From Alteromonadaceae bacterium (lineage in GTDB: Bacteria > Pseudomonadota > Gammaproteobacteria > Enterobacterales > Alteromonadaceae): 37,486 nt of DNA. Within the stretch, counting starts at the first letter, position 1, and each line of letters opens with the position of its first letter. The notes beneath the pieces are model-generated. The model searched no databases. It was not told the DNA's origin and was given only the letters and a program-made list of their open reading frames with translations. Shown in pieces: positions 1 to 37,486 of this stretch. The position numbers were made by a program, and so were the translations under genes. The stretch covers positions 1 through 37,486 of the forward strand of contig JALZUE010000118.1 of assembly GCA_023301705.1 (NCBI GenBank). The letters run 5' to 3'.

Positions 1-84
1 TATAATAAATAAATATAGTTCTCAACTATTACATTAATAAAAAAATATGAGACATATATTAAATTAAGGGGAAGGGGAGTTTCC

Positions 85-3057
85 ATGAAATTAAACAAAA
101 TTAGTGCGATTTTAAAGCAAGTTAAAAGTAAGAATAAAAACTTAAGATTTTTTGGAGTAACGTTAACAGCAGCATTAGCTTTACCAACATATGCTGTTGA
201 AGAAACAAAATCTCAGAATGTAAATACTGATAATATTGAACTTATTGAGGTTCATGGTATTGCTGGCGGGTTAGCTGAATCAGCTCGACAAAAACGTTTT
301 GATTCTCGAATTGTTGATGCCATTGTTGCTGAAGATATAGGTAAATTACCTGATAATAATATAGCCGAAGCATTACAACGTATTACAGGTGTTTCAATTG
401 ACACTAATTTTGGTGTGGGCCAGTCGGTTACTATTCGAGGTATCTCTGAAAATAGAATTGAGTTAAATGGTCGCTCTACTTCAGGTATAGGTCGTAACGG
501 TATTAGTTTAGATGATTTTCCATCAAGTTTTTTGAAAACAATTGAAGTGATTAAATCGCCAACACCGGAGATGATTGAAGGATCGTTAGGCGGTACAGTT
601 AATATGAAGACTGTTCGACCATTAGAATTAGATAAGCCTGTAGTTGCTTTTAGTTTAGATGGTGAATATGCAGATAAAGCTAGAAACTTAGCGCCTAAGT
701 TTAATATTTCAGCGGGTCAAAATTGGGATTTAGGAGAGTTGGGTGTTTTTGGTGCTTCAGCTGTTTTATCTTATCAAGATCGTGAATTACGCCGTGATGA
801 GTTTATTAATTTGGTTACTCCAACAGATTTAGACTTAGATGGTGATGGAGTTAATGAGCAAGCTAACACTCCTTCAGGGAAGTTTTTAGTTAGAAGCCAA
901 AATACAGTAGAGCAAAGAACTGAAGAACGCGAGCGAACAGCATTTGGCGTATCATTACAGTGGGCACCTGTAAATTCTGATAACTTCGTTTATTTAGATG
1001 TTTATGCCACTGAGCTTGACGGCGGTCAAGAAGGGTATTCAATTTTAAATGATAGTGTAGATAATACAGATTTTGTACTTGATAATGCTTTTGGTGATAG
1101 TCAGGGTCAACTTCAAAATTTTGGCTCTGGAAGTGTTTTTGTACAACCTAAGTCACAGTCGGATTTTACGACTAATGAATCAACATCAAGTGCAATTGGT
1201 GGCGAATTTTATTTAACAGATCAATTAAAAATATCAGCAGAAATTGCATACACAGAATCTGAAGATAGACGTAGAAAATCAGAGTTTAATCTGAGATCTG
1301 TTGATCGTGAGCGATTTCAAGCAGATGGTACCATTACGGAAGAATTATTTACAATTACGTTAACACCAAATAATGATCAAGTTCCTGGCCTTATTTTTTC
1401 AGAAGAAGATGCACTACTCGACTTAGAAAACTTAGCCATTCGTCAATTTAGTCACCAAAGATTTAATACAGACAATGAAGAAACTGCTATTCGATTTGAT
1501 ATTGAATACTCAGAACCTTTTGCAGGGTTAGATTTTATTTCATCTATTAAGGCTGGTGTTCGTGTAACAGACCGTGAATATGAATTGAATCGAGTTGACC
1601 TAAGAGGTGATGATGGTAATGAACTAAAAGATCTTCAAAAAACGTTATCGTTTGATGGTGGACCAATTACCCCTGTATTTGCTGATGAGTTTGTTGAGCA
1701 GTTTGGCGGATTCAAAGATATTAATCTTAGTAATACATTCGAACAAAGTGGTATTGCAGGAAATAACGCTTTAACTAGTTATCGGGTTTATGATGCGCGT
1801 CTTTTAGCTTATGACATTAATGGCACTTACGATAGGGTACAACAGTTACTTGCGGGTACTAATCGTGCTTTAACAGGTAGCCTTGAAGATAATTTAGTTG
1901 CTAATAATGGCTCTTTCGCACAAATAGAAGAAGACACTCAAGCGATATATACACAATTTCATTTGGATTTCGATAACTTATCTGCAGTTGTTGGTGCTCG
2001 TTATGTTTCTACTGATTTAACATCTCGTACTTTTGATGAATCAGGTGATAATGATTATTCTGATTTTTTACCAAGTATTAATGCAACATATCAATTATCA
2101 GAAGAAACCATTTTACGTTTTGCTGCTGCAAAAGTAATGCGACGAGCCGAATTTGGAGAGTTAAGCCCAGCTTTAAATATTGATAATTCATTAGTTACAG
2201 GTACACAAGGTTCTTTTAGATTAGACCCTTCGCGTATTACTCAATATGATTTATCTTTAGAGCATTATTTTGGTCAAGGTGGTTTGATATCTGGTGCAGT
2301 ATTCTATAAAGATGTTGAATCCTTTACTGTTTCTAGTAGTTCTTGTGTTGCTAGTTCTGAAACAATATCAGGACAAAATGTTACAGAGTTTGCGAATGTC
2401 TGTCTTTTAGATGTTGCAGGTGTGAGCCAAGAAAATGTTAATTTTGCAGGATCTGGTCAAGGTCTAGCATTTCTTCAAGATCAGAGAAATGCGGGTTTAA
2501 CGGGTATTGTTATTGATACTGATGTTAACGGTGGTAATGGTGAAGTTTTTGGTTTGGAATTAGCTTATCAACAACAGTTTGATTTCTTACCTGGTGCCTT
2601 TTCTGGTTTAGGCTTTAGTGCAAACTATACTTATGCTGAAAGTGAACAGCCAGACGGTAATGACTTATTGAATATTTCTAATAATACCTTTAATGCTCAA
2701 CTTTATTGGGAATATGCGAGTTATCAAGTTCGCTTTGCATATAACTGGCGTGATGAATACTTGAATACTCAAGATGAAAAACGTGTACGTCCTGTAGGAG
2801 CATTGGCTACAGGTGACTTTAATCGCACAGACCCTGAGGCACCAAATTTTGATCCTACCTTAGGTAATAATTTTCGCGATTCACGAGGCCAATTAGATTT
2901 TTCTGCAAGCTATGATTTAAACGAAAACATTACACTTGTTGCAAACGCCGTAAACTTAACAGGAGAACCAATTCGCCAAATTACTGAACTTGGAACTAAT
3001 TGGAAATATACCGAATCAGATAGTCGTTTTAGTGTGGGTATTCGAGCTCAATTTTAA
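85..3057 (+). CDS. TonB-dependent outer-membrane receptor, probably for alginate oligosaccharides
   Basis: Outer-membrane active transporter that would import oligosaccharides into the periplasm using TonB energy. The 990-residue protein starts with a long signal peptide (about residues 1-37, ending LPTYA). A TonB-box-like stretch (IELIEVHG) follows, then a plug domain with the usual core (NIAEALQRITGVSI, then VTIRG and ELNGR) and a long beta-barrel ending in a terminal Phe (GIRAQF), as is typical of outer-membrane barrels. The ATG is preceded by a purine-rich GGGGAAGGGGAG ribosome site. It is the first gene of a run that includes PL6 and PL7 alginate lyases, so alginate oligomers are the likely substrate. 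That assignment rests on context; the family alone only supports a sugar or siderophore receptor. A strong hairpin follows the stop codon. Confidence 0.93.
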   Translation: MKLNKISAILKQVKSKNKNLRFFGVTLTAALALPTYAVEETKSQNVNTDNIELIEVHGIAGGLAESARQKRFDSRIVDAIVAEDIGKLPDNNIAEALQRITGVSIDTNFGVGQSVTIRGISENRIELNGRSTSGIGRNGISLDDFPSSFLKTIEVIKSPTPEMIEGSLGGTVNMKTVRPLELDKPVVAFSLDGEYADKARNLAPKFNISAGQNWDLGELGVFGASAVLSYQDRELRRDEFINLVTPTDLDLDGDGVNEQANTPSGKFLVRSQNTVEQRTEERERTAFGVSLQWAPVNSDNFVYLDVYATELDGGQEGYSILNDSVDNTDFVLDNAFGDSQGQLQNFGSGSVFVQPKSQSDFTTNESTSSAIGGEFYLTDQLKISAEIAYTESEDRRRKSEFNLRSVDRERFQADGTITEELFTITLTPNNDQVPGLIFSEEDALLDLENLAIRQFSHQRFNTDNEETAIRFDIEYSEPFAGLDFISSIKAGVRVTDREYELNRVDLRGDDGNELKDLQKTLSFDGGPITPVFADEFVEQFGGFKDINLSNTFEQSGIAGNNALTSYRVYDARLLAYDINGTYDRVQQLLAGTNRALTGSLEDNLVANNGSFAQIEEDTQAIYTQFHLDFDNLSAVVGARYVSTDLTSRTFDESGDNDYSDFLPSINATYQLSEETILRFAAAKVMRRAEFGELSPALNIDNSLVTGTQGSFRLDPSRITQYDLSLEHYFGQGGLISGAVFYKDVESFTVSSSSCVASSETISGQNVTEFANVCLLDVAGVSQENVNFAGSGQGLAFLQDQRNAGLTGIVIDTDVNGGNGEVFGLELAYQQQFDFLPGAFSGLGFSANYTYAESEQPDGNDLLNISNNTFNAQLYWEYASYQVRFAYNWRDEYLNTQDEKRVRPVGALATGDFNRTDPEAPNFDPTLGNNFRDSRGQLDFSASYDLNENITLVANAVNLTGEPIRQITELGTNWKYTESDSRFSVGIRAQF

Positions 3058-3072
3058 TTCAACCTGACTAAG

Positions 3073-3103
3073 AGCAATGCTACTTAATATAGGTAGCATT
3101 GCT
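3073..3103 (+). terminator. Hairpin downstream of the TonB-dependent receptor gene
   Basis: A perfect 11-bp stem (AGCAATGCTAC and its reverse complement at 3093-3103) with a 9-nt loop starts 16 bases after the receptor stop codon. The tail is T-rich only after a few bases (GTGTTATTTT), so it may be a weak terminator or an mRNA-stabilising hairpin that sets receptor and lyase expression apart. Confidence 0.55.
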
Positions 3104-3252
3104 AAAGTGTTATTTTAAGATTGTATGCATTTATGGTGATAACCAAAAAAGTATTAAAACTAGCAAATTTAAGTTTTGATTATTCTGCTTACTTAGTTGT
3201 TTTAATGGAATAGTACTTTTTAGTATGAAGTTTTTAATTAGGAGTATAAAAC

Positions 3253-5493
3253 ATGACAAAGGTGTCCAAATTACACTTTTATTCATTTGTGTTATTTATT
3301 GCGCTTTTTTCTTATTCAAAGGTAAGTTTGGCGAAGTTAGTCAACAATATTGAACAGTTTGATGAAGCTGTATCAATGTTAAAGCCTGGCGATGAAGTTG
3401 TGCTTGCAAATGGTGTTTGGAAAGATGTCGAATTAGTTTTCAAAGGTAATGGGTCATCAAAGAAACCTATTCAACTAAAAGCACAATCAACAGGTAAAGT
3501 TATTATTACAGGGCAGTCAAATCTAGCCTTTTCAGGGGAATATATAATTGTTTCAGGCCTTGTATTTAAAAATGGTTCTACGCCTACAGGAGAAGTTATT
3601 TCTTTTAGAACCTCTAATGAAGATTTAGCTAATCACTCTAGGGTGACTAATACGGTAATTGATAACTTTAGTACAGAACAGCGCCCTATATCTGATTTGT
3701 GGGTTGCTATGTATGGTAAGAACAATCGCTTTGATCACAATACGCTTATCAATAAAAGAAATAGAGGCGTTACTCTTGCAGTTAGAATGAATACAGCAGC
3801 TAGCCGTAACAATAATCATATTATTGAATATAACTATTTCGGACCAAGACAAATATTAGGCTCTAACGGCGGTGAAACATTAAGGATAGGAACCAGCCAC
3901 TTTTCACGAGAATATTCAAACACCACTGCCCGTTACAATTATTTTGATCGCACTAATGGTGAGCATGAAATTATTTCTAATAAATCGAGTGGTAATTCTT
4001 TAATTAGCAACGTTTTTTTTGAGACTCAAGGTACGCTTACAATGCGTCATGGTCATTTCACTAAAGTTGAAGGAAATTACTTTTTAGGTAACCGTAAACC
4101 TAATACTGGCGGAATTCGAATTATTAATGAAAATCAATCAGTAAGTAATAATTACATGTATGGGTTAACAGGTAAGCGATTACGCGGAGCGCTGGTAATT
4201 ATGAATGGAGTCCCTAATTCACCACCTAATCGCTACGATCCCGTAATTAATTCTAAAATGAATAATAATATTGTTATTGATAGTGACTATATTGAACTTG
4301 GCGCTGGTGCAGATGAAGAGCGTTCTGCGGCTCCTTCAACGTCTGAATTTAAAGGTAATATTATTTTAGGTAAGTCTAATTTAACTCCTTTTACTTTATA
4401 TGATGATATGTCTGGAATTGACTTTAAAGACAACCACCTTAATGAAGAAGCTAGTACACCTATTAAATCTGGTTTCGCGAGCACGACTTATTCAATTAGA
4501 ACTAATAAGTATGGGTTAAAATCTCCTGAGCAAGCGCTTCTTGATAAAATTGGCTTTGGTGAAATTAAGTTACCAGTAACTAAAAAAGAAGCAGGGGCTA
4601 ACTTTTACCCTAAAGAAGAGGCTCGTATTACATTTAAAAGTGGTAAAACTATTCAAGTAAAAAGAGGAACAAACACTCTGCTATTAGCTTTAGAGTCTAG
4701 CCAAGCAGGAGATATATTATTATTAGAAAATGGCAGTGAATACTTGTTGACAAAATTTGCTGAAATTCATCATCCAATCACAATAATGGCGGCTAAAGGT
4801 AATAAACCTATTATTCGATCACAAAAGCCTAATTTTATCAATATAGAAAATGGAGGAGCATTAGAGTTAGAAAACCTTTGGTTTGATGGCGCAGAATCAC
4901 CTGATTACAAAGGTAATAATGTTATTAGTACGAGTAATAACTCAATGAATATTAATTACTCGTTGTCGGTTCGTAATATTAAAGTAACAGATCTTGATGT
5001 GAATGGTTATTTCTATTTTTTTAAAGCCAATGCAGGTACTTTTGCCGACACTATTAATATTCTAGATTCCGAATTTAATAATATTACAGGCGCTATTCTT
5101 CAATTAAACAGAGAAGTAGATGATTTAGGTGTGTACAGCGTTGAAAATTTAGTTATCGCTGGAAATACTTTTACCAATGTTAAAGAAGAAGTTGTGACGA
5201 TTTATCGAGGAGGTAGAGATGAAAGTACCTTTGGCCCAATAGTGACAGTAACCAATAATACGTTAACTAATGTTGGTATGGGATCTACTCATCGTTCAGG
5301 TTCATCGATGTATTTTCATGGCGTTCAAAACTTAAATGTTTCAAAAACAACATTGAATCAAAGTGCACCGCTTGAACTTTTCATGACTAATGGTGAGCCA
5401 ATTACTGTTCTTCAAGATCTTGTACTAAAAGACACAGGAAGAATCCGTGCAAATAATAATGATTATGAAGCATTAAATATCACTTATAAATAA
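3253..5493 (+). CDS. Polysaccharide lyase family 6 (two-domain alginate lyase)
   Basis: Secreted or periplasmic endo/exo lyase that cuts alginate (or, in other PL6 members, dermatan/chondroitin) by beta-elimination. The 746 residues begin with a signal peptide (1-27, ending VSLA). A parallel beta-helix of the chondroitinase-B/PL6 type runs over about residues 30-430, and a second beta-helix domain over about 460-740, the arrangement of the two-domain AlyGC type. PL6 signatures are visible: NGGETLRIGTS (205-215), EIISNKSSG (239-247) and GTLTMRHG (260-267). Lys244 and Arg265 fit the family's catalytic base and acid, and Glu208 sits in the Ca-binding/active-site strand. An AGGAG site lies 8 bases before the ATG. 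The stop codon lies inside a long terminator stem. Substrate is inferred as alginate from the PL7 neighbours. Confidence 0.93.
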   Translation: MTKVSKLHFYSFVLFIALFSYSKVSLAKLVNNIEQFDEAVSMLKPGDEVVLANGVWKDVELVFKGNGSSKKPIQLKAQSTGKVIITGQSNLAFSGEYIIVSGLVFKNGSTPTGEVISFRTSNEDLANHSRVTNTVIDNFSTEQRPISDLWVAMYGKNNRFDHNTLINKRNRGVTLAVRMNTAASRNNNHIIEYNYFGPRQILGSNGGETLRIGTSHFSREYSNTTARYNYFDRTNGEHEIISNKSSGNSLISNVFFETQGTLTMRHGHFTKVEGNYFLGNRKPNTGGIRIINENQSVSNNYMYGLTGKRLRGALVIMNGVPNSPPNRYDPVINSKMNNNIVIDSDYIELGAGADEERSAAPSTSEFKGNIILGKSNLTPFTLYDDMSGIDFKDNHLNEEASTPIKSGFASTTYSIRTNKYGLKSPEQALLDKIGFGEIKLPVTKKEAGANFYPKEEARITFKSGKTIQVKRGTNTLLLALESSQAGDILLLENGSEYLLTKFAEIHHPITIMAAKGNKPIIRSQKPNFINIENGGALELENLWFDGAESPDYKGNNVISTSNNSMNINYSLSVRNIKVTDLDVNGYFYFFKANAGTFADTINILDSEFNNITGAILQLNREVDDLGVYSVENLVIAGNTFTNVKEEVVTIYRGGRDESTFGPIVTVTNNTLTNVGMGSTHRSGSSMYFHGVQNLNVSKTTLNQSAPLELFMTNGEPITVLQDLVLKDTGRIRANNNDYEALNITYK

Positions 5494-5525
5494 TCAAACG
5501 ATTATTTATAAGTGACTTTTTTATT
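5480..5525 (+). terminator. Rho-independent terminator overlapping the PL6 stop codon
   Basis: A perfect 16-bp stem (5480-5495 with 5500-5515, loop AAAC) is followed by CTTTTTTATT. The left arm contains the last PL6 codons and the stop codon, so translating ribosomes would mask it until termination. A second, shorter hairpin (TGCTGCT/AGCAGCA, 5531-5554) follows at once. Genes downstream would need read-through or their own promoter. Confidence 0.75.
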
Positions 5526-5645
5526 ATTACTGCTGCTTTATCAATAGAGCAGCATAAATAGAGAGAATTCTTCTATCAGTATTATATTGAAATGTTAATG
5601 GTTAATAGTTCATTACTATCACGATATTATTTATTTAGGATTTAC

Positions 5646-6410
5646 ATGAATACAAAATTAAATGGAAAAAGTATTTTAATTACTGCGGGTGCTCAAGGGA
5701 TTGGAGAAGCTATTACTAAACACTTTATTGATAGTGGTGCAAATGTAGCTATTCATTATTTTTCTAGTGCAAGTACAGCAAATAAATTGGTTGAATACGC
5801 AATTAAAAAAGGAAGAAAGGCTATTGCGATAAGTGGAGATTTAACGAATGAGACTGAAGCCAAAGCGTTAGTTGATCAAACGATTGAAGCGTTAGGAAAC
5901 TTAGACATACTGATTAATAACGCAGGTTCACTTGTCGCTAGAAAATTGTTAAATGAAATGGAAGAAGGCTTCTGGCGTAAAGTTATGGATATTAACCTTT
6001 CGTCTATGATGTTTGTAACACGAGCCGCCTCACCATATCTTGCTAAAAATGAACACAGTAGTATTGTTAATTTAGCTTCTCTTGCTGGGCGCAAAGGTGG
6101 GCATCCAGGGTCTTTGGCATATTCTACAAGCAAAGGTGCAATTCTTACTTTTACTCGAGCACTTTCTGTAGAGCTAGGCCCTCAAGGTACTCGAGTAAAT
6201 GCTGTGGCTCCAGGGCTTATTCTTGGTACGTCTTTTCATAATACACATACAACGACAGAGTCTGCGAATGAAACGATTGCCAGTATTCCTATTCAACGAG
6301 CTGGTAATGGGAGCGATGTAGCTCGAGCGGTAGAATATTTGGCATCAGAGTATGATGGTTTCATTACTGGTGCCACCCTAGATATTAATGGTGGCGTTTA
6401 CAATATGTAA
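5646..6410 (+). CDS. SDR-family NAD(P)H-dependent reductase, candidate DEH reductase
   Basis: Classical short-chain dehydrogenase of 254 residues. Visible motifs are the dinucleotide-binding TAGAQGIG (13-20), NNAG (91-94), Asn117, and the catalytic Ser145, Tyr159 and Lys163 in LAYSTSK. The start is placed at ATG 5646, which has AGGA five bases upstream and gives a normal SDR N-terminus. An ATG at 5592 would add 18 residues, lacks a ribosome site and is unlikely. In alginate loci an SDR reduces 4-deoxy-L-erythro-5-hexoseulose uronate (DEH) to 2-keto-3-deoxygluconate. Position after PL6 makes that the leading guess. FabG-like or gluconate-5-dehydrogenase-like activity on another sugar acid cannot be excluded by sequence alone. 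Confidence 0.85.
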   Translation: MNTKLNGKSILITAGAQGIGEAITKHFIDSGANVAIHYFSSASTANKLVEYAIKKGRKAIAISGDLTNETEAKALVDQTIEALGNLDILINNAGSLVARKLLNEMEEGFWRKVMDINLSSMMFVTRAASPYLAKNEHSSIVNLASLAGRKGGHPGSLAYSTSKGAILTFTRALSVELGPQGTRVNAVAPGLILGTSFHNTHTTTESANETIASIPIQRAGNGSDVARAVEYLASEYDGFITGATLDINGGVYNM

Positions 6411-6489
6411 TCAGTAATTAAAAAGAATAAAACTATACTAGCTTTGGATACAGTATTTAAATCTAGTAAAACAGTTTAGGATAATAAAT

Positions 6490-6924
6490 ATGCTTAAAAC
6501 AGCTGTTATACACCCAACAATAATGGAAGCACTTGGTCGTTCAGGTCACTTTTCTCAAGTAGTTATTGCTGACGGAAATTTACCTGTTGGTGCTATGAAT
6601 GGGCCTAATTCTACTACGGTACATTTAAATTTTCGTCCGGGATTATTAGATGCTTTAACTGTACTTGAAGGAATACTTTCTGTTTGCCCTGTTCAAGGGG
6701 CTATTGTTATGGAAAAACCAGCGGAAGCGAATGCTGATATTCATCGTTCATATAAAAACTTACTTGGTGACGTAACGTGGGATGAAATGGAACGTTGGTC
6801 TTTTTATGACCAAATTAGAGAGCCCACTACTATTTTGATTATCCAAACAGGTGAACAACGCCGATTTGCTAATATTATTCTTACTGTGGGAGTGGTAAAA
6901 ATGGTAGAAGAAAGTAACTTTTAA
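6490..6924 (+). CDS. RbsD/FucU-family sugar mutarotase-like protein
   Basis: Cytoplasmic protein of 144 residues from the family that interconverts sugar anomers (D-ribose pyranase RbsD, L-fucose mutarotase FucU). The N-terminal pattern fits RbsD/FucU: His20 in RSGHFSQ and Asp28 in VIADGNLP match the conserved catalytic His and the following Asp. The C-terminal TGEQRRFANIIL matches the family's TGE...(Y)ANI strand, with Phe126 where Tyr is usual. Neighbours are an SDR, an Nramp-like transporter and a GntK-like kinase, so its substrate is probably a uronate or a keto-deoxy sugar acid of alginate breakdown rather than ribose or fucose; this is inference. No cupin KdgF is seen, and this protein might take a similar role in ring opening. 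A long inverted repeat overlaps its stop codon. Confidence 0.85.
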   Translation: MLKTAVIHPTIMEALGRSGHFSQVVIADGNLPVGAMNGPNSTTVHLNFRPGLLDALTVLEGILSVCPVQGAIVMEKPAEANADIHRSYKNLLGDVTWDEMERWSFYDQIREPTTILIIQTGEQRRFANIILTVGVVKMVEESNF

Positions 6925-6958
6925 TCATTGGGTATACTTAAGTATATACCTAATGATT
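6923..6958. repeat. Long inverted repeat overlapping the mutarotase stop codon
   Basis: Arms AATCATT-GGTATA and TATACC-AATGATT form a near-perfect 36-bp palindrome with one mismatch. No T-tract follows in either direction, so a regulator-binding site or an mRNA-processing hairpin is as likely as a terminator. Confidence 0.5.
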
Positions 6959-7102
6959 CAAGTTGAAATAATGTATAAATGAATTTTTATAATAAATAAT
7001 AATAAACCCGCACATTGATGATGGGGTAAATACTGATTACAGGTTAGCTCTTTTGACTGACTTATAATTAAAGGTATTTTAATAGATTTTAGGGAGTAAA
7101 AT

Positions 7103-8341
7103 GTGTCTGCACTGATTAAAATTATTTTGGGTTTTGGCCCTGCTTTTTTAGCTATTGGTTATACCATTGGTACAGGTAGTGTTACAGCAATGATTGTAGC
7201 CGGTAGTACTTTTGGTATGCAATTGCTGTGGGTGTTATTACTAAGTTGTTTATTTTCAGGAGTACTTATATATGCTTATGGTAACTTTGCTTTAGTTACG
7301 GGAAAAACAGCATTATATAGTTTCAAAAAGCATTTACGGTTCGGTAAGTTAATGGCAATAATGATTATTATTGGTGTTAGCTTTGGCCAATGGAATTCAT
7401 TGATGGGAATTCTAGGTATTTCTGCCAATATTCTTTTCGAACTAATTGCAATGTACTTTCCTTCTGTAATACCTCATAAGTACGGTGTTGTTCTTGCAAT
7501 TGCTATTACAGTAATAAGTATCATGTATGCAATATTACTTATTGGAAAATATTCATTATTTGAAAAACTCCTTGTGATATTTGTTTCTTGTATGGGGTTA
7601 TCTTTTATATTGTCCTTATTTGTTGTTCATCCTTTACCTATTGAAGTTGTTCGGGGCATGGTGCCTATAATTCCTGACGTTGACGGTGGAAAAATGATGG
7701 TGGCTGCTTTTGTGGGAACAACTATGGCAGCAGCAACTTTTCTTTCAAGGCCTCTTTTTATTCAAGGTAAAGGGTGGACAATCAAAGACAAAGTTCAGCA
7801 AAAAAATGATGCTATTGTTGCTGCTGTATTAGTCTTTATTATCAGTGCATCTGTAATGGCCGTAGCAGCAGGTTCTTTATTTCATGAAGGTGAAAGAGTT
7901 ACTGCAGTGTTAGATATGGTAAATGTACTAGAACCCATAGCAGGTAAAACAGCGCTTACTATTTTCTTTTTTGGTACGCTTGCTGCTGGTCTATCGTCAG
8001 TATTTCCTTGTATGTTAATAGCACCGTTATTAATTGAAGACTATCGCTCAGGTAAGTTGGATACACAATCTAAACAATTTAGAATTATTACAGGCTTCGC
8101 TGCCATTTTTGCGCTTACTATTCCTATTTTTGGCTTTAACCCTATAAAAGGACAATTATTGACGCAGGTTTTTAATGTTTTTGTTCTGCCTTTGGTTATC
8201 TTAGGTATTATTTTAATGATTAATAACAAGAAAATAATGGGTGAAAGTGTGGCGGGTTACTTACTTAACTTTATTTTAGGCTTAGCATTCTTATTTTCGG
8301 TGCTTATTTCTTATACGGGTATTCTTGCGCTTCTCGAGTAA
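7103..8341 (+). CDS. Nramp-fold transporter lacking metal-binding motifs; candidate sugar-acid transporter
   Basis: Inner-membrane protein of 412 residues with about 11 hydrophobic helices. The N-terminus aligns by eye with MntH/Nramp proteins: GPAFLAIGY, then AGSTFGMQLLW, then TGK. The TM1 metal motif DPGN is replaced by a TIGTGS stretch (21-26) with no Asp. In TM6 the MPH motif reads MAA (Met208, Ala209, Ala210), so His and Pro are lost. This argues against Mn/Fe transport, while the fold is kept. It lies between a mutarotase and a sugar-acid kinase, 17 bases ahead of the kinase, which suggests it carries a catabolic intermediate; this is inference. The start is GTG 7103 with AGGGAG seven bases upstream. 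An ATG at 7101 overlaps it in another frame and hits a stop after four codons. Confidence 0.82.
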   Translation: MSALIKIILGFGPAFLAIGYTIGTGSVTAMIVAGSTFGMQLLWVLLLSCLFSGVLIYAYGNFALVTGKTALYSFKKHLRFGKLMAIMIIIGVSFGQWNSLMGILGISANILFELIAMYFPSVIPHKYGVVLAIAITVISIMYAILLIGKYSLFEKLLVIFVSCMGLSFILSLFVVHPLPIEVVRGMVPIIPDVDGGKMMVAAFVGTTMAAATFLSRPLFIQGKGWTIKDKVQQKNDAIVAAVLVFIISASVMAVAAGSLFHEGERVTAVLDMVNVLEPIAGKTALTIFFFGTLAAGLSSVFPCMLIAPLLIEDYRSGKLDTQSKQFRIITGFAAIFALTIPIFGFNPIKGQLLTQVFNVFVLPLVILGIILMINNKKIMGESVAGYLLNFILGLAFLFSVLISYTGILALLE

Positions 8342-8358
8342 TAAAAGGGTTTTTATTT

Positions 8359-8847
8359 GTGATTTTAATTGTTTGTGGTGTTTCAGGTACTGGAAAGTCT
8401 ACGGTAGGTAAATTGTTAGCAGAAAAAATGAAATATTCTTTTTTTGATGCCGATGACTTTCACCCTGAATCAAATGTAAAAAAAATGCAAAGCGGAGTTG
8501 CTTTGAATGATAAAGATAGGCAACCGTGGCTTGAATTACTTTCTACTAAGTTAGCATTATGGGAACGTAATGAAGGAGCTGTACTTGCTTGTTCTGCTTT
8601 AAAAGAATCTTATCGTAAGGTTTTAGCATTTCAATGTAAAAGCGAAATAAGGTGGGTAATACTTAATGGTTCATCAGTGTTACTTAATGAACGGTTAAAT
8701 TCACGAAAAGGGCATTACTTTGCTCCAAAGTTACTTGAATCTCAATTGAATACTTTGGAGTTACCAGATTATGGGTTGTTAGTTAATATTGAATTAACCC
8801 CAGAAAAAATAATTAATAAAATTTCACAATGGTTAAGTGAAAAATAA
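8359..8847 (+). CDS. gntK: GntK-family gluconokinase-like sugar-acid kinase
   Basis: Cytoplasmic P-loop kinase of 162 residues, close to the usual size of thermoresistant gluconokinase. Walker A is GVSGTGKST (8-16). The family pattern DADDFHPESNVKKMQSG, LNDKDRQPWL, ACSALKESYR and RKGHYF is all present. GntK makes 6-phosphogluconate from gluconate with ATP. In this operon no gluconate dehydratase or aldolase is visible, so the real substrate may be another aldonic or 2-keto-3-deoxy acid, such as KDG; that is inference. The gene starts at GTG 8359, 17 bases after the transporter stop codon, with AAAAGGG as ribosome site, so the two are co-transcribed. Confidence 0.86.
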   Translation: MILIVCGVSGTGKSTVGKLLAEKMKYSFFDADDFHPESNVKKMQSGVALNDKDRQPWLELLSTKLALWERNEGAVLACSALKESYRKVLAFQCKSEIRWVILNGSSVLLNERLNSRKGHYFAPKLLESQLNTLELPDYGLLVNIELTPEKIINKISQWLSEK

Positions 8848-8955
8848 AATATAACGCGCTAGAAGTTTCAGTTTAACGCTGTACAGTCTATTAATAGTTT
8901 TAGTACTGAAACGATTAACTCATAACAATAAATAACAACTAATTGAGTAAATACA

Positions 8956-10038
8956 ATGAATATTAAAAAAACACTACCTGTTTGCAATGTAATTATGATG
9001 GGAATACTTTTTTTACAGGGCTGTGGTACAGCGATTAAAAATAAAGATCAACAAGTAATATTTCCCGCAGAAAAGTTTGATTTAACCCAATGGCAAATTA
9101 ATACACCTACAGATGTTGATAACAACGGTATTGTTGACGAAATAGGTGTAGCTGAAATACAAACGTATCAACATTCAGATTATTTTTATGTAGATACTGA
9201 AGGTAATATGGTTTTTGCGGCACCTAACAAAGCGATAACTTCTATTTATTCAACTAATACTCGTAGCGAGTTACATCATATGCTTGCTGGTGGAAAAGCT
9301 GAAATAAAGTCATTTGCAAATAACTTTGCACTTCAATCTAATCGTCGCGCAGATGCATTCGCTCAAATAGGAGGGAACTTGCAAGCTACGCTTAAAGTTA
9401 ATTATGTTTCAAAGCGTGCAAAATATGATGAAAAACCTACTGCTTTTTCTGTTGTTGTAGGTCAAGTTCATGCAGTACAAGATAAAGCACGTAGAGATGA
9501 AGGTGAGGGTTATGGCTGGGGTAATGAGCCTTTAAAAATATATTACAAAAAATTACCAAATCATGATTATGGTTCTGTTTTTTGGAATTATGAACGAAAT
9601 CTTGAGAAAGATAATCCAGATAGAATAGATATAAGCTACCCTGTATGGGGTAAGCCATGGCTTGATTTTAGTGATCCAAAAGAACAGGGGATTGCGCTAA
9701 ATGAAGCATTTAGTTACGAGGTGAATATATATGAAAATATCATGTATTTAACATTTACTAATGCTCGCCACGGCACGGTTACTTATGAACTAGATTTATC
9801 TAACAATATTGATGCGTATGGTAATGTTGACGAATTAGACTTTCCTAAAGGTTATACTGGTGAAGGACACCACTTTAAAGCTGGAGCATATAATCAATGT
9901 AGTACAAAAGATGATCCTAGCTTTCGCTACCCGGCATGTTCAGGTATAGGAGATTGGAGTACTGACAAAGCCAATGGGGACTATACTCAAGTTACCTTTT
10001 CTCGCTTAGTGACAGGTTTAGGTAGAAAACCAGAATAA
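8956..10038 (+). CDS. PL7 alginate lyase, lipoprotein (QVH type)
   Basis: Secreted lyase of 360 residues. A signal peptide ends in lipobox LQGC with Cys23, followed by Gly, so outer-membrane anchoring is expected. The PL7 jelly-roll starts at about residue 36 (FDLTQWQINTP). The three family motifs are present: RSELHHM (103-109), QVH (170-172) and HFKAGAYNQ (306-314). Gln170 and His172, the Arg of RSEL and Tyr312 correspond to the catalytic set. In PL7 a QVH motif is generally linked to preference for mannuronate blocks and QIH to guluronate-containing blocks. This fits a division of labour with the QIH enzyme at 13889-15742. It ends the + strand sugar-acid gene run and is followed by a clear terminator. 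Confidence 0.92.
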   Translation: MNIKKTLPVCNVIMMGILFLQGCGTAIKNKDQQVIFPAEKFDLTQWQINTPTDVDNNGIVDEIGVAEIQTYQHSDYFYVDTEGNMVFAAPNKAITSIYSTNTRSELHHMLAGGKAEIKSFANNFALQSNRRADAFAQIGGNLQATLKVNYVSKRAKYDEKPTAFSVVVGQVHAVQDKARRDEGEGYGWGNEPLKIYYKKLPNHDYGSVFWNYERNLEKDNPDRIDISYPVWGKPWLDFSDPKEQGIALNEAFSYEVNIYENIMYLTFTNARHGTVTYELDLSNNIDAYGNVDELDFPKGYTGEGHHFKAGAYNQCSTKDDPSFRYPACSGIGDWSTDKANGDYTQVTFSRLVTGLGRKPE

Positions 10039-10088
10039 TTTTGGTGTAATACTTTAGTTTAAGTATTATTATTTTTGAAGAAAACAAT

Positions 10089-10116
10089 ATTCAATTTATT
10101 TGTAAATAAATTGAAT
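10089..10116. repeat. AT-rich perfect palindrome after the PL7 lyase gene
   Basis: A 13-bp arm (ATTCAATTTATTT) is repeated inverted with a 2-base spacer. It contains only AT-rich DNA and no T-tract, so its role is unclear. It lies between the lyase stop and the real terminator. Confidence 0.45.
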
Positions 10117-10183
10117 TAATTCTAAAAAGCAGGTTCTTATATAACAAGAGGTTTAATCTCCCTTGAGTTTTTCATGTTTTTAC

Positions 10184-10211
10184 AACGCACCATTTTAGGT
10201 GCGTTTTTTTT
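10184..10211 (+). terminator. Rho-independent terminator of the alginate operon
   Basis: An 8-bp stem AACGCACC/GGTGCGTT with a 6-base loop runs straight into a tract of eight T. It is a textbook intrinsic terminator for the upstream PL7 lyase gene and separates the locus from yqiJK. Confidence 0.9.
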
Positions 10212-10224
10212 GCCTATCATTAAT

Positions 10225-10253
10225 TTGACATAATATGTCTTGTGTTGTATTTT
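10225..10253 (+). promoter_or_regulatory. Sigma-70 promoter for yqiJK
   Basis: A consensus -35 TTGACA (10225-10230) and a TATTTT -10 (10248-10253) are separated by 17 bp. They lie just after a terminator and about 30 bp before the yqiJ start. An alternative -10, TATAAC, lies slightly downstream but with poorer spacing. Confidence 0.55.
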
Positions 10254-10288
10254 ATAACGCTACTACAATAAAAGGACTTATTGAATAA

Positions 10289-10939
10289 ATGCTTGAATTC
10301 TTTCTTTCTGATTACAATTTATACTATTCAATTGCAATTAGTTTTGTCGTAATACTTTCGCTTGTTGAAGGTTTGGGCTTGCTTCTTGGTTTTAGTTTAA
10401 TGAGTGTTCTTGACCAGTTTACCCCCATTGATATAGATGCTGATGTTGATCTTTCTTCTGGCGGACTAACAGCTTTTATTGGTTGGCTATGTTTACATCG
10501 CTTACCGTTACTTATTTGGCTAGTCATTGTGTTATCAAGCTTTGGTATCTGTGGTGTATCATTAAATTACCTTTCATTAGTAATGTTAGATACAACGCTA
10601 TCTGCCTATGTGATTTTTATACCTAGCTTTTTATTTGCTATATTTTTTGTAAAATTAATAGCAAAACCCTTGTCTAATCTTTTACCTAAAAATGAAACGT
10701 CGGCCATTTCTAATCATAGCTTTTGTGGTTTAGTTGGAAAAATCACTATTGGTAAGGCTACCTATAAAAACCCAGCAGAAGCGGTTATTCATGATTCTTT
10801 TGCTCAAAAACATTACATATTAGTTGCACCAGAATCAACTGATATTGTACTTGAAGCAGGTACAGAAATTGTTTTAGTTGAAAAATTAGAACAATACTGG
10901 CTAGCGATCCCTTTAAATTCAAATATGACACAGGAATAA
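10289..10939 (+). CDS. yqiJ: YqiJ-like inner-membrane OB-fold (NfeD-related) protein
   Basis: Protein of 216 residues with an N-terminal segment SIAISFVVILSLVEGLGLLLGF and two further membrane helices (about 70-95 and 100-125). A soluble C-terminal OB-fold-like domain (about 145-210) follows, with FCGLVGKITIGKATYKNPAEA. Size and arrangement match E. coli YqiJ, which is paired with the flotillin-like YqiK. NfeD-type proteins pair with SPFH proteins in membrane microdomains. Its stop codon overlaps the ribosome site of the next gene, so the two are translationally linked. Confidence 0.85.
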   Translation: MLEFFLSDYNLYYSIAISFVVILSLVEGLGLLLGFSLMSVLDQFTPIDIDADVDLSSGGLTAFIGWLCLHRLPLLIWLVIVLSSFGICGVSLNYLSLVMLDTTLSAYVIFIPSFLFAIFFVKLIAKPLSNLLPKNETSAISNHSFCGLVGKITIGKATYKNPAEAVIHDSFAQKHYILVAPESTDIVLEAGTEIVLVEKLEQYWLAIPLNSNMTQE

Positions 10940-10944
10940 ATTAT

Positions 10945-12654
10945 ATGTTGGAAGGAACTAATTTAACATTTATCTTAACAGTTTCAGGTATTGGTTTAGT
11001 AACTTTACTTGTTATTGGCTTAATTTTCGCAAAACTTTATGTGAGAGCAACAAAAGAAATTGCTTTTGTTCGTACTGGTTTAGGTGGCGAAAAAGTTGTT
11101 AAAGATGGTGGTGCTATTTGTTTACCCGTGTTGCACGAAACTATTCCGGTTAATATGAATACATTAAGAATTGAAGTAGAAAAAATTCAAAAAGATGCCT
11201 TAATTACTAAAGATAGAATGCGTGTAGATGTAAAGTCAGACTTTTATTTAAGAGTTGCGCCGCATCAAGAAGGTATTTCTATGGCAGCTCAAACTTTAGG
11301 TACACGTACTATGCGTGTTGAAGAGCTAAAAAAATTAATGGAATCAAAGTTTGTTGATGTACTTCGTGCAGTAGCCGCTGAAATGACGATGACAGAAATG
11401 CATGAGCAGCGTTCTGATTTCGTTCAGAAAGTTCAGCAAAGTGTGGCAAATGATTTAGAAAAAAATGGTTTAGAGCTTGAGTCAGTATCGTTGACAGGTT
11501 TCGATCAAACCGCGCTTGATTACTTTAATGAAAATAACGCTTTTGATGCTGAAGGTCGAGCAAGGTTAGCAAAAATTATTGAAGAAAAACGTAAAGAAAC
11601 GAATGATATTGAGCAAGAAAACCGCGTTAAAATTGAGCGTAGAAATTTAGAAGCCGAACAACAGTCATTAGAAATTAAAAAAGAAGAAGAAGAAGCTCGT
11701 TTAGCACAAGAGCAGGTACTAGAATTTAAACGTGCAGAGCAAAAAGCACAAATCGTGATTACACGTGAACAAAAAGCAAAAGAAGAACGTCAAGCCGAAA
11801 TATCAAAAGAGCAAGCAATTGAAGCGGCAGAAATAGATAAGGCAAAAGATATTGAAACTCGCGAAATTGATAAAAAGAAAGCGTTAGAACAAGCTCGTAT
11901 TCAACAACAACGTGATATTGAAGTTGCTCAGCAAGAAAAGCAAATAGCCGTTGCTGAAAAGTCAGAAGAAGAATCTGCTGCCAGAGCTAAAGCAGCTGAA
12001 GCCGAAAAAATGAAAGTAGAAAAAGAAGAAGCTGTTATTACGGTGAAAGAAGTTGCAATTGCTAACCGACAAAAAGAAATAGAAGTTATTGACGCAACAA
12101 AAGAAGCTGAGCGTGATGCTGTAAGTGTTACTGTTCAAGCTGAAGCAGAGAAAAGAGCTGCTGAAGATAGAGCAAGTGCAATATTAATAGAAGCTAAAGC
12201 TGATTCAGATGCAAAAATTCTAAAAGCCTCTGCTGATGAGAAAGTATTAGCGGTTGAAGCTGAAGGTAAGCAAGCATTATTTGAAGCAGAAAACTCATTA
12301 AGTATTGAACAAATTGAATTGAAGAAAACACTTGCTATGTTAAACGCATTACCAGGTATTGTTGAACAATCAGTTAAGCCATTAGAAAGCATAGAGGGTA
12401 TCAAAATCTTACAAGGTTATGGTAACGGAGGGCAAAACGGAGCTACAGGATCAGCAAACTCGAATGGTGGTGGTATTGCCGAACAAGTAACAACAGCGGC
12501 ATTAAATTATCGAGCAAATGCGCCTATTGTTGATTCAATGTTAAGAGAGCTAGGTATTGTTGACAGTGAAAAGGGCTCATTAACTGATTTATTAACAGGT
12601 AATAGTGAAATAATGGGAAATATTGGTGTTGATAATAGCACTGAAAAAACTTAA
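10945..12654 (+). CDS. yqiK: Flotillin-family SPFH protein YqiK
   Basis: Membrane scaffold of 569 residues. One N-terminal membrane helix (about 8-29) is followed by an SPFH/PHB domain (about 35-215), with FVRTGLGGEKVVKDGGA and DVLRAVAAEMTM as recognisable flotillin stretches. A long charged Glu/Lys/Ala coiled coil covers about 215-450. A Gly/Asn-rich spacer and a short C-terminal helix end the protein. Flotillins oligomerise at the inner membrane and affect membrane order and protein localisation; the exact task of YqiK is not firmly known. It follows yqiJ by 5 bases, with AGGA overlapping the yqiJ stop. The DNA of the coiled coil is repetitive in GAA/GCA codons, which explains the weaker reading on the other strand. 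Confidence 0.92.
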   Translation: MLEGTNLTFILTVSGIGLVTLLVIGLIFAKLYVRATKEIAFVRTGLGGEKVVKDGGAICLPVLHETIPVNMNTLRIEVEKIQKDALITKDRMRVDVKSDFYLRVAPHQEGISMAAQTLGTRTMRVEELKKLMESKFVDVLRAVAAEMTMTEMHEQRSDFVQKVQQSVANDLEKNGLELESVSLTGFDQTALDYFNENNAFDAEGRARLAKIIEEKRKETNDIEQENRVKIERRNLEAEQQSLEIKKEEEEARLAQEQVLEFKRAEQKAQIVITREQKAKEERQAEISKEQAIEAAEIDKAKDIETREIDKKKALEQARIQQQRDIEVAQQEKQIAVAEKSEEESAARAKAAEAEKMKVEKEEAVITVKEVAIANRQKEIEVIDATKEAERDAVSVTVQAEAEKRAAEDRASAILIEAKADSDAKILKASADEKVLAVEAEGKQALFEAENSLSIEQIELKKTLAMLNALPGIVEQSVKPLESIEGIKILQGYGNGGQNGATGSANSNGGGIAEQVTTAALNYRANAPIVDSMLRELGIVDSEKGSLTDLLTGNSEIMGNIGVDNSTEKT

Positions 12655-12672
12655 TAACTTAGTGTGTATACT

Positions 12673-12711
12673 TGCCTATTTTAAATATTCATCAGGAACT
12701 TAAGATAGGCA
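12673..12711. terminator. Inverted repeat between convergent yqiK and the 12812 gene
   Basis: Arms TGCCTATTTTAA and TTAAGATAGGCA pair over 12 bases with one mismatch around a 15-base loop. It lies between two genes that end toward each other. There is no strong T-tract, so a bidirectional terminator is only probable. Confidence 0.35.
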
Positions 12712-12811
12712 GTTACAGAAACTGTGTTATAGGGTCGCTCAAGTTAATTGTCGTTATAACAATAAATACATAGCTCAACGAGCACGTTTTTCCTATGAAA
12801 TTGCTGTGCTG

Positions 12812-13813
12812 TCAAAAAAATCGTTCCAGAATGTCTTGAGCTTGATTGCGAATATCGGTACTGACATATTCATCACGTGTTATTGCTTGAACAGATGCTT
12901 GTATCGATTCTCTTTCTTGCTGATTATGGCCTGCATCAAATTCAGCATTATAACGCTCCATAGACGTTTCAATAGCTTGAAGTCCATATTCCTGAAGCTC
13001 TACTGAATCATTTGAGACAAAATCATTGATATCTTGAGCCACAAATGAAGATGACGGAGAAATTAATATTTTAGCTATTAATGCTTCTCCACTTGTATAA
13101 GAAGAATATGTTGATTGAATGATATTATCTAATACTTGTCGCGTTTTTTCTTGATTATGTTCACCTGAAATTTGACGTGTCATATTAATTGCCATAACTT
13201 TTACTCTTGTATCATATTCATCCGTTAATATAGATAAAAACACATCGACGGCTTGTTCATCATTTTTAATGCCTGATTGTAATAGCTTCAGTGCTGATAC
13301 TCTGTCGTTAGGATCTATGCTTGTTGAAATTAAAGATGCAACGCTTACTTTTTGCTCTAATGATAATGCATCTACTATGGCGTAAGCAGCGTCATGTTGA
13401 TTAACTTTATTTGTTTCTTCTCCTTGTAGTGCGGTAAGTAAATTAGCCATTGCATCGGGCTCACTTGCTAGTGAATTAGCAAAAACAGAAGCATTTTTTA
13501 TGATGAAAGCAATATCTTGAGCTGACAATTTTTCGCCTGTTTCTAGCTTGAAGATTAAGTTTAAACAACGTTTTTCACATGCTTTAGTGATCGAAATGGT
13601 AGGTTCTTGCGGTGTTCTATCTATTCGCTTCGTTTGTAAACTAGTATCCTTTGCGGGATATGTATTAAAAACAGCAGTAGATATTCTAACCTCAGCGTTA
13701 TTGTTCTTATTGTTAGATAGTGGTTCAGTGACAAAAGTTATCAGACAAATACCAACAATAGCTCCAATAGCACTATAAGGTACAACTTTGCTTTTTTGTA
13801 TATTGCTCAACAT
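12812..13813 (-). CDS. Membrane-anchored helical-repeat protein of unknown function
   Basis: I do not recognise this protein. From ATG 13813 it has 333 residues, with AGGAA about eight bases upstream; a TTG at 13828 is a weaker alternative. A membrane anchor (VVPYSAIGAIVGICLITFV) is near the N-terminus. After it come a short Asn-rich linker, two cysteines (CEKRC) and then about 250 residues of amphipathic helices without transmembrane segments. Runs such as DPNDRVSALKLLQSG and EYDTRVKVMAINMTRQISG have the look of HEAT-like helical repeats, which usually act in protein binding. The soluble part is probably periplasmic. It lies downstream of the CBM32-PL7 gene but is separated from it by a terminator, so it is likely independent. 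Confidence 0.7.
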   Translation of the reverse strand: MLSNIQKSKVVPYSAIGAIVGICLITFVTEPLSNNKNNNAEVRISTAVFNTYPAKDTSLQTKRIDRTPQEPTISITKACEKRCLNLIFKLETGEKLSAQDIAFIIKNASVFANSLASEPDAMANLLTALQGEETNKVNQHDAAYAIVDALSLEQKVSVASLISTSIDPNDRVSALKLLQSGIKNDEQAVDVFLSILTDEYDTRVKVMAINMTRQISGEHNQEKTRQVLDNIIQSTYSSYTSGEALIAKILISPSSSFVAQDINDFVSNDSVELQEYGLQAIETSMERYNAEFDAGHNQQERESIQASVQAITRDEYVSTDIRNQAQDILERFF

Positions 13814-13834
13814 GGCTTTATTCCTCAACCAATA

Positions 13835-13853
13835 AAGGGGGTAAAACCCCCTT
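13835..13853 (-). terminator. Terminator of the CBM32-PL7 lyase gene
   Basis: Stem AAGGGGG/CCCCCTT (7 bp, loop of 5) reads on the - strand into TTTATT. It lies about 35 bases past the stop of the lyase gene and before the start of the next - strand gene. Confidence 0.7.
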
Positions 13854-13888
13854 GTTTTGGACTTAGTATCTATTTTTAAAATGACTAA

Positions 13889-15742
13889 TTAATTTTCATC
13901 ATGTGTATTAGAAATACGATAGAAAGTAGCGATATCAGTATCGTCATCATCACCAGTATTGTTTTGTGTATATACACCAGCTTTAAAGTACATCCACTCA
14001 TCAGAAGTGTCGTAACCACTATCCAGCTCATTCATGTTAATAGTAAGTTCAGCTATTGGAGTACCATCAAAATCACCTGTACGAATGATAACTGTGATAT
14101 CAGCACCCTCATTAATAATTTCATAAGAGAATAATTCATCTAGTTCGATACCGTTACTTGGGCCATCACCATCGTTATCATCACACCGTTCGTCACCAAT
14201 TAGGTTGAACGTATTATCTCTATTATCAATTTCATGTTCAAAGTATACACACCCGAAAGTTGCATCAGGCAGTTTACGATAATACAAGCGAGCAGGTTCA
14301 TCATCACTCGCATGAATTTGACCTATAATAGTACGACCAGGATGCAATCCATTACCTGTTGTAGTTACTCTATTAATACGAAGTGTTGCGGTTAGTTCGC
14401 CGTTGCGACCACCCCAATCACCATCTGTAGGCTGATATCCTAGTGCCCAGTTATTAGGAGTTACACCAGTAGTTGATATGCTTGTGTCACCAGTACGTAA
14501 TTGTTCTCTTAATTCCGAACGAGGGAAACCAGAATTACAACTTCTATTCGTTGTAGCGCCACCTACAGGGCTTACAAATCGCATACCACCATCAGTATGA
14601 GTAAAAAAGTAAGGGCTTGAAGTAGTATCGCGAAATTCGTCCCACTCATCTTCGTTTGAACGTACCGCTCGACATTCATCATCTTCTCTAATTGCCGGAG
14701 TATCAATTGACCATTGTGTTAAATCAAAATTTTCCCATGGCTCAAGGTTTGGATCTAAGCCGAAGTTACCAGAAACCTGAGTTGTTGGTGCAGGTTCAGG
14801 GCTTGGTGCAGGCGGTGCAACAGGTGTAGGTGTACTTTCTGAAGCATTAGCTACTTCGAAATTAACAGATACCGTATCTGTAGACCCATTATTAAATAAT
14901 ATATTTGCTGTTAATGTATGGCCGTCATCTGATAAGTCAGATGTATCGAATGGATTTGCTGCAGAACCGCCACCTTGTAAATCGAATGGTTGTAAGTTTT
15001 CTTCAGAAATACGAGCGCCATCAATAAAGAAAATAACTTGATCAATTTCGTCTTGATCAGCTTGATCTATCAATATAAATACATCATCACTTAATGTTTG
15101 GCCACTTAAGTTAGACGTATTTGAACGATTCTCTGAACTCGCTATGACAATATTTACATCTGATGCTGATGATGCATTATTGTCATCATCTGAGCTATCA
15201 TCATCTGAGTTGTTATTATCAGAGCTGCTATTATTATCGCTAGTGTCGTTATCATTGTCATTATTCGTATTACCGCTAGCGTTGCCACCAGCACCAATAA
15301 TCATAATTTCGGTGATATTAGTTGTACCTTCATCTAGACCACGTACACGTATTTGACGAGCAGTGATGTCTTCTATGTTGTAATCTTCAAAATTATTAGT
15401 TGTACCGCTACTTGAGCCAGAAAAAACTGTTGTCCAAGCGCCTCTAGTACCTGAACGCCCGGCTATTTCAAACTCATAAACCGTTCCATCACCACGTCCC
15501 CAAGCAATTTCAACATTATCAACTCGTTGATCAGAGCCTAAATCTAGTCGAACCTCTTGAGGGTTACCGTTACCAGCCCAACGAGAATCAAAAGATAAAT
15601 CACCATCAATAACATTAGACGGTGAAAATCCATTTATTGTACCACTACCAGTAGCACGGTTTATTTCTAACGTTTCTGCACTTATTGCTGTGCTAAGCAG
15701 AGTAAGCGCACCGATAGCAGAAAGTTTGTAAAATGATTTCAC
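13889..15742 (-). CDS. Multi-modular PL7 alginate lyase with CBM32-like domain (QIH type)
   Basis: Secreted lyase of 617 residues. Order: signal peptide 1-22; F5/8-type C (CBM32-like) sugar-binding domain 23-152; Asp/Asn/Ser-rich linker about 153-193; an Ig-like beta domain about 194-300; Pro/Ala/Thr linker 301-322; PL7 catalytic domain about 328-612. PL7 motifs are RSELREQL (408-415), QIH (475-477) and YFKAGVYTQ (585-593). QIH is usually linked to guluronate-containing blocks, complementing the QVH lyase at 8956-10038. The CBM32-like module should hold the enzyme on polymer. The gene starts at GTG 15742 with GGGGAG nine bases upstream. Both linkers are typical of extracellular multi-domain enzymes. 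It has its own promoter region and a terminator, so it is a single-gene unit. Confidence 0.92.
   Translation of the reverse strand: MKSFYKLSAIGALTLLSTAISAETLEINRATGSGTINGFSPSNVIDGDLSFDSRWAGNGNPQEVRLDLGSDQRVDNVEIAWGRGDGTVYEFEIAGRSGTRGAWTTVFSGSSSGTTNNFEDYNIEDITARQIRVRGLDEGTTNITEIMIIGAGGNASGNTNNDNDNDTSDNNSSSDNNNSDDDSSDDDNNASSASDVNIVIASSENRSNTSNLSGQTLSDDVFILIDQADQDEIDQVIFFIDGARISEENLQPFDLQGGGSAANPFDTSDLSDDGHTLTANILFNNGSTDTVSVNFEVANASESTPTPVAPPAPSPEPAPTTQVSGNFGLDPNLEPWENFDLTQWSIDTPAIREDDECRAVRSNEDEWDEFRDTTSSPYFFTHTDGGMRFVSPVGGATTNRSCNSGFPRSELREQLRTGDTSISTTGVTPNNWALGYQPTDGDWGGRNGELTATLRINRVTTTGNGLHPGRTIIGQIHASDDEPARLYYRKLPDATFGCVYFEHEIDNRDNTFNLIGDERCDDNDGDGPSNGIELDELFSYEIINEGADITVIIRTGDFDGTPIAELTINMNELDSGYDTSDEWMYFKAGVYTQNNTGDDDDTDIATFYRISNTHDEN
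15167..15274 (-). repeat. Low-complexity Asp/Asn/Ser-coding tract
   Basis: About 36 codons made nearly only of Asp, Asn and Ser, giving repeated TCATCA/TTATTA-like triplets on the + strand. It encodes the flexible linker after the CBM32-like domain and could vary in length by slippage. Confidence 0.7.
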
Positions 15743-15913
15743 TATAGAAATCTCCCCATATATTTTTAATTATTTTGTAAAATGTACACATCAGCATCAA
15801 TATTACTTAGTAAAAGTAAACTCAATTTGAATGAATACATTTGACGTCCTTTGCTTTGTCATACTGAAATTTGATCAACATATTGTTATATAAATTTATT
15901 TTTTAAGTTGTTC

Positions 15914-15926
15914 ACTTTGACAAAGT
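15914..15926. promoter_or_regulatory. Palindrome upstream of the CBM32-PL7 gene, possible operator
   Basis: ACTTTG-A-CAAAGT is a 6+1+6 perfect palindrome about 172-184 bp before the lyase start codon. A related half (CTTTGTCA) lies at about 15,853-15,860. No regulator gene of the alginate locus is in the window, so the link is inference. Confidence 0.35.
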
Positions 15927-16364
15927 CATTGAAGTCTAGATCAAAACTTTTGAAAAGGTTCAGTAAAAAATTAACAAAACAATAACAAAAACATAACATT
16001 AGGTGATTTTTAGATTTTAATTGTGAATGATATTGTTTTTAATGCTCGTTTTTTGAACTAACAATGTCTCTATATTTCACTTTTATTGAATTGTTTTTAA
16101 TGTGAACAAGGCTACACGGTGTTTCGTACGAAAAGAACTCAACTATTTATAACAGTGCTGTGATGATTGTTTTAAGAGTAAAAGTAAGAGCTTTGGCTTT
16201 GAAGATAGTTTTGATAATTGAAATAGCGGTTGTAATAAAGCGACGGTGAATTTTTATTTTCGCTTTACTATATAAGTAACGATTTTTGGTCAATATTATA
16301 ATTAATAAAGTCGATTTGGTTCTGAATACTTTAATGCAGGTGAAATTATATTTAATGACATGAG

Positions 16365-16382
16365 TCTATTCATAAGAATAGA
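16365..16382. repeat. Small hairpin downstream of the Nit1C cluster
   Basis: TCTATTC and GAATAGA form a 7-bp stem with a 4-base loop. On the + strand an AT-rich tail follows. Its role is not clear. Confidence 0.3.
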
Positions 16383-16420
16383 TTATTAAAAATTATTTAA
16401 TTTATACTAACATTTAGTAT

Positions 16421-16465
16421 AAAGGCTTATTAATATGTGATTTTTATCATGATTAATAAACCTTT
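16421..16465 (-). terminator. Likely terminator hairpin of the Nit1C operon
   Basis: Arms AAAGGCTTATTAAT and ATTAATAAACCTTT (14 bases, one mismatch) lie 32-76 bases after the last Nit1C stop codon. The tail on the - strand is AT-rich but not a T-tract, so efficiency is uncertain. A smaller palindrome, TATACT/AGTATA, touches it on the left. Confidence 0.45.
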
Positions 16466-16496
16466 GTATGACATATTATTTAAAAAATAGTTAATT

Positions 16497-17780
16497 TTAT
16501 AGATGTGTATCTTTAATTTTATTCTTTTCTATTATTTTTTCTTTTAGAAACTCAGCATCACGACCTACATGAAAAAACCGTCCCGATCCCCAAGTATTCA
16601 TCCAGTTTAGTCCTAAAAAGTACAAACCATCAACATTGCTCACACCACGTTTCTCAACAGGTAAACCACGTTCATCAAATGCAGGTAGCTTAACCCAGTC
16701 ATAATTCATTTTAAACCCTGTAGCCCATACTACAGTAGTAACCTTGCTAGTGTTCATATCTAATTTTGATGGATATTTAGGTAAATAATTAGAATGTACG
16801 TTGTTATCTTCAGGTGCCTCAATGTTACAAAACTGAATATATTCTTCTATTTTATCGGTAATACGTTTTGCTGATGAGTCAGCATCGTCTAAATGCTTTT
16901 CTAAGTCGTTTAAAAATGAGGCTATGCCATGTTTAACCTCACCTAGTTGACCATACAATTTCATACCTTGTTCTGCAAAAATACGTAAATTTAAATCTCT
17001 ACCGCCATCACGGCCAGTTACATAATGATTAGTTGAATGCGGAGCATTTGCTCCATCTGGGTGTTTATCAATAGTGGTATCGTAGTAGCTCATGTCTTCT
17101 AGCCATTGCACAACGTCTTTACCACGGTAACGTCTGTTTACTCGTGGAGCATTACCTACACACAGGTGAACTTGCTTACCGTTTAAATGCAGATCTTCTG
17201 CTATTTGAGCACCACTTTGTCCTGTACCTACTACCATTACTTCACCTTCAGGTAATGATTCAGCATTCTTATAATCACGAGAATGTATATGCGTAATACT
17301 TTTAGGCATGTGCTGTGCGGCAGGTAAAATAAAGGTTTGATGATAACTACCACAAGCTAATACGACTTGATCGGCAGTATAGCTATTTTTATTGTCGCCA
17401 CATTGAGTTTCAATATGAAATAAGCCATCAACTTTAGTGATTGAATTAACAATACTGTTAAATACAACTGGTGGCTTGAAAGAATCAAAATACGATTGTA
17501 AATAATCAACTATTTCATTTTTAACCATAAAGCCATCGGGATCATCACCACTATAATGATGACCGGGTAATTGACATTGCCAATTAGGTGTTACTAAACA
17601 AAACTCGTCCCAACGTTCATTTTTCCAGTTGTATGCAATTTCATTATTTTTTTCAATAACTAAATGGGAGGTGTTAGCTTTTTTTAAATGGTAGCTCATT
17701 GACATACCGGCTTGGCCTGAGCCAACAATAATAACCTCATAATGATTTTTATTATTTAATGAAGACGTTGATTGATTCAT
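16497..17780 (-). CDS. Nit1C flavin-dependent oxidoreductase (MSMEG_0569 family)
   Basis: FAD/NAD(P)H-dependent monooxygenase-like protein of 427 residues. The FAD motif GSGQAG is at 20-25 and a second nucleotide motif GTGQSG at 185-190; WATGFKMNYDW near residue 360 is the usual flavoprotein-monooxygenase C-terminal motif. Its place as last gene of the seven-gene cluster identifies it as the Nit1C (MSMEG_0569-type) oxidoreductase. The substrate is not known from sequence; N- or C-hydroxylation of a cluster intermediate is plausible. It starts 11 bases after the preceding gene, with AGGTG as ribosome site. Confidence 0.9.
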   Translation of the reverse strand: MNQSTSSLNNKNHYEVIIVGSGQAGMSMSYHLKKANTSHLVIEKNNEIAYNWKNERWDEFCLVTPNWQCQLPGHHYSGDDPDGFMVKNEIVDYLQSYFDSFKPPVVFNSIVNSITKVDGLFHIETQCGDNKNSYTADQVVLACGSYHQTFILPAAQHMPKSITHIHSRDYKNAESLPEGEVMVVGTGQSGAQIAEDLHLNGKQVHLCVGNAPRVNRRYRGKDVVQWLEDMSYYDTTIDKHPDGANAPHSTNHYVTGRDGGRDLNLRIFAEQGMKLYGQLGEVKHGIASFLNDLEKHLDDADSSAKRITDKIEEYIQFCNIEAPEDNNVHSNYLPKYPSKLDMNTSKVTTVVWATGFKMNYDWVKLPAFDERGLPVEKRGVSNVDGLYFLGLNWMNTWGSGRFFHVGRDAEFLKEKIIEKNKIKDTHL

Positions 17781-17791
17781 GGGAACACCTA

Positions 17792-18082
17792 CTATTGTGT
17801 AAAAGCGGTAATGTTCACTTTACCGTTTTTGTGTGTATTAATTATTTGAGAGAATTTTTCGTGTATCTTTTGTTTTTCATCACTGGCGGCTGAACAGTAA
17901 AATCCAAAGCTGACTTTTACACGCTCTGAAGCCGCCTCTAACGCACTATCTACTTTTTCTTTAAAATCGTTCAACGTGTAATCAACATTTTCATGTAAAT
18001 ATTGGTGGATAATTGTTGAAGGTGAATAATAATTAACGGTATCGCCATCAGGCCAATTAACGGTAAAATTTACTGCGGGCAT
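17792..18082 (-). CDS. Nit1C small protein (MSMEG_0570 family)
   Basis: Soluble 96-residue protein with no signal peptide or membrane helix. It matches the MSMEG_0570-type nitrogen-starvation-response family by its start (MPAVNFTVNWPDGDTVNYYSPS) and its position between the AIR-synthase-like and flavoprotein genes. Its role is unknown; it may be a small partner of the flavoprotein or the synthase-like enzyme. AAGGA lies seven bases before the ATG. Confidence 0.85.
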   Translation of the reverse strand: MPAVNFTVNWPDGDTVNYYSPSTIIHQYLHENVDYTLNDFKEKVDSALEAASERVKVSFGFYCSAASDEKQKIHEKFSQIINTHKNGKVNITAFTQ

Positions 18083-18091
18083 GTATAGTCC

Positions 18092-19150
18092 TTAAAGGGT
18101 GTTTTTACCCATATTTGTGAGTTGTTCTTTGTTAAGATCCCAAAACATTGTTGATGATGTTTCAGTATGAATATTGATTTTTCCACTGTTGTTAAACGTA
18201 CCTATTTCAGCGCAGCTAAGGTGGCTATCAGAAAAATAATCTGACAAATTGTCCGCTCGTTCTGAAGGTACCGCTAATAAAAAACCAAAACTTTGAAAGG
18301 CTTTAAGCCATCTAAGTTGATGTGAGCTGTCAGGTGAAGGTATCTTATCTAAGTGAACATTAACCCCACACTTTGTTAGCTCTAACATCATCAATAAAGT
18401 GCCAAATATGCCACCATTACTAATATCTTTGGCGGCTACCGCTAATTCTTGTTCAGCTAAATCTGCAGGTATACGCCATTGTGTTTGTATCTCGGTATGA
18501 CTTTTCCCTTGAATACAGCCCCAATAAGCAGTGTCACCATGCCAACTGCCTGTTAAATCTGTTAACATGAAAAGTTTGTGTGTTGGTTCTATGTGATAAC
18601 ACGACAGTAATTTATTTGCATAACCAGTAATAGCTACCGCTAAGTTGGGTTGCACAGCGTCGTTAATACTACTGTGCCCACCAGAAAACTTTACATCAAA
18701 AGCAGTACATGCACGTTTGATATGAAAAAGCAGCTCTTCACTTTGTGCTGTGTTGTTATGCCAAAAAGCATTAACAATAGCGGTTGGTCTACCACCCATG
18801 GCAGCAATATCACTAACATTAGCCATTACTGAAGACCAACCTGCAGCTCTTGGATCATTTGCGACAAAATTAGGTAACATACCTTCCATTGCTAATAGCT
18901 GATATCCATTACCAGCTTTAAATGCAGCGCAGTCATCACCGGGTAAGCTATAAAGTGTTTCAAGATCTAGTGATGCCTCTTCATTAATATGATTGGCAGC
19001 TATTTTTATTGCCTTTTTAGCATCTATTTCTGGCAGGCTTTTTAGTGTATCGCACAAGTCATTTAATGCCTGTTGAGACAAAATTACATTGCTTTTAGTA
19101 ACAGATTTATCTGTTAAGTTTTTTATTAAATCTTTGTTAGCAATATTCAT
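18092..19150 (-). CDS. Nit1C AIR synthase-like protein (Sll0787 family)
   Basis: 352-residue protein of the PurM/ThiL/SelD/HypE ATP-dependent superfamily. The N-terminal half has the acidic metal/ATP site GDDCAAF (about 69-75) and the family stretch VMANVSDIAAMGGRP (about 108-122). The C-terminal part carries AAKDISNGGIFGTLLMML, the usual second half. Such enzymes activate an amide, carboxylate or phosphate with ATP. The Sll0787 family is always tied to the Nit1C cluster; its own reaction is not known to me. Its ATG overlaps the stop of the GNAT gene (TAATG), showing translational coupling. Confidence 0.9.
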   Translation of the reverse strand: MNIANKDLIKNLTDKSVTKSNVILSQQALNDLCDTLKSLPEIDAKKAIKIAANHINEEASLDLETLYSLPGDDCAAFKAGNGYQLLAMEGMLPNFVANDPRAAGWSSVMANVSDIAAMGGRPTAIVNAFWHNNTAQSEELLFHIKRACTAFDVKFSGGHSSINDAVQPNLAVAITGYANKLLSCYHIEPTHKLFMLTDLTGSWHGDTAYWGCIQGKSHTEIQTQWRIPADLAEQELAVAAKDISNGGIFGTLLMMLELTKCGVNVHLDKIPSPDSSHQLRWLKAFQSFGFLLAVPSERADNLSDYFSDSHLSCAEIGTFNNSGKINIHTETSSTMFWDLNKEQLTNMGKNTL

Positions 19151-19686
19151 TATTTATCCCGTGGCATAAAAGGGTATTGGCTTAAGTCTGCTTGCATATA
19201 TACGTGTGGTTTACCTGCAACATCTACTGAGCCCAATGTGTGCCAATGTACACTTTTAAAGTATTTTTCATTTTGTGGTTGAACAGTCGCAAGAAACTTT
19301 TCACAGCCTAAATCTTTCGCTCTTGATACTGCTTCGTTGATCAGCGCTTTACCTATGTTTTGATAGCCTCGATAAGCTCTCGCTACACAAAGGCGACCAC
19401 CGTACCAAGTATTTTCTTCATCAGGCAATTGGTATATACGAACAGCACCAGCAACTTCTTCACCGATACACCAATTAGAGGCTAACGCAATAATGGGAAT
19501 TGCTTGAAAGTCTTGAGAATCTTTTTCGTTGCCTAATAAAATTTTTTGCTCTTGTGAGAATGTTTTTTTACGTAGTTGATAGTACTTTTGTTTTTCCCAT
19601 GGTGAATTCGCTACTTTCACTTGAATATGTTGCGAACGAAAATTAGGAAAAACGTCATTAATTAGTGCAAATTTGGTATTAGCCAT
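19150..19686 (-). CDS. Nit1C GNAT N-acetyltransferase (MSMEG_0567/Sll0786 family)
   Basis: 178-residue GNAT-fold acyltransferase. The acetyl-CoA pyrophosphate loop is seen as RAYRGYQNIGKAL (about 119-131), followed by the helix INEAVSRAKDLG. The C-terminal strand FLATVQPQNEKYFKSVHW is typical of the fold. It would acylate an amine produced by the cluster. Position between radical SAM and AIR-synthase-like genes matches the conserved cluster order. AAGGGC precedes the start. Confidence 0.9.
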   Translation of the reverse strand: MANTKFALINDVFPNFRSQHIQVKVANSPWEKQKYYQLRKKTFSQEQKILLGNEKDSQDFQAIPIIALASNWCIGEEVAGAVRIYQLPDEENTWYGGRLCVARAYRGYQNIGKALINEAVSRAKDLGCEKFLATVQPQNEKYFKSVHWHTLGSVDVAGKPHVYMQADLSQYPFMPRDK

Positions 19687-19696
19687 AATAAAGCCC

Positions 19697-20785
19697 TTAC
19701 TCGTAACTTTTCATTGAAGAACATGCACCGCACTTTGCGCAGCCGGCTTTTAAATCATTTGAAGTCATTATTTTTTCTTTTAAAAGTGGGCCTAAAGTAG
19801 AAAATATACGTTTTAGCATTGATGGATCAGGCATAGGGTGATTTGCTAAGGGTGTACCTGCTACAGGAGTAAATGGCACAACAAAAGGGTAAACACCTAA
19901 GTCGATTAGCTCTTTACTCACGGTAATGATTTCTTCTTCTGTATCACCAAGTCCAGCTAGTATGTAAGTGCTAACATTACCTTTGCCAAATACTTGTACC
20001 GCAGCTTTATAAGCAGAGATATAACGAGACATAGGTACACTTGCTTTGCCAGGCATAATATCTTCGCGTACTCTTTGACTCACCGCTTCTAAATGCATGC
20101 CTATTGCATCAACGCCGGCATCTTTTAATGCTTGAAACCAAAAATCTTCATTAGGTGGTTCACACTGAACTTGTAAAGGAATATCAACAGCAGCTTTTAC
20201 CGCTTTAGCGCTTTCAAGTAACATTTTCGCGCCGCGATCTTTTAAGTTTGGCGTGCCTGTGGTCATAATCATTTGGCTAATGCCGTCAAGCTCTACGGCT
20301 GCTTTAGCTACTTCAGCGAGTTGCTCTGGAGTTTTGTGTGCAATGGTCGTTTCATTTTTTAATGATTCTTCAATGGCACAAAATTGACATGATGTGTTTT
20401 TATTTCCATACCGTACACACTTTTGAAAAACGGTTGTCGCTAGTACATCTTTGCTATGTAAGGTTGCTATTTTTGAATAAGGAATACCATCAGCTGTCGA
20501 TAATTGATAAAAATTGGGTTGAGCAGGTATAGTCGCTTTATCAATTAATATGTCGTTTTCATAAATTAGTACGTTTTTTTTGTCGTCACTGTAGGTTGCT
20601 GAATAGTTTGATTGTTGAACTTGCTCATTAAAAATAGGTACCATTGATGTTTGGTCTTTAAAATTAAAGGCTTTGTGATCAGTAGGGCCAGCACCACCTT
20701 TTCTATTTAAATCATATTCATCTAACTCGAACCAGCGAATACCTATTGTTTGAATATCGGTAAGTTGTTGTTTATTAATGCCCAT
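19697..20785 (-). CDS. Nit1C radical SAM protein (MSMEG_0568 family)
   Basis: 362-residue radical SAM enzyme from ATG 20785, one base after the nitrilase stop codon (TAAAATG). AGGAG lies eight bases upstream, so a longer start at 20818 inside the nitrilase gene is rejected. The cluster-binding cysteines are Cys123, Cys133 and Cys136, a CX9CX2C spacing rather than the usual CX3CX2C. The C-terminal tail has a CX2CX2C group (Cys349, 352, 355) that may hold a further iron-sulfur cluster. The middle resembles the biotin synthase/lipoyl synthase barrel (MTTGTPNLKDRG, QCEPP, GMHLEAVSQRVREDIMPGK). The reaction is not known. Confidence 0.91.
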   Translation of the reverse strand: MGINKQQLTDIQTIGIRWFELDEYDLNRKGGAGPTDHKAFNFKDQTSMVPIFNEQVQQSNYSATYSDDKKNVLIYENDILIDKATIPAQPNFYQLSTADGIPYSKIATLHSKDVLATTVFQKCVRYGNKNTSCQFCAIEESLKNETTIAHKTPEQLAEVAKAAVELDGISQMIMTTGTPNLKDRGAKMLLESAKAVKAAVDIPLQVQCEPPNEDFWFQALKDAGVDAIGMHLEAVSQRVREDIMPGKASVPMSRYISAYKAAVQVFGKGNVSTYILAGLGDTEEEIITVSKELIDLGVYPFVVPFTPVAGTPLANHPMPDPSMLKRIFSTLGPLLKEKIMTSNDLKAGCAKCGACSSMKSYE

Positions 20786-20786
20786 T

Positions 20787-21785
20787 TTAACACTCCTCTG
20801 TATTATTCTCTGATCCACTCACCATAGTGGGTACTTTAAGGCCAGAGTAATCATTCATGTTATGCATATGAGCAGTGGGCGTTTTATCAATAAGTAAGCT
20901 TAATAGTTCAGGTCGACTGTAATGCCCCACTGAATCCATCATGCGCTTACGTTTATTAATTAAACTTAAATCAAGTTCAGCAATACAAGCACCTTCACCA
21001 GAGTCACTTCGTAATGTTTCACCTAATAAACGGCCTTCGGGAGATACAATCGCAGTAAAACTACCGCCGCTGATGGCTTCGATTGGGCAACCGGTATCAT
21101 TAACTATTTGCTGTTGTTGCTCTGGGCTTAACCAGCTAGTGGCGTTCACGACAAAACAGCCACTTTCTAGCGCGTGATGACGAATAGTGACTTCTATTTG
21201 TTCAGCAAATATTTCGCCGACTAAAGAGCCCGGAAACATGCTGACATGTATTTCTTCATGATCAGCCATTAATGCATAACGTGCTAATGGGTTGTAGTGT
21301 TCCCAACAAGCAAGAGAACCTACGCGTCCTACTTTTGTGTCAACAGCGGCTAAGCCTGAACCATCGCCTTGCCCCCATACCATGCGTTCATGATAGGTAG
21401 GTGTAATTTTTCTTCTGTGCTGAACGAGCGTACCGTCAGCATCAAATAAAAGTTGTGCGTTATAAATGGTTTTATTATCTAGTTCGTTGATACCTACCGA
21501 TACCACCATGTTGGCGGCTTTAGCTGCTTGTGCAATTTGCTCGGTATAAATTGAAGGTACCTCAACACTTTCTTGCATTAACAATAGGTGTTGTTTTCCC
21601 ATTTGATAGGGAGGCTGAACAAATGAAAAATAAGGGTAGTAAGGGACTAATGTTTCTGCAAATACAACAAATTCTACGCCGTCTTTGCCAAGCTTTTCAA
21701 TCCAGTCACAAATTTTATTAACGGTACCTGCGCATGAATATAATACGGGGCTACATTGCACTGCGGCAGCAATTACTTTGGTCAT
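20787..21785 (-). CDS. nit1: Nit1 nitrilase (Nit6803-type)
   Basis: 332-residue nitrilase of the C-N hydrolase superfamily with the catalytic triad visible: Glu44 in [11 protein letters not shown], Lys126 in [12 protein letters not shown] and Cys160 in [14 protein letters not shown]. The Cys-Trp-Glu-His-Tyr string marks a true nitrilase rather than an amidase. It would hydrolyse a nitrile to acid and ammonia. The related Synechocystis enzyme (Sll0784) acts on fumaronitrile in vitro, and the Nit1C cluster was linked to cyanide assimilation in Pseudomonas fluorescens NCIMB 11764. The natural substrate here is therefore open. AAAAGGGAT precedes the start. Confidence 0.94.
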
Positions 21786-21840
21786 TATTAATCCCTTTTG
21801 AGCTTATTTCTCATAGTGTTCAGTGTTCTTTAACAAATTA

Positions 21841-22323
21841 TTAAGAAGTCCATGTGTGAACTACAAAGGCATTTTCTTTCGCCATTAATAATTGTAAATC
21901 CATTACATCAAGCGGATTTATTGGTTTAATACCTTCAATTAAGGCTTTTTCTGATTGACCATAAAGTGCTTGTAAAGCAAATCGACAGGCATAAACTTCT
22001 CCGCCTTCATCAATGAATTGCTGTATTTGAGTGTTATAAGCAAGGTTGCCAGGAAATGCTTCTGCACCTAATGTAGGAAAGCCACGTTGTACACCCAAAA
22101 GAACACCTGGGCCGTATAATAAAATTTTAGTTTCAAAACCTTTACGTTGTAATCGCTTAGCTTGTAATAAATTGACTAAGCCAATAGAACCTTCAAATGC
22201 TACCGTATGAAAGGTCACCAATGCTTTTTGGCCAGGTTCAGCTTGTACGTCTTCAAAAACCTTTTCTTCATAATCTACTAGAAAGTCACCTGTTTGATGT
22301 TGTGGTTTATCTACTTTTGGCAT
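21841..22323 (-). CDS. Nit1C DsrE-like protein (MSMEG_0572/Sll0783 family)
   Basis: First gene of the Nit1C operon. The start at ATG 22323 gives 160 residues ([12 protein letters not shown]) and has AGGAGAT seven bases upstream; the ATG at 22353 is less good and lies in the likely leader. The protein has a DsrE/F-like alpha/beta fold, with Cys in [13 protein letters not shown] and a loop [13 protein letters not shown]. It matches Sll0783 of Synechocystis, a nitrogen-starvation-response protein reported to be needed for polyhydroxybutyrate accumulation. Its biochemical role is unknown. Confidence 0.9.
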
Positions 22324-22393
22324 GGTTATATCTCCTATAATCATTGATTTCAATAATGTGATAACGCTATTGTTAATTCACTATTAGTGCTAT

Positions 22394-22410
22394 TGCGATT
22401 AATATGCCAA
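22394..22410 (-). promoter_or_regulatory. Sigma-54 (-24/-12) promoter of the Nit1C operon
   Basis: On the - strand the site reads TTGGCATATTAATCGCA. The GG and GC dinucleotides are at the exact 10-base spacing of sigma-54 promoters, with two mismatches to TTGGCAC-N5-TTGCA. Transcription would start near 22383, about 60 bases before the first start codon. Confidence 0.8.
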
Positions 22411-22490
22411 TGATTGATTTTTAATTAAGTTCAATTTAATCAGTATCTTATGTTTTTATTGGGTTGGTGTTTTTTACTCAGAATGGTATT

Positions 22491-22518
22491 AACTACGGTT
22501 TTGAGTAGTTGTAACTAC
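22491..22518. promoter_or_regulatory. Likely upstream activating site for the Nit1C sigma-54 activator
   Basis: Three half-sites lie in 28 bp: AACTAC (22491-22496), GTAGTT (22505-22510) and AACTAC (22513-22518). The last two form a palindrome with a 2-base centre. The two AACTACG copies are 22 bp apart, two helical turns. The site is about 110-135 bp upstream of the predicted start, which is right for a bacterial enhancer-binding protein. Confidence 0.65.
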
Positions 22519-22535
22519 GCATGTGAATAATTCAT

Positions 22536-22564
22536 TTGTCATCATGTGTGTAAGTCTTTTATAG
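22536..22564 (+). promoter_or_regulatory. Candidate sigma-70 promoter of the Nit1C activator gene
   Basis: TTGTCA (22536-22541) and TTATAG (22559-22564) are 17 bp apart, about 40 bp before the activator start. The activating site ends 17 bp upstream, so binding there could also affect this promoter. Confidence 0.4.
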
Positions 22565-22603
22565 TGAGCAAGCGGTTTATCTATGTTGTGTTGTTGAGGT
22601 CTA

Positions 22604-24550
22604 ATGGAACATCAAATTGATTCAAGTAATGATTGGGAAAAGTTAGCTTATTGGATGCGAAGTGCTGCCTTTGAACATTGTCCACAAGTATTATTATTAT
22701 TAGATCCAATCGAAAATAAGTACATCGATTGTAATATTGCTGCATCTAAATTATTGGGTTATTCACGTCAAAACATTCTTAAAATGCCAATTTCTAAAAT
22801 GCATCATAAAGACTTAGGTGAATTGGTTGTCTTTACTGAAGAAGTACTCATGTATGGTTCTGCAATTAATAATAAAATACGCTGTAAACTAGCTGATTCA
22901 TCATACTTATCAGTTGAGTTACAAGGCAGGCGTGTGGTGATAAATCAGCGCGAGTTGTTAATTGTTAGTGTGCAAGACAGCCACCTAGAAAAATTAAAAT
23001 ATCAAAATAAAGAAGTAGGGCGTATTGCGCAGAATAGTTTGCTAGAAATGCAGTATTTAAAAAGCATTTTTAATCAAGACTCGCTAGATAATGCGTTAAT
23101 GTTAACATCAGTCGGTGATGGCTTATATTGTGTTGATACGAAAGGTTTATGTACCTTTATGAACCCTGCAGCTAAAAAACTTTTAGGTAGAAGTAATGAA
23201 GAGGTGATTGGACAAAATGTGCATTACTTACATCACCATGCGCGTGCAGATGGTACTCATTACCCAGTAGAGCAGTGTCCTATTTATGCAGCGGTGAGAG
23301 ATGGGGTAGCTTATGAGGGGCATCAAGAGGTTTTTTGGAAGCATAATGGTCCGTCTTTTCCAGTTGAATTCACAAGTACGCCAATTATCTCGGAAGGGAA
23401 AATTATTGGTGCAGTGGTTGTTTTTAGGGATATTAGTGAACGCCTTAAAACAGAAAAACACTTAAAAGATACCTTACAAGAGCTAAGTGATTTAAAAGTA
23501 CGTTTAGAAGATGAAAATGCTTACTTACAGCAAGAGTTTTTAATTGAGAAAAATTTTCACGGTATTATTGGCGAAAGTGCGCCTATTCAGCATGTCATGA
23601 AGCAGATTGATTTAGTAGCTAAAACCGATGCGAATGTATTAATTACCGGTGAATCAGGTACAGGTAAAGAGCTTATTGCTATGGCTATACATGAAGCTAG
23701 TCAACGAGAGCACAAATCTCTTATTCGTGTAAATTGTGCGGCGATTCCACATGAGTTATTTGAAAGTGAATTTTTTGGCCATATTAAAGGGGCTTTTACC
23801 GGCGCTGTGCGTGATCGTGTTGGCCGCTTCGAGCTTGCTAATGGCGGCACTATATTTTTAGATGAAGTGGGTGAAATTCCATTGAGTTTACAAAGTAAAT
23901 TATTAAGAGTGTTACAAGAAGGGCAATTTGAACGCGTAGGTGATGATAAAACCCGTACTGTTGACGTAAGAGTCATTGCTGCAACGAATAGAGATTTGCA
24001 AGAAGAGTCTAAACGTCATAATTTTCGCGAAGATTTGTTTTTTCGTTTAAATGTTTTTCCATTACATTCACCGCCATTACGTGAGCGCAAAGGAGATATT
24101 GCATTATTGGCAATGCATTTTTTAACTAAAGCGTCTGAAAAAAATGGTAGCACTCAAGTTAAATTAAAAAAATCAGTGTTAGCGCAAATCGAACAATACA
24201 CATGGCCAGGTAATATTCGAGAACTACAAAACGTGATGGAAAGAGCCGTTATTACCGCTGTGAATGGTGTGATAGAGCTTAATTCATTAGCACAAGTCAA
24301 TCATCACTCAATTGAATTGCCGCAGCCTAGTGAAAAAGAAGTTGAGCTACCTACAGTTATATCTGATGATACTATGCAGCAAATGATAAAAGATAATATG
24401 CTGGCGGCATTAGAACAATGTCATTGGAAAATTTTTGGTGATGATGGTGCGGCTAAGTTATTGGGGATGAAGCCAACAACACTGACATCAAGAATTAAAC
24501 GGTTAGGGTTAGCGCGTAATACTTATATTCAACAGAAAGATATATTTTAA
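22604..24550 (+). CDS. Sigma-54-dependent activator with two PAS domains
   Basis: 648-residue enhancer-binding protein transcribed away from the Nit1C cluster, which it probably controls. Order: PAS about 20-125, PAS about 160-280 (DGLYCVDTKGLCTFMNPAAKK), coiled coil about 280-315, AAA+ domain about 318-545, Fis-type HTH about 620-642 (AAKLLGMKPTTLTSRIKRLGL). Walker A is GESGTGKE (349-356), GAFTGA is 396-401 and Walker B is TIFLDE (416-421), so sigma-54 contact and ATP hydrolysis should work. No receiver domain is present; the PAS domains would sense the signal directly, such as a small molecule or cofactor. The ATG has GAGG seven bases upstream. A -24/-12 promoter and inverted repeats in the shared intergenic region support direct control. 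Confidence 0.93.
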   Translation: MEHQIDSSNDWEKLAYWMRSAAFEHCPQVLLLLDPIENKYIDCNIAASKLLGYSRQNILKMPISKMHHKDLGELVVFTEEVLMYGSAINNKIRCKLADSSYLSVELQGRRVVINQRELLIVSVQDSHLEKLKYQNKEVGRIAQNSLLEMQYLKSIFNQDSLDNALMLTSVGDGLYCVDTKGLCTFMNPAAKKLLGRSNEEVIGQNVHYLHHHARADGTHYPVEQCPIYAAVRDGVAYEGHQEVFWKHNGPSFPVEFTSTPIISEGKIIGAVVVFRDISERLKTEKHLKDTLQELSDLKVRLEDENAYLQQEFLIEKNFHGIIGESAPIQHVMKQIDLVAKTDANVLITGESGTGKELIAMAIHEASQREHKSLIRVNCAAIPHELFESEFFGHIKGAFTGAVRDRVGRFELANGGTIFLDEVGEIPLSLQSKLLRVLQEGQFERVGDDKTRTVDVRVIAATNRDLQEESKRHNFREDLFFRLNVFPLHSPPLRERKGDIALLAMHFLTKASEKNGSTQVKLKKSVLAQIEQYTWPGNIRELQNVMERAVITAVNGVIELNSLAQVNHHSIELPQPSEKEVELPTVISDDTMQQMIKDNMLAALEQCHWKIFGDDGAAKLLGMKPTTLTSRIKRLGLARNTYIQQKDIF

Positions 24551-24594
24551 GTAGTACGCTTTTTTAGTAAGTAGGTTAAGTATAATTTGAATAG

Positions 24595-26151
24595 CTACGA
24601 CAAAAAGGCTTTGTAAGCTGGGTTTTCTGTTTCTTCATGCCATTGGTAACCAAGCGTTTCTAAATGGCTAAAAAATTCAGGCAAGTTTTTACTTTCAACA
24701 TCAAAACCCGCTAATACTTCACCAAATGCAGCACCATGATTACGGTAATGAAATAATGTAATGTTGAATAGCTCGCCTAGTGTATTTAAAAAATTATCTA
24801 ATGCACCAGGGTATTCAGGAAAGTCAAAACGAAATAAACGTTCATTTTTTAATGTTGTGTTAGTTCCACCTACCATATAACGCACATGTAACTTGGCTAA
24901 TTCATTGTCGGTTAAGTCACACACAGTTAATGATTGGTTTTCTAATGACTGAATTAATGCATCTTTTTCAATGGTATCAGCTATGCGAACACCAACAAAG
25001 ATATCAGCTTGAGCCTTACCTGAAAAACGATAATTAAACTCAGTAATAATACGCCCTTCAAGCGCATGACAAAACTGTCTAAAACTGCCCTTTTGTTCAG
25101 GAATAGTAACGGCTAATACGGCTTCTTTTTGCTCACCTAACTCACAGCGCTCAGAAATATAACGTAAGGTATGAAAATTCATATTTGCGCCAGAAAGTAC
25201 AGCTAATAAAGATTCGTTACCTACACTGGTTTTACAATACTTATTAATAGCAGCAAGTGATAGTGCACCAGCAGGCTCTGCAATTAAGCGCGTTTGTTCA
25301 AAAATATCTTTAATTGCTGCGCATATTTCGTCACTGGTAACCGTAATCACTTCATCGCAAAAGTGTTTAATAACATTAAAGGTGTGATCACCTATGCGTT
25401 TTACGGCAACGCCATCAGCAAATATACCCACTTCAGATAATGTAGTAGGCTCACCGGCTTCTAACGCAGCTTTTAAGCATGCAGAGTCTTCAGCTTCAAC
25501 ACCAATCACTTTAATGTCTGGGCGCAGCTGTTTAATATAAACAGCCATGCCTGCGAGTAAGCCACCGCCGCCAACCGGTACAAAAATCACATCTAAATTT
25601 GGGTTTTGTTGTAAAACTTCTTTAGCTACAGTGCCTTGGCCTGCAATAACGTCTGGGTCATCAAATGGGTGAATAATTTTTTTGCTGTGTTTCGTAGCAT
25701 ATTCAACGGAAGCTATTTGTGCTTCGTTGAAGCTTTTACCCACTAATTTAACTTCAGCACCTAAGCGCTTAACATTGCTAACTTTAATATCTGGTGTAGT
25801 TAACGGCATAAAAATAGTGGCATCAATACCTAATTTACCAGCGGCTAGCGCTAAGCCTTGAGCATGATTACCTGCAGAAGCTGCAACTACACCATTGGTG
25901 CAATCACCTTTAGGCATGTTTGAAAGCTTGGTATAAGCACCACGAAGTTTAAAAGAATATACAGGTTGTTGATCTTCACGTTTTAGGTAAATGTTATTAC
26001 CTAAACGTGAAGAAAGTTTGGTGAAATGGGTGATGTCACTTTCTATCGCAACATCATAAACGGGTGCAAGCAATATACGACGTAAATAATCAAAACCTAT
26101 ATCAGCTTTTGATTCAGGTAAAACTTTTGGGTCGCTATTGCTTACTGTCAT
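24595..26151 (-). CDS. ilvA: Threonine deaminase (biosynthetic)
   Basis: Converts L-threonine to 2-oxobutanoate and ammonia, the first step of isoleucine synthesis. The 518 residues match the biosynthetic enzyme. The PLP Lys lies in YSFKLRGAY near residue 66, the Gly-rich PLP-phosphate loop is PVGGGGLLAGM, and two ACT-like regulatory halves fill about residues 335-515, which points to isoleucine feedback. Its ATG overlaps the ilvD stop (TAATG). It ends the ilvLGMEDA run. Confidence 0.96.
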   Translation of the reverse strand: MTVSNSDPKVLPESKADIGFDYLRRILLAPVYDVAIESDITHFTKLSSRLGNNIYLKREDQQPVYSFKLRGAYTKLSNMPKGDCTNGVVAASAGNHAQGLALAAGKLGIDATIFMPLTTPDIKVSNVKRLGAEVKLVGKSFNEAQIASVEYATKHSKKIIHPFDDPDVIAGQGTVAKEVLQQNPNLDVIFVPVGGGGLLAGMAVYIKQLRPDIKVIGVEAEDSACLKAALEAGEPTTLSEVGIFADGVAVKRIGDHTFNVIKHFCDEVITVTSDEICAAIKDIFEQTRLIAEPAGALSLAAINKYCKTSVGNESLLAVLSGANMNFHTLRYISERCELGEQKEAVLAVTIPEQKGSFRQFCHALEGRIITEFNYRFSGKAQADIFVGVRIADTIEKDALIQSLENQSLTVCDLTDNELAKLHVRYMVGGTNTTLKNERLFRFDFPEYPGALDNFLNTLGELFNITLFHYRNHGAAFGEVLAGFDVESKNLPEFFSHLETLGYQWHEETENPAYKAFLS

Positions 26152-28007
26152 TAATCTTCACCGTCTAATAGTTTTCTGTTACGTACAGCACCTTTATCAG
26201 CACTTGTTGCTAACATTGCGTAGTTTTTAAGAGCGTAGCTAATAGGGCGAACACGATCAGCTGGCTTCCAAGCATTTTTACCTTTGGCGATCATCGCTGC
26301 ACGACGAGTCTCAAGTACTTCTTCAGAAACTTGTAAGGTAATTTCACGTGTAGGAATATCAATATGAATAATATCGCCTTGTTCAACCAATGCGATAGTT
26401 CCACCATCAGCTGCTTCCGGAGAAACATGACCAATTGATAAGCCTGAAGTACCACCAGAAAAACGACCATCAGTTAATAATGCACACGCTTTACCTAAAC
26501 CCATCGATTTTAAGTATGTTGTAGGGTAGAGCATTTCTTGCATACCCGGGCCACCTTTAGGGCCTTCGTAGCGAATAACAACCACTTCACCTGCAACAAC
26601 TTTCTTATCAAGAATGGCAGCTACTGCTTCATCTTGGCTTTCAAAAATATGTGCAGGGCCTGTGAATACTAAGTTGTCGTCACTTACGCCAGCTGTTTTA
26701 ACAACACAACCATCTACAGCAATGTTTCCTGAAAGTACGGCTAAGCCACCTTCTAAAGAAAATGCATTTTCAAGGCTACGTATACAACCGTTTGTTCTGT
26801 CGTCATCTAATGTATCCCAACGACAATCTTGGCTAAATGCTTTAGTCGTTCGAATACCTGCCGGGCCTGCGCGGTAGAATTTTTTAACATCTTCGTCGTC
26901 TGTGACTTTAATATCGTATTTAGCAATAACATCAGCTAATGTTGTACCGAAAATATTTGGTACATCAGTGTTTAATAAGCCAGCACGAGATAATTCGCCT
27001 AAAATACCAATTACACCGCCAGCGCGATGAACATCTTCCATGTGATATTCAGGTGTTGAAGGTGCAACTTTACATAATTGAGGTACGATGCGAGATAACT
27101 TATCCATGTCTTCCATGGTGTAGTCAATTTCAGCTTCTTGCGCTGTTGCTAATAAATGTAGAATGGTATTTGTTGAACCACCCATTGCAATATCTAAACA
27201 CATAGCGTTATGTAACGCTTCTTTACTGGCAATATTACGAGGCAGTGCCGATTCGTCGTTGTCTTGGTAATAACGCTTAGTTAATTCAACAATTTGCTTA
27301 CCAGCATCTAAAAATAACTGTTCACGGTCAGCATGAGTTGCCAACATTGAACCGTTACCTGGTAACGCTAAACCTAATGCCTCTGCTAAACAGTTCATTG
27401 AGTTTGCTGTAAACATACCAGAACATGAACCACAAGTAGGGCAGGCAGAACGTTCAACTTTATCTGAATCTTCATCTGATACTGTTGGATCAGCACCTTT
27501 AATCATGGCATCAACTAAATCAAGTTTGATAATTTGATCAGAAAGCTTAGTTTTACCCGCTTCCATAGGGCCACCTGAAACGAAAATTACTGGAATGTTC
27601 AAACGCATTGCAGCCATCAACATACCAGGAGTAATTTTGTCACAGTTTGAAATACATACCATTGCATCAGCACAATGTGCATTTACCATGTATTCAACAG
27701 AATCAGCGATTAAGTCACGAGATGGTAAGCTGTAAAGCATGCCACTATGACCCATAGCAATACCGTCATCAACTGCAATAGTGTTGAACTCTTTGGCTAC
27801 GCCACCAGCTTCTTCAATTGCACCAGCAACTAATTGGCCCATATCTTTTAAATGAACATGGCCAGGTACAAATTGCGTAAATGAGTTTACAACGGCAACA
27901 ATTGGTTTACCAAAATCACCATCAGTCATACCCGTTGCACGCCATAAGGCACGAGCACCAGCCATGTTACGGCCTTGTGTTGAAGTTGCAGATCTTAATT
28001 TAGGCAT
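26151..28007 (-). CDS. ilvD: Dihydroxy-acid dehydratase
   Basis: Iron-sulfur enzyme that dehydrates 2,3-dihydroxy-3-methylbutanoate and the homologous pentanoate, for valine and isoleucine. At 618 residues it has the normal IlvD length. Cluster ligands are visible in [12 protein letters not shown] and in [19 protein letters not shown]. The N-terminus [21 protein letters not shown] is that of IlvD rather than of Edd. It is coupled to ilvA by a stop-start overlap. Confidence 0.96.
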
Positions 28008-28074
28008 AGTATGTATCCATAAAAATGTTCATGATTATCAGTTGTACTGATATATATTCAAAGAGGTTCATTAA

Positions 28075-28103
28075 TTGTTAGCATGTTAATTACGTGCTAA
28101 CAA
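28075..28103 (-). repeat. Hairpin between ilvE and ilvD
   Basis: TTGTTAGCA and TGCTAACAA form a 9-bp stem with an 11-base loop in the 122-bp ilvE-ilvD gap. There is no T-tract after it on the - strand (TTAATGAACC), so it is more likely an mRNA-processing or stability element than a terminator. Confidence 0.4.
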
Positions 28104-28129
28104 TTATTATTGCAATAAGAGTATGTTTA

Positions 28130-29059
28130 TTACTCAGATACTGGTGTTAACCAGTTGTATTTATCTTCTGTTTCACCAGTAAATAAACCAAAGAAACGTT
28201 CTTGTAACTGCTTAGTAATAGGACCTCTATCACCTGTGCCTACTGGTAAACCATCAACAGTTTTTACTGGAACAATCTCAGTTGCTGTACCTGTCATGAA
28301 AAATTCATCAGCTAGGTAAAGTGACTCACGAGAAATCGCTTCTTCACGTACTTCATAGCCAAGATCTTTAGCAAACCTGATAACAACGTCACGTGTTAAA
28401 CCTTGTAAAATTGATGCAGTACTTGGCGGTGTAAAAATTACATTGTCACGAACTAAAAATAAATTTTGACCAGCACCTTCACTTACCATGTTATTTACAT
28501 CTAGCGCAATGCCTTCAGTGTAGCCATGGCGAGCAGCTTCAGTAGAAATTAATTGTGATGATAAGTAGTTACCACCAGCTTTAGCAGCGGTTGGCATAGT
28601 ATTAGGAGCTAAACGATTCCAGCTAGAAACACCAACATCAACACCGTGTTCAATTGCTTCAGCGCCTAGGTATGCTTCCCAGCTAAAAGCTGCAATCATA
28701 GCATCAGCAACAGCGTCTAGAGGTGGACGTAAGCCCATACCTATATCACCTAAGAAAAATAATGGTCGTAAGTAAGCCGATTTTAAATTGTTTTTAGCTA
28801 CTGAATCTTTACACGCTTGAATGATTTCTTCTTGCGTATAAGGGATATTCATACGGTAAATTTTTGCTGAATTAAATAAACGAACCACATGCTCTTCTAA
28901 ACGAAAAATACATGTACCTTTATGCGTATCGTATGCACGAATACCTTCAAAAACAGAAGAGCCGTAATGTAATGCATGGCTCATTACATGAACCGTTGCA
29001 TTTTGCCAAGGCATTAGTTCACCATTGAACCATATTAAATCTGCACCTACTTTAGCCAT
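28130..29059 (-). CDS. ilvE: Branched-chain-amino-acid aminotransferase
   Basis: PLP class IV aminotransferase of 309 residues that makes valine, leucine and isoleucine from the keto acids. The PLP Lys is Lys160 in TAAKAGGNYL. HALHYGSSVFEGIRAY (28-43), YLRPL (96-100) and SEGAGQNLF (about 193-201) are conserved family signatures. It is third structural gene of the ilv operon. Confidence 0.96.
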   Translation of the reverse strand: MAKVGADLIWFNGELMPWQNATVHVMSHALHYGSSVFEGIRAYDTHKGTCIFRLEEHVVRLFNSAKIYRMNIPYTQEEIIQACKDSVAKNNLKSAYLRPLFFLGDIGMGLRPPLDAVADAMIAAFSWEAYLGAEAIEHGVDVGVSSWNRLAPNTMPTAAKAGGNYLSSQLISTEAARHGYTEGIALDVNNMVSEGAGQNLFLVRDNVIFTPPSTASILQGLTRDVVIRFAKDLGYEVREEAISRESLYLADEFFMTGTATEIVPVKTVDGLPVGTGDRGPITKQLQERFFGLFTGETEDKYNWLTPVSE

Positions 29060-29096
29060 TTTATTTTCCTAAAATTAATCTTTTATAATATGTGAA

Positions 29097-29360
29097 CTAA
29101 GCCTGACACTGAACTGGTTCGCTAGTAGCGATAGCAATTGTGTCAATGTCATAGAGTTTATTTAATTGTACAGTTAACTTTTCAATAGCAGAAACCGAAC
29201 TGACAGAAAGCTGAATATCTATAGAGTTATTCTCAATGTTTTGAAACATTGTCATACCTTTTACTACAAAACCTCGGTATCGAGTTGCTTGTAGTATTTT
29301 TTCAAGCACAGTAGGTTCTTGCTGTGCGGTAATGTTTAAGGTGTGTTGCTTCACTTTCAT
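29097..29360 (-). CDS. ilvM: Acetolactate synthase II small subunit
   Basis: 87-residue ACT-domain protein between ilvG and ilvE. It begins MKVKQHTLNITAQQEPTVLEKILQ and contains the RYRGFVVKGMTM stretch of IlvM. It stabilises and activates the IlvG catalytic subunit. It has a fairly clear AAATGAAAG-type start region and lies 53 bases after ilvG. Confidence 0.92.
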   Translation of the reverse strand: MKVKQHTLNITAQQEPTVLEKILQATRYRGFVVKGMTMFQNIENNSIDIQLSVSSVSAIEKLTVQLNKLYDIDTIAIATSEPVQCQA

Positions 29361-29413
29361 TTCTCCAGTGTTTACTATTTAATTAACCGAATGATATTTA
29401 TTCAATATCACTT

Positions 29414-31078
29414 TTATGCATTTTCGATCATTTCATGGTTTGCTGTATTTGGTGGAACTAACGGCCAAACATTTTCTTCAGCATCAATTTTTACTTGCAA
29501 TAAATAAGGACCATCATGGTTTAACATTTCTTCAACCGCAGCAGCTACTTCTACTTTTTTAGTAATTTGCTTAGCTTTAATTTCAAATGCTTGTGCTAAC
29601 ATAATGAAATCAGGGTTATCTGATAAATCTGTTTCACTTAAACGACCATCAAAGAATAGATCTTGCCATTGGCGAACCATACCTAATTTACTGTTATCAA
29701 TAAGTAATATTTTAACAGGTAACTGAAAACGTTTAATTGTTGCCAGTTCTTGAATGTTCATCATGATAGAGCCGTCACCTGTTACCGCAATAACAGTGTC
29801 TTGTTTACGGCTAACTTGTGCGCCAATCGCTGCAGGTAAACCAAAGCCCATGGTGCCTAATGAACCACTGGTTAAAAAGTTTTCAGGTTGTGAAAAACGC
29901 ATATGTTGCGCAGCCCACATTTGATGTTGACCTACATCTGTAGTGACAACTGCCGATGCCGGCATTTTATCACTGACTTCTCTTAATACCGCAGGTGCAT
30001 AAATATTGTCACCTGGGTGGTTATAATCCCAGTCACCTTCAACTCGCATTGTTTCACATGTTTGTTGCCACGTTGAAACGTCAATAGGGCAAACAAGTGA
30101 TAATAAGTTATCTTTCAAATCACCAACAATTGCTACATCAACATCACGACGTTTATTTATTTCAGCTTGATCAATATCAAAATGAATAACACGAGCGTTT
30201 GGAGCAAATTCGTCGAGCTTTCCTGTTACACGGTCATCAAAACGAGCACCAACAGCAATTAACAAGTCAGACTCTTGTACCGCAATGTTTGATGCGCGAG
30301 TACCGTGCATACCTAACATGCCCATATAATGAGGAGCATCTTTATCAATAGCACCTAAACCTTTTAACGTAGAAACACTAGGAATTGGCATTTTACGCAT
30401 AAATTCACGTAATTCAGGTACAGCATTCGCCATACCTACACCACCACCAACATATAAAATAGGTTGTTTGGCTTGTTTAATTAATTCAACCGCAGCACTT
30501 GTGTCAGCAGTTTCAAAGCGGTTAGATAGATTCTTTTTGGTAATTACATCAAGCGTTTTAGTGACTTGTGCAATTTGAATATCTTTTGGAATATCTATTA
30601 ATACTGGGCCTTGACGGCCTGATAAAGCAATTTCAAACGCTTGGTGTAAAATATTGGCTAGGTCATTTGCATCGCGAACTTGAAAACAATGTTTAGTACA
30701 AGCTAGTGCCATACCTACAATATCAACTTCTTGAAAGGCATCTGACCCCATTGCTGAGGTAGGAACTTGACCTGTGATTGCAATAACCGGAATTGAATCA
30801 GCCATTGCATCAGCTAAACCAGTCAACAAATTTGTTGCTCCCGGTCCTGATGTTGCTAAGCACACACCAATATTGCCAGAAGCGCGAGAGTAACCAACAG
30901 CTGAAAATGCGGCCCCTTGCTCATGACGACATAAAAAATGATTTATCTCACTGTCATACAGGGCGTCATAAATTGGCATGATAGCGCCACCAGGATAGCC
31001 AAAAACGTCTTTAACACCGTGTTGTTGTAATACGGTAAATAATAAAGACGCCCCTGTTTGTATGCTTGTACTTGTCAT
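29414..31078 (-). CDS. ilvG: Acetolactate synthase II large subunit
   Basis: Thiamine-diphosphate enzyme of 554 residues that condenses pyruvate with pyruvate or 2-oxobutanoate. The catalytic Glu is in CRHEQGAAF near residue 51. The TPP motif runs GDGSIMMN to LIDNSKLGM in the C-terminal third. [11 protein letters not shown] and the FAD-region [12 protein letters not shown] are normal. The frame is intact, unlike the frameshifted ilvG of E. coli K-12. It follows the ilvL leader and attenuator. Confidence 0.96.
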
Positions 31079-31121
31079 TAAACTGCTCTACTTTTTCTAA
31101 AATTTCAATTGTGCTAAAAGC

Positions 31122-31157
31122 AACAAACCCCCAGACCTTACGGTGCGGGGGTTTGTT
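31122..31157 (-). terminator. ilv attenuator terminator hairpin
   Basis: A perfect 11-bp stem (AACAAACCCCC with GGGGGTTTGTT) and a 14-base loop lie 17 bases after the ilvL stop and 43 before ilvG. On the - strand it is followed by GCTTTTAG, a short U-run. Position and form fit the attenuator of the ilvGMEDA operon. Confidence 0.85.
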
Positions 31158-31174
31158 TAATCTTTTGCTATATA

Positions 31175-31258
31175 TTAACGCATTAAACAGCCCCGCAATG
31201 GTTTTACGACCATGACGACTAGAATAATATTGATAAGAAACGCGTTAATTTTATGCAT
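31175..31258 (-). CDS. ilvL: ilvGMEDA operon leader peptide
   Basis: A 27-codon frame (starts MHKINAFLINIILVVMVVKP, ends RGCLMR) upstream of ilvG. Twelve residues are Ile, Leu or Val, mostly in one block, as expected of a peptide whose translation senses branched-chain aminoacyl-tRNA. The hairpin at 31122-31157 follows its stop by 17 bases. Ribosome stalling on the Ile/Val block would favour read-through into ilvG. The sequence differs from E. coli IlvL but the position and composition agree. The start has only a weak AGAAG ribosome site. Confidence 0.85.
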   Translation of the reverse strand: MHKINAFLINIILVVMVVKPLRGCLMR

Positions 31259-31588
31259 TGTTAATACTTCTAAATTCTTCTTTACTTAAAGTAAATGGGT
31301 AAAACGAGTGTATTCTACCTGTATTTTTTAATTTGTACCATAGCTCTGATGCGCTTCGCAAGAGTTTTTGTTTACTTTAGTATGTTATCAGCAATATTTT
31401 TTCATAATTAAAAATTTATCAGTTATAAAACAGAGAAAAGCGCTGAATCTAGATATTTTGTGATATTTTTCATATTCTAAACACAGAAAGGAATTTTAGA
31501 GTTAAATTTTTGATTATATTTTTTGTTTAATGAGAGATGTATTCTAAAATTAAAGTTGTACGTTAATTTTAAATAGGGATAGTGGGTA
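31259..31588. other. 330-bp divergent promoter region between ilvL and the chemotaxis gene
   Basis: No gene is seen. It should carry the ilv promoter on the - strand (a possible -10, TAGAAT on the - strand, lies at 31312-31317, but I find no good -35 box) and the chemotaxis-protein promoter on the + strand. The middle is AT-rich without other clear signals. Confidence 0.5.
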
Positions 31589-33067
31589 ATGGCGTTAAAT
31601 AATTTAGTTAATAAATATAAGCTCAAAACTATTATGTTTGCTCTATGTGGCTTAATTTTTGTTAGTTTTGTTGCCATGTCGATTATTGTCAGTATTAAGT
31701 TTACAAACATAGATGAAAACTTAATGAAAATGAATAAACACCCCATTACTGTATTGTTAACAATAAAAGACATAAAAAGTTTCATTTTGAGTGAAAAATT
31801 TGATGCTGCGAGTAATGCGATTACTTTAATTGAAGAGCGTTTTTTAGGTGATAAATCAACTATTTTACAATTAAGAAAAGCTGTAGAACAAAAGGATGTT
31901 TTAAAAGCATTAACTATTTCTGAAGAATTTGAAGCTTTCGCACAGAATAAATTAGAAATGTTTAGTGGCAACATTATAAAAATAACTCAATATACCGAAG
32001 CATTGATTATTGGGGTGACTATATTTATTTTTATTATTATATGCACTACCATCTTTTTTATTACTCGTGCATTAATTAAATCTTTAGCATCAATTTCATC
32101 AATACTGGCTGAATTATCTGTCGGCAAAATCAATACTAAATATACTGTGGACATAGTCGGAGATAGTGAAATATCACAATTAAACTACTCATGTAGCCAG
32201 CTAGGTAGAGAACTGTCGAAAATTGTAAATTCATTAAATAATGTATCAGAAAATGTGCTTTTATCATCTAATAAATTAACTAAATTGATGAACCATACAA
32301 CAAAAAATTCTCAACATGAATTAGCTCAAATTGACGAAATATCTACAGCTATTAGTGAGTTGTCAGCTAGTTCAAAAGAAATGTCATCTAATGCTGTTGA
32401 AGCAGATAACGAAACAAAGAAAACAACTTCAAATATTAATGAGGGCTACAAAGCATTAGAGTCTTCAATAGAATTAACAGAAGATATTAATCAATCAGTT
32501 CAAGAAACTGCTTCTATGATTGAAGAATTAAAAAATAATACACTCGATATAGGTGAAGTGACTAATGTTATCAGCGCTATTTCAGAACAAACAAACTTAT
32601 TAGCGTTGAATGCAGCTATTGAAGCAGCAAGAGCTGGTGAGCAAGGTCGAGGTTTTTCAGTGGTTGCTGATGAAGTAAGAAATTTAGCGGCAAAAACACA
32701 AGAGTCTACTAAAAATATACAAAATATAATTTCTAAACTGCAAGCACAGTCAGAAACAGCGAATAATAAAATGGCTGCCAATGTCGTTTCTATTCAGAAG
32801 TCAGTAGAGCTATCGAAACATGTGAAAACATCATTTGATGAAATTGCAGAGTCTGTACAAGCAATTGCAGATACCAATACACTGGTTGTTGCTGGTTCTC
32901 AAGAACAGTATGTTGTTACAGAAAGTGTCGATAAAAATACCGTCAGAACTTTTGATTTGGTGAATGAGAATGTTGCATCTGTTAATGAAACACAGCATTC
33001 AATACAAAATTTAGCTGTATTAGTAAATAAACAAAATAAAGAGTTATCTTTTTTCACCTTGAATTAA
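31589..33067 (+). CDS. Methyl-accepting chemotaxis protein
   Basis: 492-residue chemoreceptor. TM1 is about 13-37 and TM2 about 137-160, enclosing a small periplasmic domain of about 100 residues that resembles a four-helix-bundle type. A HAMP domain follows (about 160-212), then the long coiled coil with the conserved hairpin tip (about 328-370: [35 protein letters not shown]). There is no C-terminal CheR-tether pentapeptide. The ligand is unknown. The gene is unlinked to che genes and lies between ilvL and yifB, which are adjacent in E. coli, so it looks like an insertion. Confidence 0.93.
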
Positions 33068-33196
33068 CATATTTATTTTAAATAGGTGTTGTATGCTGAA
33101 ACCGCACACTCATTTATAACTATTACGTTATTAGCAAGTATATACTTTTTTTTAGTACTATAATTTAAGAATTGAAAATATACAAATGGATTTTTT

Positions 33197-34726
33197 ATGT
33201 CACTTGCCTGTGTTTATAGTCGTGCACGTGTTGGGTTAGAAGCACCTTTAGTTACAGTTGAGGTTCATCTAGCCAATGGTTTGCCTGCCTTTAATATTGT
33301 CGGCTTACCTGAAACATCTGTACGTGAATCAAAAGATAGAGTCAGAAGTGCAATTATTAATTGCGGCTTTGAATTCCCAGCCAAACGCATTACGATTAAC
33401 TTAGCACCTGCAGATCTTCCCAAAGAGGGGGGGCGTTTCGACTTACCTATTGCCATAGGTATTTTAGCCGCCGCTGGTCAAATACCAACAGACACTTTAT
33501 CTGAATATGAATTTGCTGGTGAATTAGCGTTATCAGGTGCACTTCGCCCTGTCATTGGTGAAATACCGTTAGCTATGTCATGCCGTAATACGCATAGAAC
33601 ATTAATGTTACCAGTAAAAAGTGCTGAAAAAGCGAGTTGGGTAAATGGTGTTAAGGTGATCGCTATAGAGCATTTATCACAACTGTATCCTCATTTATTA
33701 GGTCAACAACAATTACCATTCCAAGTTAATAGAAAGCCAGACAAAGATAATAATTTATCTTGTTACGGAGATTTAGTTGATGTAGTCGGACAACCATTAG
33801 CAAAAAGAGCATTAGAGATTGCTGCGTCTGGCAATCATAATTTATTGTTTATTGGTCCTCCTGGTACAGGTAAAACAATGTTGGCAAGTAGGTTGCCGGG
33901 TATTTTACCTCAAATGACAAACGAAGAAGCATTGTCTGCAGCCGCTATACGATCTATTAGTCATCAAGACTTTGATGAAAAAGCATGGCTAATAAGGTCA
34001 TTCAGATCGCCTCACCATACGGCTTCATCAGCAGCTTTAATTGGTGGTGGTAGTCAACCGCAACCAGGAGAAGTGTCACTGGCACATAATGGTGTCTTAT
34101 TTCTAGATGAATTACCTGAATTTGAACGTAAAGTACTTGATGTCTTAAGAGAACCTTTAGAATCGGGAGAAGTGACTATTTCAAGAGCATTAAGTAAGCA
34201 AACATTTCCTGCGCGTTTTCAACTAATTGCTGCAATGAACCCAAGCCCAACCGGGTTTTATAATGATAAACGTAGTACACCTGAACAAGTATTACGTTAT
34301 TTAAATAGAATATCAGGGCCGTTTCTTGATCGTATTGATATTCAAATTGAAGTGACACGGTTACCTAAAGGTATGTGGTCAAATGATACTTCTACAAATG
34401 AAACAAGTACACAAGTAAGAAAAAGAGTTGAATTATGTAGAAGTATACAGCTAGCAAGGCAACAAGTGCCTAATGCTTATTTATCAGCAAAACAATTAAA
34501 ACAATATTGTTGGTTGTCTGAAGCTGATACAGAGTTTTTAGAACTCGCTGTTGAAAAATTAGGCTTATCAACAAGAGTGCATCATAAGATATTAAAAATA
34601 GCACGTACAATCGCCGATATGGAAGCTGAAGAGCATATAATGCATCAACACCTTATTGAAGCTTTATCATACCGAGCAATGGATAGAATATTAAGGCATC
34701 TTACTGAGTCACTCAGCTTTAACTAA
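33197..34726 (+). CDS. yifB: YifB/ComM-family Mg-chelatase-like AAA+ ATPase
   Basis: 509-residue AAA+ helicase-like protein. The N-terminal Lon-protease-like fold (about 1-170) has the ComM start MSLACVYSRARVGLEAPLV. Walker A is GPPGTGKT (220-227), and the pattern FRSPHHTASSAALIGGG and AAMNPSPTGFYND is the cysteine-free gammaproteobacterial form of the Mg-chelatase domain. ComM acts as a branch-migration helicase during natural transformation in Vibrio and Haemophilus-type bacteria. E. coli yifB is adjacent to ilvL, and this order is nearly kept here. Confidence 0.94.
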   Translation: MSLACVYSRARVGLEAPLVTVEVHLANGLPAFNIVGLPETSVRESKDRVRSAIINCGFEFPAKRITINLAPADLPKEGGRFDLPIAIGILAAAGQIPTDTLSEYEFAGELALSGALRPVIGEIPLAMSCRNTHRTLMLPVKSAEKASWVNGVKVIAIEHLSQLYPHLLGQQQLPFQVNRKPDKDNNLSCYGDLVDVVGQPLAKRALEIAASGNHNLLFIGPPGTGKTMLASRLPGILPQMTNEEALSAAAIRSISHQDFDEKAWLIRSFRSPHHTASSAALIGGGSQPQPGEVSLAHNGVLFLDELPEFERKVLDVLREPLESGEVTISRALSKQTFPARFQLIAAMNPSPTGFYNDKRSTPEQVLRYLNRISGPFLDRIDIQIEVTRLPKGMWSNDTSTNETSTQVRKRVELCRSIQLARQQVPNAYLSAKQLKQYCWLSEADTEFLELAVEKLGLSTRVHHKILKIARTIADMEAEEHIMHQHLIEALSYRAMDRILRHLTESLSFN

Positions 34727-34941
34727 AGATGTACTTTTAGTGGGAGTGTTACTTGTTTAATAAACTACTTTTAAATCCTCATCAGACATAAGAACTCTAC
34801 GTTTAAATAACTCCTGACTCTTAATTTTCAATTTAATAAACACTCACAAGCTAAATTAAGTTTATGTTTGCAAACAAGAATTACATGTACTAATGTTTTC
34901 GTAGGCGAATTTAAATATAAAAACAATTAAAAGGTTAGTAG

Positions 34942-36327
34942 ATGTATTTTAGTTCTTTTTTACAACAGAGTAAGTGTTTTATAAATTGGTTTTTTTTACT
35001 TTCAGATAATGCAGATACACAAGCTATACCTCAATGGCGAATAAGTGCATTTAGAATTATTTTATTCTGTAGTTTTCTACAATGTTTGTTTTCTATGTAT
35101 AGTACATATAGTCGAGCTATAGAATTTAATCTCTTATACATTGTAATAACCACTATTGCTTTTTTGAGTTTTATTACCGCGGTTTTCATTTTAAGTTGTC
35201 GTTTCTATAAACTTAGCGCGCACTTGTTTTTAATAAATATTGTTGCCAGTTCAATTGCTATTGATGCACTAACGATGACTACGGAGTTAGCACATGCCGG
35301 CTATGTATTAATGTATGCAAGCCCTATTATCGCATTGATGCTATTAGGGTACCGTGTAGCATTGTTCTACATGGCTTTAAATATATTACCTCTTTATTTA
35401 TTATCTAATGATGTGGATTTATTATATTCTTCCCATTTAACAATGCAGTTACCTAATGCGATGTTACGTGTAAACAGCTTAGTTTTTGTGTTTTTTAATA
35501 TTTCTATTCCCCTAGCATTAATTCGTATTATTGTGGCTGCTAAGCGGATTAATCAAATACATTTATCTTCAAATGAATGCCTTAAAGGTAAGAGTGAGTT
35601 ATATCGTGATTTTTTTACAGATTCAGATAATGCTCAAATTATTGTAGATAACAATGGTTATGTTGTTGATTATAATCATAGTACGGAAATACTATTCGAT
35701 ATTGATAAAGTTGACTCTTCATTATTAAACTCAAAGCAACTATTAACATCTTTCTTACCTTCTTTAGCGTTAAATGATTTTGAACAATGTCAGATTATTG
35801 AATATAAAGATCTTTTTTTACAAGTTACTAATCAAAAAACAGGGAGTTCTAAATATAATGTTTACACGTTTAATAATTACACGAATGAACAAGCGATAAA
35901 GAATAATTTGTTGATTATGGAGCAAGAAAATAAGCGGTTAAAATACTCTGACAATATTATGGGATTACCTAATAAATATTGGTTTGAAAATCAAAGTAAT
36001 CGCTTCATATTGAAAAATAAAGCAGTAATATATATCGTTATTATAGAAAATATAGATAATGAATACCTTAAATTAAAATACGGGCAAGAAGCATTACAAA
36101 AATCATTGGTAAATGCGTATAAAAAGTTGAAAAATAGTTTTAATGATACTTTATTACCTGCGTATGTAGAGAATGAGCGGCTTGCTTTTATGATCAGTGG
36201 TCTTTCTAAATTACAATTAGAAGAAAAGCTATTAACTGAAATAAAGCCTATGTTAGATAGCGAATCACCATTACAACAATCATTTAGGTTTGGTTACGCT
36301 TATCACCAAGGTGATCAAGAAGCCTAA
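34942..36327 (+). CDS. Upstream part of an interrupted PAS/GGDEF-like/EAL protein
   Basis: The 461-residue frame has about five to six membrane helices (about 34-200), a PAS domain (about 215-300: AQIIVDNNGYVVDYN) and a GGDEF-fold domain from about 335, whose LxNRxxF-like start is LPNKYWF (342-348). The GGDEF active-site loop is replaced by ENERL (410-414), so no diguanylate cyclase activity is expected. The frame stops at TAA 36325-36327 inside the GGDEF fold; the next codons continue in the same frame into an intact EAL domain. A full-length protein would be 758 codons. The gene has AAAAGG before the ATG. It is either a recent pseudogene, a sequence error, or an unusual read-through case. 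Confidence 0.8.
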   Translation: MYFSSFLQQSKCFINWFFLLSDNADTQAIPQWRISAFRIILFCSFLQCLFSMYSTYSRAIEFNLLYIVITTIAFLSFITAVFILSCRFYKLSAHLFLINIVASSIAIDALTMTTELAHAGYVLMYASPIIALMLLGYRVALFYMALNILPLYLLSNDVDLLYSSHLTMQLPNAMLRVNSLVFVFFNISIPLALIRIIVAAKRINQIHLSSNECLKGKSELYRDFFTDSDNAQIIVDNNGYVVDYNHSTEILFDIDKVDSSLLNSKQLLTSFLPSLALNDFEQCQIIEYKDLFLQVTNQKTGSSKYNVYTFNNYTNEQAIKNNLLIMEQENKRLKYSDNIMGLPNKYWFENQSNRFILKNKAVIYIVIIENIDNEYLKLKYGQEALQKSLVNAYKKLKNSFNDTLLPAYVENERLAFMISGLSKLQLEEKLLTEIKPMLDSESPLQQSFRFGYAYHQGDQEA

Positions 36328-36414
36328 AAAACACTATCTAATGCCTTAACAGCAATTCATTATGCCAATAAAAATCAGTATATTAGTAGCTATAATCAAA
36401 AACTTTCGGAAAAA

Positions 36415-37218
36415 TTGGTCGAACAGCACGAATTATCTGTTTTGTTAGACGATGCTTTAGATAAAGGCAAACTCGAAATGCATTATCAGCCTAAAGTTTC
36501 TAATACAGGTAAGTGTATTGGTCTTGAAGCACTTGCTCGTTGGAATTGCCCAATTATAGGCTATATATCACCAGCCGTATTTATTCCTATAGCAGAAGAG
36601 CATGGAATGATTAATCGTTTAACTGATTTTGTTATACAAACGGTTTGTCAGCAGATCTCAAATTGGGAAAATGATGGGGTGATAATTGTTCCGGTAGCTA
36701 TTAATATTTCATTTGTTGATTTTAAACCTAAAAAATTTATCTCAAAGTTAGTGCAAAATTTAATAGAATTTAATGTAAAACCTGAACAGATTGAAATAGA
36801 GATAACAGAAACGTCATTTGCAACAAATGAGGAATACTTAAGTTTAATTAATTCATTGCAGTCGTTAGGCTTTATTATCTCCATAGATGACTTCGGTGTT
36901 GGTTATTCAAATTTATCACGTATTGCTGATTACCCAATTGATAAATTAAAGATAGATCGTTCTTTGATTAGCCAGTTAACAACGTCAGAAAGGAAAAAAG
37001 CATTAGTACAAACAATTCATGACCTATGTGAAACATTAAATATTAAATGTATAGCAGAAGGAGTTGAAACCCAAGAGCAAGTTACAGTTATGAGTGATAT
37101 GGGCTGCAAAGAATTCCAGGGCTTTTATTTTTCAAAACCGTTATCATCACAGCAGTATATAAAGTACATAGATAATGCTGACGTAAGCACTCATAATACT
37201 AATATAAAGAGTAATTAA
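36415..37218 (+). CDS. EAL-domain c-di-GMP phosphodiesterase part of the interrupted protein
   Basis: Same frame as the 34942 frame, separated only by the TAA and 29 open codons. If translated alone it could start from TTG 36415, with a weak GGAAA ahead; no ATG is available nearby, which supports a broken single gene. The EAL domain is complete by eye: Glu38-Ala-Leu in GLEALARW, Asn97 in NISF, ITET (130-133), DDFG (158-161), KIDRS (179-183), IAEGVET and QGFYFSKPL. It would hydrolyse c-di-GMP to pGpG. Without the upstream part it would be soluble and unregulated. Confidence 0.75.
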   Translation: MVEQHELSVLLDDALDKGKLEMHYQPKVSNTGKCIGLEALARWNCPIIGYISPAVFIPIAEEHGMINRLTDFVIQTVCQQISNWENDGVIIVPVAINISFVDFKPKKFISKLVQNLIEFNVKPEQIEIEITETSFATNEEYLSLINSLQSLGFIISIDDFGVGYSNLSRIADYPIDKLKIDRSLISQLTTSERKKALVQTIHDLCETLNIKCIAEGVETQEQVTVMSDMGCKEFQGFYFSKPLSSQQYIKYIDNADVSTHNTNIKSN

Positions 37219-37451
37219 ATTGCTTTTAATTTAATTACCTTATTTAAATAGATTAAAACAATCGATTTAAACTTCTTTTACATTAATAAATATCGACTTA
37301 ACCTTTATTAATGTATGTGATAAATCATTACAACATTGAGTTTTTAACGATTCAATATGCGGTAAAAATAACCGTTATGTGGTTTTGTAGCTCAATACTG
37401 GCATGGTTTGTACGAAAAAAGAGCGTTCAAACAATTAATGTAAATTAAGTG

Positions 37452-37479
37452 TTGACGTGAGCGCTAAAGTCTCTAAAAT
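37452..37479 (+). promoter_or_regulatory. Strong promoter resembling an rRNA/tRNA operon P1 at the window end
   Basis: TTGACG (37452-37457) and TAAAAT (37474-37479) are 16 bp apart and are followed by the GC-rich GCGCTCC, a discriminator seen in stringently controlled stable-RNA promoters. The DNA upstream is AT-rich (about 37430-37450), as expected of an UP element. In E. coli the rrnC operon lies in the same neighbourhood as yifB and ilvL, which supports an rRNA operon starting just past the window. Confidence 0.6.
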
Positions 37480-37486
37480 GCGCTCC

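Follow-up and report, generated by a model that had tools for sequence, protein, structure and literature searches.

The protein encoded at 7103..8341 (+) of the window, the whole 37,486-nucleotide stretch of Alteromonadaceae DNA analysed here, is an Nramp-like transporter that has lost the metal ligands of its family. We consider it probable, at roughly 80%, that this protein (here called NrampX) uses the Nramp/LeuT fold to bring a hexuronate-type sugar acid released from alginate across the inner membrane; its transport activity is a prediction from sequence, gene neighborhood and phylogeny. The ORF of 412 aa has a GTG start with AGGGAG just 5' of it, and matches the Nramp profile PF01566 at 204.2 bits (gathering cut-off 29.8) over positions 1-354 of 357, with weak scores against MntH models. 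It is the sole strong PF01566 match in its genome (assembly 80% complete). A pseudogene is ruled out by strong purifying selection on the family (dN/dS 0.02-0.03 in two close homologue pairs). Automatic annotation labels such proteins “Nramp family divalent metal transporter”; for Alteromonas sp. 76-1, one supplement legend names an “Nramp, metal-ion transporter” as part of the alginolytic systems. Papers on the alginate loci of Maribacter, Flagellimonas, Zobellia, Catenovulum and Roseihalotalea leave the NrampX-type gene undiscussed, and a search of the open-access literature found no proposal of sugar-acid import for its clade.

The gene lies in a cluster entirely on the forward (+) strand, consisting of a TonB-dependent receptor (85..3057; TIGR01782, 540 bits), a PL6 alginate lyase of the chondroitinase B family (3253..5493; PF14592, 356 bits), an SDR that we propose to be a uronate reductase (5592..6410; a type conserved at about 79-85% from one cluster to another, even between phyla), an RbsD/FucU-type mutarotase (6490..6924; PF05025, nearest solved FucU 3mvk), NrampX, a GntK/IdnK-type gluconokinase (8359..8847; TIGR01313 at 146 bits, above the cut-off of 113.75; nearest solved structures 3t61 and 1knq) starting 17 nt 3' of NrampX, and a PL7 alginate lyase (8956..10038; PF08787, 175 bits). 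These profile matches agree with the original prediction, which had placed the transporter between a mutarotase and a sugar-acid kinase in an alginate cluster. No pxp genes were found among the annotated window neighbors, promoter scans gave matches at chance level, and no relatives of NrampX were found in viral contigs or phages. Beyond this operon, the window also encodes another PL7 alginate lyase (13889-15742, -), which carries an F5/8 type C domain at its N terminus, and a compact four-gene run (18092-21785, -) whose products include a radical SAM protein and one resembling AIR synthase.

The loss of the metal site can be read residue by residue once NrampX is aligned with about 98 homologues, EleNRMT and canonical proteins. 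Where TM1 is unwound, canonical Slc11/MntH proteins have the hallmark DPGN (DxxN); here IDPGN has become IGTGS (D to G23, P to T24, N to S26), so that GTGS occupies residues 23-26 (7169..7180, +). In the unwound part of TM6, the canonical ATVMPH (hallmark A/CxxM plus MPH) is replaced by TTMAAA at residues 206-211 (7718..7735, +), with A to T206, M to A209, P to A210 and H to A211. All metal ligands are thus replaced, including the TM1 Asp that even the Mg2+-transporting NRMTs keep: of the two NRMT hallmarks, NrampX has TxxA/T in TM6 (T206..A209), while in TM1 it has GxxS in place of DxxG. The loss of the Asp-containing DPGN had been correctly called from the sequence alone, as had that of MPH, although the replacement had been read as MAA, one residue off; the exact change is MPH to AAA, M208 aligning one residue before the canonical Met. 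A further difference is Arg216 (7748..7750, +), a His in canonical and GPGT proteins. Gly at the TM1 Asp position and Arg at 216 are each present in 57/57 GTGS-clade sequences compared; the Asp is present in 7/7 DPGN sequences, and His at 216 in 34/36 DPGN and GPG sequences. The motif loss is therefore fixed in the clade and not a chance event.

An AlphaFold2 model built with 93 sequences (pLDDT 88.3, pTM 0.88) predicts that the LeuT/Nramp fold is kept, with helix breaks at I22-G23 in TM1 and M208-A209 in TM6, the two unwound helices typical of this fold. Its best solved match is DraNramp (6c3i_B; Z 45.5, 2.5 A, 379 residues), in line with the Nramp framework proposed originally; EleNRMT (Z 43.9) and the canonical Nramp/MntH structure 10ky_A (Z 42.4) also match closely, and after the Nramp and NRMT structures come APC carriers, AdiC among them (Z 30.4). 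In APC amino-acid carriers a GSG bend binds the substrate carboxylate, and the predicted GTGS bend of NrampX would resemble it.

In a tree of GTGS, GPG(T) and DPGN sequences computed with the TM1 and TM6 motif columns masked, the GTGS sequences form one clade (bootstrap 100; support 100/98), the GPG(T) outgroup a separate one (99/96) and the DPGN proteins a third (100/100); NrampX does not group with the GPGT/TxxVPY sequences. The outgroup and the NRMTs are both known inside PF01566, where the outgroup is given without a function (PMC9606685, PMC10606218, PMC12873925). Three GTGS subclades adjoin uronate catabolism genes: the window type, a UxuA/UxuB/cupin type and a glucuronate isomerase type. 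A further GTGS subclade occurs in Flavobacteriia, in tandem directly before NrampX (L095:8658-9911, L113:8668-9918), and on a Neorhizobium plasmid another Nramp relative without the Asp (L205:3995-5179) has as neighbors a LacI regulator and an aldolase of the dihydrodipicolinate synthase family. A GTGS-clade member (IGTGSITTM, with Arg in TM6) is also found in 546/5426 complete E. coli genomes. On the chromosome of strain SK1144 (L254:7052-8281) it is annotated as a divalent metal transporter, and its neighbors are LacI, CoA-transferase, enoyl-CoA hydratase and FAD protein genes; since it adjoins CoA-transferase and enoyl-CoA hydratase genes, not every GTGS-clade member is a uronate carrier, and the E. 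coli cargo is probably another organic acid. In E. coli STO_Bone7 an Nramp-like gene is split into two frames on an 834 kb “plasmid” (L041; CP054241.1, 795223-820418) that is probably a piece of chromosome, as it carries dnaB, alr, tyrB and dusA.

Gammaproteobacteria, among them Alteromonadales, have homologues of NrampX at 73-86%, and Flavobacteriia have them at 66-71%. Linkage was surveyed in the best 80 of 546 relatives (21 gammaproteobacterial and 59 flavobacterial loci, flanks up to 10 kb). An alginate lyase, SDR, GntK, Gnd, KdgK-type or KDPG aldolase gene is present in the flanks of 72/80 loci, spanning both phyla; the other eight (8/80) have no gene of this panel. In 19/21 gammaproteobacterial loci NrampX is followed directly by GntK, and within three genes of NrampX are an SDR (16/21), PL6 (16/21) and PL7 (13/21). 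GntK is absent from most flavobacterial loci; in this group a KDPG aldolase gene lies directly upstream in 30/59, a PfkB kinase gene within three genes in 30/59 and a GntK-6-phosphogluconate dehydrogenase fusion directly upstream in 8/59. Such GntK-Gnd fusions inside flavobacterial alginate clusters are seen at L086:6489-8387 and L109:8061-9944. Among 47 control loci of canonical or GPGT relatives, most with flanks of only 1.5 kb and all scored with a panel drawn up from the linked loci, the only matches were SDRs at 29-32% in two related genomes. Across 297 family genomes, NrampX and the window-type SDR each occur in 17 and together in 16, the relatedness of these genomes being such that Fisher values for the co-occurrence overstate it; one exception is a genome in which NrampX accompanies a truncated SDR frame (G233). 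Linkage in 72/80 loci, gene-position counts and co-occurrence rule out a chance neighborhood: the motif-less form is linked to alginate and uronate genes in many genomes of two phyla, as the original prediction requires.

The sister subclades extend this pattern to other uronates. The second-subclade protein, 37% identical to NrampX, is beside genes for UxuA (mannonate dehydratase), UxuB (fructuronate reductase, mannitol-dehydrogenase family) and a cupin related to mannose-6-phosphate isomerase (1qwr): across 23 such loci the cupin lies within three genes in 22, UxuA in 17 and UxuB in 13. In several Paraglaciecola genomes the window-type and second-subclade paralogues are in adjacent, opposite operons. 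Representatives of the second and third subclades are encoded at L059:14183-15424 and in L051, respectively. Within the 297 family genomes the second-subclade paralogue is accompanied by the cupin in 25/25, and two extra genomes have the cupin; in G010 it is alone, with no transporter visible beside it. Neighbors of the third subclade include glucuronate isomerase (UxaC), a UxuA-like protein, an IlvD/Edd dehydratase, an SMP-30 lactonase and an SDR. Reduction of L-guluronate at C1 gives D-gluconate; D-mannuronate isomerizes to D-fructuronate, which UxuB and UxuA convert to KDG; and UxaC is the matching entry step for D-glucuronate. From this chemistry, each subclade appears to adjoin enzymes fitting one saturated hexuronate.

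The strongest evidence for sugar-acid import by the NrampX clade is the replacement of its genes by TRAP transporters. One genome (G986, locus L253) has the order PL6, SDR (85%), RbsD (86%), DctP, DctQ, DctM, GntK, PL7, with the TRAP transporter exactly at the expected NrampX position; in the window's own genome (L252) it is the sister paralogue whose expected place is taken, DctP, DctQ and DctM standing ahead of the cupin and UxuA. These DctPQM systems are unrelated to NrampX, being three-protein systems with a periplasmic binding protein, and share with it the operon position; because of this shared position in L252 and L253, they probably carry out the same task. The L252 DctP is 67% identical to 4NX1/4OVP, which we take to be uronate complexes (taluronate, mannuronate). 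For the L253 DctP the best solved relative is 4N8Y and the third 4X8R, which bind galacturonate and glucuronate (PMC11668362). Linkage, TRAP replacement and the two further uronate-linked subclades together support the original suggestion of an Nramp fold turned to the uptake of sugar acids or keto acids; neither the replacement nor the two paralogous subclades beside uronate operons had been foreseen.

Which sugar acid is carried is a more tentative matter. For the window clade we lean, at somewhat less than even odds, toward L-guluronate, because its reduction at C1 yields D-gluconate, the substrate of gluconokinase; DEH, ranked next, or gluconate are other possible cargoes. In the proposed route, substrate would enter through NrampX by alternating access, its carboxylate bound by the neutral, backbone-amide-rich GTGS bend of TM1, with Arg216 helping in charge balance. 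RbsD/FucU would interconvert the ring forms of L-guluronate, the SDR would reduce C1 to give D-gluconate, and GntK would form 6-phosphogluconate for Gnd, which some Flavobacteriia encode as a fusion with GntK. For the sister clade the cargo would be D-mannuronate, processed by the cupin isomerase, UxuB and UxuA. A broader proposal, plausible though we would not yet bet on it, is that hexuronate paralogues within PF01566 are split by epimer (L-guluronate, D-mannuronate, D-glucuronate), and that the window encodes an undescribed route from L-guluronate through D-gluconate to 6-phosphogluconate, in addition to the known DEH route. A point against L-guluronate is that it may be scarce: most monomers released by alginate lyases are unsaturated (DEH), and the original chain ends are the sole source of saturated guluronate. 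The MFS transporter also present in 35/59 flavobacterial loci suggests that NrampX may have another or additional cargo in that group.

The main variant within sugar-acid import, which we consider unlikely but still the most serious competitor, is that NrampX imports DEH or KDG and no saturated uronate, the SDR being a DEH reductase. NrampX is found among PL6, PL7 and PL17 lyases, for which DEH is the main monomer product (PMC13390454), and in Flavobacteriia it directly follows kdgA-type and kdgK-type genes. Those same loci, however, already have a DEH-reductase-like SDR (match to 4tkl) and the MFS transporter, whereas 4tkl is absent among the best solved relatives listed for the window SDR, and the variant leaves GntK, Gnd and the sister-clade UxuA, UxuB and UxaC unexplained. 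Import of D-gluconate itself is improbable: gluconokinase is directly downstream in 19/21 gammaproteobacterial loci, but gluconate does not arise from alginate, this reading leaves the conserved mutarotase and SDR without a role, and most flavobacterial loci do not have GntK. Equally improbable is continued transport of a metal (Mn2+, Fe2+, Mg2+ or Ca2+), whether to supply enzymes or to handle calcium released from alginate. UxuA needs Mn/Fe, and cofactor supply for it was considered and rejected, since UxuA is missing from the window cluster and TRAP systems can take over the gene's place. The PF01566 match, the weak scores against MntH models, the TM6 TxxA common to NrampX and the Mg2+ transporters (PMC8806188), and a report of Mn import by YcsG, from another group (PMC10448178), speak for metal; against it, all 57 GTGS sequences compared have Gly in place of the Asp that canonical Nramps, NRATs and NRMTs retain (PMC8806188), TRAP systems stand in place of the Nramp-like gene in two clusters, and the closest window-clade partners (SDR, mutarotase, gluconokinase) suggest no common special-metal need. 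No same-motif homologue shown to move Mn or Fe was found in the literature searched.

Compared with known systems, the uronate importer proposed here has PF01566 and the fold in common with canonical Nramp/MntH proteins (Slc11; DraNramp, BfraNramp), and differs from them in its identity of about 19-22%, its absent DPGN/MPH ligands, its separate clade and its sugar-acid neighbors. EleNRMT is like NrampX in fold, TM6 TxxA and absence of the Met, but the NRMT motif, DxxG-TxxA (PMC8806188), keeps the TM1 Asp that is Gly in NrampX. By analogy, the closest precedent is PxpT/YcsG, a candidate 5-oxoproline importer on the same fold. PxpT, an Nramp-family protein of Corynebacterium glutamicum, is needed for growth on 5-oxoproline (PMC13274462); its homologue YcsG has been named both a Mn importer (PMC10448178) and, via PxpT, a 5-oxoproline importer (PMC13274462). 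In our set the pxpABC-linked relative (L057/L015) has GPGT, without Asp; YcsG, being from a pxp operon, is therefore placed in a different group from the GTGS clade. Like NrampX, the GPGT sequences here are without the Asp, Asn, Met and His ligands; they differ in having GPGT and TTVVPY motifs with a His in TM6, in place of GTGS and Arg216, and PxpT/YcsG (PxpT compared by description) belong to a pxpABC operon, a linkage that NrampX does not have. Given the growth requirement for PxpT and the Asp-less pxpABC-linked relative, there is genetic, though contested, support for an Nramp relative without the Asp carrying an organic acid.

NrampX-type clusters occur in two phyla, in Gammaproteobacteria of the one and Flavobacteriia of the other. 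If their transporters are uronate carriers, hundreds of alginate, mannuronate and glucuronate clusters would gain a missing inner-membrane importer, and the clusters would point to a second way of using the guluronate half of brown-algal alginate. For the Nramp field, this would be a natural example of carboxylate transport by the fold of a metal carrier; because the Asp-less proteins lie outside the canonical branch, the reverse direction, from carboxylate to metal carrier, is also possible. The role of the metal-free “Nramp-related” proteins, left open in recent Nramp phylogenies, becomes testable.
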